Shown one piece after another: positions 1 through 64,000 of a stretch of DNA of 64,000 nt; within the stretch, counting starts at the first letter, position 1, and each line of letters begins with the position of its first letter. The notes beneath the pieces were generated by a model. It saw only the letters and a program-made list of their open reading frames with translations, searched no databases and was not told where the DNA came from. The position numbers were made by a program, and so were the translations under genes. This DNA is from Pseudomonas wuhanensis (GTDB lineage Bacteria; Pseudomonadota; Gammaproteobacteria; Pseudomonadales; Pseudomonadaceae), in assembly GCF_030687395.1 (NCBI RefSeq), contig NZ_CP117430.1, positions 186,001 through 250,000 on the forward strand, given 5' to 3'.

Positions 1-920
1 CCAATGACCTACAAACCATCGATCAAATGCATCCACCGGTGGTGGCTTCGGTGGGTGAGCAGAAAATCACGGTATTTTTCTTGAAGAACACGCTCAAAGG
101 TCAGACGACAGGCGCGTACGTTCCCAATGGTGAAGTTTTCTACGCAACGATGAGTGCTACGAAACCAGAACTCACTTATGTGGCGCCGGTCATTGGCGAA
201 CAGATAGTGTCGGTGTTCTTCTTCGAGCGTAAATTTCCTGAGCGAGCGGGGAAGTCCCTGTATGTGCTCACGAAAAACAAGGAGTCGGCCCGCTTCGAGG
301 GCTACTCCTATTCGACGCTGGAGTTACCACTGATTAAGGGCGGGGATCAGTTGTCTTTGCGATTTTTTCGCGGTGATCCGCCAGATCCCGAATTGCAGGA
401 CTGTCGCGACGGGCGAGACCTGGAAGGGGGGGCAGATCTTGAGTGTGCTTACAAGGATGCGGCGAGTATTAAAAAGCGTCTGGCAGACTTGGATGCAAAG
501 ATTATTGCGGATTCAAAACTGGAACATGGCATCAGCCAGGAGCCGCGCAAAATCGGTGGTAACGCGGCCGATATTGCTTGTCCCTCGAACGAGTTTTCAG
601 CGTTCCTCGCAGCTTTTTCCGAGCGCGCAGACGTGCAAAAAACGTTCGTTCAACAGCCGCTGCAACTTGTCACGACTGTGGCGGGAGATCCCGAGCCTGA
701 GATGGAAAAGCGCAGTGTCAGCGGCGATCAGATCAAGTTTCCAATCATCCCGGATCGTGTGAAACGAGAGGCCGATGGTCTTACGTTGACCGTCAAGGAC
801 GAGCGGGGCAACAACGCCACGGCGATCCTGCAGAAGCCGGATACCGATTATGTCTTCGAGTATCAGTTTGTTCGTGGGCAATGTTGGCGGCTTGCAAAAG
901 TCTCGGATTTTTCACTTTAG
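1..920 (+). CDS. Hypothetical protein, 5' end outside window
   Basis: The reading frame is open from the first base (frame beginning at base 3), so the gene probably starts upstream of the window; the first in-window ATG is at 27. About 300 residues are visible. I recognise no family. The sequence is soluble, with a charged middle (near residues 115-165, including paired Cys in a DCRD/LECAY context) and a C-terminal half ending in a CWRL motif. It is followed 45-65 bp downstream by a small secreted protein on the same strand and then a terminator, so the two may form one unit. Function unknown. Confidence 0.6.
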   Translation, partial: NDLQTIDQMHPPVVASVGEQKITVFFLKNTLKGQTTGAYVPNGEVFYATMSATKPELTYVAPVIGEQIVSVFFFERKFPERAGKSLYVLTKNKESARFEGYSYSTLELPLIKGGDQLSLRFFRGDPPDPELQDCRDGRDLEGGADLECAYKDAASIKKRLADLDAKIIADSKLEHGISQEPRKIGGNAADIACPSNEFSAFLAAFSERADVQKTFVQQPLQLVTTVAGDPEPEMEKRSVSGDQIKFPIIPDRVKREADGLTLTVKDERGNNATAILQKPDTDYVFEYQFVRGQCWRLAKVSDFSL

Positions 921-983
921 GCATGCGGTAAGCTCTACTGAGAGCACGACATCGTTTTCAAAAAAATGAGATCAGAGGGATCT

Positions 984-1406
984 GTGAAGAAGTTATTTTT
1001 AATGCTGTTGTTGGTATTGCCGCTGACGGCCCGTAGTGAGATCACAACACAGGTCTCGTGTTTCCGTTCGCTGGAAGGTAAAAACATCAATTTCGAATTC
1101 AGAACCTATTACGACTCGGTTACCCAATGGAGCGGCACTGGGGTTAGGTATAGCAAGTCGAAGAAGGCCATTTCTCTAGTCCATCGAAGCACCGAGCAAG
1201 AAATCCTGGCAGAGGATCGGCCCTATCAATTCACGACAACTTGGGTGGAAGTTTCCGAGGGGGCGCTGACGGGTGAGTATGAGATGGTCCGTCAGGGTGC
1301 TCGGATCTATGGGATGACCTATACGAATTACAAATCCGGTAAGAAATATTCGTTCGATCAAGATATCAGCATGGAGGCGTCACCAGAGACAGGCTGTCAG
1401 TGGTGA
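984..1406 (+). CDS. Small secreted hypothetical protein
   Basis: I choose the GTG at 984 over the ATG at 966 because GAGGGA lies at proper distance before it and because the product (140 aa) then begins directly with a signal peptide (VKKLFLMLLLVLPLTARS, cleavage near residue 20). The mature part is about 120 residues, polar, with two Cys (one near the mature N-terminus, one in the C-terminal GCQW) that could form a disulphide. It is likely periplasmic. No family recognised. A strong hairpin terminator lies 15 bp after the stop. Confidence 0.6.
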   Translation: MKKLFLMLLLVLPLTARSEITTQVSCFRSLEGKNINFEFRTYYDSVTQWSGTGVRYSKSKKAISLVHRSTEQEILAEDRPYQFTTTWVEVSEGALTGEYEMVRQGARIYGMTYTNYKSGKKYSFDQDISMEASPETGCQW

Positions 1407-1420
1407 GTCGAGATTATCGA

Positions 1421-1452
1421 GAAAGGGGACTCAACGTCCCCTTTCTCTTTCT
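1421..1452 (+). terminator. Rho-independent terminator
   Basis: A perfect 10-bp stem, GAAAGGGGAC (1421-1430) with GTCCCCTTTC (1436-1445), has a 5-nt loop and is followed by a T-rich stretch (TCTTTCTG). It lies just after the stop of the secreted protein and faces the minus-strand DUF6124 gene, so it separates convergent transcripts. Confidence 0.75.
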
Positions 1453-1461
1453 GTGGTCCCT

Positions 1462-1842
1462 TTATGCCTTAGCCCGATGCTCCGCCGGATTCGGCGAATC
1501 GATATGATCCAGCGCTCGCTCCACCAACAACTGCACCCCATCCGCCATTCTGCTGAGCGCCAGGGCGACTGAGCGGCGGGTGCCTTCGATGTCATCGGCC
1601 AGGTCGGCGGCGATGGCGCTGATGGACTTCAGGTCTTCGGAGGCGTTGGCCAGGAGGGCTTCGGTGTCGATGTCGGGGGAGACGGTGAAGAGTTTGCCTT
1701 TGCGCTTGGGTTTTTCGTTGGGTGGCGGGGCGAAATGGTGGTCGAGGGCGCGTTCGGCGGCTTCGTGGAGTTTTCTGGAATCGAAGGATTCGTAGGGGGA
1801 TGTGGCTGGGTTTTCTGGGGGATTCGGTGTTGGCTTGATCAT
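1462..1842 (-). CDS. DUF6124 family protein
   Basis: A 126-aa acidic protein starting MIKPTPNPPE. The pattern (N-terminal PTPNPPE...SPYES, a KLHEAAERALDHH segment, a FTVSPDIDTEALL box and a helical C-terminal half ending in VERALDHI) is that of the Pseudomonas DUF6124/DUF3077-type family, function unknown. The start is fixed by AGGA 11 bp before the ATG at 1842. A longer in-frame reading continues upstream but runs through a structured RNA leader (1904-1976), so I reject it. The proline-rich N-terminus looks disordered and the C-terminus predicts helices. The leader RNA suggests post-transcriptional control. Confidence 0.75.
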   Translation of the reverse strand: MIKPTPNPPENPATSPYESFDSRKLHEAAERALDHHFAPPPNEKPKRKGKLFTVSPDIDTEALLANASEDLKSISAIAADLADDIEGTRRSVALALSRMADGVQLLVERALDHIDSPNPAEHRAKA

Positions 1843-1903
1843 AGATGTTAACTTCCTGGAGTTAAGAGGCTGACACCGTTTCTCTTTGCACTTCGAAAGG
1901 GGT

Positions 1904-1976
1904 GGCAGCTGTGCGTTGGTGTGCAAGACCGGTCCAGGTGCCCGGCAGACCCGAAGGTCTCCGACGCACAGCCGCC
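1904..1976 (-). ncRNA. C4-antisense-like structured leader RNA (copy 1)
   Basis: On the minus strand the segment folds into a 13-bp closing stem, GGCGGCUGUGCGU with ACGCACAGCUGCC (one G-U pair). Inside it are a UUCG-capped hairpin AGACC-UUCG-GGUCT and a CCGG...CCGG hairpin. The same fold, with compensatory changes, occurs at 62507-62582. The layout matches the C4 antisense RNA known from the ant leaders of phages P1/P7; the family name is from memory and unchecked. The unpaired segment UUGCAC (plus 1921-1926) is complementary to GUGCAA (plus 1886-1891) in the leader, 12 nt beyond the closing stem. Confidence 0.65.
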
Positions 1977-2167
1977 ATAACGATCCGCGAGCATAGGAAA
2001 ACGCTCGATGAATTGCCACCAACGATTGTGCACCTGAATCGGACTTGCACGTCCGAGTCACCGATTTTGCGGTGACGAACAGAGGTTATCGGTGATGGCC
2101 AAAGTCGCCTAGTTCATGAACAGCCCGGCGTTTTGAAGGAAATGTCCGAGTGGTTTGAGGGCATTAA

Positions 2168-2202
2168 GATCAAAAGATCGCAGCCTTCGGCAGCTCCTAC
2201 AG
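2168..2202. repeat. Dispersed repeat GATCAAAAGATCGCAG...CTCCTACAG
   Basis: A 35-bp stretch containing the palindrome GCAGCCTTCGGCAGC and the run CTCCTACAG, identical to 62768-62802. Both copies lie about 190 bp on the same side of a C4-like RNA. Degenerate relatives lie at 56669-56755 and 61457-61482. The rest of 1977-2371 holds no gene I can support. Confidence 0.7.
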
Positions 2203-2377
2203 GAATGTGTTTCTTTAGGTGTAGGTCGGGTCCCTTAGAATGAAGTGCAAAGCGTGACTTGGTGGTCATCATGCGGGAAAAGCTGTTCATCTTCTTCTAA
2301 CGTAACCCGACAGTGGCGTTCTGGCTTGAAGCGGCTACACTGCGCCGGCCGTTCATTTTTCTTTTGAGGCTGTGCGC

Positions 2378-2767
2378 ATGAAATTTCGTTTTCTTCTGTG
2401 GATGCTGGGTTTGTTGATGGGTAAGGCCAGTCGGACTAATCCTGCGTTTCAGCAGCAGTTGGGTGACAAGGCGTTGGTGTTTCAGCTACAGACCCTGGAC
2501 GGGAAGGTGGCGCGGCATTTCTTTGTGAAGGACCAGCGCATCACCAGCAAGTCAGGCGTGTATGCCGAGCCGGCGTTTGCGATTGCGTTTAAGGATGCGG
2601 CGTATGGCTTTGCCACGATGCAGGCAAAGAACAAGCAGTTGGCGTTTATGACGGGGATTCAGGACAAGTCGATTCAGATCAAGGGCAACCCGGCGCTGGT
2701 GATCTGGTTTCAGGGGTTGACCAAGTATTTGAAGCCTAGGAAGGCGAAGGTGGCAGCTAAGGTTTGA
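2378..2767 (+). CDS. SCP2-like sterol-binding fold protein
   Basis: 129 aa. I start at the ATG at 2378 (MKFRFLLWMLGLLMGKASR); a GTG lies 6 bp upstream. An N-terminal hydrophobic segment (residues 3-17) suggests a membrane anchor or uncleaved signal. Residues 20-115 (VFQLQTLDGKVARHFFV..., FAIAFKDAAYGFATM, IQIKGNPALVIWF) resemble the SCP2 lipid-carrier fold, in which a beta sheet and helices bind acyl chains. The C-terminus is basic (KPRKAKVAAKV). The gene stands alone between a repeat and a REP cluster. Assignment is by fold pattern; ligand unknown. Confidence 0.55.
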   Translation: MKFRFLLWMLGLLMGKASRTNPAFQQQLGDKALVFQLQTLDGKVARHFFVKDQRITSKSGVYAEPAFAIAFKDAAYGFATMQAKNKQLAFMTGIQDKSIQIKGNPALVIWFQGLTKYLKPRKAKVAAKV

Positions 2768-2783
2768 GGCTTTCGATCAAGTC

Positions 2784-2913
2784 TGTGGTGAGGGGGCTTG
2801 CTCCCGCTGGGCTGCGAAGCGGCCCTGAAATCTGAGACCTCGGTTGTTTCTGACACACCGCGTTGGCTGGGTTGCGACTGCTGCGCAGTCGAGCGGGAGC
2901 AAGCTCCCTCGCA
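2784..2913. repeat. REP-like inverted pair (GGGAGCAAGCTCCCTC type)
   Basis: Outer arms GAGGGGGCTTGCTCCCGC and GCGGGAGCAAGCTCCCTC, with inner arms GCTGCGAAGC / GCTGCGCAGTC. Noncoding spacer; a relative occurs at 28078-28172. Confidence 0.7.
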
Positions 2914-2950
2914 TAGGGGTTGGTGTATTTCAGATAGATCGGGGTGGATT

Positions 2951-3017
2951 CATCGCGGGCAAGCCCGCTCCCACAGGGATCGCCTAAATCCTGTGGGAGC
3001 GAGGCTTGCCCGCGATG
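2951..3017. repeat. REP inverted pair (CATCGCGGGCAAGCCCGC type)
   Basis: CATCGCGGGCAAGCCCGCTC and its near-perfect inverse flank a short spacer immediately before the stop of the HDOD gene. Could form a cruciform or stabilise the 3' end of the HDOD transcript. Confidence 0.75.
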
Positions 3018-3020
3018 CTT

Positions 3021-4421
3021 TTAGGCCTGGCTAAATTGCGAAGCCAGTTCACGCAGCAGCACTTCAGCCTCAAGCACTTTGCTGACAACGTCGTTGGCTT
3101 TGTCGCGAGTCAGGCCAACGCGCTCCAGCAAGGCATCCGGAATGTCTTCATCCGGACCCGAACCAATCCCGCGACTACGCAGCAAACGCACGGCCAAACA
3201 TACGAGGTTCGGGTATTCGGCGTAATCACCGTCATAGCTCGGGTCGTGCTGGAAGCGCAACGCGGTGGCCAGTTCTTCGGGCATGTCCCAGTAGCGCATC
3301 AGCCATGAGCCGATCTGTTCGCGGCTGATGCCCAGCAGGTGTTGTTCCACGTAGCTGTGGCACAAGTGCGGGTTGACCTCCAGGTGGCGGCAGATCAGCG
3401 AGAAGTGCGGCGGGAAGACGTGGGCCAGTAGCAGGTAGCCGAAGTTGTGCAGCAGGCCGGCGAGGTAGGTCAGGCCGGCTTCCGGGCGCTGGGCGCGGGG
3501 CATGGCGCGGGTCAGGCCTTCGATGACAGCGGCGGTGTAGATCGATTGCTGCCAGTACGGCGTGGTGTGTTGCGGGTGGTCTTTGGGCAGGCTCAGGGTT
3601 TTGCCCAGGGCCAGGCCCAGCGCCAGGTTGATCACCAGGTCGAAACCGAGCACCCGGACGATGGCGTCTTCCACTGAACGAATCTTGCCCGGCGAGGCGT
3701 AGTACGGCGACGCTGCCCAGCTGACGACTTGTGCGGCCAGGGCCGGGTCGGTTTCGACGACGCCGGTGATGTCGTCGATGGTGGCGTTGGGGTCGACCCG
3801 CAGTTTGATGATTTTCTGCGCGGTTTCGGCCAGCGGCGGAATCTCGATGGTCTCTTCCAGACGTTGCTGGATGCGCCGCGCGGTGAACACCTGGACGGCC
3901 TGGGTGATTTCCTGGCGGTCATCGTCGGGGCGGTCGAGGTTCGGGCGGATGCTGTTCACGGCTTCGCCGAAATTGCCGGCGCTGGCCTTGGTGAGCATGG
4001 TTTTGAAATCTTCGCTGGTGATTTCCAGCAGCACGCCCGGCTCGCCCGAGTTGATCAGCAACTTCGGTTCGCGCAGCAGGCTTTCTTCGTACAGGCACGG
4101 TGAGCTGGTGAGCGCCGGCAGGCCGGGCAACAGGCTCAGGCTGTGTTTGCCGAGCATTTTTACCAGGCGTTCGGTGGATACAGCGGTCAACCGGCGGCCG
4201 GTGAGTTCGGCGAGGCGATTGAGGTCGAGCAGTTGGCTTTGCGGAAACAGCACCATGAGCGCGCCGACGGCATCATCCAGCAAAACCGCCTGCACTTTGC
4301 GTGCGGGGTTCAGGCCGTGATGGTCGAGGACTTCCTGGTAGGCGATGCCCAGCTTGCCGAGCAGCAGCCGAATAACAGACGGAGCGTGCGGGGTTTCGGG
4401 GGCGAGGGCAGCTTCTGTCAT
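3021..4421 (-). CDS. YbaK-like domain / HDOD domain protein
   Basis: 466 aa. Residues about 15-150 resemble the aminoacyl-tRNA deacylase-associated (YbaK/ProX) fold (RLLLGKLGIAYQEV, AVLLDDAVGALMVLFP, DLNRLAELTGR). Residues about 190-400 form an HDOD domain (IPPLAETAQKIIKL, DPALAAQVVSWAASPYY, IRSVEDAIVRVLGFD, YLAGLLHNFGYLLLAHVFP). The canonical HD metal pair appears replaced (HNFGYLL), as usual in HDOD proteins, which act as non-catalytic signalling scaffolds. No transmembrane segment; cytoplasmic. It is transcribed alone, convergent with nothing and downstream of recG by 78 bp. The exact role is unknown; HDOD proteins often take part in surface behaviour or c-di-GMP networks. Confidence 0.85.
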   Translation of the reverse strand: MTEAALAPETPHAPSVIRLLLGKLGIAYQEVLDHHGLNPARKVQAVLLDDAVGALMVLFPQSQLLDLNRLAELTGRRLTAVSTERLVKMLGKHSLSLLPGLPALTSSPCLYEESLLREPKLLINSGEPGVLLEITSEDFKTMLTKASAGNFGEAVNSIRPNLDRPDDDRQEITQAVQVFTARRIQQRLEETIEIPPLAETAQKIIKLRVDPNATIDDITGVVETDPALAAQVVSWAASPYYASPGKIRSVEDAIVRVLGFDLVINLALGLALGKTLSLPKDHPQHTTPYWQQSIYTAAVIEGLTRAMPRAQRPEAGLTYLAGLLHNFGYLLLAHVFPPHFSLICRHLEVNPHLCHSYVEQHLLGISREQIGSWLMRYWDMPEELATALRFQHDPSYDGDYAEYPNLVCLAVRLLRSRGIGSGPDEDIPDALLERVGLTRDKANDVVSKVLEAEVLLRELASQFSQA

Positions 4422-4499
4422 GGTCTGTATCCGTTTTCAAACAATTGCGGGAGTATAACCAGCTTGTTTAAGGCCAGGGTCCAGAAACTGCGACAGTGC

Positions 4500-6575
4500 T
4501 CACACTTGGCCGTATTGCTGCCCATGGCGCAGCCAGCGGTCGAGCAGCGGGCTGACGTGATCCGGCCAACGCTCGAGCAAGGCCTGGGCGGCGTCGCGCA
4601 CGGCAGGCAGTAAATCGGCGTCGCGCATCAGGTCCGCGACCTTGAATTGCAGCAGGCCGGTCTGGCGTGTGCCGAGCATTTCGCCGGGGCCGCGCAGTTC
4701 GAGGTCTTTTTCGGCGATGACAAAACCGTCGTTGGTTTCGCGCATGATGCCCAGCCGCTGACGACCGATCTGCGACAGCGGTGGATGGTAAAGCAGCACG
4801 CAATGGCTGACGGCGCTGCCCCGGCCGACGCGGCCTCGCAGTTGGTGCAGTTGCGCGAGCCCGAGACGCTCGGGGTTTTCGATGATCATCAGGCTGGCGT
4901 TGGGCACGTCGACGCCGACTTCGATCACGGTGGTGGCGACCAGCAGTTGCAGGTTGCCGGCCTTGAATTCGCCCATCACTGCGGCTTTCTCGGCAGGCTT
5001 CATGCGGCCGTGGATCAGCCCGACCTTCAACTCGCCGAGGGCGGCGGTGAGGTCTTCATAAGTCGTTTCGGCGGCCTGACAGGTCAGCTCTTCAGATTCT
5101 TCGATCAGCGTGCACACCCAATAGGCCTGACGGCCTTCGGCGCAGGCGCCGCGCACCCGTTCGATCACTTCGACGCGCCGGGTGTCGGTGACCAGCACCG
5201 TGTTCACCGGGGTACGGCCAGGCGGCAGTTCGTCGAGGATTGAGGTGTCGAGGTCGGCGTAGGCGCTCATGGCCAGCGTCCGTGGAATCGGCGTGGCGGT
5301 CATGATCAGTTGGTGCGGACACATTCGCCCGCCGACGCCTTTCTGTCGCAATGCCAGACGCTGCTGCACGCCGAAGCGGTGTTGCTCGTCGATGATCGCC
5401 AGCGCCAGGTTCTTGAATTGCACCTCTTCCTGAAACAGCGCATGGGTGCCGACCACCATTGGCGTGCCGTTGGCGATTTGCTCCAGCGCGGCTATGCGAT
5501 TTTTACCCTTGAGCTTGCCGGCCAGCCACGCCACTTCAATGCCTAGCGGTTCGAGCCAGCGCTTGAACGTGATGAAGTGCTGCTCGGCGAGGATTTCAGT
5601 GGGCGCCATCAGTGCGACTTGGTAACCGGCCTCCAGCGCTTGCAGCGCGGCGAGGGCAGCGACCACGGTTTTGCCCGCGCCCACGTCGCCCTGAATCAGC
5701 CGCAACATGGGCTCATGCTGACTGAGGTCGTAAGCGATTTCATTGCCGACCCGTTGCTGGGCGCCGGTCGGGGTGAAACCGAGGTTGGCCAAATACTGAG
5801 TGGGCAGCTTGGTGGCTTTGGGCATGGCCGGCGCGCGCAGGGCACGCATGCTCTCGCGCAGGCGCTGCTGGGACAGTTGATGGGTCAGCAGCTCTTCAAA
5901 GGCCAAGCGGTGCTGGGCCCAGTGATGACCGAGGGCGAGCTCGTCGACGTCGGCATCGGCGGGCGGGTGATGCAGGTAACGGATCGCATCGGCCAGCGGT
6001 GCCAGTTGATAGTCCCGGGCCAGTTCGGTCGGCAGCCAGTCGGGCAGGCTGCTGGGCCCGAGCAGGGTCAGGGTTTGCATGCACAGTTGGCGCAAACGCT
6101 GCTGGGTCAGGCCTTCGGTGAGCGGGTAGACCGGGGTCAGGGTTTCATCCACCGGCGGCGGCTCATCGCCGGTTATGGCGCGGTATTCCGGGTGGTAGAT
6201 CTCCAGCCCCGACGCACCGGGCCGCGCTTCGCCGTAGCAGCGAATGCGCGTGCCACGCTTGAGGCCTTCTTTCTGGGCGTTGCTGAAATGGTAGAAGCGC
6301 AGACTGAGCCCGCCGGTGCCGTCCTGCAAACGGACAACCAGGCTGCGGCGCCGGCCCATGACCACGTCGGCACCGCTGACGGTGCCTTCGATCACGGCGT
6401 CTTGCCCGGGTCGCAAATGGCCGATCGGGACCACGCGAGTGCGGTCCTGATAACGCAGCGGCAAGTGGAACAGCACGTCCTGGAGATTTTCCAGGCCGAC
6501 CTTGGCCAGCTTCTCGGCCATGGCTTCGCCGACACCCTTGAGTGCCGTCACCGACACTTGCGACAACTCGGTCAT
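4500..6575 (-). CDS. recG: ATP-dependent DNA helicase RecG
   Basis: 691 aa, the usual RecG length. An N-terminal wedge/OB domain (about 10-200) precedes two SF2 motor domains: Walker A GDVGAGKT at about 297-304, Walker B box DEQH at 396-399 (the RecG-specific DEQHRFG), ATPIPRT motif III, and C-terminal motifs HGRMKPAEK, TTVIEVGVDVPNA and QLRGRVGRG. RecG remodels stalled replication forks and Holliday junctions by branch migration. It begins 9 bp after the oxyR stop, so the pair is one transcript, as in the known P. aeruginosa oxyR-recG operon, linking fork repair to oxidative stress. Confidence 0.98.
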   Translation of the reverse strand: MTELSQVSVTALKGVGEAMAEKLAKVGLENLQDVLFHLPLRYQDRTRVVPIGHLRPGQDAVIEGTVSGADVVMGRRRSLVVRLQDGTGGLSLRFYHFSNAQKEGLKRGTRIRCYGEARPGASGLEIYHPEYRAITGDEPPPVDETLTPVYPLTEGLTQQRLRQLCMQTLTLLGPSSLPDWLPTELARDYQLAPLADAIRYLHHPPADADVDELALGHHWAQHRLAFEELLTHQLSQQRLRESMRALRAPAMPKATKLPTQYLANLGFTPTGAQQRVGNEIAYDLSQHEPMLRLIQGDVGAGKTVVAALAALQALEAGYQVALMAPTEILAEQHFITFKRWLEPLGIEVAWLAGKLKGKNRIAALEQIANGTPMVVGTHALFQEEVQFKNLALAIIDEQHRFGVQQRLALRQKGVGGRMCPHQLIMTATPIPRTLAMSAYADLDTSILDELPPGRTPVNTVLVTDTRRVEVIERVRGACAEGRQAYWVCTLIEESEELTCQAAETTYEDLTAALGELKVGLIHGRMKPAEKAAVMGEFKAGNLQLLVATTVIEVGVDVPNASLMIIENPERLGLAQLHQLRGRVGRGSAVSHCVLLYHPPLSQIGRQRLGIMRETNDGFVIAEKDLELRGPGEMLGTRQTGLLQFKVADLMRDADLLPAVRDAAQALLERWPDHVSPLLDRWLRHGQQYGQV

Positions 6576-6584
6576 GGCAGCGAC

Positions 6585-7514
6585 TTAACCGGCCACCACC
6601 GGCGCTGGCGGCTTGGCCACCGAGCACAGGCGAATGGAGTCGGCGAGAATTTCAATCGCCTTCGGCCGCGGGAAACTCGCGCGCCAGGCGATGGCCACGG
6701 TGCGGAACGGCACGGGCGCGCTCAGTGGGCGCACTTCAATCACGCCGGGAGCGTAGTGATGGCTGTCCACCGCCGACAGCGGCAGGATCGAAATACCCAG
6801 GCCGGACGCGACCATGTGGCGAATGGTTTCCAGCGAGCTGGATTCCACCGTGGTGTGTTTGGCGCCGTCGTTGCCTTTGGCCAGGGTCGGGCAGGCTTCC
6901 AGCACTTGATCGCGGAAGCAGTGGCCTTCGCCGAGCAGCAGCAGGCTCTTGTCGTTGAGCAGGGCGGCGTCGATGGATTCTTTTTGCGTCCACGGATGCT
7001 GAGCCGGCATCAGGACGTAGAACGGCTCGTCGTAGAGCTGCAAGGTCAGCACGTCGGCTTCGTTGAACGGCAGGGCGATGATGATTGCGTCGAGCTCGCC
7101 GTTGCGCAGTTTGTCGCGCAGCACGTGGGTGAAGTTTTCTTCGATGTACAACGGCATCTGCGGGGCGACCCGGTGCAGTTGTGGAATCAGGTGCGGGAAC
7201 AGGTACGGGCCGACGGTGTAGATCGCGCCGACTTTGAGCGGGGCGGTCAGCTGGTTCTTGCCGGCCTGGGCCAGTTCGCGGATGCCTTGGGCCTGTTCCA
7301 GGACTTTCTGTGCCTGGGCGACAATGCCTTCACCGACCGGGGTCAGGCGCACGGCGCTCTTGCTGCGCTCGAAAATCAGCACACCGAGTTCGTCTTCAAG
7401 CTTTTTCACGCCTACCGACAGGGTCGGCTGGCTGACGTGGCAACGCTCGGCCGCGTGGCCGAAGTGCTGCTCTTGGGCGAGGGTAACGATGTAGCGTAAT
7501 TCTGTGAGAGTCAT
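6585..7514 (-). CDS. oxyR: OxyR, peroxide-sensing LysR-type regulator
   Basis: 309 aa. An N-terminal winged helix-turn-helix (about 3-60: YIVTLAQEQHFGHAAERCHVSQPTLS) is followed by a LysR effector domain. The two redox cysteines are in place: Cys199 in GHCFRD and Cys208 in LEACP, the same numbering as E. coli OxyR, so disulphide switching by H2O2 is expected. It should activate katB, ahpC/ahpF-type genes and its own operon. First gene of oxyR-recG. Assigned as OxyR rather than a generic LysR because of the paired cysteines and context. Confidence 0.96.
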   Translation of the reverse strand: MTLTELRYIVTLAQEQHFGHAAERCHVSQPTLSVGVKKLEDELGVLIFERSKSAVRLTPVGEGIVAQAQKVLEQAQGIRELAQAGKNQLTAPLKVGAIYTVGPYLFPHLIPQLHRVAPQMPLYIEENFTHVLRDKLRNGELDAIIIALPFNEADVLTLQLYDEPFYVLMPAQHPWTQKESIDAALLNDKSLLLLGEGHCFRDQVLEACPTLAKGNDGAKHTTVESSSLETIRHMVASGLGISILPLSAVDSHHYAPGVIEVRPLSAPVPFRTVAIAWRASFPRPKAIEILADSIRLCSVAKPPAPVVAG

Positions 7515-7632
7515 AGCAAGCGTCCATGAAGTTGCGGGCCAAGCATACCGGCTGCAATCGATAGACGCACGTTATCAGACTGAGTGTGTCGAGTGACACT
7601 GGGCAATGCAGGTTTGCCGTTTCCAGATATGC

Positions 7633-7658
7633 AAAAAGGCACCTTTCGGTGCCTTTCA
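7633..7658 (-). terminator. Rho-independent terminator of tonB operon
   Basis: Stem AAAGGCACC (7635-7643) with GGTGCCTTT (7648-7656), 4-nt loop, flanked by A5 on the plus strand, i.e. a U-run for the minus-strand tonB transcript. Confidence 0.75.
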
Positions 7659-7699
7659 TAGGTTTTGCAGTCGCCGAAGAACCTGTGGGAGCGGTGCCT

Positions 7700-8446
7700 T
7701 TAACGGCGGCGTTCCAGCGAGTAAACAAACGGTGCTACGATTTCGATGGAGCCGTTGTTCAGCATGTCGGCCGGTGGCTTGGGCAGCGGTTGGGCGCGGC
7801 GGATCATTTCCAGGGTGGCCCGGTCCAGATCGGCATTGCCGGAGCGGCCCACCAGTTCGAACGACAACACGTTACCTTCGGCATCCACCACAAAGCGCAG
7901 ACGGTTCAAACCTTCCTTGCCGCGTTGCTGTGCGCTGGCCGGGTACTTTTTGTACTTGGCCAGGTGCGCGAGCAGTGTGCCTTGCCAGCTGGCCTTGGCC
8001 GCTTGTTGCGCGGGCGATGGGCCGGGTGCTGGTTGAGCGGATTTCTCCGTCGGTGCCTGAGTCGGTTGCGCGTCGCTCGGTTTTTCCTCGGAAGGTTTTT
8101 CCTTCGGCGGCTCCGGCTTTTTCTCCACAGGCTTGGGCGGTTGAGGCTTCGGCTTGGGTTTGACCGGCTTGGGCACGGCAATCTCGGCCTTCGGCGCTTC
8201 AGCGAGTTTCGGCAGCGGCAGTTCTTCCACCGGGGCCGGTGGCTGTGGCGGGGTGATCACCTTCGGCGGTGCGGGCGGTGGCGGGGCCGGAACCGGCGCC
8301 AGTTCGACCATCATCGCTTGCGGCGGCAGCTCGATCGGCGGGCGCGACGTCCAGTTCAGCGCCAGCGCAATGGCCAGCGCATGGACGCCCAGCACCACGG
8401 CCAGGCTCCCGCTGTAACGCGTCAGCTTTTGGCGCGTGTTGATCAT
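7700..8446 (-). CDS. tonB: TonB energy transducer
   Basis: 248 aa. A single N-terminal membrane anchor (about residues 14-32, SLAVVLGVHALAIALAL, with the His expected in the TonB anchor) is followed by a long Pro/Lys/Glu-rich periplasmic spacer (about 40-150) and a C-terminal TonB domain (about 165-245: LLAHLAKYKKYPASAQQRGKEG, YSLERR end). It transmits proton-motive force from ExbBD to outer-membrane siderophore and other receptors. Its start overlaps the exbD stop by 4 bp, so exbB-exbD-tonB is one translationally coupled operon. Confidence 0.95.
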   Translation of the reverse strand: MINTRQKLTRYSGSLAVVLGVHALAIALALNWTSRPPIELPPQAMMVELAPVPAPPPPAPPKVITPPQPPAPVEELPLPKLAEAPKAEIAVPKPVKPKPKPQPPKPVEKKPEPPKEKPSEEKPSDAQPTQAPTEKSAQPAPGPSPAQQAAKASWQGTLLAHLAKYKKYPASAQQRGKEGLNRLRFVVDAEGNVLSFELVGRSGNADLDRATLEMIRRAQPLPKPPADMLNNGSIEIVAPFVYSLERRR

Positions 8447-8871
8447 TTCTTGGCTGCCGTCTCGAGTCCGACCAGGCCGACCTTCAGGTAACCGGCGGCG
8501 CGCAGGGCGTCCATCACGCCCATCAGGTCGCCGTAGTCCACGCCTTTATCGGCCTGGAAGAAGATCGTCGTGTCTTTCTTGCCCTTCGTCTTGGCGTCGA
8601 GTGTGGCGCCAAGGGTCTCGGCCTTCACTTCGTCTTCGCCGAGGAACAGGCGCTGGTCAGCTTTCACGCTGAGGAACACCGGTTTCTCTGGCCGCGGCGC
8701 CGGTTTGGCGGTGGAAGCAGGCAGGTCGACCTTGATGTCCACGGTGGCCAGCGGTGCCGCCACCATGAAGATGATCAACAGCACCAGCATCACGTCGATG
8801 AACGGCGTGACGTTGATTTCGTGGTTCTCGGCCAGATCGTCGTCTGCGCCTTCTTTCAAATGCAGGCCCAT
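8443..8871 (-). CDS. exbD: ExbD, TonB-system accessory protein
   Basis: 142 aa. One transmembrane helix near residues 18-40 (INVTPFIDVMLVLLIIFMVAAP), carrying the conserved Asp of PFIDVML that conducts protons, then a periplasmic domain (about 45-135). With ExbB it forms the motor that energises TonB. Six bases separate it from exbB and it overlaps tonB. Confidence 0.95.
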   Translation of the reverse strand: MGLHLKEGADDDLAENHEINVTPFIDVMLVLLIIFMVAAPLATVDIKVDLPASTAKPAPRPEKPVFLSVKADQRLFLGEDEVKAETLGATLDAKTKGKKDTTIFFQADKGVDYGDLMGVMDALRAAGYLKVGLVGLETAAKK

Positions 8872-8877
8872 GGCCGA

Positions 8878-9834
8878 TTACCCCACTTTCACCATGTGCG
8901 GTTGCGAGCTACTACGCTCGGCCGGCAGGTGGTCGAGATCGCGGCTGACCAGCAGCAGGACTTCTGCCGAGGCGTCGGACACTTGCGCCTTGTAACCGGC
9001 GATGGAGCGGGCGAAGACGTTGTAGATGACCACCGCAGGAATCGCTGCAACCAGGCCCAGCGCGGTTGCCAGCAGGGCTTCGGCGATGCCGGGCGCTACC
9101 ACGGCGAGGTTGGTGGTCTGGGTTTTGGCGATGCCGATGAAGCTGTTCATGATGCCCCACACGGTGCCGAACAGACCGACGAACGGCGCGGTGGAACCGA
9201 TGGTGGCGAGTACGCCGGTGCCGCTGCTCATGTTGCGACCGCATGCAGCGACCAGGCGCTCCAGGCGGAAGCTCACACGTTCCTTGATGCCTTCTTTCTC
9301 GCGGCTGTTGGCCGACAGGCGCATTTCTTCCAGCGCGTCGTGGACCAGCAGGTTGGCAAGGGTGCCTTCCTTGGCCGCTGTCGCGCTGGCTTCTTTAAGG
9401 GTGGCGGCTTTTTTCAGGTGAGCGATTTCAGTGCGCAGGCGACGCTTGGCGCCCATCAGCTCGAAGCCCTTGGCGATCCAGATGGTCCAGGTGATGATCG
9501 AGGCTATGGCCAGGCCGATCATCACGATCTTCACGATGATGTCGGCGTTCTGGTACATGCCCCACGGCGATAGATCATGGGCCATGCCCAGCGAGTTGTC
9601 GGCTTCGAGGACTTCCGGTACATCAGCGGCGTCTACGGCCTGGACTGGATCGGTCGCGGCAGGCGCTACGGCTGGTGCGGCGGGTGTTTGAGCGGCAGCA
9701 GGCTGTGTGGCCGGCGCTTGTGCATCAGCGAATGCGGCGGTCGGCGCCAGCATCAGGCTGAGCAGCAGGGCGGCCACTGCGCTCCAGGCGCGAGGTCGTT
9801 TGGTTGGCGAAGCGGGGAATTGATTGGGTGTCAT
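8878..9834 (-). CDS. exbB: ExbB, TonB-system motor protein
   Basis: 318 aa from the ATG at 9834 (MTPNQFPASPTKRPRAWS); longer in-frame starts extend into the promoter gap and lack support. A cleavable signal peptide (about 1-40, ending AAFADA) leads to an Ala/Pro-rich linker (to about 85), then three transmembrane helices (about 105-130, 215-245, 255-285) with ExbB motifs GSTAPFVGLFGTVWGIMNSF and GIAEALLATALGLVAAIPAV. It is the stator of the inner-membrane TonB motor. Long ExbB forms with signal peptides are usual in Pseudomonas. The AT-rich gap upstream probably carries the iron-responsive promoter. Confidence 0.94.
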   Translation of the reverse strand: MTPNQFPASPTKRPRAWSAVAALLLSLMLAPTAAFADAQAPATQPAAAQTPAAPAVAPAATDPVQAVDAADVPEVLEADNSLGMAHDLSPWGMYQNADIIVKIVMIGLAIASIITWTIWIAKGFELMGAKRRLRTEIAHLKKAATLKEASATAAKEGTLANLLVHDALEEMRLSANSREKEGIKERVSFRLERLVAACGRNMSSGTGVLATIGSTAPFVGLFGTVWGIMNSFIGIAKTQTTNLAVVAPGIAEALLATALGLVAAIPAVVIYNVFARSIAGYKAQVSDASAEVLLLVSRDLDHLPAERSSSQPHMVKVG

Positions 9835-9884
9835 GCTGGCCGGACCTGAGAGGAAAAGACTGTAAGTGTTCTTCCAGGCCTCGT

Positions 9885-9990
9885 GAGGCCGAGAACAAAA
9901 GTGGCCTGCATTATTGCAAGTAATTCTTGTTAACAAAAGTAATAGAGTATCTTTTTTTCCTTCATTGCTAGCTGCTCATCCATTTCGGGC
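9885..9990 (-). promoter_or_regulatory. AT-rich promoter region of exbB, possible Fur site
   Basis: The gap between exbB and the divergent epimerase gene is markedly AT-rich for this genome and contains the dyad TTACTTGCAATAA near 9911-9925 and TTGTTAACAA at 9927-9936. Iron control of exbB by Fur is usual in Pseudomonas, but the dyads are weak matches to a Fur box, so this is a tentative site. Confidence 0.3.
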
Positions 9991-10023
9991 GCTAGTCTGT
10001 ACCTTTCTTGAGGGAGTTTTCTG

Positions 10024-10881
10024 ATGTCCGCGCCTTCTGTTTTGATCGCCGGCTGCGGTGATGTCGGCAGTCGTCTGGCCACGCAATTGCTGGCCGGGCA
10101 CTGGCAGGTTTATGGTCTGCGCCGCAATGTGTCGCGCTTGCCTACGGGTGTGCTGGGCGTTGCAGGTGACTTGTTCAGTGCGCAATGCCCGGCTGACTGG
10201 CCGACCGCGACACTGGATTATCTGGTGTACAGCGCCGCTGCCACCGACCACGACGAGGCGGGCTACCGTGCGGCTTATGTCGAGGGTTTGCAGCATGTGT
10301 TGGGGTGGCTGAAACAGCATGGCCAGCAGCCAAAGCGCATTCTGTTTGTCTCCAGTAGCAGTGTTTACGGCCAGCAGGACGGTGAGTGGGTCGATGAAAC
10401 CTCGCCGACGGTGGCGGGCGGTTACTCAGGGCGTTTGATGCTGGAAGCCGAGCAAGTAGCGCGCGATAGTGGAATCCCGGCCAGCATCGTGCGTCTGACC
10501 GGCATTTATGGTCCGGGTCGAGAGTGGCTGCTGACTCAGGTTCGTCGCGGTTATCGCGTGGCGATCGATCCCCCGTTGTACGCCAATCGCATTCACGTCG
10601 ATGACGCGGCGGGGTTGTTGGCGTTTCTGCTTGAGGCGGATCGGCGTGGAGTGGCGCTGGATGATGCCTATATAGGCGTCGATGATGCGCCCGCGCCAAT
10701 GGCGGAGGTGGTGGGCTGGTTGCGTGAGTTCCTGGGCGTGACCGAATGGGCCGATGACGCCAGTGTGCGTCGTGCCGGCAGCAAGCGTTGCAGCAATGCT
10801 CGGGCGAAGGCGTTGGGCTGGATGCCGAAGTATTCGAGTTTCCGCGAGGGCTATGCCGCGATTCTTGAAGGTCGCTGCTGA
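10024..10881 (+). CDS. NAD(P)-dependent epimerase/dehydratase family protein
   Basis: 285 aa with GAGGGAG before the ATG. A Rossmann fold starts at residue 5 (VLIAGCGDVGSRLA, nucleotide-binding GxGxxG), followed by the extended-SDR active-site region (SSSVYGQQDGEWVDE, then a GYSGRLMLEAEQV segment where a Tyr precedes a degenerate Lys position). The C-terminal substrate domain is short. It resembles YeeZ-like SDR proteins of unknown substrate. The YxxxK catalytic Lys appears absent (YSGRL), so an oxidoreductase activity is uncertain. It stands alone, divergent from exbB. Confidence 0.8.
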   Translation: MSAPSVLIAGCGDVGSRLATQLLAGHWQVYGLRRNVSRLPTGVLGVAGDLFSAQCPADWPTATLDYLVYSAAATDHDEAGYRAAYVEGLQHVLGWLKQHGQQPKRILFVSSSSVYGQQDGEWVDETSPTVAGGYSGRLMLEAEQVARDSGIPASIVRLTGIYGPGREWLLTQVRRGYRVAIDPPLYANRIHVDDAAGLLAFLLEADRRGVALDDAYIGVDDAPAPMAEVVGWLREFLGVTEWADDASVRRAGSKRCSNARAKALGWMPKYSSFREGYAAILEGRC

Positions 10882-10906
10882 CTTCCAGTTACCCCTAAAC
10901 AACTAA

Positions 10907-10931
10907 TGTGGGAGCCTGCTCGCTCCCACAT
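10907..10931. repeat. REP half-palindrome, possible terminator
   Basis: TGTGGGAGC and GCTCCCACA arms with a 7-nt centre between the convergent epimerase and lipoprotein genes. Confidence 0.6.
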
Positions 10932-10958
10932 GGGTTTTGCGTTGGCCTTAGGGTCGGG

Positions 10959-11699
10959 TTACTGCTTCTTGAGCAACCATTTGCGCTCGCCGGGGGCAAA
11001 CTGCGGCATCTCGTCCGCCAGGGCGGTGTTCACGGCCTGAAAGAGCTCCAGTTCCTTGCCTTTGCGGGCGAAGATCCAGGTATTGCCCTGGCCATTGAGT
11101 TGCAGCCAGATGTTGTCGTTGCCGATGCTCATCGATGCGCAATCGCCGGTCAGGCACAGGGCGTAACGGTCGGCGCCGGGCAGGCCGGACACTTGGCCGT
11201 CGGCCTGAAACTGCACAGTGCCACCTTCGCCTGGGCCGTTGATGATTTTCCAGCTGCCGCCCATGTAAGCCGAGTACAGCGCACGCTCAAAGCTGGCACC
11301 GATCGGTGCCCCGTCCGGGACCGGGATCTGGGCGCGGTCGAAAAGCTGTTCTGGTTCGTTTTCGCTGGCGACTTGGTGCAGTTGCTTGCCATCACGCTTC
11401 AGCTCGCTGGCGGAGCTGCCATAAAAGTCGACTTTCCAGGCGCCGGACTCTTCGCCCAGCAGCTTGCCTTCGACATTTTCAAAACCATTGGTATAGCGGG
11501 CCTGACCGGCTCTGGTGTTGACGTCCCATTCCAGGTTCGGGCCATAGGCCTGGAGCGCTTCACGCAGGGAACCGCCTTCGGATGCCGCATCGATCGCCGC
11601 CTGATTGATCCAGGTGCCGCTGATGTCACGGTCGGCAGGGTTGCTGGCACAACCGCCCAAGAGAAGGGCGACCAGCGAGAGAGCTAGCGCTTTGCGCAT
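10959..11699 (-). CDS. Hypothetical lipoprotein
   Basis: 246 aa. A signal peptide ends in the lipobox LLGGC with the lipidated Cys at residue 17. The mature protein (ASNPADRDISGTW...) begins with Ser at +3, so outer-membrane sorting is plausible. Repeated short beta-type segments (ISGTWIN, GSWKIING, GGTVQFQADGQVSGL, NTWIFARKG) suggest a lipocalin-like or META/HslJ-like beta barrel. Two Cys in a CLTGDC motif (about residues 181-186) may form a disulphide. Function unknown. The gene lies downstream of ridA on the same strand with a 55-bp gap. Confidence 0.75.
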   Translation of the reverse strand: MRKALALSLVALLLGGCASNPADRDISGTWINQAAIDAASEGGSLREALQAYGPNLEWDVNTRAGQARYTNGFENVEGKLLGEESGAWKVDFYGSSASELKRDGKQLHQVASENEPEQLFDRAQIPVPDGAPIGASFERALYSAYMGGSWKIINGPGEGGTVQFQADGQVSGLPGADRYALCLTGDCASMSIGNDNIWLQLNGQGNTWIFARKGKELELFQAVNTALADEMPQFAPGERKWLLKKQ

Positions 11700-11754
11700 G
11701 GTGGAATCCTTTCAGAACGAAATCGGCGCAACCTCTGGGGCCGCGCCGGACGTA

Positions 11755-12135
11755 TTACTCGATGACCAGAATGGCATCCATTTCAACCTGCGAACCCTTT
11801 GGCAGGGCTGCTACGCCGATGGCGGCGCGGGCTGGGTAAGGTTGGTCGAAGTATTTGCCCATGATCTCGTTGACCTTGGCGAAGTGGCTCAGGTCGGTGA
11901 GGAAGATGTTCAGTTTGACGATGTCCTTGAACGAACCACCGGCCGCTTCAGCCACGGCTTTGAGGTTCTCGAACACCTGGACGGTCTGGGCTTCGAAGCC
12001 TTCAACCAGTTCCATGGTTTTTGGGTCCAGAGGAATCTGACCCGACATGTAAACGGTGTTGCCAGCCTTGATCGCCTGGGAGTAAGTACCGATGGCGGCC
12101 GGGGCCTTGTCGCTGTTGATAACGGTCTTGGTCAT
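11755..12135 (-). CDS. ridA: RidA family enamine/imine deaminase
   Basis: 126 aa, the RidA/YjgF/YER057c length. It hydrolyses reactive enamine/imine intermediates such as 2-aminoacrylate to ketoacids and ammonia. The substrate-binding Arg is present in the C-terminal ARAAIGV motif, and QIPLDPKT and [14 protein letters not shown] are family signatures. It follows spoT by 24 bp as the last gene of the yicC-gmk-rpoZ-spoT-ridA set. A second, more divergent Rid protein occurs in the dad cluster (37497-37850). Confidence 0.92.
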
Positions 12136-12159
12136 GTATGACTCCTTGTGAAGGGTGGG

Positions 12160-14265
12160 CTACGCGCGCATGCGGGTGATGCGGATCACCCCGGTCAAGG
12201 CGCGCAGTTTCTTGATCACGCGGGCCAGATGCACACGGTCGTGCACACTGACCACCAGTTGGACCACGCTGATACGACCGTCGCGTTCGTCCATGCTGAT
12301 TTTTTCGATATTGCCGTCGGCCGCGTTGACACTGCTGGCCAGCAGGGCGATCAGGCCGCGCTGGTGTTCCAGTTCGACGCGCAGCTCGACATTGAATTCA
12401 CCGGTGACATCCTTGGCCCACGAGAGCTGGATGCATTTTTCCGGGTTGTGGCGGATTTCGCTGATGTTGCGGCAGTTGTCCAGGTGCACCACCATGCCTT
12501 TGCCCGCGGAGAGGTGACCGACAATCGGGTCGCCCGGGATCGGTGTGCAGCACTTGGCGTAACTGAGCACCAGGCCTTCGGTGCCACGAATCGCCAGCGG
12601 GCCTTCCGGGCTCGGCAGCTGTTCGCCTTCGCCGAGCAAGCGGCGGGCGACCACGTAAGCCATGCGATTGCCCAGGCCGATGTCTTCGAGCAGGTCTTCG
12701 ATCAATTCGAGGCGGTACTCGTGGAGCATCAACTGCACGCGCTCGGCCGGGATTTTTTCCAGCGAGCTGTCGAAGCCGTTGAGCACCTTGTTCAGCAGGC
12801 GTTCGCCGAGGCTGATGGATTCGGAGCGGCGTTGCAGTTTCAATGCATGGCGGATGTGGGTCCGCGCCTTGCCGGTGACCACGAAGTTGAGCCAGGCCGG
12901 GTTCGGCCGCGCGCCCGGAGCGCTGACGATCTCGACCGTGGAGCCGCTTTGCAGCGGTTCGGACAGCGGCGCGAGACGACGGTTGATCCGGCAGGCAATG
13001 CAGCTGTTGCCCACGTCGGTGTGTACCGCGTAAGCGAAGTCGACCGCCGTGGAGCCTTTGGGCAGCTCCATGATCCGGCCTTTGGGTGTGAACACGTAGA
13101 CCTCGTCCGGGAACAGGTCGATCTTCACGCTCTCGATGAATTCCAGCGAGTTGCCGGCCCGTTGCTGCATCTCCAGCACGCCTTTGACCCACTGGCGGGC
13201 GCGGGCGTGAGTGCCTTTGGGCTGCTCGTCGCCGCTGGATTTGTACAGCCAATGGGCGGCGATGCCGTTGTTGGCCATCTCTTCCATTTCACGGGTGCGG
13301 ATCTGAATCTCGATCGGTACACCGTGCATGCCGAACAGCGTGGTGTGCAGCGACTGGTAGCCGTTGGCCTTGGGGATCGCGATGTAGTCCTTGAAACGCC
13401 CCGGCAACGGTTTGTACAAATTGTGTACAGCACCCAGCACGCGGTAGCAGGTATCGACCTTGTCGACGATGATCCGGAACGCGTACACGTCCATGATCTC
13501 GTTGAAGGCTCGACGCTTGCCGCGCATTTTTTTGTAGATGCCGTAGAGGTGTTTCTGACGACCGCTGACCTCGCCCTGGATGCCATCGATGGCGAGGCAG
13601 TGGCTGAGGGACTCTTCGATCTTGTTGACGATTTCCTTGCGGTTGCCCCGGGCGCGTTTGACCGCCTGGTTGATCCGCGCGGAACGCATCGGGTGCATGG
13701 CCTTGAAGCCGAGGTCTTCGAATTCTATGCGGATGGCGTGCATGCCCAGCCGGTTGGCGATGGGCGCATAGATTTCCAGGGTTTCCTTGGCGATCCGCCG
13801 GCGCTTTTCGCCGGATAGCACTTCCAGGGTGCGCATGTTATGCAGGCGGTCGGCCAGCTTGACCAGGATCACGCGAATATCGCGGGCCATGGCCATGGCC
13901 ATTTTCTGGAAGTTTTCGGCCTGGGCTTCGGCTTTGGTCTCGAAGTTCATCTGGGTCAGTTTGCTGACCCCGTCGACCAGTTCGGCCACGGTTTCGCCGA
14001 ACTGCGCTTGCAGCGCTTCCTTGGCAATACCGGTGTCTTCGATCACGTCATGCAGCATGGCCGCCATCAGGCTCTGATGGTCCATATGCATGTCGGCAAG
14101 AATATTTGCAACCGCGAGTGGGTGCGTGACGTACGCCTCACCGCTGCGGCGGCGTTGGCCGTCGTGGGCTTGTTCGGCGTAGAAGTACGCTCGGCGGACC
14201 AGATTGACCTGGTCCTTGCCGAGGTAGGTCGATAAGCGATCGGCGAGGGCGTCTATGCTCGGCAT
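12160..14265 (-). CDS. spoT: Bifunctional (p)ppGpp synthetase/hydrolase SpoT
   Basis: 701 aa. An N-terminal HD hydrolase domain (about 20-180; HDVIEDT box and the VKLADRLHNMRTL box) is followed by the synthetase domain (about 220-350; RGNRKEIV, DVYAFRIIVD, FKDYIAIPKANGYQSLHT), a TGS domain (about 385-450) and a C-terminal ACT domain (about 625-700). Presence of the intact HD box marks it as the bifunctional SpoT rather than RelA. It controls the stringent response. Located 57 bp after rpoZ, whose product is linked to ppGpp binding on RNA polymerase. Confidence 0.97.
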   Translation of the reverse strand: MPSIDALADRLSTYLGKDQVNLVRRAYFYAEQAHDGQRRRSGEAYVTHPLAVANILADMHMDHQSLMAAMLHDVIEDTGIAKEALQAQFGETVAELVDGVSKLTQMNFETKAEAQAENFQKMAMAMARDIRVILVKLADRLHNMRTLEVLSGEKRRRIAKETLEIYAPIANRLGMHAIRIEFEDLGFKAMHPMRSARINQAVKRARGNRKEIVNKIEESLSHCLAIDGIQGEVSGRQKHLYGIYKKMRGKRRAFNEIMDVYAFRIIVDKVDTCYRVLGAVHNLYKPLPGRFKDYIAIPKANGYQSLHTTLFGMHGVPIEIQIRTREMEEMANNGIAAHWLYKSSGDEQPKGTHARARQWVKGVLEMQQRAGNSLEFIESVKIDLFPDEVYVFTPKGRIMELPKGSTAVDFAYAVHTDVGNSCIACRINRRLAPLSEPLQSGSTVEIVSAPGARPNPAWLNFVVTGKARTHIRHALKLQRRSESISLGERLLNKVLNGFDSSLEKIPAERVQLMLHEYRLELIEDLLEDIGLGNRMAYVVARRLLGEGEQLPSPEGPLAIRGTEGLVLSYAKCCTPIPGDPIVGHLSAGKGMVVHLDNCRNISEIRHNPEKCIQLSWAKDVTGEFNVELRVELEHQRGLIALLASSVNAADGNIEKISMDERDGRISVVQLVVSVHDRVHLARVIKKLRALTGVIRITRMRA

Positions 14266-14322
14266 GATAATTCCTGCCGTTCGTTGTGACCCCGCGCCGT
14301 GCTACGTCGACCAGGCATGGAC

Positions 14323-14586
14323 TTATACTGCCTCGTTGGACTCGTCCTCGAACGCTGCGAACAGCGGTTCGTCTTCGACGATTTCAGCGTTGGCGATGAA
14401 CTCGTAGCTCATCAGGCCTTCAGCGATTTCACGCAGCGCTACAACAGTAGGCTTGTCGTTTTCCCACTGAACCAGGGGCTCTTTGCCGCCGGTGGCCAGT
14501 TGACGGGCACGCTTGGTAGAGAGCATGACCAGCTCAAAGCGGTTTTCCACGTGTTCTAGGCAGTCTTCAACGGTTACGCGGGCCAT
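14323..14586 (-). CDS. rpoZ: RNA polymerase omega subunit
   Basis: 87 aa from ATG at 14586 ([29 protein letters not shown]). The conserved RFELV and ARQL residues wrap the beta-prime C-terminus and aid RNA polymerase assembly. The acidic tail EDESN is usual. Upstream in-frame ATG at 14643 is rejected because the family always starts at MARVT. Between gmk and spoT, the conserved order in gamma-proteobacteria. Confidence 0.97.
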
Positions 14587-14753
14587 GGTATTCCTCGGAG
14601 CGAATGCAATATGCGCGCTGCCCGGTTGGGCGAGCGGACTCAACAGTTTAAAAAATCACCAGCGATTAGGGAAGCGCTGATTTTTTGACCAGGCTCTTCA
14701 ATGCGCTATAAGTGCCAATGTAAAGCCCTTGCAGCGGTTTTGGGAAGCGCTGT

Positions 14754-15386
<633 letters not shown>

Positions 15387-16250
15387 TTACTCAATATTCT
15401 GCACTTGTTCGCGCATCTGCTCGATCAACACTTTGAGGTTGACCGCCGCTTGAGTGCTGCGCGGGTCGAAGGCTTTGGAGCCCAGTGTGTTGGCTTCGCG
15501 GTTGAGTTCCTGCATCAGGAAGTCCAGGCGCCGACCGGCAGCGCCGCCGGATTTGAGTACCCGGCGAACTTCGATGATGTGAGTGCTCAGGCGATCCAGT
15601 TCTTCGGCGACGTCGCTCTTTTGCGCGAGCATGACCATTTCCTGCTCCAGTCGCTGCGGGTCGAGGTCGGCCTTCATGTCGGTGAAGCGGTCGAGGACTT
15701 TTTGGCGTTGGGTGGCGAGCATCTGCGGGACCAGTTCGCGCAGGATCACCACATCTCCTTCAATAGAGGTCAGGCGCTCGTTGATCAATCGCGCCAGCTC
15801 AGTGCCTTCGCGCTCACGCCCGGCCTTGAGTTCTTTCAGGCCCTGATGGAACAGCGCCAGGGCTTCGGCATTCAGCGCTTGCGGGTCGGCGGCATCGGCC
15901 ACCAACACGCCGGGCCAGGCCAGGACCTCCAGCGGGTTCAGCGCGGCCGGGTTCTTGATCAGGCCGGCGACCGTCTCGGCGGCCGCGACCAGTTGCGCGG
16001 CGCGCTCGCGGTCCACTTGCAGCGGTTTGCCGGTGCTTTCTTCGGTAAAGCGCAGGGTGCATTCGAGCTTGCCCCGGGACAGTTCCTGGCGCAGGGCTTC
16101 GCGGACCGCGCCTTCGAGGTCGCGGAAAGATTCCGGCAGACGCAGGTGGGGTTCCAGGTAGCGGCTGTTGACCGAGCGCAGTTCCCAGCTCAGGGTGCCC
16201 TGGACGCCGGCTTTTTCGACGCGGGCGAAGGCGGTCATGCTGTGCACCAT
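15387..16250 (-). CDS. yicC: YicC family endoribonuclease
   Basis: 287 aa starting MVHSMTAFARVE, the invariant N-terminus of this family; an ATG 15 bp upstream is not favoured. The YicC N-terminal domain (about 1-155) carries LRSVNSRYLEPHLRLPE, and the C-terminal DUF1732 domain (about 205-287) carries RLDFLMQELNREANTLGSKA. YicC proteins have been described as RNA-cleaving enzymes that act on small RNAs. First gene of the minus-strand cluster with gmk; divergent from rph. Confidence 0.93.
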   Translation of the reverse strand: MVHSMTAFARVEKAGVQGTLSWELRSVNSRYLEPHLRLPESFRDLEGAVREALRQELSRGKLECTLRFTEESTGKPLQVDRERAAQLVAAAETVAGLIKNPAALNPLEVLAWPGVLVADAADPQALNAEALALFHQGLKELKAGREREGTELARLINERLTSIEGDVVILRELVPQMLATQRQKVLDRFTDMKADLDPQRLEQEMVMLAQKSDVAEELDRLSTHIIEVRRVLKSGGAAGRRLDFLMQELNREANTLGSKAFDPRSTQAAVNLKVLIEQMREQVQNIE

Positions 16251-16452
16251 GGAGGTACCTCGCAATGCAGGTCGGCGCGTAACCCATGGTTCGCGGACCC
16301 GCTATCTGTGAATTAAAGCCGACAGGCAGCAAAGGCGCAGGATTGTAGCGCAGTGGGGCGGATGCGCCCAAACACACGCTGTGACAAAGAGCTGCAGGCC
16401 GTCGGCTAAGCTCTATTCAGGGGCTTCAATCGTCGGGCGATTTTTTTAGAAG

Positions 16453-16481
16453 TGCCCACTGGCGGCCCACGGCTCTATAAT
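16453..16481 (+). promoter_or_regulatory. Sigma70-type promoter of rph
   Basis: A perfect -10 TATAAT lies at 16476-16481, 38 bp before the rph start; the -35 position 17 bp upstream (TGCCCA, 16453-16458) is weak. Confidence 0.55.
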
Positions 16482-16518
16482 GCTCGGCAGTTTTCCGTCC
16501 CCCGTACAGGTAATCCCT

Positions 16519-17241
16519 ATGAAACGTCCAAGTGGTCGCGCTGCCGATCAGCTCCGCTCGATCCGCATTACCCGCAACTACACCAAACACGCCGAGGGTT
16601 CTGTGCTGGTCGAGTTCGGTGATACCAAAGTCATCTGCACCGTCAGTGTCGAGAATGGTGTGCCGCGTTTCCTCAAAGGTCAGGGCCAAGGCTGGTTGAC
16701 CGCTGAATACGGCATGCTGCCGCGCGCCACTGGCGAGCGTAACCAGCGTGAAGCGAGCCGCGGCAAGCAAGGCGGCCGTACTCTGGAAATCCAGCGTTTG
16801 ATCGGTCGTTCCCTGCGCGCTGCGCTGGACATGACCAAGCTGGGCGACGTCACCCTGTACGTCGACTGCGACGTGATCCAGGCTGACGGCGGCACCCGCA
16901 CCGCGTCCATCACCGGTGCCATGGTTGCACTGATCGACGCCTTGAAAGTGATCAAGAAGCGCGGCGGCCTGAAAGGTGGCGACCCGCTCAAGCAAATGAT
17001 CGCTGCCGTTTCGGTGGGCATGTACCAAGGCGAGCCCGTGCTTGACCTCGACTACCTGGAAGATTCGGCTGCCGAGACTGACCTCAACGTGGTGATGACC
17101 AGCACCGGCGGCTTCATCGAAGTTCAGGGCACTGCCGAAGGCGCGCCGTTCCAGCCGGAAGAGCTGAACGCGATGCTGGCGCTGGCGAAGAAAGGCATGA
17201 ACGAGATTTTCGAACTGCAGAAGGCTGCACTGGCCGACTGA
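16519..17241 (+). CDS. rph: Ribonuclease PH
   Basis: 240 aa starting [13 protein letters not shown]. Phosphorolytic 3'-5' exoribonuclease that trims tRNA 3' ends. Family marks: [80 protein letters not shown] and DLDYLEDS (metal/phosphate-binding region). Full length with no frameshift, unlike the E. coli K-12 allele. Followed by a DUF4870 gene 29 bp downstream. Confidence 0.97.
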
Positions 17242-17270
17242 TCGGATCTGCTCCACGCAAGGAGGACGTA

Positions 17271-17639
17271 ATGAGTGACGAGCAACTGCCGCTACCCACA
17301 CCGAGTCGAGAGGTTCGTCAGTGGGCGATGTTTTGTCACCTGTCCGCCTTGCTGGGGATCTGGCTGCCGTTCGGTACGCTGATCGGGCCGCTGATTCTCT
17401 GGCAGATGAAGCGCGAGTCAGACCCGTTCATCGATGCGCAAGGCAAGGAGGCGTTGAACTTTCAGATCACCGTCGCCATTGCTTCGGCCATCTGCTTTTT
17501 GCTGATGGTGGTGATCATCGGGTTTTTCCTGTTTGGTCTGGTCGCGATCGGTGCGCTGGTGTTGACGATCATCGCCGGCGTGAAAGCCAATGAAGGGTTC
17601 CCTTACCGGTATCCGTTCACCTGGCGGCTGATCAAATAA
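17271..17639 (+). CDS. DUF4870 domain membrane protein
   Basis: 122 aa. GGAGG lies 6 bp before the ATG. Three hydrophobic segments (about 25-45, 63-88 and 90-108) with the DUF4870 pattern: WAMFCHLSALLGIWLPFGTLIGPLILW, then DAQGKEALNFQIT and the C-terminal YRYPFTWRLIK. Integral inner-membrane protein of unknown role. It keeps the rph-DUF4870-crc neighbourhood of other Pseudomonas. Confidence 0.88.
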   Translation: MSDEQLPLPTPSREVRQWAMFCHLSALLGIWLPFGTLIGPLILWQMKRESDPFIDAQGKEALNFQITVAIASAICFLLMVVIIGFFLFGLVAIGALVLTIIAGVKANEGFPYRYPFTWRLIK

Positions 17640-17656
17640 TAGCCAGCAAAGATTTC

Positions 17657-17730
17657 CTGTGGGAGCGGGCTTGCCCGCGATAGCGATCTGGCAGGCAACA
17701 CATCTGTTGACTGTGACGGCCTCATCGCGG
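17657..17730. repeat. REP pair interrupted by IS4-family element
   Basis: The left REP CTGTGGGAGCGGGCTTGCCC is complete. The right inverted REP starts CTCATCGCGG at 17721-17730 and resumes after the insertion at 19109-19136 (CTCATCGCGGGCAAGCCCGC). Removing the insertion and one 10-bp repeat restores a normal REP pair. Confidence 0.88.
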
Positions 17731-19108
17731 CATAGGTATCTACACATCTCTAAAGTCTTCGGCTGGCCACCCAGCCGATGGCCTCTTTAGCAAAACCCGC
17801 CAGTTCCTGGGGCGTGTATTGTTCCAATGTCTCGCACATGGCCAAAAGCATGTATAAACCGGCCAGCAGCGCGGAAGCCGTCACCGGCTGCGAGCGCTTC
17901 ATCTGTCGACCAGACAGACGGACCAAAAAATCCCGTGTTTGCTCAGCAAACTCCCCCTTAGCCCGCATCAGACGCCAACTGACAGCACATGCCTGACTGG
18001 CGATCAACAGCCGTTTGAACACCGCTTCACCGCTCTCTTGCTGCCAGTTTTCCAGCTGATGCCCACCCCCTTTAAGCAGTTTGAAGTAGGACTCGATACG
18101 CCAGCGCCAGTAATACCAGAGCGCCAATCGTTCATCTGCGACCTCTTGCTCAAGGTTGCTCAGCAAATACCATTCGGCCAGCAGGTGACCATCGGCTCCC
18201 AGTATTCGGCTCACGACGAGCCGGGCCGGCAACGGCTCACCAGACTTGCGCAGCGTCTTGCGGTCGGCCCTGTCTTTGGTGAAAGGCTGGGCTTGGCGAG
18301 TCAGCACGACGGCGGTTTCTCCCACCCATTGAATGGCCGGTTTTCCTTTGTAGTCCACCTTGCGAGTTTTGCGGTAGGTCATCTCGCGAGCAATTTGACT
18401 CAGGGCCCTCGATTGACCTGCATGACTGGCCGTGGAACCGGCCTTGACTCGCACCAGCCATTGCCGACCCTCGGCCTGCCATTGCCTCAGGTGAGCGACC
18501 GAATCAGCCTCTCGATCCACGATATGGACAAGCGGCTTGGCAAAATTCTGCTGTTCCAGCCAAGTGATACGTTGTGTCAGTTCATGCAGATGCTTCTCAG
18601 GGACCAGCACTTCTTCGGCTCGCGTGCTGAGCACGCCGTCCCTGGTCGCCAGATTTTGAGCGGGAGTACAGATCGGTGCACCGTCACGGTCGGTGACTAG
18701 CAGGCTGCTTTGCAGTTCGTACCCGATATCGCCTCGGTGGGTCATTTGCAGGCGATCAGCCTTGCTGTGGTGGTGCATGTAATTGAGCCGAGACCAATCG
18801 TGCATGACCAGCGCGTAATCATCACAGTCATCCCGACAACCCTCGTGGGCTAACGCCAGCAGCGGTTTAACCAGGTCAACGGGCCGAACCCGGTCATTGC
18901 TCAAAAATCGCCAAAGGGCTTGCGTCTGTGCAAAAGCCTTGTCGCTTCGCGGCAAGGCTTTCATCCCGGCGGCCAGCGCCGGTAGTCCATTACTGTGTCC
19001 CATGACCAACTCGTCGTATCGTTTTGTCAGTCGGGCATCTAGCCCGGTCATTTGATATCCATGCCGTCCCTTTATAGACCAGGATCGGGAGATGTGTAGA
19101 TACCTATG
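17731..19108 (-). mobile_element. IS4-family insertion sequence, 1378 bp, intact
   Basis: Perfect 20-bp terminal inverted repeats CATAGGTATCTACACATCTC at 17731-17750 and inverted at 19089-19108. The element is flanked by 10-bp direct repeats CTCATCGCGG (17721-17730 and 19109-19118), fitting IS4-family target duplication. It encodes one transposase and lies inside a REP palindrome between the DUF4870 gene and crc. Confidence 0.93.
17750..19051 (-). CDS. IS4 family transposase
   Basis: 433 aa, full length. DDE-type nuclease with the first Asp in the MHDWSRLNY region, the second in VHIVDREADSVAHL, and the C-terminal YREK-like signature YYWRWRIESYFKLLKGGG around residues 318-336, supplying the catalytic Glu. 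The N-terminal part (ALPRSDKAFAQTQALWRFLSNDRV) is the DNA-binding domain of the Tn5/ISPsy-type IS4 group. The stop codon overlaps the last base of the left inverted repeat. Confidence 0.93.
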   Translation of the reverse strand: MTGLDARLTKRYDELVMGHSNGLPALAAGMKALPRSDKAFAQTQALWRFLSNDRVRPVDLVKPLLALAHEGCRDDCDDYALVMHDWSRLNYMHHHSKADRLQMTHRGDIGYELQSSLLVTDRDGAPICTPAQNLATRDGVLSTRAEEVLVPEKHLHELTQRITWLEQQNFAKPLVHIVDREADSVAHLRQWQAEGRQWLVRVKAGSTASHAGQSRALSQIAREMTYRKTRKVDYKGKPAIQWVGETAVVLTRQAQPFTKDRADRKTLRKSGEPLPARLVVSRILGADGHLLAEWYLLSNLEQEVADERLALWYYWRWRIESYFKLLKGGGHQLENWQQESGEAVFKRLLIASQACAVSWRLMRAKGEFAEQTRDFLVRLSGRQMKRSQPVTASALLAGLYMLLAMCETLEQYTPQELAGFAKEAIGWVASRRL

Positions 19109-19154
19109 CTCATCGCGGGCAAGCCCGCTCCCACAGAAAGTAAATCATCACCCA

Positions 19155-19186
19155 CAAAAAAGCCGACAGTGATGTCGGCTTTTTTG
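19155..19186 (-). terminator. Rho-independent terminator of crc
   Basis: Stem AGCCGACA (19161-19168) with TGTCGGCT (19173-19180), loop GTGA, flanked by A6 and T5, so it works on both strands; it lies 24 bp after the crc stop. Confidence 0.85.
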
Positions 19187-19203
19187 CATCTGCGAAAACA
19201 CGC

Positions 19204-19983
19204 TTAGATCGTCAGCGTCCAGTCGTAGTCCACGATCAGCGGCGCATGCTGCGAGAATCGTGGCTGACGCGGCAGGCGTGCGCTGCGTACGAAGCGGCGC
19301 AGGCCTGGGGTCAGCAACTGGTAGTCGAAACGCCAGCCCAGGTTGAGCATTTCGGCCTGTTCGTTGTCCGGCCACCAGCTGTACTGGTCGCCTTCACGGC
19401 TGACTTCGCGCAGGGCATCGACATAACCCATGTTGCCGACAATCTCGTCCATCCAGGCACGTTCAGGCGCCAGGAAGCCCGGGGATTGCTGGCTGTCGCG
19501 CCAGTTCTTGATATCCAGCTTCTGTTGCGCCACGTACAGCGAGCCACAATAAATGTACTCGCGACGTTTGCGCCGCTGTTTATCCAGATAACGGCCGAAA
19601 TCGTCCATTAGCTTGAACTTCTGGTTCAAGTCTTCATCGCCGTTCTGCCCCGAAGGGAGCAGCAAGGTCGCGATGCTGACCTTGTCGAAATCGGCTTGCA
19701 GGTAACGCCCGTAGCGGTCGGCCGTCTCGAAGCCGAGACCGCTGATGACTGCCTTCGGTTGCAACCGCGAGTACAAAGCCACGCCACCTTGGGCGGGAAC
19801 TTCAGCTTCGCAGGCATAAAGGAAGTAGCCATCCAGTTGGAAGGCTGGATCGTCCAGTTCAAAGGCGGAGGCGCGGGTGTCCTGCAGGCAGATGACGTCG
19901 GCATTCTGTGCTTGCAGCCAACTGAGCAAACCACGCTCGACTGCAGCCTGAATCCCATTGACGTTCACACTGATGATCCGCAT
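19204..19983 (-). CDS. crc: Crc, catabolite repression control protein
   Basis: 259 aa, the Pseudomonas Crc length, starting MRIISVNVNGIQAAVERG. It has the exonuclease-endonuclease-phosphatase fold but lacks the catalytic set: the ExoIII GDxN motif reads CGSLY and the C-terminal SDH motif reads SQHAP. This fits Crc, which is not a nuclease but joins Hfq on A-rich mRNA motifs to repress translation of catabolic genes. It lies divergent from pyrE with rph nearby, as in other Pseudomonas. An upstream in-frame ATG at 20019 is not used. Confidence 0.95.
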   Translation of the reverse strand: MRIISVNVNGIQAAVERGLLSWLQAQNADVICLQDTRASAFELDDPAFQLDGYFLYACEAEVPAQGGVALYSRLQPKAVISGLGFETADRYGRYLQADFDKVSIATLLLPSGQNGDEDLNQKFKLMDDFGRYLDKQRRKRREYIYCGSLYVAQQKLDIKNWRDSQQSPGFLAPERAWMDEIVGNMGYVDALREVSREGDQYSWWPDNEQAEMLNLGWRFDYQLLTPGLRRFVRSARLPRQPRFSQHAPLIVDYDWTLTI

Positions 19984-20065
19984 AAGTGGCCCCAAAAATC
20001 GCGTGCGGGTATGATACACGGCGTCTACCTAATTAGCTAAATCCGTGGTATTTGGGGTTTTTTTC

Positions 20066-20710
20066 ATGCAAGCGTATCAGCGCGACTTCATTCGTTTTGC
20101 CATTGATCGTGGCGTTTTGCGCTTCGGTGAGTTCACCCTGAAGTCCGGGCGCACCAGTCCTTACTTCTTCAATGCCGGCCTGTTCAACTCGGGTTCTGCC
20201 CTGGCGCAGCTGGGGCGTTTCTACGCGGCGGCCATCGTCGAGAGCGGTATTTCGTTCGACGTACTGTTCGGCCCGGCTTACAAAGGCATCCCGTTGGCGG
20301 CGACTACCGCCGTGGCGCTGGCCGAACATCATGGTCGTGATCTGCCTTGGTGCTTCAACCGTAAGGAAGCCAAGGCCCACGGCGAAGGCGGCAGTCTGGT
20401 CGGCGCGCCATTGACCGGCGACGTGCTGATCATCGACGACGTGATCACCGCAGGCACGGCGATCCGCGAGGTGATGCAGATCATCGCTTCCCAGGAGGGC
20501 GCCAAGGCCGCGGGCGTGTTGATCGCCCTGAACCGTCAGGAGCGTGGCAACGGCGAATTGTCGGCCATCCAGGAAGTGGAGCGTGACTTCGGCATCCCGG
20601 TGATCAGCATCGTTTCGTTGAATCAGGTGCTCGAGTTCCTGGCGGATGATCCGCAGCTCAAGCAGCATTTGCCTGCCGTAGAAGCGTACCGCGCCCAGTT
20701 CGGCGTCTGA
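20066..20710 (+). CDS. pyrE: Orotate phosphoribosyltransferase
   Basis: 214 aa starting [33 protein letters not shown] lies 9-12 bp upstream. The PRPP-binding motif [17 protein letters not shown] sits near residues 119-135, and the flexible loop [14 protein letters not shown] near 98-111. Converts orotate plus PRPP to OMP in pyrimidine synthesis. Divergent from crc. Directly downstream lies a REP pair disrupted by IS110 copy 1. Confidence 0.97.
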
Positions 20711-20720
20711 CGCCAATTCC

Positions 20721-20805
20721 CTGTGGGAGCGGGCTTGCTCGCGAAGGCGGCGACACAATCAGCATTGATGTCGCCTGATACACCGCTTTCGCGAGCAAGC
20801 CCGCT
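20721..20805. repeat. REP pair interrupted by IS110 copy 1
   Basis: First REP CTGTGGGAGCGGGCTTGCTC is complete. The second, GCGAGCAAGCCCGCT, stops at the core CT (20804-20805) and continues after the element as CTCCCACA (22046-22053). Confidence 0.88.
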
Positions 20806-20829
20806 TGTGTCTTGCGCAGGACTTAGACT

Positions 20830-20990
20830 GAAGATGAGAGCGGTGAGTGGCAAGCTGAACGCCCGGAGTGCTAGCAGCACGTGTGGGAGCCCATGCTGCC
20901 ATTCACCTCTCCACTCTGGTTATTGAGCCCGAACAGTTGAACGAGCCGACCTCGAACATTACAAGCGTGGAGCCCAACCAGAGCGCTCTC
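20830..20990 (+). ncRNA. Predicted IS110 bridge RNA (copy 1)
   Basis: Two guide loops are visible. Target loop: outer stem GTGAGTGGCA (20843-20852) with TGCCATTCAC (20897-20906), extended by GAGAG/CTCTC; inside, GCCCG (20861-20865) equals the REP left of the core, a hairpin GTGCT-AGC-AGCAC follows, and TGTGGGAG (20882-20889) is complementary to the REP right side CTCCCACA. Donor loop: stem CTCTGGTT (20914-20921) with AACCAGAG (20976-20983); inside, ACAGTTG (20933-20939) equals the element's right end, a hairpin CGAG-CCGAC-CTCG follows, and ACAAG (20961-20965) is complementary to CTTGT at the left junction. Position upstream of the transposase fits the IS110 group. RNA ends are estimated. Confidence 0.82.
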
Positions 20991-21016
20991 ATTTATGAGT
21001 GTAAGAGGGTTTAGCC

Positions 21017-21946
21017 ATGTTTTCCTGCGCAGGCATTGATGTTTCCAAAGACAGTCTGGAAGTCTGGATTAATTCGCAAGGCATTGGTGCGAGTTTTCCG
21101 AACAGCGCCAGTGGTTTCCCGGTGCTGATTGATTGGTTAAAAGGCTTCGAAGTCACCCGCGTGTTACTGGAAGCCACCGGTGGCTACGAGCGGGGGCCCA
21201 TGAAGGTGCTTCAAAGGGGCGGCTTTGACGTCTTACGAATCAATCCTCGTCGGGCGAAAGATTTTGCCAAGGCAATGGGTTATCGCGCTAAAACAGACGC
21301 GATAGATGCGCGGCTTCTCGCCGAATTTGCAACGATTATAAAGGACGCCGATAGCCGTATCACCAGCGCCGAACAGGACAATTTGCGTGCGCTGGTACAG
21401 CAACGCGAAAACTTTGTTCAGCAGCAAAGTGACGACAGGCGGCGTATCAAAACGGCTTCTGTCGACTCGATAAAACCCTTGTTGCAAAGCCATATCGACT
21501 ATTTAGATCAGGCAATAAAGTCGATAGAACAGCTGATCTGCCAAAGCGCCAAAGACCTGGACAGTGAAAAAATTGCCCGCTTGCGCTCGGTTAAGGGACT
21601 AGGGCTCGTGACCGCAGCCAGCATCATGGCCTACCTGCCTGAGCTGGGAGAGGTTGGACGGCACGAGATCGCAGCACTGGCAGGGATCGCCCCTTACAAC
21701 GACGACAGCGGCAACCACGAAGGGCCTCGTCATATAAGCGGTGGCCGATTTGCCGTGCGACGTGCGATGTACATGGCCAGTTGGGCTGTGATTTTGCGAC
21801 AACCCGAGTTCAAAGCCCGATATGACGCGCTTCGCCTGAGAGGTAAATGCGCGAAAGTGGCGCTGATCGCCTGCATGCGGGTGTTGTTGATAAGGCTGAA
21901 CGCGATGATCCGTGACCAAACTGAGTGGAGAGAGCAGGCAGCCTAA
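21017..21946 (+). CDS. IS110 family transposase (copy 1)
   Basis: 309 aa. An N-terminal RuvC-like DEDD domain (about 4-150: CAGIDVSKDSLEVWI, LLEATGGYERG, KTDAIDARLLAEF) is joined by a coiled segment to the C-terminal Tnp/transposase-20 domain (about 185-275: LRSVKGLGLVTAASIMAYLPELG, IAALAGIAPYNDDSG). The catalytic Ser is expected in the HISGGRFAVRRAMYMAS region. IS110 recombinases insert a circular intermediate at a target chosen by a bridge RNA. The protein is identical to that of copy 2, so both are probably recent. Confidence 0.95.
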   Translation: MFSCAGIDVSKDSLEVWINSQGIGASFPNSASGFPVLIDWLKGFEVTRVLLEATGGYERGPMKVLQRGGFDVLRINPRRAKDFAKAMGYRAKTDAIDARLLAEFATIIKDADSRITSAEQDNLRALVQQRENFVQQQSDDRRRIKTASVDSIKPLLQSHIDYLDQAIKSIEQLICQSAKDLDSEKIARLRSVKGLGLVTAASIMAYLPELGEVGRHEIAALAGIAPYNDDSGNHEGPRHISGGRFAVRRAMYMASWAVILRQPEFKARYDALRLRGKCAKVALIACMRVLLIRLNAMIRDQTEWREQAA

Positions 21947-22098
21947 ACAGACTGCTTGCTCATTTGGGAAATCACATGGTTTGAGACTGTGGAAGTTCGG
22001 CTGCCCTTTGATCAAACTTCAAAATAAAAGACATCAAGACAGTTGCTCCCACATTTAATCTCGGGTGTTCACACATAACTGTGTTCACCGCAGATCTA

Positions 22099-22127
22099 CT
22101 GTGGGAGCGGGCTTGCTCGCGAAGGCG
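22099..22127. repeat. REP element
   Basis: CTGTGGGAGCGGGCTTGCTC followed by GCGAAGGCG, between IS110 copy 1 and the chemoreceptor gene. It is an inverted partner of the half-REP CTCCCACA at 22046-22053. Confidence 0.75.
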
Positions 22128-22141
22128 ATTTCGGCAACGCC

Positions 22142-24118
22142 TCAGCGAAACCGATCAACCTCCTGCCGCAAATCCGCCGCCAGCTTCTCCAGCTCTTTGG
22201 CAGTCACAGCCAGGTTCGACACCACTTCGCGCTGCTCACTGTTCGCCAAAGCAATGCTTTGCAGATTGCTGCTGAGCAAGGTCGCGGTGCTGCTTTGCTC
22301 TTGGGTCGCGGTGGTGATCGCCGCGAATTGCTGACCAGCCGAGCGGCTTTGTTCATCGATCCGCGCCAGCGCCGAAGCGACGTTGGCGTTGCGCGACAGG
22401 CCTTCCTGCATCAGCACGTTGCCCTGCTCCATGGTGCTGATGGCGTTGCCGGTTTCCTGCTGGATGCTTTGGATCATCCCGGAAATTTCGTCGGTGGCTT
22501 GGCGAGTACGTGAGGCCAGGTTGCGCACCTCATCGGCCACCACCGCAAACCCACGCCCCTGCTCACCGGCGCGGGCGGCTTCGATGGCGGCGTTGAGCGC
22601 CAGCAGGTTGGTTTGCTCGGCGATCGCGGTAATCACCCCGACAATGCCGCCGATTTCCTGGGAGCGCTGCCCCAAGGTATTGATCACCGTTGCGGTGCTG
22701 TTCAGTGCACCGGCGATTTGCTCCAAGGACGAGGACGCTTCGTCCATCGACGTACGACCGATCTGGGTTTGCTGTGCGTTTTCCTGCGCCAGACGCTGGG
22801 TGTTGCCCATGTTGTCAGCGATGTTCAGCGAAGTAGCGCTGAATTCTTCCACGGCGCCGGCCATGCTGGTGATTTCGCCGGACTGCTGCTCCATCCCTTC
22901 ATAGGCGCCACCAGACAAACCGGACAACGCCTGAGCCCGACTGTTGACCTCTCCCGAGGCTTTACGGATGTGCTCGACCATGGTCGACAGCGCCTGGCTC
23001 ATCTGGTTGAAGGCACGGGCAAGTTGGCCGATTTCGTCATTGCTCGACACGTTCAGGCGAACACTCAAATCACCAGCGCCCAAGGCTTCGGCCTGGCGTA
23101 CCAGGTCACCCAGTGGCGCCAGTTTGCTGCGCAGCAACCAGACCGCCGCACCGACTGCCAGCAACATCGCCAGCAGACTGCCGATCGCCAATTGAATGCC
23201 GACGCTCCAGGTCACGGCGCGGATTTCGGTTTTCGGCATGCTCGCCACCACCGACCACGGCCCGCCTTCGAACGGCACGGCAACACTGTAAAAGTCTTGC
23301 GACTTGTCGCTCCAGAACTCGCCTTTGCCCGGTGTCTTGGCCAGACCGACGATGCTCGGGGCCGCCTGATCCAGCGCTTGCACACCGGCAATCGGCACCA
23401 GCCATTTGCCTTGTTCATCCAGCAACGCCAGGGAGCCGGTCTGGCCGATGCGGAAGCGTTTGAGGTTGGCGAACTGCGCGTTCTGCGCGTCGGTGTAATC
23501 GAATCCTACGTACAGCACGGCAATGATCTTACCGCTGCTGTCGCGTACGGGGGTGTACTGCGACATGTAGAAGCGTTCGAAAAGCAACGCTCGACCCACG
23601 TAGCTCTGCCCCGCCATCAAACGGGCGTAAGCCGGGTTCGCGTGGTCGAGCTGAGTGCCGATGGCACGGCTGCCATCTTGTTTGCTGACATTCGTGCTGA
23701 CCCGAATGAACTCCTCACCACTGCGCACGAACACGGTCGCGACGCCTGCGGTCATCTGCTTGAACTCGTCGACTTCCGCGAAGTTGTTGTTCAACACTTC
23801 ACTGCCCAAGTGCAGGCCCGGTGTCTGCACACCCGCCACGGTCACCGGCTCATCCGGATGCACGCTCAAACCGGCGCTGAAGCGCTTCTCGAACAGGCCG
23901 GCCAGGCGCTGGGTGCTTTCACGCAAAGTGCCGTGAAAGGTGCTCAGCTGATCGGCAAGCAAGCGGGCCTCGCTGGCCAAGTGTTCTTCGCGAGTGGCGA
24001 GGTTGGCCGAGTCAAGCGAGCGCAACGCAAACACTGTACTGCCACTGATGACAATCGCCAGAATCACGGCAAGCGCAAGACCCAGCTGTGAAGCAATCCG
24101 AGCACGAGGTTGAGACAT
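22142..24118 (-). CDS. Methyl-accepting chemotaxis protein with Cache domain
   Basis: 658 aa from the ATG at 24118, preceded by AGGAG; an ATG 78 bp upstream is not favoured. First transmembrane helix about 12-34, periplasmic Cache_3/Cache_2-type sensor (about 40-290: [28 protein letters not shown]), second helix about 305-327, HAMP (about 328-380), and a cytoplasmic signalling domain whose hairpin tip reads [34 protein letters not shown]. It signals through CheA/CheW. The ligand cannot be read from sequence. It lies beside the IS110 junction, so its neighbour pyrE is probably not its original one. Confidence 0.93.
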
Positions 24119-24303
24119 GACAGCTCCTGACCCAGTGGCCGGATCATTTTGATCGCATCGCACACTCGGCAAAATTTCTGATTGTGGGGAAAACATGGAA
24201 CCTGCACGACGGTGCCATCAGCAGATTTTCGGCGGCAAAGCTGAATACTTGAGTAATTAACGGGGATATGGCTCAAGGCCGCCATTGCGGCGGCTCCATC
24301 GAT

Positions 24304-25224
24304 TCAGCCCAGGCGTTCGACATCCGGTAATTCCATGGCCCGGACTTCGCCTTGCAGGAAATCGCTGAGCCGGCGCAAACGCTCACCGCCGGGGCGGGTT
24401 TTCGGCCAGACCAGGTAATAATGCTCACCACTGGCGACGGCCGTCGGCCACGGCAAACTCAGACGTCCCTGCGCAACGTCCTCCGCCACCATCAGCAAGT
24501 CGCCCATGGACACGCCGTAACCTCGGGCAGCGGCGATCATGCCCAGCTCCAGCGTGTCGAACACCTGCCCGCCCTTGAGCGAGACTTGATCGGTCAGGCC
24601 CATGCGCTCCAGCCAGTTGCGCCAGTCACGACGGTCCGGCGTCGGGTGCAGCAGCTCGGTGCTGGCCAGGCGCGTAACGTCCCACGGTTGGTCCTTCAGA
24701 AGATTCGGCGCGCCCACCGGAATCAGCTCTTCGGGGAACAGCAAAGTCGCCTCCCAGTCCGGTGGAAAATGCCCGTTGCTGAGGATGACGGCGCAGTCGA
24801 AGGGTTCGTGGTTGAAGTCCACCGTATCGATGTCCATCCAGGCGCTGGTCAGTTGCACCTCGTTCCCCGGCCGCAGGTGGCGAAAACGACTGAGCCGCGC
24901 CAACAGCCAACGCATGGTCAGGGTCGACGGGGCTTTCATGCGCAGGATGTCGTCCTCGGCGCGCAAGGTATTGCAGGCCCGCTCAAGGGCGGTGAAGCCT
25001 TCGCGAATGCCCGGCAGGATCAGCCGCGCCGATTCGGTCAGTTGCAGATTGCGCCCGCTGCGATGAAACAGCCGACAGGCGAAATGCTCTTCGAGCGTAC
25101 GAATGTGCCGACTGACCGCACTTTGCGTGATCGACAGTTCTTCGGCGGCGCGGGTAAACGAGCTATGCCGCGCCGCCGCTTCGAATGCTCGAAGGGCATA
25201 CAAGGGAGGAAGACGACGAGACAT
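24304..25224 (-). CDS. LysR-type regulator, GcvA-like
   Basis: 306 aa from the ATG at 25224 (MSRRLPPLYALRAFEAAARHSSFTRAA) with AGGAG 8 bp upstream. Helix-turn-helix at about 18-65 (AEELSITQSAVSRHIRTLEEHF); substrate-binding domain about 90-300. The RRLPPL...LRAFEAAARH start is that of the GcvA/AmpR-like subgroup. It is divergent from the MATE transporter gene, so it may regulate it. The much longer open frame upstream runs across the intergenic region and into the MATE gene in antisense, and is rejected. Confidence 0.88.
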   Translation of the reverse strand: MSRRLPPLYALRAFEAAARHSSFTRAAEELSITQSAVSRHIRTLEEHFACRLFHRSGRNLQLTESARLILPGIREGFTALERACNTLRAEDDILRMKAPSTLTMRWLLARLSRFRHLRPGNEVQLTSAWMDIDTVDFNHEPFDCAVILSNGHFPPDWEATLLFPEELIPVGAPNLLKDQPWDVTRLASTELLHPTPDRRDWRNWLERMGLTDQVSLKGGQVFDTLELGMIAAARGYGVSMGDLLMVAEDVAQGRLSLPWPTAVASGEHYYLVWPKTRPGGERLRRLSDFLQGEVRAMELPDVERLG

Positions 25225-25375
25225 CAGGAAAGCTCCTATAACGCGATTGCACCAACTTATCAGAAACTCCACAGCATGAGTTTTAATCATGCCACCCATC
25301 CTTTTTATCCCTTTGTGAAAACCCCGCAGAGCGCCGAGAATCGACGCTTCCTGTTCTCTCTGACACTCGAGCGTG

Positions 25376-26779
25376 ATGACCATGCAGCATCCAGCGCGTA
25401 TTGAACTCTGGGCCATCCTGCGGCTGGCGGGGCCGTTGATAGCCTCGCAGTTGGCGCACATGTTGATGGTCCTCACCGACACGTTGATGATGGCGCGCCT
25501 GAGCCCCGAAGCACTGGCCGGCGGCGGTCTGGGCGCAGCGACGTATTCGTTCGTGTCGATTTTCTGCATCGGCGTGATCGCCGCCGTCGGCACCCTGGTG
25601 GCGATCCGTCAGGGCGCGGGCGATATCATTGGCGCGGCGCGGCTGACCCAGGCCGGGTTGTGGCTGGCCTGGTTGATGGCGCTGGTGGCGGGTTTGTTGC
25701 TGTGGAACCTGAAACCGGTGTTGCTGCTGTTCGGCCAGACCGAAACCAACGTCCTGGCTGCCGGCCAGTTTCTGTTGATCCTGCCGTTCGCCCTGCCCGG
25801 CTACCTGAGCTTCATGGCGCTGCGCGGCTTCACCAGCGCCATCGGCCGGGCGACGCCGGTGATGGTCATCAGCCTCGCCGGCACCGTGGCCAACTTCCTG
25901 CTCAACTATGCGTTGATCACCGGCCTGTTCGGTCTGCCGAAAATGGGCCTCGTGGGCATCGGTCTGGTCACGGCGATCGTGGCCAACCTCATGGCACTGG
26001 CGCTCGCGTTGCATATTCGTCGGCATCCGGCCTACGACGCCTATCCGTTGCGTCAGGGTCTGTCGCAGCCCAACCGTCAGTATTTGAAGGAATTGTGGCG
26101 CCTGGGCCTGCCGATTGGCGGGACCTATGCGGTGGAAGTCGGTCTGTTTGCCTTCGCCGCGCTGTGCATGGGCACCATGGGCAGTACGCAACTGGCGGCG
26201 CACCAGATCGCCCTGCAAATCGTCTCGGTGGCGTTCATGATTCCAGCAGGGCTTTCCTACGCAATCACCATGCGCATCGGCCAGCATTACGGCGCCGGGC
26301 AATTGCTCGATGCACGTCGGGCCGGACGGGTCGGGATCGCCTTCGGCGCTGCGTCGATGCTGGGGTTTGCCATGGTCTTCTGGCTGTTGCCGAATCAGTT
26401 GATCGGCTTGTTCCTGGACCACAACGACCCGGCGTTCCGCGAAGTCATCAACCTGGCCGTGAGCTTGCTGGCGGTGGCGGCGTGGTTCGAGCTGTTCGAC
26501 GGCACGCAAACCATCGCCATGGGCTGCATCCGCGGGCTCAAGGATGCCAAGACCACGTTCCTGGTGGGTTTGGGTTGCTACTGGTTGATCGGTGCACCGG
26601 CCGCTTGGTGGATGGCCTTCCATTTGGATTGGGGGCCGACGGGGGTCTGGTGGGGCCTGGCGCTGGGGCTGGCGTGTGCAGCGGTGAGTCTGACGCTGGC
26701 GTTTGAGTGGAAGATGAAGCGGATGATTCGGCGTGAGCCGGCGTCAGAGCAGAATTTCCAGGTCGCTCAGCCTGACTGA
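25376..26779 (+). CDS. MATE family (NorM-like) efflux transporter
   Basis: About 467 aa, 12 transmembrane helices. The two six-helix halves are visible, with LIASQLAHMLMVLTDTLMM in the first and GLPIGGTYAVEVGLFAFAALCMG in the second. It exports drugs and toxic cations in exchange for Na+ or H+. Start uncertain: ATGs at 25376 and 25382, neither with a strong ribosome site. The ortholog precedes the EAL protein and rep in PAO1. The stop is only 27 bp from a degenerate IS110-type gene, so its last residues could have been altered by that insertion. Confidence 0.9.
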   Translation: MTMQHPARIELWAILRLAGPLIASQLAHMLMVLTDTLMMARLSPEALAGGGLGAATYSFVSIFCIGVIAAVGTLVAIRQGAGDIIGAARLTQAGLWLAWLMALVAGLLLWNLKPVLLLFGQTETNVLAAGQFLLILPFALPGYLSFMALRGFTSAIGRATPVMVISLAGTVANFLLNYALITGLFGLPKMGLVGIGLVTAIVANLMALALALHIRRHPAYDAYPLRQGLSQPNRQYLKELWRLGLPIGGTYAVEVGLFAFAALCMGTMGSTQLAAHQIALQIVSVAFMIPAGLSYAITMRIGQHYGAGQLLDARRAGRVGIAFGAASMLGFAMVFWLLPNQLIGLFLDHNDPAFREVINLAVSLLAVAAWFELFDGTQTIAMGCIRGLKDAKTTFLVGLGCYWLIGAPAAWWMAFHLDWGPTGVWWGLALGLACAAVSLTLAFEWKMKRMIRREPASEQNFQVAQPD

Positions 26780-26805
26780 GATCCCTGTAGATACTCTGTT
26801 CACGG

Positions 26806-27799
26806 TCAAGCTTTTAGCAGATGTTTTTCGCTGAAAAGCTTGGCCGTATCGAAATCCTCTCCAGCACGTATGCAGGCCCACAAGCCTGTCAGGTATTTGC
26901 GCATAACCGCGCAGATGGCCTGCATTTTTCGTTTTCCACGACCGACTAGCACGTCGTAAAAAGCCTTCACATAAGGATCGCAACGGATCGCTGACATGGC
27001 AGGCATGAACATCGCCGAGCGCAGGTAGGCGTTGCCACCCTTGCTCAGGCGCCCGGGTTTGTCGATGCTCGTTCCAGACTGGGTCAGTCGCACGTCCAGC
27101 CCTGCATAACGACTGATCTGCGGGGATTTGAGTGTCACTGGCAGGGTCGTCAGTTCAGCCAGCACTGCAAATGTCGAGACCTCACCCATTCCGGGTGCAG
27201 CCACCATGTGATCAACTGCTCCTGCAAATTGGACAGCTAGCGATGATGTCTCGCCCGGCTCGCCTAAACCGTTCGATGCGCCTGCCGAACATCGCAATAG
27301 CTTCTTCTCCTCATCCTCAATCAGCATCGCTGAAGTTGTTTCGGTCGCTTGAAGGGCATGCAGCTCATTCTTCGCTCGGGTGCAGTGGCAGGTCAGACGG
27401 TTGATATGCCGGCCAATGGCACGCAACTCAAGCTGGGCGGGCTTGGAGGAGTCCACAAGCGAGGCGTCATGCGTTCGCCGTACTCCGCTAGCAACTGGGC
27501 GTCGATGGCGTCCGTTTTACTGTGTTGAAGCATCAGTCTTGCAAAATTGCGGGAGCTTTTCGGGTTGATCACAGAAACCGGCAAGCCTGCAGTGCTTAAC
27601 TCCAGGGCCAGATCAGGTAATAAATCCCGGTGGCTTCCATGACCACAGAAAGCGGTTTGAGTGCTATCAGCTTTTTCACGGCAGCCTTGCGCCCCTTGGG
27701 CGTTTGAGCGATATCCCACGAGCCAGCTGCACGGCCTTTGTCACGCCATCCCATTGCTGTGGTGCGAGAACCAACATCCAATCCGACGTGTACACTCAT
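26806..27799 (-). pseudogene. Broken IS110-family transposase (different from copies 1/2)
   Basis: Three pieces in different frames make one transposase: 27596-27799 (MSVHVGLDVGSRTTAMGW ... VVMEATGIYYLIW), about 27460-27600 (ALELSTAGLPVSVINPKSSRNFA ... KTDAIDAQLLAEY), and 26806-27456 (LRAIGRHINRL ... MVAAPGMGEVSTFAVLAEL ... ISRYAGLDVRLTQSG ... FSEKHLLKA). At least two frameshifts, near 27600 and 27455, destroy it. It retains GLDVG and DAIDA marks of the DEDD domain. It has little similarity to the other IS110 here. Element ends could not be found. Confidence 0.85.
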
Positions 27800-28077
27800 G
27801 CTTTCCACTCCAAGGAAACTGGGTGAAGATGGCTCCTGGTTCCCCCGACCTCGAACTTCATGCCACTGCAACCTTGTAATGCGAAGTCCGACTTGTCGGC
27901 TTCTCGATACTCTTCGTGGTGGGCAATGAGGCGGGGGGGCCTCTCTACAGACAAGGTCAGGAGCAAATCCTGCCTTCAGGAGCGATCGGCCTCCCCCAGA
28001 AACACATCTTTGAGACAACACCGAGGAGCTTAGCTGCTCTCGCCGGGTGTTCGGCCAACATACAAGGAGCGAGGCTG
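27800..28077. other. Gap behind broken IS110-type gene
   Basis: No gene seen. In transposase orientation this is the upstream noncoding end, where an IS110 element would carry its bridge RNA; a CAGGA-TTTGC-TCCTG hairpin is present near 27955-27985, but I could not assign guide loops because the element ends are unknown. Confidence 0.35.
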
Positions 28078-28172
28078 TGTGGCGAGGGAGCTTGCTCCCG
28101 CTGGGTCGCGAAGCGGCCCCAAAAGCTTTGCGACTGCTTCGCAGCCGAGCGGAAGCAAGCTCCCTCGCCACA
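28078..28172. repeat. REP-like inverted pair
   Basis: TGTGGCGAGGGAGCTTGCTC and GAGCGGAAGCAAGCTCCCTC arms with inner GCGAAGC/GCTTCGC arms, between the broken IS110 gene and the EAL gene; related to 2784-2913. Confidence 0.75.
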
Positions 28173-28195
28173 AAAGCACCCACAGTTGTTTGTGG

Positions 28196-29869
28196 TTAGC
28201 TCACGACTTCCAGTGCAGGCTGCTGGTTGCTGCCGAACGTCAAGTACTCAACCAACTCCGCCAACGGCAACGGCTTGCTGATCAGATACCCCTGCACTTG
28301 GTCACAACCAAACCCGCGCAACAAATCCAGCTGCTCCGGTGTTTCCACACCTTCGGCAACCACCTCGAGGTTGAGGTTGTGCGCCAGGTTGATCATCGCG
28401 TGCACCAGTTTGCGATTCTCTTCCCGCTCTTCCATGCCGCCGACAAAGCTCTTGTCGACCTTCAACAACGCAATCGGCAGGCTGTTGAGGTGCACAAACG
28501 AAGAGAACCCGGTGCCGAAATCGTCCAGCGAAAAGCGCACACCCAAACGCCCGAGGGCGTCCATGGTCTGCTTGACCAGATCGCTGCGACGCATCACTGC
28601 GGTTTCGGTCAGTTCGAATTCCAGCCATTGCGCCTCGACGCCACGCTCGGCAATCAGCCGGCTCAGGGTCGACAGCAACTGGCTGTCCTGAAACTGCCGG
28701 AACGACAGGTTGATCGCCATGTGCAGCGCCGGCAGACCTCGTTCGCGCAGCGCTTGCATGTCTCGCAGAGCCCGGGAAATCACCCAGTAACCCAGCGGCA
28801 CGATCAAGCCGCTTTGCTCGGCCAGCGGCACGAATTCGCTGGGGGGCAGCAAACCGCGTTCGCCATGACGCCAGCGCACCAAGGCTTCGAGGCCAACGAT
28901 CTGGCCGTCCTCAAGGTTCAGGCGTGGCTGGTAATGCAATTCCAGCTCATCGCGGCGCAAGGCCCGGCGCAGCTCGCTTTCGAGGTCGGCGATGCTACGG
29001 GCATTGCGATTGATTCGTTCGTTGAAGATGTGAAAGGTGCAGCCTTGAGTGCTCTTGGCCTGCTGCATGGCGATGTGCGCGTGCCACATCAACGGGTCGG
29101 CACCGGCCTGCGCTCGTGCGTGAGCGATGCCAAGGCTGGAACCAATCAACAGGCTTTCGCCATCGATCCAATAGGGTTCGGACAGGGCTTCAGTAATGCG
29201 TTCGGCCATCCATTCGGCGCGCTGAGGGGCGCGGCGGGTGTCGATCAGCAGGGCGAATTCATCGCTGCCCAGCCGCGCCAGTTGATCGCTGGCCTCCAGC
29301 TGGCTTTTCAGCCGTGAGACCACCTGCAGGATCAACCGGTCGCCGGCCTGATGGCCGAGGGCGTCGTTGGCGTGTCGAAAGTTGTCGAGGTCGAGGTGAC
29401 CGAGGGCCAGGCCGCGGCCGTCGCTTTCCGCCAGACGCGCCGCCAGCAAGGTCTGGAAACCCTGACGGTTGGCGATGCCGGTCAACGGGTCCTGCTCGGC
29501 CAGGCGCTGCAAGGTGTTTTCCAGCACGCCGCGCTCGCGCACATGACGCAGACAGCGGCGCAACATGCCGGGATCCAGCAAATTGCGCACCAGCCAGTCG
29601 CTCACCCCATCGGGCGGCGCCAGCGGCTCGTGTTCGAGCAGCAACACCGTCGGCAGAGTGCAACGGCCGGGCGCCGGTTGCAGAGCAGGAATCGTCAACA
29701 ACACCGCACTGCGGTTGTCATCGAACAGGTTGCTGACTGACTCCCAGCTCGGCGCGCTGAGCAGCACAGCCGAACTCCCCATCGGAGCCAGACACTCGCG
29801 CAACAACGCTGCCCACGCCGGCTCTTCAGCCAGTAGCAGCAAACGCAAGGGTTCGACAGGCGTAGACAA
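28196..29869 (-). CDS. GGDEF/EAL protein with receiver-like N-terminus
   Basis: 557 aa. Residues 8-110 look like a degenerate response-regulator receiver (LRLLLLAEEPAWAALLRECL); no clear phospho-Asp set. GGDEF domain about 125-285, with the signature changed to GSDEF (RLGSDEFALL). EAL domain about 300-545 with EALVRW, ELTETAVM, SLDDFGTGFSS and LKVDKSFV, all the residues of an active phosphodiesterase. Likely hydrolyses c-di-GMP. It occupies the position of PA5295 (ProE), immediately before rep, in PAO1. Cytoplasmic, no membrane segment. Confidence 0.9.
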   Translation of the reverse strand: MSTPVEPLRLLLLAEEPAWAALLRECLAPMGSSAVLLSAPSWESVSNLFDDNRSAVLLTIPALQPAPGRCTLPTVLLLEHEPLAPPDGVSDWLVRNLLDPGMLRRCLRHVRERGVLENTLQRLAEQDPLTGIANRQGFQTLLAARLAESDGRGLALGHLDLDNFRHANDALGHQAGDRLILQVVSRLKSQLEASDQLARLGSDEFALLIDTRRAPQRAEWMAERITEALSEPYWIDGESLLIGSSLGIAHARAQAGADPLMWHAHIAMQQAKSTQGCTFHIFNERINRNARSIADLESELRRALRRDELELHYQPRLNLEDGQIVGLEALVRWRHGERGLLPPSEFVPLAEQSGLIVPLGYWVISRALRDMQALRERGLPALHMAINLSFRQFQDSQLLSTLSRLIAERGVEAQWLEFELTETAVMRRSDLVKQTMDALGRLGVRFSLDDFGTGFSSFVHLNSLPIALLKVDKSFVGGMEEREENRKLVHAMINLAHNLNLEVVAEGVETPEQLDLLRGFGCDQVQGYLISKPLPLAELVEYLTFGSNQQPALEVVS

Positions 29870-30132
29870 GCTAGCTCCCTAGACTCTGCAAAGATGTAGG
29901 CGGCGGGCATTATGCCGCGCAGATAACCAATGACCAAATGACATCGGTTATCAAACACGGCTTTTGTGTCTTGAATACGAACATTAGACGCAAATTCACT
30001 ACGCATCCTGCGTGAAAGTAGCAAAACCGGCAAATAGAGATAGCGTGTTGCGTCACAAGTCGGAGAGAGCAGCACAATTCGCTGAGCCTGTTAAAATGCC
30101 GGCCCATTTCGCTAATGACTCCCTGATTTCGT

Positions 30133-32142
30133 ATGTCCCGACTCAATCCCCGGCAGCAAGAAGCCGTGAGCTACGTCGGCGGCCCTCTTTTGGTGCTCGC
30201 CGGCGCAGGCTCCGGCAAGACCAGCGTGATCACCCGCAAAATTGCGCATCTGATCCAGAGCTGCGGCATCCGCGCCCAGTACATCGTCGCCATGACCTTT
30301 ACCAACAAGGCCGCGCGGGAGATGAAGGAACGGGTCGGCACGCTGCTCAAGGGCGGCGAAGGCCGCGGCCTGACGGTCTGTACCTTCCACAACCTGGGCC
30401 TGAACATCATCCGCAAGGAACATGTGCGGCTGGGATACAAACCGGGCTTCTCGATCTTCGACGAGACCGATGTAAAAGCCCTGATGACCGACATCATGCA
30501 GAAGGAATACTCGGGCGACGACGGCGTCGACGAGATCAAGAACATGATCGGCTCGTGGAAAAACGACCTGATCCTGCCGCCCGAAGCCCTGGAAAACGCG
30601 CGCAATCCCAAAGAACAGACCGCCGCCATCGTCTACACCCATTACCAGCGCACGCTCAAGGCGTTCAACGCGGTGGACTTCGACGACCTGATCCTGCTGC
30701 CGGTAAAACTGTTCCAGGAACACGACGATATCCTGGAAAAATGGCAGAACAAGGTCCGCTACCTGTTGGTGGACGAATACCAGGACACCAACGCCAGCCA
30801 GTATTTGCTGGTAAAACTGCTGATCGGCAAACGCAACCAGTTCACCGTGGTGGGCGACGACGACCAGTCGATCTACGCCTGGCGCGGCGCTCGCCCGGAA
30901 AACCTGATGCTGCTCAAGGACGACTATCCGTCCCTGAAAGTGGTGATGCTGGAGCAAAACTACCGCTCCACCAGCCGTATCCTCCGTTGCGCCAACGTGC
31001 TGATCTCCAACAACCCGCACGAGTTCGAAAAACAACTGTGGAGTGAGATGGGCCACGGCGACGAAATCCGCGTGATCCGTTGCCGCAACGAAGACGCCGA
31101 AGCCGAACGCGTGGCCGTGGAAATCCTCAGCCTGCACTTGCGCACCGACCGCCCCTACAGCGATTTCGCGATTCTGTATCGCGGCAACTACCAGGCCAAG
31201 CTGATCGAGCTGAAGCTGCAGCATCACCAGGTGCCTTACCGGCTTTCCGGCGGCAACAGCTTTTTCGGACGTCAGGAAGTGAAAGACCTGATGGCCTACT
31301 TCCGGCTGATCGTGAACCCGGACGACGACAACGCCTTCCTGCGGGTGATCAACGTCCCACGCCGGGAGATCGGTTCGACCACGCTGGAGAAGCTGGGCAA
31401 CTACGCCACCGAGCGAAAAATCTCGATGTACGCCGCCACCGATGAAATCGGCCTGGGCGAGCATCTGGACAGCCGCTTCACCGATCGCCTGTCGCGCTTC
31501 AAGCGCTTCATGGACAAGGTCCGCGAGCAGTGCGCCGGCGAAGACCCGATCTCCGCCCTGCGCAGCATGGTCATGGACATCGACTACGAGAACTGGCTGC
31601 GCACCAACAGCTCCAGCGACAAGGCCGCCGATTACCGCATGGGTAACGTCTGGTTCCTGATCGAGGCGTTGAAGAACACGCTGGAGAAAGACGAAGAAGG
31701 CGAGATGACCGTCGAGGACGCCATCGGCAAACTCGTCCTGCGCGACATGCTGGAGCGTCAGCAAGAAGAGGAAGACGGCGCCGAAGGCGTGCAGATGATG
31801 ACCTTGCACGCCTCCAAGGGTCTCGAATTTCCCTACGTGTTCATCATGGGCATGGAAGAGGAAATTCTCCCGCACCGCTCCAGCATCGAAGCCGACACCA
31901 TCGAAGAGGAACGCCGCCTGGCCTACGTCGGGATTACCCGGGCGCGTCAGACGCTGGCGTTCACCTTCGCCGCCAAGCGTAAGCAATACGGCGAGATCAT
32001 CGACTGCGCGCCCAGCCGCTTCCTCGATGAACTGCCGCCGGACGACCTGGCCTGGGAAGGCAACGACGACACCCCGACCGAAGTCAAAGCGGTTCGCGGC
32101 AACAGCGCATTGGCGGATATACGCGCGATGTTAAAGCGCTAG
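30133..32142 (+). CDS. rep: ATP-dependent DNA helicase Rep
   Basis: 669 aa UvrD/Rep-type SF1A helicase. Walker A AGAGSGKT at about 23-30, TFTNKAAREMKER, DEYQDTN Walker B near 217, GDDDQSIYAWRGA, LEQNYRST, LHASKGLEFPYVF and VGITRARQTLAF. It unwinds DNA 3'-5' ahead of replication forks and removes bound proteins. Length and N-terminus MSRLNPRQQEAV match Rep rather than UvrD. It is followed by xpt on the same strand after 85 bp. Confidence 0.96.
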   Translation: MSRLNPRQQEAVSYVGGPLLVLAGAGSGKTSVITRKIAHLIQSCGIRAQYIVAMTFTNKAAREMKERVGTLLKGGEGRGLTVCTFHNLGLNIIRKEHVRLGYKPGFSIFDETDVKALMTDIMQKEYSGDDGVDEIKNMIGSWKNDLILPPEALENARNPKEQTAAIVYTHYQRTLKAFNAVDFDDLILLPVKLFQEHDDILEKWQNKVRYLLVDEYQDTNASQYLLVKLLIGKRNQFTVVGDDDQSIYAWRGARPENLMLLKDDYPSLKVVMLEQNYRSTSRILRCANVLISNNPHEFEKQLWSEMGHGDEIRVIRCRNEDAEAERVAVEILSLHLRTDRPYSDFAILYRGNYQAKLIELKLQHHQVPYRLSGGNSFFGRQEVKDLMAYFRLIVNPDDDNAFLRVINVPRREIGSTTLEKLGNYATERKISMYAATDEIGLGEHLDSRFTDRLSRFKRFMDKVREQCAGEDPISALRSMVMDIDYENWLRTNSSSDKAADYRMGNVWFLIEALKNTLEKDEEGEMTVEDAIGKLVLRDMLERQQEEEDGAEGVQMMTLHASKGLEFPYVFIMGMEEEILPHRSSIEADTIEEERRLAYVGITRARQTLAFTFAAKRKQYGEIIDCAPSRFLDELPPDDLAWEGNDDTPTEVKAVRGNSALADIRAMLKR

Positions 32143-32197
32143 AATTGAGCACTTTTTAGTCGATGCATTTTTTAACCGAACACTTTTTACAAGCTAG

Positions 32198-32800
<603 letters not shown>

Positions 32801-32812
32801 ACCTCCCGCAAT

Positions 32813-32925
32813 GATCGTTCCCACGCTCCGCGTGGGAATGCTTCAAGGGACGCTCCGCGTTCCGGCTTTCGAATGGGACGCAGAGCGTCCCGGGCTGCAT
32901 TCCCACGCAGAGCGTGGGAACGATC
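32813..32925. repeat. Nested palindromic repeat, copy 1
   Basis: The outer arms GATCGTTCCCACGCTCCGCG and its inverse at the right end enclose inner GGGACGCTCCGCGTTCC / GGGACGCAGAGCGTCCC arms; each arm is itself a palindrome (TTCCCACGC...GCGTGGGAA). A close relative is at 62815-62925. No coding potential. Confidence 0.8.
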
Positions 32926-32947
32926 AACCGCCACACCGCAAAACCGG

Positions 32948-32969
32948 TGTGGGAGCGAGCAAGCCCGCA
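32948..32969. repeat. Partial REP element
   Basis: TGTGGGAGCGAGCAAGCCCG, a single REP between xpt and the CoA-transferase gene. Confidence 0.6.
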
Positions 32970-32991
32970 CACATTTGGTCTCCGCTGGCCG

Positions 32992-34920
32992 TTACAAAGT
33001 GGTGGCTTTGAGGCCGGTCAGTAGTAACCGCTGAAACAAATCCTCTTTCAACCCCTCCGGCTTCGTCAGCTGCATCCGCTCCAGATGCACCGGAAACTCC
33101 GAAGCCGCTGGCGCATCCAGCGCAGCCTTGCCCAGTTCCAGAATCTCCGTGAGCTTGAACTTGCTCTTCAACCAGTTCAGCGCCCGCAATAAGTCCCGTT
33201 CCTCAGCGGTGAAATCACAGCCCAGCGGATATTCCGGAAACAGATTCGAATGCCGCGCCTGAATGGCCTGCAAACGCTGTGGGCTGTTGTCGGCGAAACG
33301 CGGATCGAGTCGGAAATGCTTCGGCAACTTGCCAACGCTCTGCGCCTGCTCGATCAGCCCCGACTGGAAACGTGAGTCGCTGATATTGAGCAACGCTTCG
33401 ATCACCGCAGCGTCAGTCTTACCGCGCAAATCGGCGATGCCGTACTCGGTGACGACGATGTCTCGCAGGTGCCGTGGGATCGTGCAGTGACCGTATTCCC
33501 AGACAATGTTCGAACTGACTTCACCGCCCGACTCACGCCAACTGCGCAGCAGCAGAATCGAACGCGCGCCTTCCAGCGCATGGCCCTGGACGACAAAGTT
33601 GTATTGCCCGCCGACACCGCTCAGCACCCGTCCGTCTTCGAGTTGATCGGCCACGCCGGCGCCGAGCAGGGTCATGGTGAAGACTGTGTTGATGAAGCGC
33701 GCATCGAGGCGCTGCAAGCGTTTGAGTTCTTCCTGACCGTAGAGCTCGTTGATGTAGCTGATGCGGGTCATGTTGAATTCGAGCCGTTTGCCTTGGGGCA
33801 TCTCCCGCAGGCGTTCATAGAAACTTCGCGGCCCGAGGAAAAACCCGCCATGCACCGAAATGCCGTCAGTCTGCGCGGCCTCGTCCAGTGTCCCGGCATT
33901 CGCCTGCTGCTGGGTTGGCACGTCCGGGTAGACCTTGCGCCGCACGATCCCGGCGTCGGCCAACACCAGCAAGCCGTTGACGAACATTTCGCTGCAACCG
34001 TAAAGGCCCTTGGCGAACGGTTCGATACCTCCTTCACGCTCAATCAACTGCGCCCACTGGCTGAGATTCAGATCTGCCAGCAACGCCTTGTAACCGTCAC
34101 TGTCAGCTTGCCGCGCCAGCAACGCTGCCGTCAGGGCATCACCCATGGCGCCGATGCCAATCTGCAAGGTGCCGCCATCGCACACCAGCGTGCTGGCGTG
34201 CAGGCCGATGAAGTGATCCTGGAAACCCACCGGCATGTTCGGCGTGGAAAACAGCGTGGTGCTGTCCTTCGCGTCAATCAGCAGATCGAAGGTGTCGATG
34301 CCGATTTCCGCGTCCCCCGGCATGTACGGCAACTCGTTGTGCACTTGCCCCACCAGCAGGATCGTTTCCCCCGCGGCGCGGCGTTTGGCGATCATCGGAA
34401 ACAGGTCGAGGGTGATGTCCGGGTTGCAGCTCAGGCTCAGGCTCAGGCGATCGGGATGCTCGGCATGGCTGGCCACCAGTTGCGCGACCAGGTTCAAGCC
34501 AGCGGCATTGATGTCCCGGGCGGCATGGCTGTAATTGCTGCTGACGTAATCCTGTTGGGCCGATGCGCTGTTAAGCAGGCTGCCTGGCTGCAGGAAGAAT
34601 TGATGGACGTGAATGTTAGCGGGCAGGCTGTCGCGATGCAGGTCGGCGAGGAACTCCAGCTCCGGATAATCGCCGAACACCCGCTCAATGAAGGGTTCGA
34701 GGAAGCGCTTTTGCAAGCCATCGCCCAATGGCGGGCGTCCGAGGCACAGGGCGGTGTAAATCGTCAGTTGCCGCTCGGGCAGTTGCGCGATCCGTTGATA
34801 CAGCGCGTTGACGAAATGATTGGGCTTGCCCAGCCCAAGCGGCAGACCCATGTGGATATGCGCAGGTAACCGGGCCAACACATCATCGACCGCTTGCTCG
34901 ATAGAACACAGCTGCACCAT
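32992..34920 (-). CDS. Acetyl-CoA hydrolase/transferase family protein
   Basis: 642 aa. Long member of the family I CoA-transferase / acetyl-CoA hydrolase group: N-terminal domain about 10-230, C-terminal AcetylCoA_hyd_C domain about 330-490 with the GGQYNFVVQGHALEGARSI and TEYGIADLRGKTDAAV signatures. The catalytic Glu is expected in this C-terminal half. A tail of about 100 residues follows, longer than in short family members. It transfers or hydrolyses CoA from acetyl- or succinyl-CoA; substrate unresolved. Single gene, upstream of a cytochrome c5 gene on the same strand. Confidence 0.85.
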   Translation of the reverse strand: MVQLCSIEQAVDDVLARLPAHIHMGLPLGLGKPNHFVNALYQRIAQLPERQLTIYTALCLGRPPLGDGLQKRFLEPFIERVFGDYPELEFLADLHRDSLPANIHVHQFFLQPGSLLNSASAQQDYVSSNYSHAARDINAAGLNLVAQLVASHAEHPDRLSLSLSCNPDITLDLFPMIAKRRAAGETILLVGQVHNELPYMPGDAEIGIDTFDLLIDAKDSTTLFSTPNMPVGFQDHFIGLHASTLVCDGGTLQIGIGAMGDALTAALLARQADSDGYKALLADLNLSQWAQLIEREGGIEPFAKGLYGCSEMFVNGLLVLADAGIVRRKVYPDVPTQQQANAGTLDEAAQTDGISVHGGFFLGPRSFYERLREMPQGKRLEFNMTRISYINELYGQEELKRLQRLDARFINTVFTMTLLGAGVADQLEDGRVLSGVGGQYNFVVQGHALEGARSILLLRSWRESGGEVSSNIVWEYGHCTIPRHLRDIVVTEYGIADLRGKTDAAVIEALLNISDSRFQSGLIEQAQSVGKLPKHFRLDPRFADNSPQRLQAIQARHSNLFPEYPLGCDFTAEERDLLRALNWLKSKFKLTEILELGKAALDAPAASEFPVHLERMQLTKPEGLKEDLFQRLLLTGLKATTL

Positions 34921-35012
34921 CCGATTCTCCCTTACATTCCGTGAATTGGGCCTGGACCGAGCTTGCCGGGTCTTTGCCGCAAAGAATAGCCTCGGGGAAA
35001 AATCGCAGGCAC

Positions 35013-35040
35013 AAAAAAGCCGCTCGAAAGCGGCTTTTCG
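35013..35040 (-). terminator. Rho-independent terminator of cytochrome c5 gene
   Basis: Stem AAAAGCCGCT (35015-35024) with AGCGGCTTTT (35029-35038), loop CGAA, A-run on the plus strand; 13 bp beyond the minus-strand stop at 35053. Confidence 0.85.
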
Positions 35041-35052
35041 TTGAAGACGGGC

Positions 35053-35478
35053 TTATTTCAGGCCGGACATCTTCTGGATGGCGCCCTTGAGATCGTCATC
35101 AGAGCAGTCGGCGCAGGTGCCTTTTGGTGGCATCGCATTGATGCCAGAGATTGCTTTGGCCAGCAAGCCGTCAAGGCCGCCCTCTTTCTTGGCGCGCTCG
35201 CCCCAGGCCGCGGCATCACCGATTTTCGGCGCGCCCAATACACCAGCGGTGTGGCAAGCGCCGCAATGTTTTGCAATCACCGAGTCAGGGGTTTTGGCAT
35301 CACCACCACCCGCAGAAGCAGCGACTTCCATTCCCTTGCACTCTTTGCCCTGCACACAGACCTGGCCGACAGGTTCAAGACGTTTAGCAATATCGTCGTT
35401 GGTCGCTGCTTGTGCGCTGACTGCCCAAAGGGCCAATACGGTTGCTGGTACGGCCAGCATTTTCATAATTAGATTCAC
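35053..35478 (-). CDS. cycB: Cytochrome c5 family protein
   Basis: 141 aa from the GTG at 35478, chosen because GAGG lies 8 bp before it; an ATG 12 bp downstream is possible. Signal peptide about 1-28 (cleavage near SAQA-ATND). Haem attachment motif CGACH near residue 73 and the axial Met in AMPPKGTC near 118; the second C-pair (CADC) is the c5 disulphide. A periplasmic electron carrier. Inserted between haem site and N-terminus is a short CVQGKEC pair. Position matches the c5 cytochrome gene next to pauR in PAO1. Confidence 0.9.
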   Translation of the reverse strand: MNLIMKMLAVPATVLALWAVSAQAATNDDIAKRLEPVGQVCVQGKECKGMEVAASAGGGDAKTPDSVIAKHCGACHTAGVLGAPKIGDAAAWGERAKKEGGLDGLLAKAISGINAMPPKGTCADCSDDDLKGAIQKMSGLK

Positions 35479-35648
35479 GCGTTCACCCTCAATGGTGGCT
35501 AGTCACGCCCACGGCCACGGTTCGCAGGCGGGCGCAAGTATAGCGGTAAGCCCGCCACACTGAAACAACCCCAAAGTCGAAGGGGTCTTGTCGTGGAATG
35601 GGAATACGGCATGGGCGTCTCCACAATCCGGGCAGGACGCCTCTTCTC

Positions 35649-36197
35649 TTAAAAATTCGCTGGGGTAGCTGCGCTGATTAGTCGCGCCGGGGTATCGAAC
35701 GGATTACGGAAGCGGTGCGGCTTGGTACTTTCAAAGTAGTAGCTATCACCGGCTTCGAGCACAAATGTTTCGAGCCCGACCACCAGTTCCAGCCGCCCTT
35801 CCACCAGTATCCCGGTTTCCTCACCCTCATGGGTGAGCATCTCGTCACCGGTATCGGCGCCTGGCGGGTAGATTTCGTTGAGGAACGCGATAGCCCGGCT
35901 CGGGTGAGCCCGACCGACCAGTTTCATGGTCACTGCCCCATCGGAAATATCGATCAGCTCGTGGGCTTTGTAGACGATCTGAGTCGGTTTTTCCTGCAGG
36001 ATTTCTTCGGAAAAGAACTCGACCATGGACATGGGAATCCCGCCCAGTACCTTCCTCAGCGAACTGATCGAGGGGCTGACGCTGTTCTTCTCGATCATCG
36101 AAATGGTGCTGTTGGTAACACCCGCGCGTTTGGCGAGCTCACGCTGGGAAAGACCTTTGAGCTTACGGATCGATTGCAGTCGTTCACCGACGTCCAA
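35649..36197 (-). CDS. pauR: XRE-family regulator with cupin domain (PauR-like)
   Basis: 182 aa. N-terminal helix-turn-helix (about 5-60: RLQSIRKLKGLSQRELAKRAGVTNSTISMIEKN) and a C-terminal cupin barrel (about 110-178: HEGEETGILVEGRLELVVG, DSYYFESTKPHRFRN). PauR represses polyamine (putrescine/GABA) catabolism genes in P. aeruginosa. It neighbours dadX here as in PAO1, and polyamine-type oxidase and aldehyde dehydrogenase genes lie at 40398 and 46744. Symbol by family and context. Confidence 0.85.
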   Translation of the reverse strand: MDVGERLQSIRKLKGLSQRELAKRAGVTNSTISMIEKNSVSPSISSLRKVLGGIPMSMVEFFSEEILQEKPTQIVYKAHELIDISDGAVTMKLVGRAHPSRAIAFLNEIYPPGADTGDEMLTHEGEETGILVEGRLELVVGLETFVLEAGDSYYFESTKPHRFRNPFDTPARLISAATPANF

Positions 36198-36325
36198 TGC
36201 TTGCGCCTCCAGGGATTCAGGTTGCAGGAATATTGAGCGTTATCATGGCGACAGCGTTCAGTATTTACAACACTTGGGCCTGAATCCAGCCTGGCGAAGC
36301 GACTTTCGGTCGGGAGCGCTGTTTG

Positions 36326-37399
36326 TCAGGCCCCGGAATAGAGCAGCGGTACCCGACGCAGGTTGCAGAATATCTGATAAGGAATCGTGTCGGCGGCGGT
36401 CGCGACGTCACTGGCGAGGATATTTTTGCCCCACAACTCCACGGGCGAACCAAGGCCGGCTTGCGGTACGTCGGTCAGGTCGACGCAGAGCATGTCCATC
36501 GATACCCGCCCCAGCAACTGACTGCGCTGCCCGGCCACCAGCACCGGCGTGCCGCTCGGTGCCTGACGCGGATAACCGTCGGCGTACCCCATCGCCACCA
36601 CGCCCACACGCATCGGTTTGGGGGTAATGAATTTCGCGCCATAACCAATCGGCTCGCCGGCCGGCAGTTCACGCACGCAAATCACTTTCGATTCCAGGGT
36701 CATCACCGGTTGCAGGCGGGACGCCACGGCATTGGCCTCTTCGAACGGCGTCGCGCCATAGAGCATGATGCCCGGGCGCACCCAATCGCTCGGAATCTGC
36801 GGCCAACCGAGCACCGCCGGCGAGTTACGCAGGCTGATTTCGGCCGCCAACCCCTGCCGCGCCGCCTCGAACACCGCGACCTGCTCGGTGCTGGTCTGGC
36901 AATGCAGCTCATCGGCGCGGGCGAAGTGACTCATCAACACGATCTTCGCCACTTTGCCGCTGGCCAGCAGCCGTTGATAGGCCGCCTGATAATCCGCCGG
37001 GTGCAAGCCAACCCGATGCATGCCCGAGTCGAGCTTGAGCCATACCGTGATCGGTTTGCTCAGCGCGGCTTGTTCGATGGCTTCGAGCTGCCACAGCGAA
37101 TGCACCACGCACCAGAAGTCGTGCTCGACGATCAGCGCCAGCTCATCGGCTTCGAAAAAACCTTCCAGCAGCAACACCGGCGCACGAATGCCGGCGGCGC
37201 GCAGCTCCAACGCTTCTTCGATGCACGCCACGGCAAACCCGTCCGCCTCGGCTTCCAGCGCCTGGGCGCAGCGTACCGCGCCATGACCATAGGCATCGGC
37301 CTTGATCACCGCGAGGGCACGGGCCCCCGTGACTTCACGAGCGATCCGGTAGTTGTGGCGCAGGGCTTGAAGGTCGATCAGGGCACGGGCTGGACGCAT
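36326..37399 (-). CDS. dadX: Alanine racemase, catabolic (DadX)
   Basis: 357 aa. PLP-binding Lys33 in [11 protein letters not shown] and the catalytic Tyr in the GYGAKFI segment of the beta domain; LDSGMHRVG and FARADE are further family marks. Interconverts L- and D-alanine. Following dadA and a Rid gene on the same strand it supplies D-alanine for DadA, so I call DadX rather than biosynthetic Alr. Last gene of the dadA-rid-dadX unit. Confidence 0.95.
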
Positions 37400-37496
37400 G
37401 GCGGCAGACTTCTAGTCGGTCATTTGAAAAAAACCGGCGCTGGCTGACAGCGTGAACCGCCAACAGCGCCGGGAGAGGGATCTTTCTGGCTGAGCG

Positions 37497-37850
37497 TTAT
37501 GGCAGCGCGGCAACAACCGACAGCTCGACCAGGATTTGCGGTTCGCACAGCTTCGATTCGACCGTCGCGCGAGCCGGGGCGACGCCTTTTGGCAGCCACT
37601 GGTCCCACACCGAATTCATGCCTGCGAAGTGCGCATCGATGTCTTTCAGGTAAATCGTCACCGACAGCAGACGGTTCTTGTCGGTCCCGGCCAGATCCAG
37701 CAAGCGCTCGATGTTGGCGAGGGTTTCACGGGTCTGCTGTTCAATCCCGGCGCTCATGTCATCGCCGACCTGCCCTGCCAGATACACGGTACTGTTGTGG
37801 ACAACGATCTGGCTCATACGCTCATTGGTGAGCTGGCGCTGGATTGACAT
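37497..37850 (-). CDS. RidA family protein of the dad operon
   Basis: 117 aa from the ATG at 37850 ([19 protein letters not shown]); a 30-bp longer start is possible. It has the Rid fold with the conserved Arg in PARATVES and [11 protein letters not shown]. Its first 29 bp overlap the dadA end, so the two are coupled. A likely role is to hydrolyse the imine released by DadA during D-amino acid oxidation. More divergent than the ridA at 11755. Confidence 0.9.
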
Positions 37851-39126
37851 GTTTTGCGGACTCCTGAAATTTGTTGCCATAACGGGAAATATCGAGGCCT
37901 TCGGCGCTGATCTGTGGCGTTCTTTTCGCCATCAGGTCAGCCAGCAAACGACCGGAGCCACAGGCCATGGTCCAGCCGAGTGTGCCGTGGCCCGTGTTCA
38001 AGAACAGGTTTTTGAATGGCGTGGCACCGACAATCGGCGTGCCATCCGGGGTGGTCGGACGCAGGCCGGTCCAGAAACTCGCCTCGGCGAGATTGCCGCC
38101 CTGAGGATAAAGGTCGTTGACGATCATCTCCAGGGTTTCGCGTCGACGCGGGTTCAACGACAGGTCAAAACCGGCTATTTCCGCCATGCCACCAACGCGG
38201 ATGCGGTTGTCGAAACGAGTGATCGCGACCTTGTAGGTCTCGTCGAGAATGGTCGACGTCGGGGCCATCGCCGGGTTGATGATCGGCACGGTCAGCGAGT
38301 AACCCTTGAGTGGGTACACCGGGGCCTTAATGCCCAACGGCTTGAGCAATTGCGGCGAGTAACTGCCCAGCGCCAGCACGTAGCGGTCGGCGGTTTCCAG
38401 CTTGCCGTCGATCCACACGCCGTTGATGCGATCACCGGCGAAGTCGAGGCGCTGAATGTCCTGGCCGAAACGGAATTCCACACCCAGTTTCGTAGCCATT
38501 TCGGCCAGGCGGGTGGTGAATATCTGGCAGTCGCCGGTCTGGTCGTTTGGCAGGCGCAAGGCACCGGCGAGGATGTCGGTGACACTGGCCAGGGCCGGTT
38601 CGACCCGGGCAATACCGGCGCGATCGAGCAGTTCGAACGGCACGCCGGACTCTTTCAGCACGGCGATGTCTTTGGCGGCGCCATCGAGCTGCGCCTGGGT
38701 GCGGAACAGTTGGGTAGTTCCGAGGCTGCGGCCTTCGTAGGCAATGCCGGTTTCGGCGCGTAATTCGTCGAGGCAGTCACGGCTGTACTCTGACAGGCGC
38801 ACCATGCGCTCCTTGTTCACCGCGTAACGACTGGCGGTGCAGTTGCGCAACATCTGCGCCATCCACAGGTATTGGTCGATGTCGGCGGTGGCCTTGATCG
38901 CCAATGGCGCGTGACGCTGCAACAGCCACTTGATGGCTTTGAGCGGCACGCCCGGCGCGGCCCACGGCGAGGCATAACCCGGCGAAACCTGCCCGGCGTT
39001 GGCGAAACTGGTTTCCATGGCCGGCGCTGGCTGACGGTCCACGACCGTCACTTCAAAGCCGGCTCGTGCCAGATAATAGGCACTGGCGGTACCGATGACG
39101 CCGCTACCCAAGACCAGAACGCGCAT
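37822..39126 (-). CDS. dadA: D-amino acid dehydrogenase, small subunit DadA
   Basis: 434 aa from the ATG at 39126 ([31 protein letters not shown]), a perfect FAD-binding Rossmann start; the upstream MRDMK start is not needed. Middle motifs [24 protein letters not shown] and C-terminal [30 protein letters not shown]. It oxidises D-alanine and other D-amino acids to ketoacids and passes electrons to the respiratory chain. Divergent from dadR, which activates it in response to L-alanine. Confidence 0.97.
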
Positions 39127-39282
39127 TTTCATATCCCTCATCGCGGCTTACCGCTGACGTTTATTGTGCAGACCGAAGATGTGGGCAGTTTAAAAAAGAT
39201 TAGCCAGTGCTTTTCACTATATAAGTGCCTATATTTGGCGACAATTCTCGGCAAAAACCCTTTTCACGGAGGCGCATCCCCT

Positions 39283-39771
39283 ATGCGGACCAACACACAG
39301 ACCAAACGTGAGCTGGACAAGATCGACCGCAACATCCTGCGGATCCTGCAAGCGGACGGGCGCATTTCCTTCACCGAACTGGGGGAAAAGGTCGGCCTCT
39401 CCACCACGCCCTGCACCGAGCGGGTACGGCGCCTGGAGCGCGAAGGGATCATCATGGGCTATAACGCCCGCCTGAACCCGCAGCACCTCAAGGGTAGCCT
39501 GCTGGTGTTCGTCGAGATCAGCCTCGACTACAAATCCGGCGATACTTTCGAAGAGTTCCGACGCGCGGTGCTGAAACTGCCCCACGTACTGGAATGCCAT
39601 TTGGTGTCAGGGGACTTCGATTACCTGGTGAAAGCACGGATTTCCGAGATGGCCTCGTACCGCAAGCTGCTGGGCGACATCCTGCTCAAGCTGCCGCATG
39701 TGCGCGAATCCAAGAGCTATATCGTGATGGAAGAAGTGAAAGAGAGCTTGAACCTGCCGATTCCGGATTGA
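39283..39771 (+). CDS. dadR: Lrp/AsnC-type regulator DadR
   Basis: 162 aa from the ATG at 39283 with ACGGAGG upstream. HTH about 12-60 (LDKIDRNILRILQADGRISFTELGEKVGLSTTPCTERVRRLE), then the RAM ligand domain about 75-155. Divergent from dadA across 156 bp, which should hold its binding sites. Activates dadAX in the presence of L-alanine. Sequence is Lrp-like; assignment to DadR comes from position. Confidence 0.93.
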   Translation: MRTNTQTKRELDKIDRNILRILQADGRISFTELGEKVGLSTTPCTERVRRLEREGIIMGYNARLNPQHLKGSLLVFVEISLDYKSGDTFEEFRRAVLKLPHVLECHLVSGDFDYLVKARISEMASYRKLLGDILLKLPHVRESKSYIVMEEVKESLNLPIPD

Positions 39772-39793
39772 GGCTTTGTGGTGCATGTCCGGG

Positions 39794-39865
39794 CCCCATC
39801 GCGGGCAAGCCCGCTCCCACAGGTGTTGCGCCGATCTTGTGGGAGCGGGCTTGCCCGCGATGGGG
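39794..39865. repeat. REP inverted pair
   Basis: CCCCATCGCGGGCAAGCCCG and the matching inverse around a short spacer, after dadR. Confidence 0.8.
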
Positions 39866-39895
39866 TCGACTCAGTGAGTCTGACTTACGCAACAG

Positions 39896-40249
39896 TCAGA
39901 CCAACACCTGTCGGGTAGAAGCCATGTACTCATGAATCTGCTTCTCGACCCGCGGATGGATCAGTTCCACCGGTCGCCGCCCGTTGGGGCATGGCAACGT
40001 CTTGGTGGTGCCGAACAGCCGACAGATCAACGGTCGTTCGTCATATACCGTGCAGCCGTTGGGGCCCAGATGGACGCAGTTGAGTTCATCCATCGCCGCA
40101 TCCTGCTCGGCCCGGGTCTTGCGCGGCAGGCGGGACATTTCTTCGGGCGAGGTGGTCACCGGCCCACAGCAGTCATGGCAGCCGGGCACGCACTCGAAAG
40201 AGGGAATCTGCTGGCGCAGCGTGCGAATTTTCTGACTGTTGCAACTCAT
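39896..40249 (-). CDS. YkgJ family cysteine cluster protein
   Basis: 117 aa. Cys pattern of the YkgJ/CxxCxxCC family: FECVPGCHDCCGPV near residues 19-30, then CVHLGPNGCTVYDERPLICRLFG near 58-79 and a final Cys in LPCPNG. Eight conserved Cys probably bind zinc or an iron-sulphur cluster. Cytoplasmic, function unknown. Divergent from the FAD oxidoreductase gene. Confidence 0.88.
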   Translation of the reverse strand: MSCNSQKIRTLRQQIPSFECVPGCHDCCGPVTTSPEEMSRLPRKTRAEQDAAMDELNCVHLGPNGCTVYDERPLICRLFGTTKTLPCPNGRRPVELIHPRVEKQIHEYMASTRQVLV

Positions 40250-40397
40250 CGAAGCGGTGACCGAATGCGAAATAGACCGGGATTCTGACGCAAAAACCCC
40301 GATCCAGACAGCATCGACCGACCGGTGTTGCCCGGGTCCGAAGCGGCGGCTTATGCTCCGTCAACTTTTTCAAACACACGAACTCAGGATGACGCAC

Positions 40398-41711
40398 ATG
40401 AACGCCCCCGTTCAGCAACCTGCCCCGAGCCATCAACACGCGGCCTCTTATTACGCCGCCAGCAGCCTGCCGCAGCCCGATCTTGCGGTGCTCACAGGTG
40501 AGCTGGTTGCGGACGTGTGCGTGGTGGGAGGCGGGTTCTCCGGGCTGAACACCGCCCTCGAATTGGCCGAGCGAGGCTTGCGCGTGGTGTTGCTGGAAGC
40601 GCACAAGATTGGTTGGGGCGCCAGCGGACGCAATGGCGGGCAATTGATTCGCGGCGTCGGACATGGCCTCGACCAGTTCGCCAACGTGATCGGCGTCGAC
40701 GGTGTGCGTCAGATGAAACTGATGGGCCTGGAAGCGGTGGAAATCGTCCGACAGCGGATCGAGCGTTTTCAGATCCCTTGCGACCTGACCTGGGGCTACT
40801 GCGACCTCGCCAACAAAGCTCACGACCTGGAAGGCTTCGCCGAAGACGCCACCGAGCTGCGCAGCCTCGGTTACCGTTACGAAACCCGTTTGCTGCAAGC
40901 CAATGAAATGCACAGCGTGGTGGGTTCCGATCGCTATGTCGGTGGCTTGATCGACATGGGCTCCGGGCATCTGCACCCCTTGAACCTGGCACTCGGCGAA
41001 GCGGCCGCCGCCCGGCAATTGGGCGCGAAGCTATTTGAGCAATCGGCAGTGACCCGTATTGATTACGGCCCCGAGGTCAAGGTACACACCGCCCAGGGCT
41101 CGGTTCGCGCGAAGACGCTGGTACTGGGTTGCAACGCCTACCTCAACGATCTCAATCCGCAACTCGGCGGCAAGGTGCTGCCCGCCGGCAGTTACATCAT
41201 CGCCACGCAACCCTTGAGCGAAGAACAGGCCCACGCGCTGTTGCCGCAAAACATGGCGGTCTGCGATCAACGGGTGGCGCTGGATTACTACCGACTCTCG
41301 GCGGACCGACGCTTGCTGTTCGGCGGCGCCTGCCATTATTCAGGACGCGACCCGAAAGACATCGCCACGTACATGCGACCGAAGATGCTGGCGGTGTTCC
41401 CACAACTGGCCGGGGTGAAAATCGACTATCAATGGGGTGGGATGATTGGCATCGGCGCCAATCGCCTGCCGCAGATCGGCCGGCTCAAGGAACAGCCGAA
41501 TGTGTATTACGCCCAGGCCTATTCCGGCCATGGGGTGAACGCCACGCATCTGGCGGGCAAGTTGTTGGCTGAGGCCATCAGCGGTCAGCAGAGTGGAGGG
41601 TTCGATCTGTTTGCCAAGGTGCCGCATATCACGTTCCCCGGCGGCAAACATTTGCGTTCGCCGTTGTTGGCGTTGGGGATGCTTTGGCATCGGATGAAGG
41701 AGTTGGTCTGA
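40398..41711 (+). CDS. FAD-dependent oxidoreductase (PuuB/PauB-like)
   Basis: 437 aa from the ATG at 40398, with AGGA 8 bp upstream; an ATG at 40389 is too close to that site. DAO-type Rossmann motif VCVVGGGFSGLNTALELAERG at about 35-55, FAD loop GASGRNGGQLIRG, substrate domain, and C-terminal YAQAYSGHGVNATHLAGKLLAEA. The close kin oxidise gamma-glutamyl-polyamines, producing aldehydes, H2O2 and ammonia. In this chromosome the KauB-type aldehyde dehydrogenase (46744-48237) and pauR are near, as in the PAO1 polyamine region. Exact substrate unresolved. Confidence 0.86.
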   Translation: MNAPVQQPAPSHQHAASYYAASSLPQPDLAVLTGELVADVCVVGGGFSGLNTALELAERGLRVVLLEAHKIGWGASGRNGGQLIRGVGHGLDQFANVIGVDGVRQMKLMGLEAVEIVRQRIERFQIPCDLTWGYCDLANKAHDLEGFAEDATELRSLGYRYETRLLQANEMHSVVGSDRYVGGLIDMGSGHLHPLNLALGEAAAARQLGAKLFEQSAVTRIDYGPEVKVHTAQGSVRAKTLVLGCNAYLNDLNPQLGGKVLPAGSYIIATQPLSEEQAHALLPQNMAVCDQRVALDYYRLSADRRLLFGGACHYSGRDPKDIATYMRPKMLAVFPQLAGVKIDYQWGGMIGIGANRLPQIGRLKEQPNVYYAQAYSGHGVNATHLAGKLLAEAISGQQSGGFDLFAKVPHITFPGGKHLRSPLLALGMLWHRMKELV

Positions 41712-41728
41712 TCGGTTAGTTGGCGTTC

Positions 41729-41841
41729 TTACGGGCCTCATCGCGGGCAAGCCCGCTCCCACAATGGTCGCTGGTATTCACAAGAATTGTGTTCACCGCC
41801 AATCCCTGTGGGAGCGGGCTTGCCCGCGATGAGGCCCGTAA
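41729..41841. repeat. Long REP inverted pair
   Basis: Arms extend beyond the REP core: TTACGGGCCTCATCGCGGGC on the left is inverted exactly at the right end. About 113 bp in all, after the oxidoreductase. Confidence 0.82.
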
Positions 41842-41855
41842 GAGCGCCCTGGAAC

Positions 41856-42101
41856 TCAAATCCGCCAAAACGATTTAAGCCCCTCCTCCAACGCCTGCTC
41901 CCGACTCAGCCCTACATCCCTCAACTGCTCCGGTGTCAGCGTCAGCAACGCCTTGCGCGTGTGCAGACGATGCCAGAACAGGCCCCAGCGACCCAGGCCA
42001 GACGGTGCGTTGCGCATGACCGCCTCGCGTGCGCCGTTTTTTTGCCCTGCCGCCAGTTCCTGACTGTGTAACGTCAGCCGCACATCGCTCAAGCCGTTCA
42101 T
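41856..42101 (-). CDS. DUF1127 domain protein
   Basis: 81 aa. The C-terminal part (about 40-72: HRLHTRKALLTLTPEQLRDVGLSREQALEE) is the DUF1127/YjiS motif. Such small arginine-rich proteins have been linked to RNA turnover and metabolic regulation in other bacteria. Divergent from the MocR gene next door, so one may regulate the other. Confidence 0.82.
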   Translation of the reverse strand: MNGLSDVRLTLHSQELAAGQKNGAREAVMRNAPSGLGRWGLFWHRLHTRKALLTLTPEQLRDVGLSREQALEEGLKSFWRI

Positions 42102-42280
42102 TTTCGTCGCTCCTGTTTACTTGGGTAGCCAGAGCTTTCATGATGCGCGGACGGCAAAAAGCATTACAGATTCAACGATGGTGTATTAATTCCATACAGA
42201 TTTTCCGTTTCAGCCTCTGAATCACATATTTTTGCCCCATCTGTACTGGTTAACCCAATCACCCATACCGAGACTGCGTC

Positions 42281-43702
42281 ATGACCCTTTACGTCAACCT
42301 CGCCGAATTGCTCGGCACGCGTATCGAACAGGGCTTCTATCGCCCCGGCGACCGGTTGCCCTCGGTGCGGGCGCTGAGTGTCGAACACGGGGTCAGCCTG
42401 AGCACAGTGCAGCAGGCCTATCGAGTGCTGGAAGACGTTGGTCTGGCGATGCCCAAACCCAAGTCCGGCTACTTCGTGCCCGTGAGTCGCGAACTGCCAG
42501 AGTTGCCAGTGGTTGGCCGGCCGGCCCAGCGACCGGTGGATATTTCGCAGTGGGATCAGGTGCTGGAACTGATCCGCGCCGTACCGCGCAAGGACGTCGT
42601 GCAACTGGGTCGCGGCATGCCGGACATCACCACGCCGACCATGAAACCGCTGCTGCGCAACCTGGCGCGAATCAGCCGTCGTCAGGACATGCCCGGCCTG
42701 TATTACGACAACATCTACGGCACCCTTGAATTGCGTGAGCAAATCGCTCGCCTGATGCTCGATTCCGGCTGCCAGTTGAGCGCCAACGATCTGGTGGTCA
42801 CTACCGGTTGCCATGAAGCGCTGTCCACCAGCATCCGCGCCATCTGCGAGCCGGGTGATATCGTCGCCGTGGATTCGCCAAGCTTTCACGGCGCCATGCA
42901 GACGCTCAAGGGCCTGGGCATGAAAGCCCTGGAAATCCCCACCGACCCGCTCACCGGCATCAGCCTCGATGCTTTGGAACTGGCGTTGGAGCAATGGCCG
43001 ATCAAAGCCATACAGTTGACCCCCAACTGCAACAACCCGCTGGGCTACATCATGCCGGAGTCGCGCAAACGTGCGCTGTTGACGCTCGCACAGCGTTTCG
43101 ACGTGGCGATTATCGAGGACGATGTGTATGGCGAGCTGGCCTACACCTACCCGCGCCCGCGCACGATCAAATCCTTCGACGAAGACGGCCGCGTCCTGCT
43201 CTGCAGTTCTTTTTCCAAGACCCTGGCACCGGGCCTGCGCATTGGTTGGGTCGCACCGGGCCGTTATCTGGAACGGGTGCTGCACATGAAGTACATCAGC
43301 ACCGGCTCCACCGCGCCGCAACCGCAAATTGCGATTGCCGAATTTCTCAAGGCCGGGCACTTCGAACCACATTTGCGGCGGATGCGCACGCAATACCAGC
43401 GCAATCGCGACGCGATGATCGACTGGGTGACCCGCTATTTCCCCGTCGGCACCCGAGCCAGCCGTCCGCAAGGCAGCTTCATGCTGTGGGTTGAACTGCC
43501 GGAGGGCTTCGACACCCTGAAACTCAATCGGGCGCTGCATGATCAAGGCGTACAGATTGCTGTCGGCAGTATCTTTTCCGCCTCGGGCAAGTACCGCAAT
43601 TGCCTGCGGATGAACTACGCTGCCAAAACAACCCCGCAGATCGAAGAAGCAGTACGAAAGGTCGGTGCGACAGCGATCAAACTGCTGGCGGAAACCGACT
43701 GA
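42281..43702 (+). CDS. MocR-type GntR regulator with aminotransferase domain
   Basis: 473 aa. GntR winged helix about 1-75 (LYVNLAELLGTRIEQGFYRPGDRLPSVRALS) fused to a fold-type I aminotransferase domain (about 110-465). The PLP Lys is in SSFSKTLAPGLRIGW, with the NCNNPLGY and IIEDDVYGEL motifs. MocR proteins sense PLP-amino acid adducts and control metabolism genes. Divergent from DUF1127. The target is unknown. Confidence 0.92.
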   Translation: MTLYVNLAELLGTRIEQGFYRPGDRLPSVRALSVEHGVSLSTVQQAYRVLEDVGLAMPKPKSGYFVPVSRELPELPVVGRPAQRPVDISQWDQVLELIRAVPRKDVVQLGRGMPDITTPTMKPLLRNLARISRRQDMPGLYYDNIYGTLELREQIARLMLDSGCQLSANDLVVTTGCHEALSTSIRAICEPGDIVAVDSPSFHGAMQTLKGLGMKALEIPTDPLTGISLDALELALEQWPIKAIQLTPNCNNPLGYIMPESRKRALLTLAQRFDVAIIEDDVYGELAYTYPRPRTIKSFDEDGRVLLCSSFSKTLAPGLRIGWVAPGRYLERVLHMKYISTGSTAPQPQIAIAEFLKAGHFEPHLRRMRTQYQRNRDAMIDWVTRYFPVGTRASRPQGSFMLWVELPEGFDTLKLNRALHDQGVQIAVGSIFSASGKYRNCLRMNYAAKTTPQIEEAVRKVGATAIKLLAETD

Positions 43703-43758
43703 CCTTTCTTCGGGGTGCGGCGTCCATATGCTAACCGCCACCACCCGGAATACGCTCC

Positions 43759-45339
43759 GTGAGAATCAGACAGCCCCTGCTTGCTCTTCTGTTACTCGCC
43801 TCGTTCCTGGGTGGCTGTACAACACTCAATGTCCCTCGCGAACCGAGTCAGGCCCTGCCGGCGGCCAATTCGGCGTTCGGCCGTTCGATCCAGGCACAGG
43901 CTGCCCCCCATCAGGGCCAATCGGGCTTTCGCCTGCTCTCCGATAGCGCCGAGGCCTTCACCGTTCGTGCCGAGCTGATTCGCAACGCCCAAAGCAGCCT
44001 CGATCTGCAGTACTACATCGTCCATGACGGCATCAGCACACGAATACTGGTGAGCGAGCTGCTCAAGGCCGCCGACCGCGGCGTGCGGGTGCGGATTCTG
44101 CTCGACGACACCACCAGCGATGGTCTGGACCGGATCATCGCGACTCTCGCCGCGCATCCGAAGATTCAGATCCGCGTATTCAATCCGCTGCACCTGGGCC
44201 GCAGCACCGTCGTTACGCGAACCATGGGCCGGTTCTTCAACCTGTCGCAGCAACATCGGCGCATGCATAACAAACTGTGGGTCGCGGACAACAGCGCGGC
44301 GATCGTTGGCGGGCGCAACCTGGGGGACGAATATTTCGATGCCGAACCCAACCTCAATTTCACCGACATCGACATGCTCAGTGTCGGCCCGGTTGCAGAG
44401 CAGTTGGGGCACAGCTTCGACCAGTACTGGAACAGCGCCTTGAGCAAGCCGATCGAGCAGTTTCTCTCGACCAAGCCGACAGCCAGGGATCTGAAAAACA
44501 CCCGGACCCGACTGGACGAATCCCTGGAGGAAACGCGCAAACAGAATCACGCGCTCTATCAACAGCTGATGGCCTACACCACTCACCCGCGCCTGGATGT
44601 CTGGCGCCGGGAACTGATCTGGGCGTGGAACCAGGCGCTGTGGGACGCACCGAGCAAGGTACTGTCCAAGGGCGAGCCGGCTCCGCACTTGCAACTGACC
44701 ACCCAGTTGGCGCCCGAGCTCAATGGGGTCAGCAAGGAGCTGATCATGGTCTCGGCTTACATCGTGCCCGGCGAACCGGGGCTGGTGTACCTGACCGGTC
44801 GCGCCGATGCCGGCGTGTCGGTGAGTTTGCTGACCAACTCACTGGAAGCCACCGATGTACCGGCCACACATGGTGGTTACGCACCCTATCGCAAAGCCTT
44901 GCTGGAGCACGGCGTGCAACTGTTCGAATTACGCCGCCAGCCCGGCGACAACGGTGACAGCGGCAGCGGACCGAGACTGTTTCACAGCAGGAGCAGCTCC
45001 TACCAAAGCTCCGACTCCAGCCTGCACAGCAAGGCGATGATTTTCGACCGACAGAAAGCCTTCATCGGCTCGTTCAATTTCGACCCTCGCTCGGTACTGT
45101 GGAACACCGAAGTCGGGGTACTGGTGGACAACCCACAGCTCGCCGGGCGGGTGCGCGAACTGGCACTGGAGGGCATGGCGCCCGCCCTCAGCTATCAGGC
45201 CCGGCTGGAGAAGGGTCAGATCGTCTGGGTCACCGAAGATGACGGCAAGCAGCACACATTGACCAAAGAACCGGGAGGTTGGTGGCGACACTTCAATTCA
45301 TGGCTCAGCAGCATGGTTGGCCTAGAGAAGATGCTGTAG
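43759..45339 (+). CDS. Phospholipase D family lipoprotein
   Basis: 526 aa. Signal peptide with lipobox FLGGC (Cys at residue 20). Two PLD domains: the first HKD motif in HRRMHNKLWVADNSAAIVGG (about 172-190), the second in SLHSKAMIFDRQKAFIGSFN (about 420-440). Resembles cardiolipin synthase-like ClsC/YmdC proteins attached to the membrane. Probably acts on phospholipids in the periplasm. Transcribed 56 bp after the MocR gene, perhaps with it. Confidence 0.9.
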   Translation: MRIRQPLLALLLLASFLGGCTTLNVPREPSQALPAANSAFGRSIQAQAAPHQGQSGFRLLSDSAEAFTVRAELIRNAQSSLDLQYYIVHDGISTRILVSELLKAADRGVRVRILLDDTTSDGLDRIIATLAAHPKIQIRVFNPLHLGRSTVVTRTMGRFFNLSQQHRRMHNKLWVADNSAAIVGGRNLGDEYFDAEPNLNFTDIDMLSVGPVAEQLGHSFDQYWNSALSKPIEQFLSTKPTARDLKNTRTRLDESLEETRKQNHALYQQLMAYTTHPRLDVWRRELIWAWNQALWDAPSKVLSKGEPAPHLQLTTQLAPELNGVSKELIMVSAYIVPGEPGLVYLTGRADAGVSVSLLTNSLEATDVPATHGGYAPYRKALLEHGVQLFELRRQPGDNGDSGSGPRLFHSRSSSYQSSDSSLHSKAMIFDRQKAFIGSFNFDPRSVLWNTEVGVLVDNPQLAGRVRELALEGMAPALSYQARLEKGQIVWVTEDDGKQHTLTKEPGGWWRHFNSWLSSMVGLEKML

Positions 45340-45414
45340 TCAGGAGTCTGGTGATCAATTGTGGCGAGCTCTCTGACCACAGACAAGCCCTCTCACCACA
45401 GGTTTGTGCAGCGC

Positions 45415-46560
45415 TCAGGCCGGTTCGGCAACCGTGCCAAACGCCCCTTGCCGCGACACCAGAATCACCAGCCCCAACGCGCCCGCCGCCATCAGTAACG
45501 GCAAGGCATGCCCGCTGATCCACTGGCTTCCGGCACCGGCTGCCAAGGGCCCGATCAGGCAACCAATTCCCCATAGCTGTGCGATGTGGGCATTGGCCCG
45601 CACCAGCGCATCGTCGCGATAACGCTCGCCGATCAGGATCAGCGACAAGGTGAACAAACCGCCGGCACTGGCGCCAAACAACACCCAAAGCGGCCAGATC
45701 AGTAGCGTGTCGATCAGCAATGGAATCGCCAGGCTCGACAGCAACAAGAGCATCGCACAGCCGGTGAATAGCGTACGCCGCGACAAGCGATCAGCCAGCG
45801 CGCCAATCGGCAATTGCAGCAAGGCATCACCCACCACCACCGTGCTGACCATCGCCAAGGCGATTTCCGTGGTGAAGCCCTGACGCAGACAATAGACCGG
45901 CAGCAAAGTCAGGATCATCGCTTCGAACGCAGCGAACAGCGACACTGCCCAGGCAATTGCCGGCAAGCCGCGGCAGAAGGTCAACAAATCACCGAGGGTT
46001 ACGCTACAAGCTTCACTGGAGGGTGCGCCGCCGCGGCCCAGCAGCAGGAACGGTGACGTCATCAGCAAACCGACTCCGACCCAGAAGCCGTAATCGTGCT
46101 CGGTGCCCAACACACCCAACAGTAACGGCCCGGCCAGCTGACTCAGCGCATAGCTACTGCCATACAACGCCACCAGCCGACCGCGCCATTGCTCGACCAC
46201 CAGTTGGTTGATCCAGCTTTCGCCGAGGATGAAGACGAGGGTCAGGATCACCCCGATCATCAACCGCAGCGCCAGCCAGACCGGATAGCTCGGCCACACT
46301 GCCAGCAAGCCGATAGATACCGCACCGGCCCACAGACACAGGCGCATCAGATTGGCCGTTCCAAGACGGGCCGCGAGGTGGCTGGAGATTTTCGCCCCCA
46401 GCAATACCCCAATGGCCGGCATTGCCGCCATCACACCGATCGCGAACGAGCCGTAGCCCCAGCCTTCCAGGCGTAACGACACCAACGGCATGCTGACACC
46501 CAAGGCCAGGCCAACACTCAAGACAGACGCCAACACGGCGAAATAAGTCGCCCAACGCAT
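45415..46560 (-). CDS. MFS transporter (YcaD-like)
   Basis: 381 aa from the ATG at 46560 (MRWATYFAVLASVLSVGLALGVSMPLVSLRL). About 12 transmembrane helices; the loop between helices 2 and 3 has GAKISSHLAARLG and after helix 8 GALADRLSRRTL, both the MFS A-motif. Substrate unknown; resembles the YcaD/CynX-type group near the aldehyde dehydrogenase in PAO1. Convergent with the PLD gene. Confidence 0.88.
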   Translation of the reverse strand: MRWATYFAVLASVLSVGLALGVSMPLVSLRLEGWGYGSFAIGVMAAMPAIGVLLGAKISSHLAARLGTANLMRLCLWAGAVSIGLLAVWPSYPVWLALRLMIGVILTLVFILGESWINQLVVEQWRGRLVALYGSSYALSQLAGPLLLGVLGTEHDYGFWVGVGLLMTSPFLLLGRGGAPSSEACSVTLGDLLTFCRGLPAIAWAVSLFAAFEAMILTLLPVYCLRQGFTTEIALAMVSTVVVGDALLQLPIGALADRLSRRTLFTGCAMLLLLSSLAIPLLIDTLLIWPLWVLFGASAGGLFTLSLILIGERYRDDALVRANAHIAQLWGIGCLIGPLAAGAGSQWISGHALPLLMAAGALGLVILVSRQGAFGTVAEPA

Positions 46561-46601
46561 GTTCCACGCTCCTGTGGATATTTTATGTGCAGCGCAAAAC
46601 A

Positions 46602-46693
46602 CTGTGGGAGCGGGCTTGCCCGCGATGGCGTCTTAACATTCAACATAGAGGTTGGCTGTCAGATTGCTATCACGGGCAAGCCCGCTCCCACAG
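46602..46693. repeat. REP inverted pair
   Basis: CTGTGGGAGCGGGCTTGCCC and its inverse, between the MFS and aldehyde dehydrogenase genes. Confidence 0.8.
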
Positions 46694-46743
46694 GGGATCT
46701 GTGTCCTTCAGAGCCCGATGTTCAATCGGGCTCCCTTACTGAC

Positions 46744-48237
46744 TTACAACTTGATCCAGGTCGCCTTCAGCTCAGTGTATTTGTCGAACGCGTGCAGCGA
46801 TTTGTCGCGACCGTTGCCGGATTGTTTGAAGCCACCGAACGGTGCGGTCATGTCGCCGCCGTCGTATTGATTGACCCACACGCTACCGGCACGCAAAGCC
46901 TTGGCAGTCAGGTGAGCCTTGGAAATGTCGGCGGTCCAGACCGCAGCGGCCAGACCGTAAGGTGTGTCGTTGGCGATCTGGATGGCTTCTTCAGCGCTGT
47001 CGAAGGTGATGACCGACAACACCGGACCGAAGATCTCTTCCTGAGCAATTTTCATCGCGTTGCTCACGCCATCGAAAATCGTCGGCTCAACGTAAGTGCC
47101 ACCGGTTTCCTGAAGAATGCGCTTGCCGCCCACCACCAGTTTGGCGCCATCGGTGTGACCGGACTCAATGTAGGACAGCACAGTGTTCATCTGCTGGGTA
47201 TCCACCAACGCACCGACATTGGTTGCCGGGTCCAGCGGGTTGCCCGGCTTCCAGGTTTTCAGGGCCTCGATCACCAGCGGCAGGAACTTGTCCTTGATCG
47301 AACGCTCGACCAGCAGACGCGAACCAGCGGTGCAGACTTCGCCCTGGTTAAAGGCAATGGCGCCGGCAGCGGCTTCGGCGGCGGCTTGCAGGTCCGGCGC
47401 ATCGGCGAACACGATGTTCGGGCTCTTGCCACCGGCTTCGAGCCAGACGCGCTTCATGTTCGATTCGCCGGAGTAGATCAGCAGTTGCTTGGCGATCTTG
47501 GTCGACCCGGTGAACACCAGGGTGTCGACGTCGTTGTGCAGGGCCAGGGCCTTGCCGACGGTGTGACCGTAACCCGGCAGCACGTTCAGCACACCTTTCG
47601 GAATACCGGCTTCAACGGCCAGAGCCGCAATGCGAATGGCAGTCAGCGGCGATTTTTCGGAAGGCTTGAGGATCACCGAGTTACCGGTGGACAGCGCCGG
47701 GCCGAGCTTCCAGCAAGCCATCATCAACGGGAAGTTCCACGGCACGATCGCACCAACCACACCGACCGGCTCGCGAGTCACCAGCCCCAGTTGATCGTGC
47801 GGGGTAGCAGCGACTTCGTCGTAGAGCTTGTCGATGGCTTCACCGCTCCAGCTCAGGGCTTGCGCCGCGCCTGGAACATCGATGTACAGGGAATCGCTGA
47901 TCGGCTTGCCCATGTCCAGGGTTTCGAGCAGCGCCAGCTCTTCGGCGTGCTGTTTCAGCAGGCCGGCAAAACGAATCATGGTGGCTTTGCGTTTGGTCGG
48001 CGCCAGGCGCGACCAGGCGCCGGTATTGAAAGTGGCGCGGGCGTTGTCCACGGCGCGTTGGGCGTCGGCGGCGTCACAGCTGGCAATCTTGCCCAGCAGA
48101 CGGCCATCGACCGGGCTGATGCACTCGAAGGTCTCACCGGAGACGGCATCGGTGTATTCACCATTGATGTAGGCGCGGCCTTCGATCTTCAGATCGCGAG
48201 CCCGTTGTTCCCAGTCGGCACGAGTCAGGGTGGTCAT
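46744..48237 (-). CDS. kauB: Aldehyde dehydrogenase (KauB/PuuC-like)
   Basis: 497 aa. NAD(P)-binding FTGSTKIAKQL, catalytic Glu in LEAGGKSPNIV and catalytic Cys in FNQGEVCTAGSRLLVERS (near residue 303). N-terminus DWEQRARDLKIEGRAYINGEY and the PWNFPLMMACWKLGPAL motif fit gamma-glutamyl-gamma-aminobutyraldehyde or 4-guanidinobutyraldehyde dehydrogenases. It acts after the polyamine oxidase step. Corresponds by position to PA5312. Substrate range inferred from family. Confidence 0.88.
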   Translation of the reverse strand: MTTLTRADWEQRARDLKIEGRAYINGEYTDAVSGETFECISPVDGRLLGKIASCDAADAQRAVDNARATFNTGAWSRLAPTKRKATMIRFAGLLKQHAEELALLETLDMGKPISDSLYIDVPGAAQALSWSGEAIDKLYDEVAATPHDQLGLVTREPVGVVGAIVPWNFPLMMACWKLGPALSTGNSVILKPSEKSPLTAIRIAALAVEAGIPKGVLNVLPGYGHTVGKALALHNDVDTLVFTGSTKIAKQLLIYSGESNMKRVWLEAGGKSPNIVFADAPDLQAAAEAAAGAIAFNQGEVCTAGSRLLVERSIKDKFLPLVIEALKTWKPGNPLDPATNVGALVDTQQMNTVLSYIESGHTDGAKLVVGGKRILQETGGTYVEPTIFDGVSNAMKIAQEEIFGPVLSVITFDSAEEAIQIANDTPYGLAAAVWTADISKAHLTAKALRAGSVWVNQYDGGDMTAPFGGFKQSGNGRDKSLHAFDKYTELKATWIKL

Positions 48238-48464
48238 TCGAGTGTCCTCCTCTTATTGAATACGAGTGCCCCGCGTTCTATGCGGGTGCTGTCAGGAATT
48301 CTGCCCGGCCAGCCTGCTTTTCGGCTCAAGGCAACCATTACCCTAAACCAGCGGCCGGTGAAGTTTCAATATATTTGACACAAGGCTGGCAAACGGCCTT
48401 GCGATGTTCATTTTAATAAACATAGACTTTCAATTTTCCAGCGCAATCACGGGGGAATACCAGC

Positions 48465-48827
48465 ATGAGCATTCAGGACATCGTCGATTTCAGCCAGGCC
48501 AACACCCAGCCCGATCGTTATCGGCCCGACCCGGCGAAAGTCCTCAAGGGCGACCCCGAGCAAGCGGTGTACAACCACTACAACAGCCCGTGCGGCCAGA
48601 TGAGTGCAGGTGTTTGGGAAGGCGAAGTCGGCCAGTGGCTAGTGAACTATACCGAGCACGAATACTGCGAAATTGTTCAGGGGGTTTCAGTGCTGCGCGA
48701 CGGCGATGGCAACGCCAAGACCCTGCGCGTGGGCGATCGCTTCGTGATTCCGGCCGGTTTCAAAGGCACCTGGGAAGTACTGGAGCCGTGCCGCAAGATT
48801 TATGTGGTGTTTGAACAGAAGGCCTGA
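48465..48827 (+). CDS. Cupin domain-containing protein
   Basis: 120 aa with GGGG upstream of the ATG. A single cupin barrel: GVWEGEVGQWLVNYTEHEYCEIVQGVSVL as motif 1 (one His, Glu) and GDRFVIPAGFKGTWEVLEPCRKIY as motif 2. It is the (S)-ureidoglycine aminohydrolase / EutQ-type DUF861 group of small cupins. Substrate unknown. Divergent from kauB by 227 bp, so probably linked to amine catabolism. Confidence 0.86.
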   Translation: MSIQDIVDFSQANTQPDRYRPDPAKVLKGDPEQAVYNHYNSPCGQMSAGVWEGEVGQWLVNYTEHEYCEIVQGVSVLRDGDGNAKTLRVGDRFVIPAGFKGTWEVLEPCRKIYVVFEQKA

Positions 48828-48850
48828 AAACTTGCGCTGTTTGAACCGGC

Positions 48851-48927
48851 CCCATCGCGGGCAAGCCCGCTCCCACAGGGATCTGTGTCAATCACAAAAC
48901 CTGTGGGAGCATGGCTTGCCCGCGATG
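48851..48927. repeat. REP inverted pair
   Basis: CCCATCGCGGGCAAGCCCGC and CTGTGGGAGCATGGCTTGCC, between the cupin gene and the L33 terminator. Confidence 0.78.
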
Positions 48928-48962
48928 AGCCCTGACAGACAACACAAAACCCACAGGCAACA

Positions 48963-48997
48963 AAAAAGGCCCGTATCTCGCGATACGGGCCTTTTTC
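48963..48997 (-). terminator. Rho-independent terminator of rpmB-rpmG
   Basis: AAAAAGGCCCGTATC with GATACGGGCCTTTTT, a 15-bp perfect stem with loop TCGC, 19 bp beyond the rpmG stop; symmetric, so also usable from the plus strand. Confidence 0.9.
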
Positions 48998-49015
48998 GTA
49001 AGAGGGAAAAATCAA

Positions 49016-49171
49016 TTACTTGATTTTGCCTTCTTTGTAGATCACGTGCTTGCGAACAACCGGATCAAATTTCTTGATCTCGATTTTGTCCGGAGTAGTG
49101 CGCTTGTTCTTGTCGGTAGTGTAGAAGTGACCAGTACCGGCGCTCGAAATCAAACGAATCAATTCACGCAT
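49016..49171 (-). CDS. rpmG: Ribosomal protein L33
   Basis: 51 aa, too short for a usual ORF cut-off. Reads [20 protein letters not shown]... and ends EGKIK. The family segments [13 protein letters not shown] and [19 protein letters not shown] are intact. No zinc-binding Cys, i.e. the C-minus form. GGAGC lies before the ATG. Eleven bp downstream of rpmB in the same operon. Large-subunit protein near the E site. Confidence 0.96.
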
Positions 49172-49182
49172 GATTAGCTCCC

Positions 49183-49416
49183 TTAGATCTTGCCAGCTTT
49201 GCGGATTTCGGCCAGCACGACAGTGATGCCACGCTTGTCGATGATACGCATGCCTTTGGCAGATACGCGCAGACGCACGAAACGTTTCTCTTCTTCAACC
49301 CAGAAGCGATGATGCTGCAGGTTCGGCAGGAAACGACGACGGGTTTTGTTGTTTGCGTGGGAAATGTTATTCCCAGTCACCGGACCCTTACCGGTAACTT
49401 GACATACTCTCGACAT
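49183..49416 (-). CDS. rpmB: Ribosomal protein L28
   Basis: 77 aa: [29 protein letters not shown] and [18 protein letters not shown] are the invariant L28 segments. Only a single Cys remains in the N-terminus (CQVTGK), so it is the zinc-free form. First gene of rpmB-rpmG; a 50S subunit component. Confidence 0.97.
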
Positions 49417-49564
49417 GCCTCAGCCCTCTAAAACCACATGCCCAACCCGGCATGGGTTGGCCGCTTAATCTCTCAGTCATTTGGCGCCAGGCGCCGCGTT
49501 TCTTTAGAGGTCTTACCGGCTACACCTACAGTGAAGGAACCGGGCCCCTAGAAAAGAGCGCTGC

Positions 49565-49593
49565 TTTATACCAGAAAGACTGAAGAGCAACAA
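49565..49593 (-). promoter_or_regulatory. Sigma70 promoter of rpmB-rpmG
   Basis: On the minus strand TTGTTG, 17-bp spacer, TATAAA; the -10 lies about 149 bp upstream of the L28 start. Within the 445-bp gap 49417-49861 I see no other gene. A further inverted repeat GCCGGGCGCCCGG-like cluster lies near 49635. Confidence 0.6.
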
Positions 49594-49861
49594 CATTCCG
49601 TGTGCGCGAACTTGATAAAATCCCCTTTTTCCGGGCGCCGGGCGCCTTGAATAAAGGCTGTCGTCGATTAAGACCGCTCGTCGCAGAGAATCGGCTAACC
49701 GACCGATTCCGGGTTTTCCTCGGCCCGCATCACCGAAAACAAGCGCACATAGTCCCCTTAAAACGAAAAAGGGGATAGTCATTTGCAAAAGAGCCCACTA
49801 GGGTAAGCCTTTTCCAGACTGCACTTGCAGATGGGCCTTCGATCTGTAAAGGAATCCGACC

Positions 49862-51448
49862 ATGCGCCTCGCTGCCCTACCGCTGCTGCTCGCCCCGCTT
49901 CTACTGAGCCCACAGGCTATGGCTGCCGCCCTGAGCGTCTGCACCGAAGCCAGCCCGGAAGGGTTCGATGTGGTGCAATACAACTCGCTGACCACCACCA
50001 ACGCCTCGGCCGACGTGCTGATGGACCGCCTGGTGGACTTCGACACCGCCAGCGGCAAAGTGGTCGCCAGCCTGGCGGACAGCTGGGAAGTCACACCCGA
50101 CGGCCTGACCTACGTCTTCAAATTGCACCCGCAGGTAAAATTTCACCGTACCGAATACTTCAACCCGACGCGTGACCTGACCGCCGAAGACGTGAAGTTC
50201 AGCTTTGACCGCATGCTCGACCCCGCGAACCCATGGCACAAAGTCGCCCAGAGCGGCTTCCCCCACGCCCAGTCGATGCAGTTACCGGCGCTGATCAAGA
50301 AGATCGACGCATTGGACCCGCTTACCATCCGCTTCACCCTCGATCACCCGGACTCGACTTTCCTGCCCACCCTGAGCATGGGGTTCGCCTCGATCTATTC
50401 GGCCGAGTACGCGGACAAACTGTTGAAGGCCGGCACCCCGGAGAAACTCAACAGCCAGCCGATCGGCAGCGGCCCGTTCATCTTCACGCGCTTCCAGAAA
50501 GACGCCTCGATTCGCTACAAGGCCAACCCGGATTACTTCCGTGGTAAGCCATCGGTAGACCCGCTGATCTTCGCCATCACTCCGGACGCCAACGTGCGCT
50601 TGCAGAAATTGCGCCGCAACGAGTGCCAGATCGCCCTGTCGCCCAAACCGCTGGACGTACAGGCTGCGAAGCAGGAACCGACCCTGAAGGTGGAAAAGAC
50701 TGACGCCTTCATGACCGCATTCGTCGGCATCAACAGCCAGCATCCGCCGCTGGATAAACCTGAAGTGCGACAGGCGATCAACCTGGCGTTCGACAAGGCC
50801 AACTACATCAAGGCCGTATTCGAAGACACCGCCGAGCCTGCCAACGGCCCATACCCGCCCAATACCTGGAGCTACGCCAAAAACCTGTCGGGCTATCCCC
50901 ATGATGTCGAGAAAGCCCGGGCATTGATGGCCAAGGCCGGGCTCAAGAGTGGCTTCCAGACCACCATCTGGACTCGCCCCTCCGGCAGCCTGCTGAATCC
51001 CAATCCGAGCCTCGGCGCGCAATTGCTGCAGTCCGATCTGGCGGAAATCGGCATCCAGGCCGAAATTCGCGTAATCGAGTGGGGCGAGCTGATTCGCCGC
51101 GCCAAGGCCGGCGAGCACGACCTGTTGTTCATGGGCTGGGCCGGCGACAACGGTGACCCGGACAACTTCCTCACGCCGCAGTTTTCCTGCGCGGGGGTCA
51201 AATCCGGCACCAACTTCGCCCGCTACTGCAACCAGGATCTGGATAAGTTGATCAGCGCCGGCAAAACCACTGGCGAGCAAGGTGTACGCACCAAGCTCTA
51301 CGAACAGGCCCAGGCGCAGATCCAGCAACAGGCGTTGTGGCTGCCACTGGCTCACCCGACTGCCTTTGCGCTGACGCGCAAGGATGTGCAGGGCTATCAG
51401 GTCAGTCCGTTCGGCCGGCAGGACTACTCGAAGGTTAACCTCAAGTAA
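49862..51448 (+). CDS. Peptide ABC transporter substrate-binding protein
   Basis: 528 aa. Signal peptide about 1-21 (LLLSPQAMAAA). SBP_bac_5/DppA type: LSVCTEASPEGFDVVQYNS, the family signature FKLHPQVKFHRTEYFNPTRDLTAEDVKFSFDRM, and domain III with FLTPQFSCAGVKSGTNFARYC. Binds di- or oligopeptides in the periplasm for a Dpp/Opp importer. No permease or ATPase gene follows, so it is an orphan binding protein, as with PA5317 in PAO1. Confidence 0.9.
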   Translation: MRLAALPLLLAPLLLSPQAMAAALSVCTEASPEGFDVVQYNSLTTTNASADVLMDRLVDFDTASGKVVASLADSWEVTPDGLTYVFKLHPQVKFHRTEYFNPTRDLTAEDVKFSFDRMLDPANPWHKVAQSGFPHAQSMQLPALIKKIDALDPLTIRFTLDHPDSTFLPTLSMGFASIYSAEYADKLLKAGTPEKLNSQPIGSGPFIFTRFQKDASIRYKANPDYFRGKPSVDPLIFAITPDANVRLQKLRRNECQIALSPKPLDVQAAKQEPTLKVEKTDAFMTAFVGINSQHPPLDKPEVRQAINLAFDKANYIKAVFEDTAEPANGPYPPNTWSYAKNLSGYPHDVEKARALMAKAGLKSGFQTTIWTRPSGSLLNPNPSLGAQLLQSDLAEIGIQAEIRVIEWGELIRRAKAGEHDLLFMGWAGDNGDPDNFLTPQFSCAGVKSGTNFARYCNQDLDKLISAGKTTGEQGVRTKLYEQAQAQIQQQALWLPLAHPTAFALTRKDVQGYQVSPFGRQDYSKVNLK

Positions 51449-51467
51449 TCCGACCCGACAAAAAAAC

Positions 51468-51560
51468 CTGTGGGAGCGGGCTTGCCCGCGATAGCGGACT
51501 TTCAGGCGACAACCATGTTGAATTTGCCGACGTCATCGCGGGCAAGCCCGCTCCCACAGG
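51468..51560. repeat. REP inverted pair
   Basis: CTGTGGGAGCGGGCTTGCCC and its inverse, between the binding protein and radC genes. Confidence 0.8.
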
Positions 51561-51586
51561 GACTTACTTAGCTCCGTATCCCTCGC

Positions 51587-52261
51587 TCACATCCACCCAT
51601 ACTCGGCCATGGACAGCGGATCGCCGTCACCGACGATGAAATGGTCGAGCACCCGCACATCGATCAGGTCCAGCGCCTCTTGCAGGCGCTTGGTCAGCAT
51701 TCGGTCGGCTTGACTGGGGCTGGAGTTACCCGACGGATGGTTGTGACAGAGGATCAACGCTGCGGCGTTGTGGGCCAAAGCGCGTTTAACCACTTGTCTT
51801 GGATAGACACTGGTGCTGTCGATGGAGCCGCGAAACAGCACTTCAAAGGTCAGCACTTGATGTTTTGAATCCAAAAACAGACACCCGAATACCTCGTGAG
51901 GCTCGTGGCGCAGCATCGATTTCAGGTACTCACGGACCGCCTGCGGATTTTCCAGTGCCGATTTTTGGCGTGCACGTTCGGCCAAATGCCGCCTGCCCAT
52001 TTCCTGTGCCGCTTGCAACTGAGCGAACTTCGCTGGCCCAAGTCCTAATTGCCTGCTGAACGCAGCCTGATCGGCCTCTAGCAGTGAGCGCAGGCTGCCA
52101 AACTGAGTCAGCAGATGTCGCGCCAGATCAACTGCGCTTTTACCCGATACGCCGGTTCTTAAAAAAATCGCCAGCAGTTCGGCGTCGGAAAGACTCCCCG
52201 AACCCAACTCAAGTAACCTCTCCCGTGGCCGCTCGGCCGCCGGCCAATCGCGAATACTCAT
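51587..52261 (-). CDS. radC: RadC family JAB-domain protein
   Basis: 224 aa from the ATG at 52261 ([20 protein letters not shown]). N-terminal helix-hairpin-helix (about 1-95: [14 protein letters not shown]) and C-terminal MPN/JAB domain with the metal motif [18 protein letters not shown] (about 168-185). Once linked to DNA repair; role still unclear. Divergent from coaBC. Longer open frames upstream, through the promoter region, are rejected. Confidence 0.93.
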
Positions 52262-52397
52262 AGCACCTCCCTGGAATGTGGGCGCCGCTGTTCCATAGCG
52301 GTCGCTGTGATATCGTAGCCCATCTTTTTTGCTGGCGAATTCATCCCTGGGGAGGGGGTATCGCCAAGCAGTCATCAACGAAATGAAAGGCAGACCT

Positions 52398-53606
52398 ATG
52401 CAGCGGCTGTATCGGAAACGCATCGTTCTGGGCGTCGGCGGCGGCATTGCTGCCTACAAGAGCGCCGATCTGGTTCGCCGCCTGATCGACCAGGGCGCTG
52501 AAGTGCGCGTGGTCATGACCCGTGGCGGCAGCGAATTCATTACCCCGCTGACCATGCAGGCTTTGTCCGGGCATCCGGTCCATCTCGATTTGCTGGACCC
52601 GGCAGCCGAAGCCGCCATGGGCCACATCGAGCTGGCCAAATGGGCCGACCTGGTGCTGATCGCTCCTGCCACCGCGGACCTGATCGCCCGCCTGGCCCAA
52701 GGCATTGCCGACGACCTGCTGACCACGCTGGTGCTGGCCACCGACGCGGTGGTCGCGGTTGCCCCGGCGATGAACCAGGCCATGTGGCGTGACCCGGCGA
52801 CCCAGGCCAACCTGCAAACCCTCGAAAGCCGTGACCTCAAGGTCTTCGGCCCAGCCTCCGGCAGCCAGGCCTGCGGCGACGTCGGCATGGGCCGCATGCT
52901 CGAAGCCACCGACCTCGCCCAGTGCGCGGCAGACTGCTTCCAGCGCCAGGCGCTGACCGGCAAACACGTGCTGATCACCGCCGGCCCGACCCAGGAAAAC
53001 ATCGACCCGGTGCGTTACATCACCAACCACAGCTCCGGCAAAATGGGCTTCGCCCTGGCCGAAGCCGCGGTAGAAGCCGGTGCCCGCGTGACCCTGATCA
53101 CCGGTCCCGTGCACCTGCCGACCCCGGATCGCGTCACCCGTATCGATGTGGTCAGTGCCCGCGACATGCTCGCCGCCTGCGAAGCGGCGATCCCTTGCGA
53201 CCTGTTCATCGCCTCTGCTGCGGTCGCAGACTACCGTCCGGAAGTCGTCGCCCCACAGAAACTCAAGAAAGACCCTACGAACGGCGACGGCTTGTTGCTA
53301 CAGATGGTCCGCAACCCGGACATCCTGGCCACCATCGCCACCCGTCCCGATCGTCCGTTCAGTGTCGGCTTCGCCGCCGAAACCGAACACCTGCTCGATT
53401 ACGCTGCCCGCAAGTTGAAAGACAAGAACCTCGATCTGATCGTCGCCAACGACGTCGCGAACCCGAGCATTGGCTTCAACAGCGAAGAAAACGCCTGCAG
53501 CGTGATCGACCGTGAGCTGCACGCCACGCTTTTCGCCCAGACCAGCAAGAGCAAAATCGCTCGCCAGCTGATCACTTTTATCGCCGATCGTCTGAACCAG
53601 GTTTAA
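52398..53606 (+). CDS. coaBC: Bifunctional CoaBC (PPC decarboxylase/PPC synthetase)
   Basis: 402 aa from the ATG at 52398. N-terminal flavoprotein CoaC domain (about 1-190: [42 protein letters not shown]) and C-terminal CoaB domain (about 190-400: [33 protein letters not shown]). Makes 4'-phosphopantetheine in coenzyme A synthesis. Dut follows after 5 bp, so both are one transcript. Confidence 0.96.
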
Positions 53607-53611
53607 TTTAC

Positions 53612-54067
53612 ATGCACGCTTTGCAAGCCAAGATCCTCGACCCACGCATCGGTACCGAATTCCCGCTGCCGCAGTACGCCACGCCCGGCTCCGCTGGCCT
53701 CGACCTGCGCGCCATGCTGGAAAAAGACACCGTTATCAAGCCGGGCGAAACCCTGCTGATCCCTACCGGCCTGTCCGTCTACATTGGCGATCCGGGTTTG
53801 GCGGCGCTGATCCTGCCGCGCTCGGGCCTGGGCCATAAACACGGCATCGTGCTGGGCAATCTGGTCGGTTTGATCGACTCCGATTACCAGGGCCCGCTGA
53901 TGGTGTCGTGCTGGAACCGTGGCCAGACCGATTTCAACATGGTGGTAGGCGAACGCCTGGCCCAATTGGTGCTGGTACCGGTGGTTCAAGCGCATTTTGA
54001 AATGGTCGAAGAGTTCGTCGAAACCCAGCGCGGCACCGGCGGTTTCGGCCATTCCGGCAGCCACTGA
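53612..54067 (+). CDS. dut: dUTP diphosphatase (dUTPase)
   Basis: 151 aa. Trimeric dUTPase motifs: GLDLRA (about 30-35), [35 protein letters not shown] and the C-terminal [10 protein letters not shown] that closes the active site. Removes dUTP and supplies dUMP. Follows coaBC by 5 bp and is separated from algC by 262 bp. Confidence 0.97.
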
Positions 54068-54132
54068 TCACCGGCATTCAGGCTGGGAGCACTGCCCGAC
54101 CTGACCTGCCCTCTGCATTTTAAGGATGAAAA

Positions 54133-54333
54133 TTGCACAGACGTCATCTGGAAGGTTTACCACTGAAAATCAAGGCATTGGCCGGCCAATTGCTCGCCGA
54201 TGCTGATGGCATGGCCTTTTCACACCACGAACTCTCGGTGGAAAACACCGTCATACCCTTCAGTTTGAGCCTGCCGGCGAGTTTTTCGCCGACAGGACCA
54301 GCCACTTTCAAAATGGAGCATTCCTACAGATGA
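54133..54333 (+). other. Possible short leader ORF before algC
   Basis: A 66-codon frame begins with TTG after AAGGATG and ends in a TGA that overlaps the algC ATG (ATGA), the geometry of translational coupling. Its product resembles no family I know. In the same stretch a hairpin CTGCCGGCGA...TCGCCGACAG (about 54273-54297) sits just before the algC ribosome site. It may instead be a remnant of a longer AlgC N-terminus or mere chance. Confidence 0.3.
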
Positions 54334-55727
54334 GCACCCCAGCCCAAGTCGCACCCAAGTTCCCCGACAGCATCTTCCGCGCCTACGACATTCGCGGCAC
54401 CGTCCCGGAATTCTTGAACGCTGAAACAGCATATTGGCTTGGTCGCGCCATCGGCTCCCAGAGCCTGGCCCAGAACGAACCCAACGTGTCCGTCGGCCGT
54501 GACGGTCGCCTCTCCGGCCCGGAGCTGGTGGAACAACTGATCCAGGGCCTTGCCGACAGCGGTTGCCACGTCAGCGACGTCGGCCTGGTGCCAACGCCAG
54601 CGCTGTACTACGCCGCCAACGTACTGGCCGGCAAATCCGGAGTGATGCTCACCGGCAGCCACAACCCGTCGAACTACAACGGCTTCAAGATCGTTATTGC
54701 CGGCGATACCCTGGCCAACGAACAGATCCAGGCCCTGCACGACCGCCTCAAGACCAACAACCTGAGCAGCGGCAAGGGCAGCATCACCAAGGTCGAGATT
54801 CTCGACCGCTACAACACCGAAATCGTCCAGGACATCAAACTCGCCCGCCGCCTTAAAGTCGTGGTCGATTGCGGTAACGGCGCGGCCGGCGTGATTGCCC
54901 CGCAACTGATCGAAGCCCTGAACTGCGAAGTCATCCCGCTGTTCTGCGATGTCGATGGCAACTTCCCGAACCATCACCCGGACCCGGGCAAGCTGGAAAA
55001 CCTGGTCGACCTGATCGCCAAGGTCAAGGAAACCAACGCTGACCTGGGCCTGGCCTTCGACGGCGATGGCGACCGCGTGGGCGTGGTCACCAACACCGGC
55101 AGCGTCGTGTTCCCGGACCGCCTGCTGATGCTGTTCGCCAAGGATGTAGTAGCACGCAACCCCGATGCGGAAATCATCTTCGACGTCAAATGCACACGCC
55201 GCCTGATCCCGCTGATCAAGGAATATGGCGGTCGTCCGCTGATGTGGAAAACAGGTCACTCGCTGATCAAAAAGAAAATGAAACAATCCGGCGCCCTGTT
55301 GGCCGGCGAAATGAGCGGACACATCTTCTTCAAGGAGCGCTGGTTCGGTTTCGACGACGGTATTTACAGCGCCGCGCGGCTGCTGGAGATCCTCAGCAAG
55401 GAAAAATCCACCGCGGAAGAGCTGTTCGCAACCTTCCCGAACGATATTTCTACGCCAGAGATCAATATCCATGTGACCGAAGAGAGCAAATTCAGCATCA
55501 TTGATGCATTGCACGATGCGCAATGGGGTGAAGGCGCCGACCTGACCACCATTGACGGCGTGCGAGTCGACTATGCCAAAGGCTGGGGCCTGGTTCGCGC
55601 CTCCAACACCACACCGGTGCTGGTGCTGCGCTTCGAGGCCGATGACGAGGCTGAATTGCAGCGCATCAAGGATGTGTTCCACGTCCAGCTGAAACGCGTT
55701 GCACCTGATCTCCAATTACCGTTTTGA
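54330..55727 (+). CDS. algC: Phosphomannomutase/phosphoglucomutase AlgC
   Basis: 465 aa. Phosphohexomutase domains in order: phospho-Ser loop TGSHNPSNYNG with Ser110, metal-binding DGDGDR (about 244-249), sugar-binding GEMSGH (about 328-333), and C-terminal phosphate-binding RASNTTPVLVLRFEA. Supplies Man-1-P and Glc-1-P for alginate, LPS and rhamnolipid. Start MSTPAQVAPKFP. Follows dut and precedes argB by 25 bp. Its start codon overlaps the stop of a short upstream ORF. Confidence 0.96.
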   Translation: MSTPAQVAPKFPDSIFRAYDIRGTVPEFLNAETAYWLGRAIGSQSLAQNEPNVSVGRDGRLSGPELVEQLIQGLADSGCHVSDVGLVPTPALYYAANVLAGKSGVMLTGSHNPSNYNGFKIVIAGDTLANEQIQALHDRLKTNNLSSGKGSITKVEILDRYNTEIVQDIKLARRLKVVVDCGNGAAGVIAPQLIEALNCEVIPLFCDVDGNFPNHHPDPGKLENLVDLIAKVKETNADLGLAFDGDGDRVGVVTNTGSVVFPDRLLMLFAKDVVARNPDAEIIFDVKCTRRLIPLIKEYGGRPLMWKTGHSLIKKKMKQSGALLAGEMSGHIFFKERWFGFDDGIYSAARLLEILSKEKSTAEELFATFPNDISTPEINIHVTEESKFSIIDALHDAQWGEGADLTTIDGVRVDYAKGWGLVRASNTTPVLVLRFEADDEAELQRIKDVFHVQLKRVAPDLQLPF

Positions 55728-55752
55728 TCTTCTGAAGCACCCGGAGCCCTGA

Positions 55753-56658
<906 letters not shown>

Positions 56659-56668
56659 TTCAAACCTT

Positions 56669-56755
56669 AAAAGGATCGCAGCCTTTGGCAGCACCTACGG
56701 ATTTTCGGATGTACGAAAACCCTGTAGGAGCTGACGAAGTCTGCGATCTTTTTTA
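56669..56755 (+). terminator. Repeat-derived terminator of argB
   Basis: AAAAGGATCGCAG pairs with CTGCGATCTTTT across about 60 nt, followed by T-rich sequence (T6). It is a variant of the CAGCCTTCGGCAGCTCCTAC repeat of 2168 and 62768, here probably serving as the argB terminator. Confidence 0.55.
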
Positions 56756-56853
56756 TGCGTGCCGGAAATGCCTGACCTAATCGAGCGAAACGTCCGACAT
56801 CGTGAAGGAAGCAATCTGCATAGGATCTTCTCTGTCCCCACAGGAGATTTACC

Positions 56854-57111
56854 ATGCGAAAAGATTACGTCCCTTACGGCAGCGATGTTTCACCCGGCAC
56901 CTATGCCTGTGTCGATTGCGGTCACGAATACTCGAATCAGGCCAAGACCTCGATGCCGCCGTGCCCGCAACTCCGGAAAACCCCACACACTCGTCATGGC
57001 TGGAAAATTCTTACCGGCCTGGGCGATGCCGTTGTTGATCCGTACCCGGAGAAAGCCAATAAGCCCGGGATCAAAAAGGCCGAGGCATTCGGCAGCGCCA
57101 GCAAAAAATAA
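56854..57111 (+). CDS. Small zinc ribbon protein
   Basis: 85 aa. A CxxC pair in YACVDCGHEYSNQ and a single Cys in MPPCPQ could form part of a zinc ribbon (the fourth ligand may be a His). GGAG precedes the ATG at 56854. The C-terminal part is basic and Gly/Ala/Ser rich. A rubredoxin-like fold is possible but the second CxxC is incomplete. It sits directly beside IS110 copy 2, 64 bp away. Confidence 0.7.
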   Translation: MRKDYVPYGSDVSPGTYACVDCGHEYSNQAKTSMPPCPQLRKTPHTRHGWKILTGLGDAVVDPYPEKANKPGIKKAEAFGSASKK

Positions 57112-57166
57112 TCCTAAAGGATAAGTCAGGCTGAGCAGGTAATGCTGGTCAGCCACGATGCTGAAC

Positions 57167-57175
57167 CTGTGGGAG
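57167..57175. repeat. REP interrupted by IS110 copy 2
   Basis: CTGTGGGAG before the element and AGCGGGCTTGCTCGCGAAGG after it (58416-58435) rejoin to a normal REP with AG (the CT core on the other strand) shared. Confidence 0.85.
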
Positions 57176-57274
57176 CAACTGTCTTGATGTCTTTTATTTT
57201 GAAGTTTGATCAAAGGGCAGCCGAACTTCCACAGTCTCAAACCATGTGATTTCCCAAATGAGCAAGCAGTCTGT

Positions 57275-58204
57275 TTAGGCTGCCTGCTCTCTCCACTCAG
57301 TTTGGTCACGGATCATCGCGTTCAGCCTTATCAACAACACCCGCATGCAGGCGATCAGCGCCACTTTCGCGCATTTACCTCTCAGGCGAAGCGCGTCATA
57401 TCGGGCTTTGAACTCGGGTTGTCGCAAAATCACAGCCCAACTGGCCATGTACATCGCACGTCGCACGGCAAATCGGCCACCGCTTATATGACGAGGCCCT
57501 TCGTGGTTGCCGCTGTCGTCGTTGTAAGGGGCGATCCCTGCCAGTGCTGCGATCTCGTGCCGTCCAACCTCTCCCAGCTCAGGCAGGTAGGCCATGATGC
57601 TGGCTGCGGTCACGAGCCCTAGTCCCTTAACCGAGCGCAAGCGGGCAATTTTTTCACTGTCCAGGTCTTTGGCGCTTTGGCAGATCAGCTGTTCTATCGA
57701 CTTTATTGCCTGATCTAAATAGTCGATATGGCTTTGCAACAAGGGTTTTATCGAGTCGACAGAAGCCGTTTTGATACGCCGCCTGTCGTCACTTTGCTGC
57801 TGAACAAAGTTTTCGCGTTGCTGTACCAGCGCACGCAAATTGTCCTGTTCGGCGCTGGTGATACGGCTATCGGCGTCCTTTATAATCGTTGCAAATTCGG
57901 CGAGAAGCCGCGCATCTATCGCGTCTGTTTTAGCGCGATAACCCATTGCCTTGGCAAAATCTTTCGCCCGACGAGGATTGATTCGTAAGACGTCAAAGCC
58001 GCCCCTTTGAAGCACCTTCATGGGCCCCCGCTCGTAGCCACCGGTGGCTTCCAGTAACACGCGGGTGACTTCGAAGCCTTTTAACCAATCAATCAGCACC
58101 GGGAAACCACTGGCGCTGTTCGGAAAACTCGCACCAATGCCTTGCGAATTAATCCAGACTTCCAGACTGTCTTTGGAAACATCAATGCCTGCGCAGGAAA
58201 ACAT
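57275..58204 (-). CDS. IS110 family transposase (copy 2)
   Basis: 309 aa, identical in sequence to the transposase at 21017-21946 (GIDVSKDSLEVWI, LEATGGYERG, KTDAIDARLL; C-terminal GIAPYNDDSG). Full length, so either copy could mobilise both. Confidence 0.95.
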   Translation of the reverse strand: MFSCAGIDVSKDSLEVWINSQGIGASFPNSASGFPVLIDWLKGFEVTRVLLEATGGYERGPMKVLQRGGFDVLRINPRRAKDFAKAMGYRAKTDAIDARLLAEFATIIKDADSRITSAEQDNLRALVQQRENFVQQQSDDRRRIKTASVDSIKPLLQSHIDYLDQAIKSIEQLICQSAKDLDSEKIARLRSVKGLGLVTAASIMAYLPELGEVGRHEIAALAGIAPYNDDSGNHEGPRHISGGRFAVRRAMYMASWAVILRQPEFKARYDALRLRGKCAKVALIACMRVLLIRLNAMIRDQTEWREQAA

Positions 58205-58230
58205 GGCTAAACCCTCTTACACTCATAAAT

Positions 58231-58391
58231 GAGAGCGCTCTGGTTGGGCTCCACGCTTGTAATGTTCGAGGTCGGCTCGTTCAACTGTTCGGGCTCAATA
58301 ACCAGAGTGGAGAGGTGAATGGCAGCATGGGCTCCCACACGTGCTGCTAGCACTCCGGGCGTTCAGCTTGCCACTCACCGCTCTCATCTTC
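58231..58391 (-). ncRNA. Predicted IS110 bridge RNA (copy 2)
   Basis: Mirror of the RNA at 20830-20990 with the same guides. The right-target guide (CTCCCACA on the plus strand) is at 58332-58339 and the left-target guide CGGGC at 58356-58360. Because the guides are unchanged, both copies address the same REP target. Confidence 0.8.
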
Positions 58392-58589
58392 AGTCTAAGT
58401 CCTGCGCAAGACACAAGCGGGCTTGCTCGCGAAGGGATCGACCCAATTCAGGATTTGTCCCAAATCTGCGGATCAATTCCTCTCTAGTGGTTTTCCTTGG
58501 CATTTAGCACCAGTGTCTTGATTTTTATGCTTGCTGAAACGTTTCTTCAAGTTTATAAAATTGGCACAACTCCAAGAAAGGCTGCTGCC

Positions 58590-59804
58590 ATGACCCCGCT
58601 CAAACTCTTTGTTGCTCTCAGCGCACTGTCCGCTGCCTCCCAAGCCATGGCTTGGGACTACGTCCTGCTCGATACCGACAAAGCCGTCCAGAACTGGCAA
58701 ATCACCAGCCAGCAACTCGGGGTAAAAACCGATAAACCCTTCAGTGTGACCCTGCGCACCTTGCACGGCGGTCGGCAGGAAGGCGTGAGTATCGTCGACA
58801 TCGATAACGGCACGATGAAACTCTCGGTGGTGCCGACTCGCGGCATGAACGTGCTGCAAGCTTCGGTAGGCAATGTACGCATGGGCTGGGATTCACCGGT
58901 CAAGGAAGTGGTCAACCCGTCCTTCATCGAACTCAACGGTCGTGGTGGTTTGGGCTGGCTGGAAGGCTTCAATGAATTGGTCACCCGCTGCGGCTACGAA
59001 TGGGTCGGCCACCCCGGCATCGACAACGGCGAACTGCTGACCCTGCACGGTCGCGCCGCTAATATCCCTGCGAACAAAGTCACCCTGCACATCGACGAAA
59101 AACCGCCGTACGCCATCACCCTGCGCGGCGAGCTGAAAGAGCAGGCGTTCAAGAAAGTCGACTTCTCCGTCGCAACCGAACTGGTCACCGAACCCGGCAG
59201 CGTCGCGTTCGCCCTCAACGATACCCTGACCAACAACGGCGACTACCCGAAGGAATACCAGGCGCTGTATCACAGCAACTTCAGTACACCGTTCCTCGAG
59301 CAGGGCGCCCGCTTCGTCGCGCCGGTGAAACAGGTGTCGCCGTTCAACGACAAGGCCAAGGGCGATCTGCCCGACTGGCAAACCTACCGTGCACCGACCA
59401 AGGACTACGACGAAACGGTTTACAACGTGGTGCCCTATGCCGATGCCAAGGGCGATACGTTGACCGTGTTGCATAACAAGGCCGGCAGCCTGGGGGTTTC
59501 GGTCGGCTTCAATACTCAAACACTGCCCGTGTTCTCCCTGTGGAAAAACACCGATACCCAAGGGCAGGGCTATGTCACGGGGCTGGAGCCGGGGACGAGC
59601 TTTTCCTACAACCGCCGGTATCAGCGGCCACTGAACCTGGTGCCGACGATTGCGCCGAAGGAACAGAAGCAGTTCCGCATCAGCTATAGCTTGTTGTCGG
59701 ATAAAGCGGCTGTGGATAAGGCGTTGAAGCAGGTGAGCGAGATCCAGGGTGGGCGGGAGACCGAGGTGCGGCAGACGCCGTTGGTTGATCTCACCAAGGG
59801 CTGA
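58590..59804 (+). CDS. DUF4432 / aldose-epimerase-like exported protein
   Basis: 404 aa from the ATG at 58590. Signal peptide about 1-21 (LSALSAASQAMA-WDYVL). The galactose mutarotase-like beta-sandwich of the DUF4432 group follows: VVPTRGMNVLQASVGNVRMGWDSP, GGLGWLEGFNELVTRCGYEWVGHPG, LHGRAANIPA and LEPGTSFSYNRRYQR. These proteins probably act on sugars or sugar acids in the periplasm. It abuts the right side of IS110 copy 2. Confidence 0.82.
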   Translation: MTPLKLFVALSALSAASQAMAWDYVLLDTDKAVQNWQITSQQLGVKTDKPFSVTLRTLHGGRQEGVSIVDIDNGTMKLSVVPTRGMNVLQASVGNVRMGWDSPVKEVVNPSFIELNGRGGLGWLEGFNELVTRCGYEWVGHPGIDNGELLTLHGRAANIPANKVTLHIDEKPPYAITLRGELKEQAFKKVDFSVATELVTEPGSVAFALNDTLTNNGDYPKEYQALYHSNFSTPFLEQGARFVAPVKQVSPFNDKAKGDLPDWQTYRAPTKDYDETVYNVVPYADAKGDTLTVLHNKAGSLGVSVGFNTQTLPVFSLWKNTDTQGQGYVTGLEPGTSFSYNRRYQRPLNLVPTIAPKEQKQFRISYSLLSDKAAVDKALKQVSEIQGGRETEVRQTPLVDLTKG

Positions 59805-59810
59805 CGCTGA

Positions 59811-61304
59811 CTAGAGTGTTGTCGGCCGATATTGCAGCGCCTCGGCCAAGTGTTCACGGGTGATGCCATCGACTTGCTCAAGGTCCGCCAGAGTGCGCGC
59901 TACTTTGAGCAGTCGATGGGCCGCTCGCAGCGACAAAGTCAGCCGCTCACACGCCGTTTCCAGCCAGGTTTCGTCAACTGTGGATAACTTGCAGTGCCTG
60001 CGCAGGCCCGGTAAGTCGAGGAATGCGTTGGCACAGCCTTGGCGCTTTTGCTGCCGTTCTCGGGCATCGGCAACCAACTCGGCGGCGGTGGCAGTATCGT
60101 CGCCGGGTTTCAGCGCAGGATTTAACGCCGTGGCTTCGCGAGCAACCGTCAGGTGCAGATCGATGCGGTCCAGCAGGGGCCCCGACAGTTTGTTGCGGTA
60201 ACGCTGGACCATGTCCGGTGTACAACTGCATTTACCACTGGGCTCGCCAAGATATCCACAGGGGCAGGGATTCATCGCGGCGACCAGTTGAAAGCGCGCC
60301 GGGAAGCGTACCCGGTCCTTGGCGCGGGAGATCACGATGTGGCCGGATTCCAGTGGCTCTCTCAATACCTCCAATACCTTGCGATCAAATTCCGGGAGTT
60401 CATCGAGGAACAACACGCCATGGTGGGCGAGGGTGATTTCGCCGGGTTGCGGTTTTGAACCACCGCCCACCAGTGCCGGGCCTGAAGCGGAGTGGTGTGG
60501 CTGTCGGAAAGGGCGCTGCGGCCAATGACTCAATGGCACGCAACTGGCGACAGATTGAATCGCCGCAACTTCCAGCGCTTCACTCTCGGCCAATGGCGGT
60601 AACAGTCCCGGCAGACGACTCGCCAACAACGTTTTCCCCGTCCCTGGTGGCCCACTGAACAGCAAGTTATGAGCTCCTGCCGCTGCAATCAGCAACGCGC
60701 GCTTGGCCGCGATTTGCCCCTGCACTTCGTTCAAGTCGGGATAGGGTTTGCTGGCGTAGAGCAAACCATTGGAAGCGTAGGGTGCGATGGGCGTATGGCC
60801 ATTGAAATGCGCGACCGCCTCCAGCAAGTGATCCACTGCAATCACTTTCAACCCCGAAGCCAGGCAGGCCTCCTCGGCATTCGCCCGCGGCACCACCAGC
60901 GTGCGCCCGGCCTTGCGCGCAGCCAGCGCCGCCGGCAACACACCCCGAACCGCCCGCACAGCGCCCGACAACGCCAGCTCTCCCAGGCACTCCACGTCAT
61001 CCAGCGTCAACGTTGGCACTTGCACACTGGCCGACAGAATCCCCAAGGCAATCGCCAGATCGAATCGCCCGCCGTCCTTCGGCAGATCGGCGGGAGCGAG
61101 ATTCAAGGTGATACGCCGCGCCGGAAATTGCAGCCCCGAATTGATGATCGCGCTGCGTACTCGGTCCTTGCTTTCCTTCACGGCGGCTTCGGGCAAACCG
61201 ACCATCGTCAGTGACGGCAAGCCGTTGGCCAGATGCACTTCTACGGTAACGGCGGGCGCTTCCACGCCAACCTGGGCGCGGCTGTGGACGATGGAGAGGG
61301 ACAT
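59811..61304 (-). CDS. comM: YifB/ComM family Mg chelatase-like AAA ATPase
   Basis: 497 aa from the ATG at 61304 (MSLSIVHSRAQVGVEAPAVTVEVHLANGLPS). N-terminal Lon-protease-like domain about 20-140, AAA+ ATPase with Walker A GPPGTGKTLLA (about 219-229) and LFLDELPEFDRKVLEVLREPLE, zinc-type CPCGYLGEPSGKCSC and a C-terminal Mg-chelatase domain. ComM is a branch-migration helicase in natural transformation. An upstream 62-residue frame extension is rejected. Confidence 0.93.
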   Translation of the reverse strand: MSLSIVHSRAQVGVEAPAVTVEVHLANGLPSLTMVGLPEAAVKESKDRVRSAIINSGLQFPARRITLNLAPADLPKDGGRFDLAIALGILSASVQVPTLTLDDVECLGELALSGAVRAVRGVLPAALAARKAGRTLVVPRANAEEACLASGLKVIAVDHLLEAVAHFNGHTPIAPYASNGLLYASKPYPDLNEVQGQIAAKRALLIAAAGAHNLLFSGPPGTGKTLLASRLPGLLPPLAESEALEVAAIQSVASCVPLSHWPQRPFRQPHHSASGPALVGGGSKPQPGEITLAHHGVLFLDELPEFDRKVLEVLREPLESGHIVISRAKDRVRFPARFQLVAAMNPCPCGYLGEPSGKCSCTPDMVQRYRNKLSGPLLDRIDLHLTVAREATALNPALKPGDDTATAAELVADARERQQKRQGCANAFLDLPGLRRHCKLSTVDETWLETACERLTLSLRAAHRLLKVARTLADLEQVDGITREHLAEALQYRPTTL

Positions 61305-61456
61305 GGTCGTTCCTTGAGCTGACAGGGAACCGCTTCCTGCGGTTTTTGAAGGGTAGTCGTGGGCAGATGATTTAGCGTGGCGGCGGAGTAACCAAACTTT
61401 CGCAGGATGTTGCTGGGGGGCAAGCTGATTCCAGTCAGTTAAGCCGTAACGCGATC

Positions 61457-61482
61457 TGTAGCAGCTGCCGAAGGCTGCTACA
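61457..61482. repeat. Degenerate CTTCGGCAGC palindrome
   Basis: TGTAGCAG and CTGCTACA arms around CTGCCGAAGG, related to the repeat at 2168 and 62768. The 344-bp gap 61305-61648 holds no other feature I can support; I looked for a HigB toxin and saw none. Confidence 0.55.
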
Positions 61483-61648
61483 AAGGTCACGTCGCGGCTG
61501 GTATTTGGGCGTAATCAACAGAGGAGCTAGATTTCTTTGTAGGACCGGGCCTGAATAGATGAAGGACTTCGGTGAAAGAGCTTGGACGCTCTTGTCGGAT
61601 CGGGGTGGCTGCTTATGATCAAAGCTGATCAAGCCCTCAGGAGGGGAT

Positions 61649-61912
61649 ATGAGCAATTCTGGAATGCGGCCGATTCATCCTGGCGAAATCCTTGAAAAGG
61701 AGTTTCTTGAGCCGCTGGGTATTACAGCGGATGCTTTGGCTAGGTCGTTGAATGAGGTCGCGGGTGATGTGAGAGCTCTTGTGATGCAGGAGGGTGGTAT
61801 CAGTCCTGAGCTCGCAAAGAAGCTCTCGCTCTGCCTGAAAACCACCCCCGAGTTCTGGCTAAACCTGCAATCGGCCTACGATCAGCGCAGAACCGAAATC
61901 GAGCGTGGTTGA
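61649..61912 (+). CDS. HigA family antitoxin, apparently orphan
   Basis: 87 aa with GGAGGGG upstream of the ATG. MRPIHPGEILEKEFLEPLGITADALARSLNE is the HigA/VapI helix-turn-helix start (HTH about 20-75). It would bind its own promoter. The usual HigB toxin gene, expected just upstream, is absent. Downstream is a convergent BRO-domain gene, 11 bp away. Confidence 0.85.
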   Translation: MSNSGMRPIHPGEILEKEFLEPLGITADALARSLNEVAGDVRALVMQEGGISPELAKKLSLCLKTTPEFWLNLQSAYDQRRTEIERG

Positions 61913-61923
61913 GCTTCGGGAGC

Positions 61924-62445
61924 TTAAAAAGACTGCAGCACCCGCGAAGCACGCTTCCACCACGGCGCATTGACCCTACCTCGCGGTCGTTTCTCATTTG
62001 GCAGCAGTTGCGGAACATCCTGCAACCGAATCCACGGCTGGTTATTCCAGTGCAGCAAACTCAATGACATCTCCGGCCAGTTCAGCAAACTCAGGATCGG
62101 GCGCTCTGTTGAGGTGGGTTGCTGGGCGTCTCTGAGGGCTGGCACGACATCGTGGGTCAGCCATTCGCGCAGGCCTCGGTATTCGGGGCAGTAGTGGTAG
62201 ATCAGTAACGCGTAGACGCCGGATTCGCTGATCAGCAGTGTGTTCTCTACTGTGCCGTGGATGAGCATTCGCACGGACTGGTGTTGGTCGGGGTCGAGTT
62301 TTCGTAACGCTCGTTCGTCGAGGAAAAGCCTTAGCAATCGGCCGAGGTCGCGGGCGCTGAACCAGGGCTGGTTTTCCAGGAGGCGGGCGTGGAGGTGGAG
62401 TTTGTGGCGGGTGAAGATGTGGGGGATTAGATAGTTTTCGTCCAT
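61924..62445 (-). CDS. BRO-N domain protein (antirepressor-like)
   Basis: 173 aa from the ATG at 62445 (MDENYLIPHIFTRHKLHLHARLLENQPWFSARDLGRLLRL). The N-terminal 105 residues follow the Bro-N pattern of phage antirepressors: WFSARDLGRLLRL, TLLISESGVYALLIYHYCPEYRGLREWLTHDVVPALRD. The C-terminal part is unlike the usual KilA-C domain and ends basic. Longer in-frame readings upstream run through a C4-like RNA and are rejected. In phage P1 the C4 RNA controls ant, so the pairing here is meaningful. No other phage gene is nearby. Confidence 0.78.
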   Translation of the reverse strand: MDENYLIPHIFTRHKLHLHARLLENQPWFSARDLGRLLRLFLDERALRKLDPDQHQSVRMLIHGTVENTLLISESGVYALLIYHYCPEYRGLREWLTHDVVPALRDAQQPTSTERPILSLLNWPEMSLSLLHWNNQPWIRLQDVPQLLPNEKRPRGRVNAPWWKRASRVLQSF

Positions 62446-62506
62446 GGTGCAGTTCTCGGGATCAAATGAAGAAAACTGCCTCTGATCGTCGCCAAACGAA
62501 AAAGGT

Positions 62507-62582
62507 GGCAGCCATGCGCGGGTTGGCGAACCGGTGACGCCCGAAAACCGGCAGACCCGAAGGTCTCCCACGCATAGCCGCC
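62507..62582 (-). ncRNA. C4-antisense-like structured leader RNA (copy 2)
   Basis: A 16-bp closing stem GGCGGCUAUGCGUGGG with CCCGCGCAUGGCUGCC contains the same UUCG hairpin AGACC-UUCG-GGUCT and a CCGGU hairpin. The stem differs from that at 1904-1976 by compensatory pairs (G-C to A-U) and G-U changes. The unpaired UCGCCAA (plus 62523-62529) is complementary to UUGGCGA (plus 62489-62495) in the leader of the BRO gene, 11 nt past the stem. Confidence 0.7.
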
Positions 62583-62767
62583 ATAATTCGAGATGGGAAC
62601 AAATTCCTCGGTCGAATGTGGTCGCGGTGCGTCGGGGTCTTCCAGGTCGCCAAACCCAGAGCTGAACATTCAGCTGGGGATGAGCATAGAAACTGGAGGC
62701 CTTACGACGCAATCGGACGGCGGTGGTGTTCTTTGTAGGAAGTTGCTGGGATGTTTGCGGGGCTTAA

Positions 62768-62802
62768 GATCAAAAGATCGCAGCCTTCGGCAGCTCCTAC
62801 AG
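62768..62802. repeat. Dispersed repeat, second copy
   Basis: Identical to 2168-2202 and, like it, about 186 bp from a C4-like RNA on the same side. The preceding 30 bp (GGAAGTTGCTGGGATGTTTG) also resemble the first site. Confidence 0.7.
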
Positions 62803-62814
62803 AAAACATTGAAT

Positions 62815-62925
62815 GATCGTTCCCACGCTCTGCGTGGGAATGCATCCCGTGACGCTCTGCGTCACATCTGGAGCGGAACGCGGAGCGTCCCTGGCGGCAT
62901 TCCCACGCAGAGCGCGGGAATGATC
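62815..62925. repeat. Nested palindromic repeat, copy 2
   Basis: GATCGTTCCCACGCTCTGCG with inverse at the right end, inner GTGACGCTCTGCGTCAC arm and a GAACGCGGAGCGTCC arm; relative of 32813-32925. Lies directly after the ubiK stop. Confidence 0.8.
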
Positions 62926-62928
62926 AGC

Positions 62929-63195
62929 TTACTCGGCGTCAGCAGGTGGGTTGAGCTTCGCTTCAAGCTCCGCCACTTTCGCTTCAAGGCTCTCCAACCG
63001 AGCCCGGGTCCGTGCCAGTACGACCATCTGGCTATCAAACTCTTCCCGGCTCACCAGGTCCAGCTTGCTGAAGCCGCTCTGCAACAGAGCCTTGAACTGG
63101 CTTTCGATTTCGCTTTTCGGCAGTGGGGTGTCGCCGCTGAAGAGGCGGGAGGCGGTGCCGCTCAGGGCGTCGAGGAAGTCTTTGGGCGCGAGCAT
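62929..63195 (-). CDS. ubiK: UbiK (BMFP domain) ubiquinone biosynthesis accessory factor
   Basis: 88 aa from the ATG at 63195 (MLAPKDFLDALSGTASRLF). The N-terminal half is helical, and the C-terminal half is a coiled coil (about 45-82: FDSQMVVLARTRARLESLEAKVAELEAKL) that trimerises the BMFP/YqiC family. It aids late ubiquinone synthesis with UbiJ. Divergent from glnK; the neighbour order comM-ubiK-glnK matches PAO1. Confidence 0.88.
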   Translation of the reverse strand: MLAPKDFLDALSGTASRLFSGDTPLPKSEIESQFKALLQSGFSKLDLVSREEFDSQMVVLARTRARLESLEAKVAELEAKLNPPADAE

Positions 63196-63370
63196 GGGAA
63201 ATGTTCCTGTCAACAATGGCGGGCAGTGTACCACGCAGTGTCTATAGTCAATCTCGGCGGCAACGGATGCACGCTTTTCGCGCATGTGGATGGGCGGCTG
63301 CGCACTGTTGTTGTGCGTAACCGTTGCGTCAATCGGCTGGAACGGCCTGCGGTAGCGGCCAAGGGCTTGA

Positions 63371-63952
<582 letters not shown>

Positions 63953-63987
63953 GCCGCCACAAACCCAACGCCCCAGGAGAAAACAAT

Positions 63988-64000
63988 ATGACTCTGCGTA
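63988..64000 (+). CDS. amtB: Start of ammonium transporter gene, cut by window end
   Basis: AGGAG followed 10 bp later by ATGACTCTGCGTA, giving MTLR; this is how Pseudomonas amtB begins after glnK. Only four codons are in the window, so the name rests on position. Confidence 0.7.

Follow-up and report, generated by a model that had tools for sequence, protein, structure and literature searches.

The insertion sequence at 20804-22047 of the window (the whole 64,000-nucleotide stretch of Pseudomonas wuhanensis DNA analysed here) is very probably an IS110-group, IS621-like element with a predicted bridge RNA that reads REP sequences. This reading, first made in the original prediction from the DNA alone, is supported by an IS621-like recombinase with the catalytic residues, by the CT core and the REP targets, and by what the comparisons below display directly: the anatomy of the element, compensatory changes in the RNA structure, covariation of target guides with insertion sites, covariation of donor guides with element ends in three distant groups, and a junction promoter with a constant 17-bp spacing. 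Features and coordinates are collected in Table 1.

Table 1. Parts of the IS110-family element, the REP that it interrupts and the second copy in the window
Feature	Position	Strand	Basis
Interrupted REP, left part, ending in left target GCCCG	20788..20803	+	sequence, own copies
CT core, left copy, common to element and interrupted REP	20804..20805	+	in 11/11 own copies
IS110-family insertion sequence between both cores, 1242 bp with one core	20806..22045	+	11 copies
-10-like box TAGACT of right end-left end junction promoter	20824..20829	+	17-bp spacer in 22/22
Predicted bridge RNA, conserved part (model R1)	20835..20991	+	fold, covariance model, relatives
Target-binding loop, stem 20842-20855/20895-20907	20842..20907	+	double changes at 7/13 pairs
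Left target guide GCCCG	20861..20865	+	sequence, shuffles, insertion sites
Right target guide TGTGGGAG, pairs with CTCCCACA	20882..20889	+	sequence, shuffles, insertion sites
Donor-binding loop, stem 20914-20919/20978-20983	20914..20983	+	2/6 pairs double-changed, 100% paired
Left donor guide ACAGTTG, equal to right end of element	20933..20939	+	sequence, shuffles, distant groups
Right donor guide ACAAG, pairs with CTTGT over core and left end	20961..20965	+	sequence, shuffles
IS110 recombinase gene, 309 aa, PF01548 and PF02371	21017..21946	+	Pfam, IS621 alignment
CT core, right copy	22046..22047	+	sequence, own copies
Interrupted REP, right part CCCACA, the right target	22048..22053	+	sequence, own copies
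Second full copy of the same IS110 element	57176..58415	-	protein search and covariance model

Boundaries, copies and recombinase

The boundaries of the element were set by comparing its 11 copies at different sites of its own genome, where the covariance model of the RNA gave exactly 11 matches; the CT cores are at the positions given in Table 1, and the element is 1242 bp long in all three copies measured. Eight copies have intact frames matching all 309 residues, L009 is one codon shorter, and the frame is broken in two (L010/L014 and L011-L013). Over 213 nt the left ends of all 11 agree apart from one base in L010, so that conservation of the guides can be judged from relatives and not from these copies. 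The second copy in the window, likewise in a REP, has its recombinase at 57278-58204 and its RNA at 58230-58386, its outer ends being obtained by arithmetic from the first copy. Elsewhere in the window, we observed two diverged IS110-type recombinase fragments (26863-27599, minus strand; L017 and L018, with 34% and 49% identity to the query), a DDE transposase of 433 aa (PF01609; 17750-19051, minus strand), and two Rfam matches to C4 antisense RNA, both on the minus strand (1898-1982 and 62501-62588; 65.4 and 81.7 bits).

The original prediction expected all other copies to lie at GCCCG-CT-CCCACA. The right half of this expectation held throughout, with CTCCCACA at 11/11 copies, and the left half at 10/11: L008 adjoins ACCCG in a left flank, ATCACCCG, that is not a REP, in which four of the five positions are kept and the fifth can form a G-T wobble. 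L008/L194, around 6631-6650, lies at a synteny breakpoint. In a joined-flank search of 38 genomes, its own included, the two flanks of L008 were found at different places in G005, G011, G016 and G019. Inspection of 4-kb stretches of G005, G016 and G019 revealed no reciprocal junction for L008, and beyond its flanks these stretches matched the flanks of other own copies only by short REP-like pieces. Since the flanks are separate in four relatives and the stretches compared hold no reciprocal junction, L008 marks a rearrangement breakpoint.

The 309-aa protein matches PF01548 (5e-22) and PF02371 (8e-15) in Pfam. At E <= 0.01 it matches just two distinct sequences among solved chains, namely IS621 (PDB 8wt6; E 7e-32, 114.5 bits) and ISCro4 (9t56; E 7e-31). 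By a hand count on the alignment, and with an inferred offset between chain and paper numbering, D8, E52, D94, D97 and S231 align with D11, E60, D102, D105 and S241 of IS621, the DEDD and serine residues named in the structure paper (PMC11208158). In a protein search, 5767 of 8000 scored candidates matched at E <= 1e-30, and among the 120 matches listed, all those with a named organism are from Pseudomonas and none bears an IS name. With at most five candidates scored per genome, 133 of 398 Pseudomonas genomes gave recombinase matches at E <= 0.001, many of them distant; a scan of genome contigs yielded 11 loci. The element had no match in the plasmid collection searched, nor in Rfam at gathering thresholds.

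A conserved two-loop RNA at the left end

The two loops described in the original prediction are present, the first with a stem (20843-20852/20897-20906) containing one G-U pair and the second with 8/8 pairs formed (20914-20921/20976-20983). All four guides were recovered at their places, parted in the first loop by the hairpin GTGC/GCAC (20868-20871/20877-20880) and in the second by CGAG/CTCG (20942-20945/20951-20954). None of 100000 dinucleotide shuffles reproduced the four guides in the order of the IS110 (IS621-type) scheme, and TGTGGGAG followed by ACAGTTG arose in 4/100000 shuffles of 20831-21016. The short guides alone carry little weight: shuffling that region yields GCCCG 29% of the time and ACAAG 21%. 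The fold of 20830-20995 has a z of -4.97, and 0/200 shuffles were equally stable.

For covariation, 25 left ends of relatives were aligned, of which 22 are distinct once trimmed to the RNA. Across these 22, the two-loop model of 37 pairs is formed in 98.5% of 812 cells. Double changes occur at 11 of the 37 pairs (29 cells), compared with 3.4 pairs and 7.7 cells in shuffles; slid-partner controls gave no more than 2 pairs. RNAalifold, run unaided, found 43 pairs with 12 double-changed. An upstream noncoding RNA region with two internal loops, one of the features of group membership, is thus present by prediction and covariation. In a strictly filtered survey that scored no more than seven candidates per genome, the covariance model matched in 39 of 398 Pseudomonas genomes at E <= 0.01.

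Target guides and insertion sites

The 198 loci examined gave, in 37 Pseudomonas genomes, 133 insertion sites that are distinct in their 40-nt left flanks. This number supersedes an earlier count of 89, in which identical 20-nt REP flanks had been merged; it excludes L160 and L172 (no left junction), 13 entries, several of them repeats, with flanks under 40 nt or N beside the junction, and also L045, L048, L179 and the distant groups L108-L119. CT is built into the junction finder as a requirement; a scan free of this condition found CT at 152/152 left ends, repeats of loci included.

The left target guide agrees with the five bases left of CT in full at 61 of the 133 sites and with wobble at 59, with a mismatch at the remaining 13 (Table 2). 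When the sites were arranged as 38 genome-guide units, 163/190 positions matched, compared with 143.7 for permuted targets (sd 2.5, maximum 156); for the 12 distinct guides the match was 50/60, compared with 36.7 (maximum 49). No permutation in 100000 equalled the observed match in either arrangement, figures that are descriptive and not true probabilities, the sequences being related and their relatedness left in. The right guide, taken over the core and five further bases, matches its target at 93/95 sites, among them seven with variant guides (six CTCCTAC in G364 and one CTTCCTA in G161), and both mismatches are in G156. The left and right target guides therefore match the bottom and top target strands and covary with them, with misses at 13/133 sites on the left and 2/95 on the right.

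Table 2. Left target guides and the words found left of CT at their insertion sites
Guide	Sites
GCCCG	42 GCCCG, 6 ACCCG, 3 GCCCC, 1 GGCCG
GTCCG	46 GCCCG, 1 GTCCG, 1 GCCAG
GCTCG	6 GCCCG
ACCCG	6 ACCCG
ATTCG	6 ATTCG
GCCCC	3 GCCCC, 2 AGCCC
GCCAG	2 GCCAG
GCCGG	1 GCCGG
GTCCC	1 GCCCC
GCCGC	3 GGCCG, 1 ACCCG
TAGCG	1 GCGCG
GTGCG	1 GCCCG

The left mismatches, counted with the guide in a fixed register, are of several kinds. All three G165 copies have the guide GCCCG at a GCCCC target. The three G392 copies and one in G126 would fit with the guide shifted by 1 or 2 nt. Single cases are found in G188 (1/1), G158 (1/3), G308 (1/6) and G088 (1/2), and one each in G117 and G197, whose copies look decayed. The finest correspondence is in G319, where the left ends of L175 (C20) and L215 (C39), followed for 158 nt from the core, differ by one base, which falls in the left target guide, and the resulting guides GCCGG and GCCAG each adjoin a REP with their own base. 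Because the three right ends in G319 are of two slightly different types, these copies are close and not wholly identical.

A different explanation would be that the recombinase itself recognises REP DNA or its hairpin and that the left end is a structured 5' leader controlling translation, like the 5'-UTR of ISPpu9, which is 244 nt long and whose structure is reported to limit translation, with an antisense RNA that relieves it (PMC8450116). Here, too, the left end is a leader, lying directly before an SD-like AGAGG ahead of the recombinase gene. We consider this explanation improbable, since it accounts neither for the joint change of guide and target words, nor for the one-base guide difference in G319, nor for the fit of the L008 left flank, which is no REP. 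As for the leader itself, SD accessibility across the 25 left ends, compared between folds that include or lack the 5' strand of the outer stem, followed no pattern; translation control by the RNA fold was dropped as a candidate on this inconsistent SD-occlusion result. A role as bridge RNA and a role as leader are compatible and could coexist.

Guides and host REP subtypes

Host genomes differ in their REPs: G000 has 813 GCCCG and 0 GCCCC, G018 has 0 GCCCG and 274 ATTCG, and G309 has 13 GCCCG and 1125 GCCCC. In 19 genomes, we counted five REP subtype patterns, each with CTCCYAC after it; 17 of these genomes can be judged, G392 and G161 being set aside for words outside the counted patterns. 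In 13 of the 17 (G000, G046, G310, G010, G018, G308, G332, G319, G309, G188, G158, G364 and G088), the most frequent of the five subtypes is the one that the guide fits when wobble is allowed, with G332 as a weak case (44 sites, and 29 for the reversed pattern used as control). Another subtype is commoner in G219, G265 and G165, and in G289 the fitting subtype comes first only by wobble.

These counts bear on the possibility that guide and target are alike because the element occupies the commonest REP of its host and its left end retains a REP relic. The 13 genomes are what such a process would give, and so is G165, in which 3/3 copies sit in GCCCC, the commonest subtype (406 sites, with 21 of GCCCG), against their guide. 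G265 and G219, however, separate guide from abundance. In G265, with the guide ACCCG, 6/6 copies are at ACCCG although GCCCG is 6.5 times commoner (169 and 1103 sites); ACCCG makes up 0.115 of the counted sites, and this outcome would have a probability of 2e-6 were abundance alone decisive. In G219, with the guide GCCCG, 5/5 copies are at GCCCG (314 sites) though GCC(A/G)G is commoner (516 sites; probability 0.007 on abundance alone). The guide words, moreover, correspond to opposite target strands and have a conserved hairpin between them, an arrangement that would not arise from a relic of a REP. An origin of the likeness in abundance and a relic is therefore very improbable, and we keep to guides that read their targets.

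The RNA of G165 is identical over 155 nt to those of G121 and G175. We read G165 as having a lagging guide, and its sites also show that a single mismatch next to the core can be accommodated. The copies of G308 (3 ACCCG, 2 GCCCG and 1 GGCCG, in a host with 204 ACCCG and 220 GCCCG sites) and of G289 (2/2 ACCCG; 88 ACCCG and 68 GCCCG sites) are consistent with a guide G that accepts wobble. We lean slightly towards the idea that the bridge-RNA guide evolves base by base with the host REPs: when a guide arrives in a host with another REP subtype, a wobble or single mismatch would come first and the matching mutation afterwards. Candidates for the first step would be G165, which is mismatched, and G308, where a guide G faces both A and G targets; candidates for matched guides would be G309 and G158 (GCCCC), G265 (ACCCG), G018 (ATTCG) and G319 with its two guides.

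Donor guides and the junction promoter

Close relatives share one left donor guide and right end in 24/25 cases, the exception being G156 with ACAGTTA for ACAGTTG, and the right donor guide is identical in 25/25. Because the donor guides hardly vary there, close relatives offer no covariation test of donor pairing. In the distant groups G188b, G012 and G266, whose right ends were read from copies of the respective group, the left donor guide changes together with the right end (ACGGTTGC, ACAGTATCT and ACGGTATCTA, respectively); G339, G018 and G161 are outside that result. The left donor guide thus agrees with the element's own joined ends by match and covariation, and the right one by match.

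For IS621, the core has been described as part of all four pairings (PMC11208160). Here it is not: the right guides of the query do include the core, whereas the left target guide pairs with the core C at 66/133 sites and with the core T at 0/133, and ACAGTTG/A is directly followed by CT in 0/25 left donor guides. In G018 and G364, which have an extra right-end base, ACAGTTGACT would cover CT one base later. We regard core pairing as an IS621 detail and do not take this departure as a bar to IS110-group membership.

Joining the right end to the left end gives TTGCTT-17-TAGACT, the -35-like TTGCTT being composed, once circularised, of TTG (22043-22045), CT and T (20806). With the -10 sought as TA[AG]NNT in a 12-nt window, the spacer was 17 bp in all 22 elements examined. 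In G018 and G364 (L100-L107), TTGGCT replaces TTGCTT, the right end is one base longer and the left end one base shorter, so that the extra base is offset by the lost one and the 17-bp spacing is kept. As judged from sequence, this is a putative sigma-70-like junction promoter, and it fits the one described for IS621 (PMC11208160, PMC11208158).

Proposed mechanism and relation to known systems

For transcription, binding, circle formation and strand exchange, we infer the following scheme from the IS621 work. The promoter would arise only where the right and left ends join in the excised circle, and the left noncoding end would be transcribed from it as the bridge RNA. In the target loop, GCCCG would bind the bottom strand on the left side of CT, and TGTGGGAG would bind CTCCCACA on the top strand; ACAGTTG-CT-TGT, the sequence formed where the ends of the element join, would be read by the donor loop. 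The DEDD/serine recombinase would exchange strands at CT, and the circle would enter the REP in one orientation.

The bridge-RNA mechanism and the targeting of REPs by IS110 elements are already published. IS110 bridge RNAs, their guide order, the CT core, the junction promoter, the tolerance of rG:dT and covariation over thousands of elements are described in PMC11208160 and PMC11208158. IS621 of E. coli resembles our element in its DEDD/serine recombinase, its upstream two-loop RNA with left target, right target, left donor and right donor guides in this order, its CT core, its junction promoter between right and left ends, its REP target and its rG:dT tolerance. Unlike IS621, our element reads another REP word, its left target guide has no pair to the core T, its right target guide matches 8 positions with the core included, and its recombinase has diverged.

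REP targeting by ISPpu9, ISPpu10 and ISPa11 had been published by 2006 (PMC1525189). ISPpu9 and ISPpu10 of P. putida KT2440 are likewise IS110-family elements, found only in REPs in 7/7 copies each (PMC1525189, PMC8450116), and described as lying at one fixed REP position with a 2-bp direct repeat. ISPpu9 differs in the antisense RNA Asr9 and the downstream Ssr9 described for it (PMC8450116). ISPa11 is also guided by RNA to Pseudomonas REPs, but it belongs to the IS1111 group and has its seekRNA downstream of the gene with the guide order reversed (PMC11187229). That our element is itself of the IS1111 type and uses a seekRNA, as ISPa11 might suggest, is close to negligible in probability: its conserved RNA lies upstream of the gene with no long noncoding region downstream, and within that RNA the match to the bottom strand precedes the other, each of these positions being an IS110 trait (PMC11187229), and IS621 and ISCro4 are its sole solved-chain matches.

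Natural redirection, in which guide and target have changed together, is described for the pairs ISEc11/ISXne4 and ISEc21/ISMch6 (PMC11187229). Compared with these pairs, the present case shows several steps in one lineage that follow REP subtypes, the smallest being one guide base that differs between left ends in the same genome. The new part is modest: guides follow host REP subtypes, with G165 as the lagging exception. No paper listed by searches of the open PMC literature describes a lineage whose guides follow the REP subtypes of its hosts, a collection outside which lie most subscription papers and all bioRxiv preprints.

These results show that a genome sequence allows the published bridge-RNA scheme to be read off directly and then tested against natural variation; a dozen natural guide words in related elements are supplied here with their targets. 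The single-base pair in G319 and the wobble cases are ready pairs with which one-base control of insertion can be measured, and the host comparison offers a route to study how insertion sequences keep pace with changing host repeats. If guides do evolve base by base with the REPs of their hosts, REPs and IS110 guides together would document in nature how RNA retargeting proceeds and which wobble rules it obeys.
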